Shown here one piece after another: positions 1-7,889 of a stretch of 7,889 nt of DNA. Made by a program: the position numbers and the translations under genes. How positions within the stretch are numbered: the first letter of the stretch is position 1; every line of letters begins with the position of its first letter. This DNA is from an uncultured Pyrinomonas sp. GTDB lineage: Bacteria > Acidobacteriota > Blastocatellia > Pyrinomonadales > Pyrinomonadaceae. The notes beneath the pieces were generated by a model that ran no database searches, was not told where the DNA came from, and saw only the letters and a program-made list of their open reading frames with translations. Where the stretch lies: assembly GCA_937135995.1 (NCBI GenBank), contig CAKZOF010000486.1, positions 1 through 7,889 of the forward strand, read 5' to 3'.

Positions 1-923
1 TCGCCATCGCGCTGCCAGCCTACGGCAACCTGCCTGCCGATGTGGTGATCGGCGGGGCGGTGGTGCCGAATCGCGAAGGCATCGGCAACCAGTTGGCTTA
101 CGGTGAGCGGCAGGGAGCCGATTCGCAGCGGCCTGAGATTCAAGGGCGATTCGTGTTGCAGTTTCAACTGGACCGCGCGCCGGGCGTTGCGCCCGCCCAG
201 CTGATCGCCAGCTTCATGCAAGGCGCGCGGCGGGCGATCGTGACGCGCGGCGACCTCGTTGCCGCGGTCAGTGCTTCGAGCCTGTCGGCAGCGGACAAGG
301 CCACCATCATCAATGCCTTTCCAACCGGCGTCGAAGCAAGCAGCAGTCGTTATGGCTACACGCTGGAGGCGCAATTGCCGACCCGCTTCGTCACCTTGCT
401 CGGCAAGTTCTACAGCGGTCAGGATCTGCGCTTCTACTTCGCCGGTCAACTCTTTTCGTTCTTCAACGACACGGCCGGCATGACGAGCACGGTCAGCGTG
501 CCGTCGATCGATGGCTCGGCGGCGGTGGTGCTCGGGTTGCGCGGCGGCCAACCGGTGGTTGCGCCGCAACGTCCTGTGCGCGCCGCGGGCGGTTTCGTCA
601 ACCTCGGTTTTCCGCTGTCGCGCATCTTCGGCGCCGATCCGCGCGGACGCAACGCCGGGTGGGTCTTCTATCTTCACTACAGCTACGATCAGGGCTTTGC
701 GCGCGACATCCGACGCATCAATCCGGCCAATCGCGGCAAGAGCGATCTGTTTGCGGCGACGTTGCAATACCGGCTCAACACGTGGGTCAGCTTCATCTAC
801 GAACAGTCGCTCTACCGCACGCGCGCGGTCAACAACGCCGGGCCGCTGCCGCTGTTTCGCGGCATCCCGTCACGCGAATGGCACAACGTGCGGTCGGAAT
901 TTGCGACCGTCTTTACGTTCTGA
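1..923 (+). CDS. Porin-like outer-membrane beta-barrel protein, C-terminal part
   Basis: The reading frame is already open at the window edge (first whole codon at base 3), so the N-terminus and any signal peptide lie upstream. About 306 residues are visible. They are rich in short alternating polar/hydrophobic stretches with aromatic girdle residues (for example RFVLQFQLDR, RFVTLLGKF, LRFYFAGQLFSFF, WVFYLHYSY, ATLQYRLNTWVSFIYEQSLY), and the last residues are FATVFTF. A terminal Phe after an amphipathic strand is the usual beta-barrel assembly signal, which points to the outer membrane of a Gram-negative cell. I cannot name the exact family; a DcaP-like or other substrate-specific porin is possible. 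The gene ends 63 bp before the MFS transporter on the same strand, with no clear terminator between them, so cotranscription and a shared substrate are plausible. The barrel call is fairly sure; the substrate is unknown. Confidence 0.7.
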   Translation, partial: AIALPAYGNLPADVVIGGAVVPNREGIGNQLAYGERQGADSQRPEIQGRFVLQFQLDRAPGVAPAQLIASFMQGARRAIVTRGDLVAAVSASSLSAADKATIINAFPTGVEASSSRYGYTLEAQLPTRFVTLLGKFYSGQDLRFYFAGQLFSFFNDTAGMTSTVSVPSIDGSAAVVLGLRGGQPVVAPQRPVRAAGGFVNLGFPLSRIFGADPRGRNAGWVFYLHYSYDQGFARDIRRINPANRGKSDLFAATLQYRLNTWVSFIYEQSLYRTRAVNNAGPLPLFRGIPSREWHNVRSEFATVFTF

Positions 924-968
924 CAACTGGCTTGATGTTCGCCTCGACTTGAGGGAAACCAAAACAAC

Positions 969-975
969 GGAGGAG
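969..975 (+). promoter_or_regulatory. Ribosome-binding site of the MFS transporter
   Basis: GGAGGAG lies 11 bases before the ATG at 987. An in-frame GTG at 975 overlaps the site itself and cannot be served by it, so ATG 987 (MAANNPSV...) is chosen as the start. Confidence 0.6.
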
Positions 976-986
976 TGAGAGAAACC

Positions 987-2499
987 ATGGCTGCAAACAA
1001 CCCTTCGGTGCCCATCTCTGCGGCGAGTTCCGAAGACCTAGTGCGCGAGTACAAGATCCCGCAGGTGATCGCCGCCTCGGCCGTCGGCACGGTGATCGAG
1101 TGGTACGACTTCTACATCTTCGGGAGTTTGGCGACCACCATCGCCCCCTTGTTCTATCCGCCGGGCAACGACACACTGGCGTTGATCGCCTACCTTTCCA
1201 CGTTCGCCGTCGGCTTCGTCGTGCGCCCCTTCGGCGCGCTCTTCTTTGGGCGCATCGGCGATATCATCGGGCGCAAGTATGCCTTTCTCGTCACGTTGCT
1301 GATCATGGGCGGCGCCACCGCTTTGATCGGCTTTTTGCCGACCTATGCCTCCATCGGCATCGCCGCGCCAATCATTCTGCTCACCATTCGCGTGCTGCAG
1401 GGGCTGGCGCTCGGCGGCGAATACGGCGGCGCGGTGATCTACGTGGCCGAACACGTGCCCGATGAAAAGCGCGGCTTCTACACGAGCTTCATCCAGATCA
1501 CGGCGACCTTCGGTCTCTTCGTCTCGCTGGCGGTGATCCTCGCCGTGCAGAACATGATGTCCAAAGAGGCCTTCGCCGCTTGGGGCTGGCGCTTGCCCTT
1601 CATCTTCTCGATCTTTCTGGTGCTGATCTCGCTCTACATCCGGTTGCGGATGAAAGAGTCGCCCATCTACCAGCAGATCAAGAGCGCGGGCATGACGTCG
1701 GCCAAGCCGCTGGTCGAAAGCTTCACTCGTTGGGAGAACTTGCGGCGTGTGCTTATCTCGCTCTTTGGCGCCACCGCTGGCCAGGGCGTGATCTGGTACA
1801 CGGGCCAGTTCTTCGCCCTTTACTACCTGCAGGCGATCCTCAAAATCGACAACACGTCGGCTAATTACATCGTCGCCGTCGCGCTGCTGCTGGGCGTGCC
1901 GTTCTTCATCTTCTTTGGCTGGCTCTCGGATCACGTCGGACGCAAGAAGATCATCATGCTCGGCTGCCTGCTCGCGGCGCTCAGCTACTTCCCGATCTAC
2001 CGCGCCATGCACGACGTTGCCGGGTCCAACGTCGCCACCGTCCGCTCGCAGAAGAATCCCGTTTCGGTGCGCGCAGACGCTGACGCCGCTAGCGCGCACC
2101 GAAACGGGCGAGCTTCAACCAGTCAAAACCGTGCTCCCGTACAACGGTCTCGGCAACCTGTTGCGGAATCCGGTGGCGTGGAAACTGATCTTCCTCGTCT
2201 GGATTCAAGTGATCTGGGTGACCATGGTCTACGGGCCGATCGCCGCATACTTGGTGGAGGCTTTTCCAGCCAAGATCCGTTACTCGTCGTTGTCGCTGCC
2301 GTACCACATCGGCAATGGCGTCTTCGGCGGGTTGATCCCGCTGGTGGGTGTCTCGGCCATCGCCTCGACGGGTAACATCTACGCCGGACTCTACTATCCG
2401 GTCATCGTCGCCGTGATCACGTTGATCGTCGGCATGATCTTCATGCCTGAGACGCGACACGTCAAGATATGGGAAGAGGTGCGTGCCATCGGACGGTGA
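987..2499 (+). pseudogene. MFS transporter, metabolite:H+ symporter type, broken by a frameshift
   Basis: This is an inner-membrane secondary transporter of the metabolite:H+ symporter (ProP/ShiA/MhpT-like) branch of the MFS, normally about 12 helices. Seen: EWYDFYIFG in the first helix (residues 38-46), the loop 2-3 signature GRIGDIIGRK (88-97), GGEYGGA in helix 4, and the half-way repeat GWLSDHVGRK (from residue 311). The frame starting at 987 is good to about base 2069 (residue 361), then turns into non-membrane sequence that stops at 2375. The transporter continues in the next frame from about 2074 (QTLTPLARTETGELQ...) through the last helices to the stop at 2499. Joined, the product would be about 502 residues, normal for the family. 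The shift equals one inserted or two deleted bases. As written, the protein loses roughly the last three to four helices and should not function. A sequencing or assembly error is possible. The context suggests uptake of a short carboxylate for the two synthetases downstream. Confidence 0.85.
2058..2108. repeat. Perfect 17-bp inverted repeat at the frameshift
   Basis: The left arm 2058-2074 (CCCGTTTCGGTGCGCGC) and right arm 2092-2108 (GCGCGCACCGAAACGGG) are exact reverse complements separated by a 17-base loop. It lies inside the coding region of the transporter. The right arm, read in the downstream frame, encodes a natural-looking stretch (LARTETG). The frame is lost within the left arm. 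A stem this long and GC-rich inside a gene is not expected by chance. Confidence 0.9.
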
Positions 2500-2522
2500 A
2501 GCGCCCCCGAGAAGCTGCAAAA

Positions 2523-2553
2523 GAGCGCTCCGTCTCCGCCGGGCGGAGCGCTC
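2523..2553 (+). terminator. Hairpin after the MFS gene, possible terminator
   Basis: GAGCGCTCCG (2523-2532) and CGGAGCGCTC (2544-2553) form a perfect 10-bp GC-rich stem with an 11-base loop, 23 bases after the transporter stop. No T run follows, so it is not a classical intrinsic terminator. It may act as an RNA 3'-end stabiliser or a non-canonical terminator. Confidence 0.4.
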
Positions 2554-2612
2554 GCGCGGGCGGAACAAGTCCTTCGGCTTTCGAGAAAGGCAGCCGTCGC
2601 CGACGGTGGGTC

Positions 2613-2641
2613 TCGACGTGCCGCGTCGGGCGCGGTATAGT
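2613..2641 (+). promoter_or_regulatory. Candidate sigma70-type promoter for the AcsA-like gene
   Basis: TCGACG (2613-2618, four of six to TTGACA) is followed after 17 bases by TATAGT (2636-2641, five of six to TATAAT). The -10 sits in a small AT-rich island (TATAGTTACTATGATT) within very GC-rich sequence, about 140 bases before the ATG at 2782. Apart from this, the hairpin at 2523-2553 and a small dyad at 2594-2606 (CCGTCGCCGACGG), I see nothing in the 2500-2781 gap. The call rests on sequence likeness only. Confidence 0.35.
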
Positions 2642-2781
2642 TACTATGATTCTCGCTCTACCGACACGCGGCCGAACATAGCGCTTGCTGCTTGCGCGAA
2701 TGCCGACATCGGTCATAGACCCTATGCCTCGCTGGCAGGGACTTACGGTGGCGCACGATTCGGTGAGTCGGTGAACTAGCG

Positions 2782-4467
2782 ATGGCGACTCTCGAAAAGA
2801 GCACCGGTTTGCATGATCTGCTGCGGCCCGAGGCGCACCCGCGGAGCGTGCCCGACAATCTAGCGTGGGCGGCCTTGACACGGCATGCTCACCGTCGCTG
2901 GCAACTCGCCTTGATCTGGGAGACGCGAACGGGCAGCGTGCGCACGAGCACCTTCTTCGAACTCGAGCGCGCATCGAATCGCGTCGCCAACGCGCTCGCA
3001 CAGCTCGGCGTCGGGCGCGGCGACCGTGTCTTCACGCTGCTCGGACGCACGCCCGCGCTCTACACGAGCCTGCTCGGGGCGCTGAAACTCGGGGCGGTGG
3101 TTGGCGTGCTCTTCAGCGACTTCGGTCCGACGGCGATTCAGCAGCGGCTCGCCGACGCGGGGGCCAAGGTGCTCTTTGCCGAAGCGACCAGCGCCGCGAA
3201 ACTGCTGGACGCGCGCGCCGGACTTCCCGACCTCGAACACGTCATCTTCGTCGGCAAAGAGGCGTCGCGCGCGGCGCGAGAACTGCGCGCCGCGTGCGAT
3301 CTCGGCGCGTGGGTCTTGGACGAACTGCTCGCCAAGCAACCGCCTTGTTTCTCACCGGTGCCGGTGGCCCGAAGCGAAGCCTGCTTTTTCGTCTACACGT
3401 CGGGCACCACCGGACCGCCGAAAGGCGTGGTCCACTGCCATGCCATCGCCGATCAACTGGCAGCAACGGCGCGCGAGGTGTTGGCACTCGACGAAAGCGA
3501 TCTTTATTGGTGCACTGCCGACCCAGGTTGGGTGACCGGCTTGTGCTACGGCATCTTTGCGCCTTGGTTGCTCGGCTGTCCGATCTTCGTTTACGAAGGG
3601 GAGTTCGCCGCCGAACGGTGGCTCGAACTGCTCGAACGCCACCAGATCACCTGTTGGTATACGACGCCGACGACGCTGCGGCGGCTGATGAACTGGGCCG
3701 GACGTAGGAGCTTTGCTGAACAGCGCGACTTCGCCTTGCGTCGCATCTACACGGTAGGCGAACCGCTCGGCCCGGAAGTCATCGCTTGGGCCGAAGAAGC
3801 CTTCGGCGTACCGGTCTACGACAACTACTGGCAGACCGAAACGGGCGCGCAAGTGATCGCCAATCGCCCCGGCCTGCCCGTCAAACGCGGCTCGATGGGC
3901 AAGGCCGTCGCGGGCGCGCACGTCGCGGTGATCGACGAGCAAGGCAACGAGTTGCCGCCCAACGTCGTCGGCGACATCGCCGTGCGCCCGACGCTGTCGT
4001 CGCTCTTCAAGGGCTATTGGCATCTGCCGGAGGCGACGCGCGCCTGCTTTCGCGCCGGCTGGTACGTGACGCGCGACAAAGGGCGACGCGACGAGGACGG
4101 CTACTTCTGGTTCGCCGCGCGCGCCGACGACGTCATCACCTGCGAAGCGCGGAAGATCGGGCCGTGCGAGGTGGAGAACGCACTGGCGACACATCCGGCT
4201 GTGGCCGAAGCGGCCGTGGTCGGCGTGCCCGATCCGGTGACGACTGAGCGCGTCAAAGCCTTCGTCGTGCTCCGCCCCGACCGGCAACCAACGCGTGAGC
4301 TGGCCGTCGAACTGGCTGAACACGTCGAAGCGCAGTTGTCGGCGGTGGCGCGCCCGCGTGAAGTGGAGTTCTGCGCGCATCTGCCGCGCACGAACTCGGG
4401 CAAAGTCCAACGCGCCAAGCTTCGCAGCGCGACGGAGCTGCAAGGACGCTGCTTCGTCCTCCAATGA
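2782..4467 (+). CDS. AcsA-like AMP-forming acyl-CoA synthetase with altered hinge region
   Basis: This belongs to the ANL superfamily of adenylating enzymes, which join a carboxylate to CoA via an acyl-adenylate in the cytoplasm. At 561 residues it is close to short-form Bacillus-type AcsA (about 570). Seen: ATP loop YTSGTTGPPKG (205-215), GEPLGPEV, YWQTETG (349-355), DEDGYFWF, and the A10 Lys in TNSGK (Lys541). Trp350 before QTETG matches the Trp that limits acetyl-CoA synthetases to short acids, so a small substrate is likely, though LSSLFKGYW replaces the acetate-type PSM motif. Odd: the usual TGD reads TRD (430-432); GRxDDV reads ARADDV with hinge Asp at 449 or 450; the conserved SG-x-R before the next Gly reads EARK (455-458). 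The ATG at 2782 has only a weak upstream purine stretch (GGTGAG). Gene 3' neighbour: canonical acs, 186 bp away. It could be an acetate/propionate enzyme, an adenylating enzyme with a different acceptor, or a decaying paralogue. Confidence 0.85.
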   Translation: MATLEKSTGLHDLLRPEAHPRSVPDNLAWAALTRHAHRRWQLALIWETRTGSVRTSTFFELERASNRVANALAQLGVGRGDRVFTLLGRTPALYTSLLGALKLGAVVGVLFSDFGPTAIQQRLADAGAKVLFAEATSAAKLLDARAGLPDLEHVIFVGKEASRAARELRAACDLGAWVLDELLAKQPPCFSPVPVARSEACFFVYTSGTTGPPKGVVHCHAIADQLAATAREVLALDESDLYWCTADPGWVTGLCYGIFAPWLLGCPIFVYEGEFAAERWLELLERHQITCWYTTPTTLRRLMNWAGRRSFAEQRDFALRRIYTVGEPLGPEVIAWAEEAFGVPVYDNYWQTETGAQVIANRPGLPVKRGSMGKAVAGAHVAVIDEQGNELPPNVVGDIAVRPTLSSLFKGYWHLPEATRACFRAGWYVTRDKGRRDEDGYFWFAARADDVITCEARKIGPCEVENALATHPAVAEAAVVGVPDPVTTERVKAFVVLRPDRQPTRELAVELAEHVEAQLSAVARPREVEFCAHLPRTNSGKVQRAKLRSATELQGRCFVLQ

Positions 4468-4610
4468 CCGAAGACGAAACACGAGAACCAACGCCGCCGC
4501 TCGCTCCGAGTCGGCGACGTGTCGGACCGGCAAGACGCGTGTCCTCGCCGGACGCCGCATTCGTCCCGGCGACGCGCGACATCGCCATTATGAGATCGGA
4601 TCATCAACTT

Positions 4611-4628
4611 GCAAGCATCGTTGCTTGC
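4611..4628 (+). promoter_or_regulatory. Leader hairpin just upstream of the acs ribosome-binding site
   Basis: GCAAGCA (4611-4617) and TGCTTGC (4622-4628) form a perfect 7-bp stem with a 4-base loop (TCGT). It ends 7 bases before the AAAGGAG site. Its position would allow an effect on translation initiation or mRNA stability, but no regulator can be named. Confidence 0.3.
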
Positions 4629-4635
4629 CTCAAAG

Positions 4636-4652
4636 AAAGGAGCGGCAAGGAG
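4636..4652 (+). promoter_or_regulatory. Double Shine-Dalgarno region of acs
   Basis: AAAGGAG (4636-4642) is 11 bases before ATG 4654, and a second AAGGAG (4647-4652) is only one base before it. The first is the usable one. It rules against the longer in-frame TTG start at 4609, which would put the ribosome-binding sequence inside the coding region. Confidence 0.55.
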
Positions 4653-4653
4653 T

Positions 4654-6630
4654 ATGTCCACTTCATATCCTGAACAACCGGTTCAAACGACGACCATCGA
4701 TTCCGTGCTGCACGAAGAGCGCGTCTTTCCGCCGCCGGCGGAGTTTGCCCAAAGCGCGCACATCCGCTCGCTGGAAGAGTACGAGCGGCTCTACGAGGAA
4801 GCGCTCCACTCACCCGAAACCTTTTGGGCCAAGCAAGCGGACCACCTTCGCTGGTTCAAGCGTTGGGACAAGGTTCTCGAGTGGGAACTGCCGCACGCTC
4901 GTTGGTTCGTCGGCGCGACGCTCAACGTCAGCGACAACTGCATCGACCGCCATCTCACTTCGTGGCGCCGTAACAAGGCAGCCATCATCTGGGAGGGCGA
5001 GCCGGGCGAACTGCGCACGCTCACTTACCAGCAGCTTCACCGCGAAGTCTGCCGCTTCGCCAACGTCTTGAAGAAAATGGGCGTGGCGCGCGGCGACCGC
5101 GTCGCCATCTACATGCCGATGGTGCCGGAGCTGCCCATCGCCATGCTCGCCTGCGCGCGCATCGGCGCGACGCATTCGGTGGTCTTCGGCGGTTTTTCAG
5201 CCGAAGCGTTGCGTGATCGCATCAACGACGCCGGTTGCAAGCTCGTCGTCACGGCTGATGGCGGCTGGCGGCGCGGCAACGAGGTGCGCTTGAAAGCGGC
5301 GGTCGATGAAGCCTTGCAACAGACGCCGAGCGTCGAACGTTGCATCGTCGTGCGGCGCACAGGTTCGCCCGTGCGCATGGAGCCGGGACGTGATTTCTGG
5401 TGGCACGAACTGGTCGAAACCGTGGACGATCACTGTCCGCCCGAAGAACTCGACAGCGAACATCCACTCTACATCCTCTACACTTCGGGAACCACGGGCA
5501 AACCCAAAGGCATCCTCCACACCACGGGGGGCTACCTGCTGCAGACGGCGCTGACGGCCAAATGGGTCTTCGATCTCAAGGACGAAGACATCTACTGGTG
5601 CACGGCCGACATCGGCTGGGTGACGGGCCACTCCTACGTGGTCTATGGCCCACTGGCCAACGGCGCGACCGTGTTGATGTACGAAGGCGCGCCCAACCAT
5701 CCGGAGCCGGACCGCTTCTGGGAGATCATCGAACGCCACCGCGTGACGATCTTCTACACGGCGCCGACCGCGATCCGTTCCTTCATTAGGTGGGGCGAAC
5801 AGTGGCCGCTCAAGCACGATCTATCGAGCTTACGCCTGCTGGGGTCGGTCGGCGAACCGATCAATCCGGAAGCCTGGATGTGGTACCGCGAAGTGATCGG
5901 CAAAGGGCGCTGCCCGATCGTCGACACGTGGTGGCAGACCGAAACGGGCGCGATCATGATCAGTCCGCTGCCCGGCGCGACGCCGACCAAACCGGGTTCG
6001 GCGACGCGCCCGCTGCCCGGCATCGTCGCTGACATCCGGACCAAAGATGGACGCAGCGTCGGTCCGAACGAAGGCGGGTATCTGGTGATCACGCGACCGT
6101 GGCCGTCGATGATGCGCACGATCTGGGGCGATGATGAACGCTATCGCCGCCAGTACTGGTCCGAAATCGAGGGCGTTTACTTCACGGGCGACGGCGCGCG
6201 GCGCGACAACGACGGATACTTCTGGATCATGGGACGCGTCGACGACGTGATCAACGTAAGCGGCCATCGATTGGGAACGGCAGAAGTGGAAAGCGCGCTC
6301 GTTTCGCACGAAGCGGTGGCCGAAGCGGCCGTGGTCGGGCGACCCGATGAGATCAAGGGATCGGCAATCGTCGCCTTCGTCACGCTGGAAGCCGGGCGCA
6401 CGCCGAGCGAGGAATTGCGCGAAGAGTTGAAGCGCCACGTGGTCAAAGAGATCGGCGCGCTCGCGCGCCCTGACGAGATCCGCTTCACCGACGCGCTGCC
6501 CAAGACGCGCTCCGGCAAGATCATGCGCCGATTGCTGCGCGAGCTTGCCGCAAGCGGTGTGGTGCGCGGTGACACGACCACGCTCGAAGACTTCTCCGTG
6601 CTGGAAAGACTCCGCATGGAAGAAGAGTGA
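4654..6630 (+). CDS. acs: Acetyl-CoA synthetase (acetate--CoA ligase, AMP-forming)
   Basis: The enzyme makes acetyl-CoA from acetate, ATP and CoA through acetyl-AMP, feeding the TCA/glyoxylate pathways. From ATG 4654 it is 658 residues, matching the usual 650-660. Domains: N-terminal ACAS_N region ([17 protein letters not shown], about 26-42), large AMP-binding domain, then the mobile C-terminal domain. Seen: ATP loop [11 protein letters not shown] (276-286), [18 protein letters not shown] with the two Trp at 426-427 that favour acetate, TGD (511-513), [16 protein letters not shown] with Asp530/531 at the hinge and Gly537/Arg539 in the thioester loop, and the A10 catalytic Lys622 in RSGKIMRR. 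This Lys is normally controlled by acetylation (Pat/sirtuin); no acetyltransferase gene is in the window. All key residues are intact, in contrast to the upstream paralogue, so this copy is likely the working acetate activator. Confidence 0.95.
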
Positions 6631-6664
6631 CGCTGACGCGCTGGCAAAGAGCCGAGCGCAGCGT
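6630..6664 (+). terminator. Bulged hairpin at the acs stop, candidate terminator
   Basis: ACGCTG (6630-6635) pairs with CAGCGT (6659-6664), and CGCT (6639-6642) with AGCG (6655-6658) after a 3-base bulge. GGC/GCC (6643-6645 and 6651-6653) extends the stem over an AAAGA loop. It begins at the last base of the stop codon and is followed by ATCCTT, not a full T run. Confidence 0.35.
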
Positions 6665-7033
6665 ATCCTTCGCGATGAGCCAAGTCATCGGCTCGCGCCC
6701 TTCATCATCGAGGCTTTCGCCGGACTCTCGATCTTTCGGGTCCGGCGAAAGCTCTTCGCCGGGCCCGAAACGAAAGCGAGCCACTTCGAGACGCGATCTG
6801 CGCTGGCCCGACAACCGACTGTCGACGCAATCGGCTCATCATCGTTGAGCGAAGCATGGTCGTGATGCACAGCGGTTCGACGCGGGCGAAGGCGCGCCTG
6901 CGGCCCACCATCGTTGTGCCGCAGATCGGCTCCAGATCCGCGAACGACTTGCAACATCCCTTCTTTTCTGCTGAAAATCAGTCGAGTAGAGATCGGCGTC
7001 GGACGCGCGAGCCCCCTTCGGCGCGCTCGCCTG
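6665..7033. other. Non-coding stretch between acs and the DUF7009-like gene
   Basis: I see no convincing gene here. Open frames on both strands are short, low-complexity in Arg/Ser/Ala and match no family I know. Besides the overlapping hairpins it holds a 7-bp dyad CTGCGGC/GCCGCAG (6898-6904 and 6918-6924). A weak promoter-like pair, TTGCAA (6949-6954) and GAAAAT (6973-6978) with 18 bases between, is near the only AT-rich patch and could serve the DUF7009-like gene. Confidence 0.4.
6713..6770 (+). terminator. Three-segment overlapping inverted repeats after acs
   Basis: Segment 1 (6713-6725, GCTTTCGCCGGAC) is the exact reverse complement of 6740-6752, a 13-bp stem with a 14-base loop. The overlapping segment 6734-6749 (TTTCGGGTCCGGCGAA) pairs over 16 positions with 6755-6770 (one G-T wobble), with a 5-base loop. 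The middle segment can pair with either side, so the two hairpins exclude each other. Without a T run or reading frame nearby, I cannot tell a terminator/attenuator from a dispersed palindromic repeat. Confidence 0.45.
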
Positions 7034-7127
7034 AGAGCGTCGCTCCGAATGAGCAGAGCTTCGACCGAATGGGGAGAACGAGGGCGTCGATTCAAATGAG
7101 CAGAGCTTCGACCGAATGGAGAGAAAG
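7034..7127 (+). repeat. 47-bp tandem duplication ending at the start codon
   Basis: Unit 1 is 7034-7080 and unit 2 is 7081-7127, directly abutting. By eye 41 of 47 positions are identical, including an unbroken 25-base core (7048-7072 and 7095-7119). Unit 2 ends at the base before ATG 7128 and carries the GGAG (7118-7121) used as ribosome-binding site. Unit 1 carries the matching GGGGAG (7071-7076) with no start behind it. No further copy is visible upstream. Confidence 0.9.
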
Positions 7128-7442
7128 ATGAAGCTTCGCCTCCAGCAAAACTCCCTGCGGCTCCGGTTATCGGATGAAGAGGTCGCGCAGTTGGCCGAGC
7201 GCGGACGGCTCGAGGAGAGCATCGAGTTCGACGCTGACCGCCGCTTGACCTATGCGCTGGAGATCGGCGGCGAAGGCGCGCCGATGAGCGCACGCTACGA
7301 ACGCGACACGATCACGGTGACGCTGCCGCCCGCCGCGCGCACATGGCACGAGACCGATCGGCTGGGCTTCGAGTCCGAACAAGTGAGCGCTCAGACGGGC
7401 ACCCGCCTGCGCCTGGTCGTGGAGAAAGACTTGGGGCATTGA
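7128..7442 (+). CDS. DUF7009-like small protein
   Basis: A 104-residue soluble protein without signal peptide or membrane segment. The N-terminus MKLRLQQNSLRLRLSDEEV, followed by a predicted run of short beta strands (SIEFD, LTYALEI, DTITVTLP, RLRLVVEKD), matches my memory of the DUF7009 family of Bacteroidetes and Acidobacteria, whose function is unknown. ATG 7128 is preferred over the in-frame ATG 7116 because family members begin at MK(L/I)R and GGAG (7118-7121) then sits 6 bases upstream. As I recall, family members continue beyond the EKD motif with a Cys-containing acidic tail; here the protein stops four residues after EKD, so the C-terminus may be short. It stands alone, far from acs, so its job cannot be inferred from neighbours. 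Confidence 0.7.
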   Translation: MKLRLQQNSLRLRLSDEEVAQLAERGRLEESIEFDADRRLTYALEIGGEGAPMSARYERDTITVTLPPAARTWHETDRLGFESEQVSAQTGTRLRLVVEKDLGH

Positions 7443-7681
7443 CGAGAAGAGTGCACCAAACACAGTCAGGCGGACGTGCGCGAGTTCGATCACCGATGGA
7501 GCGGAGATGCGGCCCGCGTCCGCTCATCGGGCAAGCAATCGGGTAAGCGTCGGTTCTGAAACCCATCGGCTTCGCTCTGAAGTAACTGGTGGGCGGCGCC
7601 GAACCGAATACTTGCCGCGCCGTCTGGGAAACGAAGTTTCCGAAGATTGCCAATCCGCCATCCTTGCCTCATGAATTAACC
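7443..7681. other. Non-coding stretch after the DUF7009-like gene
   Basis: I see no convincing gene on either strand. It contains a small imperfect tandem repeat (ATCGGGCAAGCA at 7526-7537, ATCGGGTAAGCG at 7538-7549) and a 6-bp stem with a 3-base loop (GGAAAC at 7627-7632, GTTTCC at 7636-7641). The composition drifts to lower GC toward the 3' side. Confidence 0.4.
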
Positions 7682-7794
7682 CACGCAATACGCAACTCAT
7701 CATCAGATTCCGATCAGAGAGCATTTTGAGTTTACAGGTGAGATGTCGGGGTGCACGCAATACGAGCCTTATCATCAGATTCCCGATCAGAGCA
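7682..7794. repeat. Pair of diverged direct repeats of about 42 bp
   Basis: Copy 1 (7682-7723) and copy 2 (7754-7794) share CACGCAATACG at the start and ATCATCAGATTC-CGATCAGAG in the middle, 72 bases apart. Within each copy ATCAG occurs twice (7702 and 7713; 7774 and 7786), about one helical turn apart. A looser echo follows each copy: GCATTTTGAGT at 7721 and GCTTTTTGAGT at 7810. They could be operator sites for the next gene or remnants of a duplicated dispersed repeat. Confidence 0.6.
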
Positions 7795-7833
7795 CCTCAG
7801 GGGTTCAATGCTTTTTGAGTCAAACCGACGCAT

Positions 7834-7848
7834 TCTTCGGCGCGAAGA
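7834..7848. other. Small hairpin upstream of the right edge
   Basis: TCTTCG (7834-7839) and CGAAGA (7843-7848) form a 6-bp stem with a GCG loop, followed by TTTAAGG. It is too short to call a terminator. It may be part of the leader of a gene starting at 7877. Confidence 0.2.
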
Positions 7849-7876
7849 TTTAAGGGTGCTTTAAAGCGGAAGAAAC

Positions 7877-7889
7877 ATGAAGTTCACCG
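7877..7889 (+). CDS. Possible start of a further gene (MKFT...), cut by the window edge
   Basis: ATGAAGTTCACC begins 13 bases before the edge, with GGAAG (7868-7872) 4 bases upstream as a weak ribosome-binding site. Only four codons are visible, so nothing can be said of the product. The preceding repeats and lower-GC sequence would fit an upstream regulatory region. Confidence 0.3.

What the first reader, a model, noticed from the sequence alone, without database searches (positions are those of the whole stretch)
2058..2108. Perfect 17-bp inverted repeat exactly at the frameshift: possible quasi-palindrome templated mutation
The arms 2058-2074 and 2092-2108 are perfect reverse complements and the frame is lost in the left arm. 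The right arm reads as ordinary protein in its frame. One explanation is that the left arm was rewritten by intrastrand template switching from the right arm, turning an imperfect palindrome into a perfect one and adding or losing bases. Alternatives are a polymerase stall giving a sequencing artefact, or a hairpin that influences translation frame.
Basis: partly seen in the sequence, partly recalled or inferred. Interest (0 to 1): 0.72.

Follow-up and report, generated by a model that had tools for sequence, protein, structure and literature searches.

The report
Hairpin-templated mutation broke transporter gene
A perfect 17-base inverted repeat sits exactly where a bacterial transporter gene loses its reading frame, while a near-identical database version of the protein is intact; most likely a DNA polymerase briefly copied the opposite arm, a known kind of mutation of which this would be a new natural case.

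Summary
The inverted repeat is real: 2058-2074 and 2092-2108, 17 of 17 complementary, 17-nt spacer. No perfect repeat of 16 nt or more arose in 1,000 resampled windows or occurs in 95 sampled contigs of the same genome. It lies in an MFS transporter gene (987-2499) whose frame changes inside the left arm.

P0002, a 503-aa database protein, matches the gene at 357 of 358 residues before the site and 142 of 142 after it, in one frame. Where P0002 has Thr-Gly (6 nt) the window has 7 nt (2064-2070), so at least one base was gained and one substituted. The whole arm equals the complement of the right arm, whose protein reading is unchanged. The 17-mer has no other exact copy in the genome. Random changes of similar size gave no repeat of 16 nt or more in 96,000 trials on 24 relatives.

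Best reading: a recent quasipalindrome template-switch mutation that truncates the transporter. The class is known from E. coli; this is a new instance. A library foldback artefact is not excluded, because no reads or sister DNA were available.

The parts
987..2375 (+). Frame 0 of the transporter gene as it now reads: 462-aa product, native through V359, then an out-of-frame tail
   Evidence: Database protein P0001 is this product; upstream 357 of 358 residues equal P0002
2058..2074 (+). Left arm (inferred recipient) of the perfect inverted repeat
   Evidence: 17 of 17 complementary to 2092-2108
2064..2070 (+). Seven bases standing where P0002 has two codons (Thr360-Gly361); the frame is lost here
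2075..2091 (+). 17-nt spacer; reads as P0002 in the downstream frame
2092..2108 (+). Right arm (inferred donor/template); encodes the same residues as P0002
   Evidence: the 17-mer has exactly two copies in the genome, these arms
2071..2499 (+). Remainder of the transporter gene in the shifted frame, undecayed: 142 residues, all equal to P0002, then stop

Best explanation
The left arm is an exact complement of the right arm and lies where the transporter gene changes frame, most likely because a DNA polymerase paused at an imperfect inverted repeat, switched to the right arm as template for about a dozen bases, and switched back. Before the event, as inferred from the intact protein P0002, the arms could probably already pair at their outer end (CCCGT/ACGGG) and inner end (GCGC/GCGC), with at least one mismatch and a one-base length difference between. 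Copying from the right arm would fix both in one event, make the repeat perfect and add one base. The frame change replaces the last 142 native residues (three of ten hydropathy-predicted membrane segments), so the protein is probably non-functional. Shown: the perfect repeat, the frame change, an intact near-identical protein, the unchanged protein reading of the right arm. Inferred: that it was a single event, that it happened in the cell, which nascent strand folded back, and loss of function.
For: P0002 is identical at 357 of 358 residues before and 142 of 142 after the site and intact; P0003-P0007 (98-99% upstream identity) also read through. At least two separate differences are needed for any codon choice; weighted by codon use in the window's genes the number is 2 (1.8%), 3 (38%), 4 (46%) or 5 (14%), and the resulting arm matches the right arm 17 of 17. 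Thr-Gly is kept by 115 of 120 listed homologues, so the left arm is the derived side. The 17-mer has no other exact copy in the genome. 0 of 24 intact relatives has a perfect repeat of 10 nt or more at the site, and 0 of 96,000 random one-insertion-two-substitution changes there gave 16 nt or more (best 15, once). The published mechanism makes a quasipalindrome perfect or more perfect (PMC7202029, abstract and start of introduction).
Against: Sister DNA and reads were not available, so the ancestral bases and the reality of the allele are inferred. The palindrome allele (P0001) is listed on two contigs, the longest being this one, and whether the second is independent is unknown; the neighbouring acetyl-CoA synthetase protein is listed on four contigs, the longest 36,207 nt, so the allele may be a minority. 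Relatives also carry long perfect repeats: 30 of 15 nt or more in 138 loci (723 kb, some overlapping), 11 of them with an open frame of 300 nt or more across. Frameshifted versions of this gene are not unique to the window.
Confidence: 0.8

Rival explanations
1. The palindrome is a library or assembly artefact: a single strand folded back and was extended in the tube, and the chimeric read entered a low-coverage consensus.
For: Artefact reads made at inverted repeats and palindromes are documented for sonication and enzymatic fragmentation (PMC10908179, abstract) and would leave the same signature. The assembly is fragmented (821 contigs). The rest of the gene shows no decay.
Against: No other perfect repeat of 16 nt or more in 95 sampled contigs. 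The artefacts in that paper were low-frequency calls, whereas this sequence is the assembled consensus. P0001 is listed on two contigs, though these may be one assembly deposited twice.
Confidence: 0.13
2. Two or more ordinary, independent mutations (an insertion and one or more substitutions) happened to make the arms complementary.
For: Each change is of an ordinary kind, and frameshifts occur elsewhere in this gene in other database proteins (P0008, P0013, P0063, P0082).
Confidence: 0.04
3. The hairpin is a functional element that makes ribosomes shift frame and so yields the full protein.
For: A strong predicted hairpin and an undecayed second frame.
Against: 24 of 24 relatives that reach past the site read it in one frame (a 25th, L029, ends before it), as do P0002-P0007. 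The pairing starts at the frame-loss site itself instead of a few bases downstream of a shift site, and no Rfam family matches anywhere in the window. No slippery site was recognised by eye.
Confidence: 0.02
4. The left arm is a piece of a dispersed repeat or mobile element that inserted.
For: Short dispersed repeats often carry inverted repeats (general knowledge).
Against: Only the two arms match the 17-mer exactly in the genome; one other site has one mismatch and thirteen have two. The net length change against P0002 is one base.
Confidence: 0.01

Closest known systems
Quasipalindrome-associated template-switch mutations of E. coli (thyA, rpsL, lacZ QP reporters)
   Same: An imperfect short inverted repeat becomes perfect; one arm is rewritten from the other; indels and substitutions arise together; loss of gene function (PMC7202029 abstract and start of introduction; PMC6357072 passages; thyA and rpsL as cited in PMC8604942).
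   Different: Here a single presumed natural event in an uncharacterised bacterium, read by comparing database proteins; no rate, strand or genetic dependence is known.
Template-switch multinucleotide mutations in yeast genes
   Same: Arm homogenisation inside coding DNA; 39 genes reported in S. cerevisiae strains (PMC8604942, abstract).
   Different: That survey left out indels (passages); the present case is frame-breaking.
Foldback and palindrome artefacts of sequencing libraries
   Same: Would give the same sequence signature in a read (PMC10908179, abstract).
   Different: Reported there as low-frequency variants in human tumour libraries, not as an assembled consensus.

Membership tests
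Quasipalindrome-associated template-switch mutation | Two inverted arms close enough to fold, perfect or more perfect in the derived state | tested here: met
   17 of 17, spacer 17 nt; predicted fold z -6.35
Quasipalindrome-associated template-switch mutation | Ancestral arms imperfectly complementary | tested here: met
   At protein level: no codon choice for P0002's residues gives the perfect arm; smallest distance 2
Quasipalindrome-associated template-switch mutation | Changed bases match the complement of the other arm | tested here: met
   Arms identical as reverse complements
Quasipalindrome-associated template-switch mutation | Donor arm unchanged | tested here: inconclusive
   Same residues as P0002; silent differences cannot be seen without its DNA
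Quasipalindrome-associated template-switch mutation | Changes arose in one replication event in the cell | not testable with these tools
   No reads, no population DNA, no reporter assay
Programmed ribosomal frameshift site | Frame change conserved among orthologues | tested here: not met
   24 of 24 relatives that reach past the site read it in one frame; P0002-P0007 likewise
Library foldback artefact | Other palindromes of this size in the same assembly | tested here: not met
   0 of 95 sampled contigs (of 821) have a perfect repeat of 16 nt or more with spacer up to 60; one isolated artefact stays possible
Library foldback artefact | Absent from most reads | not testable with these tools
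   No reads held

The most novel reading that the evidence does not exclude
The site is a built-in mutational hotspot: its imperfect hairpin repeatedly switches this metabolite transporter off by templated frameshift in part of the wild population, so that intact and palindromic alleles coexist as a one-way genetic switch.
Probability: 0.07. Interest if true: 0.55.

Novelty: new member of a known kind. Interest (0 to 1): 0.3.

Why it matters
If real, it is a cleanly readable case of a template-switch mutation that includes an indel, in a bacterium outside the laboratory models. It also suggests a simple search rule: a perfect inverted repeat sitting exactly on a frame loss, with a near-identical intact version elsewhere. 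Applied to many genomes, that rule could measure how often genes are lost in this way. By itself it changes no mechanism.

Tried and rejected
Recoding hairpin: rejected, since relatives read through in one frame. Repeat or mobile element: rejected, since the 17-mer is exact only in the two arms. Structured RNA: no Rfam match at gathering threshold. A general palindrome problem of the assembly: not seen in 95 of 821 contigs. The same-genus genome G001 has no match to the transporter at E <= 0.001, so no DNA-level sister comparison there. No solved structure matched P0002 at E <= 1e-10. A second place in the genome found by DNA (C345, 44 nt, 82%) looks by eye like an MFS motif in another gene. 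Near-equal lengths of neighbouring contigs suggested duplicate haplotypes; blastn among the 95 found none. P0063 also loses its frame at this very spot, with a different tail, so it is not the same event; only its protein was seen. Results against: the wider relatives do carry long perfect repeats, 26 of 17 nt or more in 138 partly overlapping loci, 8 of these with an open frame across, so length alone proves nothing; the argument rests on the coincidence with the frame loss and on P0002.

Full report
What the window is. It is one whole contig (C486, 7,889 nt) of an unnamed draft genome of 3.45 Mb in 821 contigs, 96.8% complete and 3.4% contaminated, probably a metagenome-assembled genome (inferred). 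The acetyl-CoA synthetase encoded at 4654-6630 is 92% identical to that of Pyrinomonas methylaliphatogenes, of the family Pyrinomonadaceae, phylum Acidobacteriota, so the organism is probably close to Pyrinomonas (inferred).

The repeat. Arms 2058-2074 and 2092-2108 are perfect reverse complements with a 17-nt spacer. In 1,000 first-order Markov resamplings of the window no perfect repeat of 16 nt or more with a spacer up to 60 arose, and none exists in 95 other contigs, 400,350 nt, of the same genome. That sample does hold 13 repeats of 13-15 nt where resampling gives about 1.3, so this null is lenient. The strand folds at -27.7 kcal/mol, z -6.35. In 138 loci of relatives, many from other phyla and some overlapping (723 kb), there are 30 perfect repeats of 15 nt or more; 19 have no open frame of 300 nt or more across them and 11 have. 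Repeats of this length are thus not extraordinary in bacteria at large; what is unusual is the place.

The gene. Frame 0 from 987 encodes a transporter whose best NCBIfam hit is the metabolite/H+ symporter subfamily TIGR00883, below its curated cut-off, with Pfam PF00083 and PF07690. Of 25 family- and class-level loci above the cut-off (69-81% upstream identity) reach past the site and read it in one frame, often as NPVTGAI-LTPQT; the 25th (L029) ends before it. In the window the frame moves by one base inside the left arm.

The decisive comparison. The protein search (8,000 candidates scored, 120 listed) returned P0001, the window's own frameshifted product (462 aa, two contigs, longest 7,889), and P0002 (503 aa, 4 member sequences, contig 9,205). 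P0002 equals the window gene at 357 of 358 residues before the site (residue 18 differs) and at 142 of 142 after it, and reads SQKNPVTGAQTLTPLARTETGELQP there. P0003-P0007, 98-99% identical upstream, read through in the same way. So the left arm is the derived side: where P0002 has Thr-Gly the window has seven bases, 2064-2070. At least two differences are needed for any codon choice; weighted by codon use in the window's genes the number is 2 (1.8%), 3 (38%), 4 (46%) or 5 (14%). The resulting arm matches the right arm 17 of 17. The right arm and the spacer still encode the residues of P0002; silent differences cannot be seen, because only the protein of P0002 is held.

Direction and donor. 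Thr-Gly is present in 115 of the 120 listed homologues; the exceptions are P0001, P0025, P0037, P0063 and P0076. The 17-mer has exactly two copies in the genome, the two arms; one other site has one mismatch and thirteen have two. The donor is therefore most simply the right arm.

Chance. None of 24 intact relatives has a perfect repeat of 10 nt or more at the site. Random changes of one insertion and two substitutions there (4,000 each, 96,000 in all) gave at best 15 nt, once. This null used relatives of 69-81% identity and not the unknown sister DNA, so it does not measure the chance given an existing quasipalindrome; speaks to that (1 of 724 products for the most favourable ancestor tried, 1 of about 7,600 for two others, out of reach for a fourth).

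Mechanism (inferred). The outer and inner ends of the arms could already pair before the event. A nascent strand that had copied the right arm and spacer could fold back after the first inner bases of the left arm, extend on its own right arm and realign at the outer end; or a strand coming from the other side could use a sister or parental strand. The product is the same, so the two routes cannot be told apart here. This is the published quasipalindrome mechanism (PMC7202029, abstract and start of introduction). E. coli lacZ reporters with an 18-bp quasipalindrome register such events on either strand (PMC6357072, passages); thyA, rpsL and T4 rII cases are cited in PMC8604942 (passages); a review on bacterial mutation bias lists such sites among local causes (PMC10710837, passages). 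The titles listed by four searches (11 of 11, 20 of 36, 15 of 2,420, 3 of 3) included no survey of natural template-switch frameshifts in bacteria. That says little about print at large: the lists were capped, and the library is open-access only.

Consequence. The 462-aa product keeps seven of the ten hydropathy-predicted membrane segments of P0002 (a crude method) and ends in an out-of-frame tail, so the transporter is probably dead. The downstream part has not decayed, so the event is recent, or the sequence is an artefact. A search with the out-of-frame tail (795 candidates) found only P0001 and P0008, and P0008 loses its frame further down.

Against. No reads and no sister DNA could be examined. 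Foldback artefacts can imitate this signature (PMC10908179, abstract). Seven of the 120 listed homologues lack the C-terminal signature (P0001, P0008, P0013, P0024, P0063, P0082, P0088); P0024 and P0088 simply end early, and some of the others may be assembly errors. A frameshift by itself is therefore not remarkable here. The argument rests on the changed bases being those dictated by the other arm.

Verdict. My estimate is about 0.93 that the right arm templated the left arm by some polymerase, and 0.8 that this happened in the cell.

Noticed in passing
window 2782-4467: An acyl/acetyl-CoA synthetase-like gene (best NCBIfam NF003313, below cut-off) lies next to the broken transporter. The same-genus genome G001 has no match to the transporter and its best match to this protein is only 39% identical, so the pair may be an accessory acid-uptake module.
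   Followed up: partly
window 7048-7072 and 7095-7119: A 25-nt direct repeat (aatgagcagagcttcgaccgaatgg) stands twice just upstream of a DUF7009 gene (7131-7442); seen by eye.
   Followed up: no
window 6713-6752: A 13-nt perfect inverted repeat with a 14-nt spacer downstream of the acetyl-CoA synthetase gene; possibly a terminator, not tested.
   Followed up: no
window 7681-7795: A second imperfect direct repeat (around 'cacgcaatacg...catcagattc...gatcagag') near the contig end; seen by eye.
   Followed up: no
proteins P0008, P0013, P0063, P0082: Four other listed homologues of this transporter also lose their frame in the C-terminal third, P0063 at the same spot as the window; real losses or assembly errors.
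   Followed up: partly
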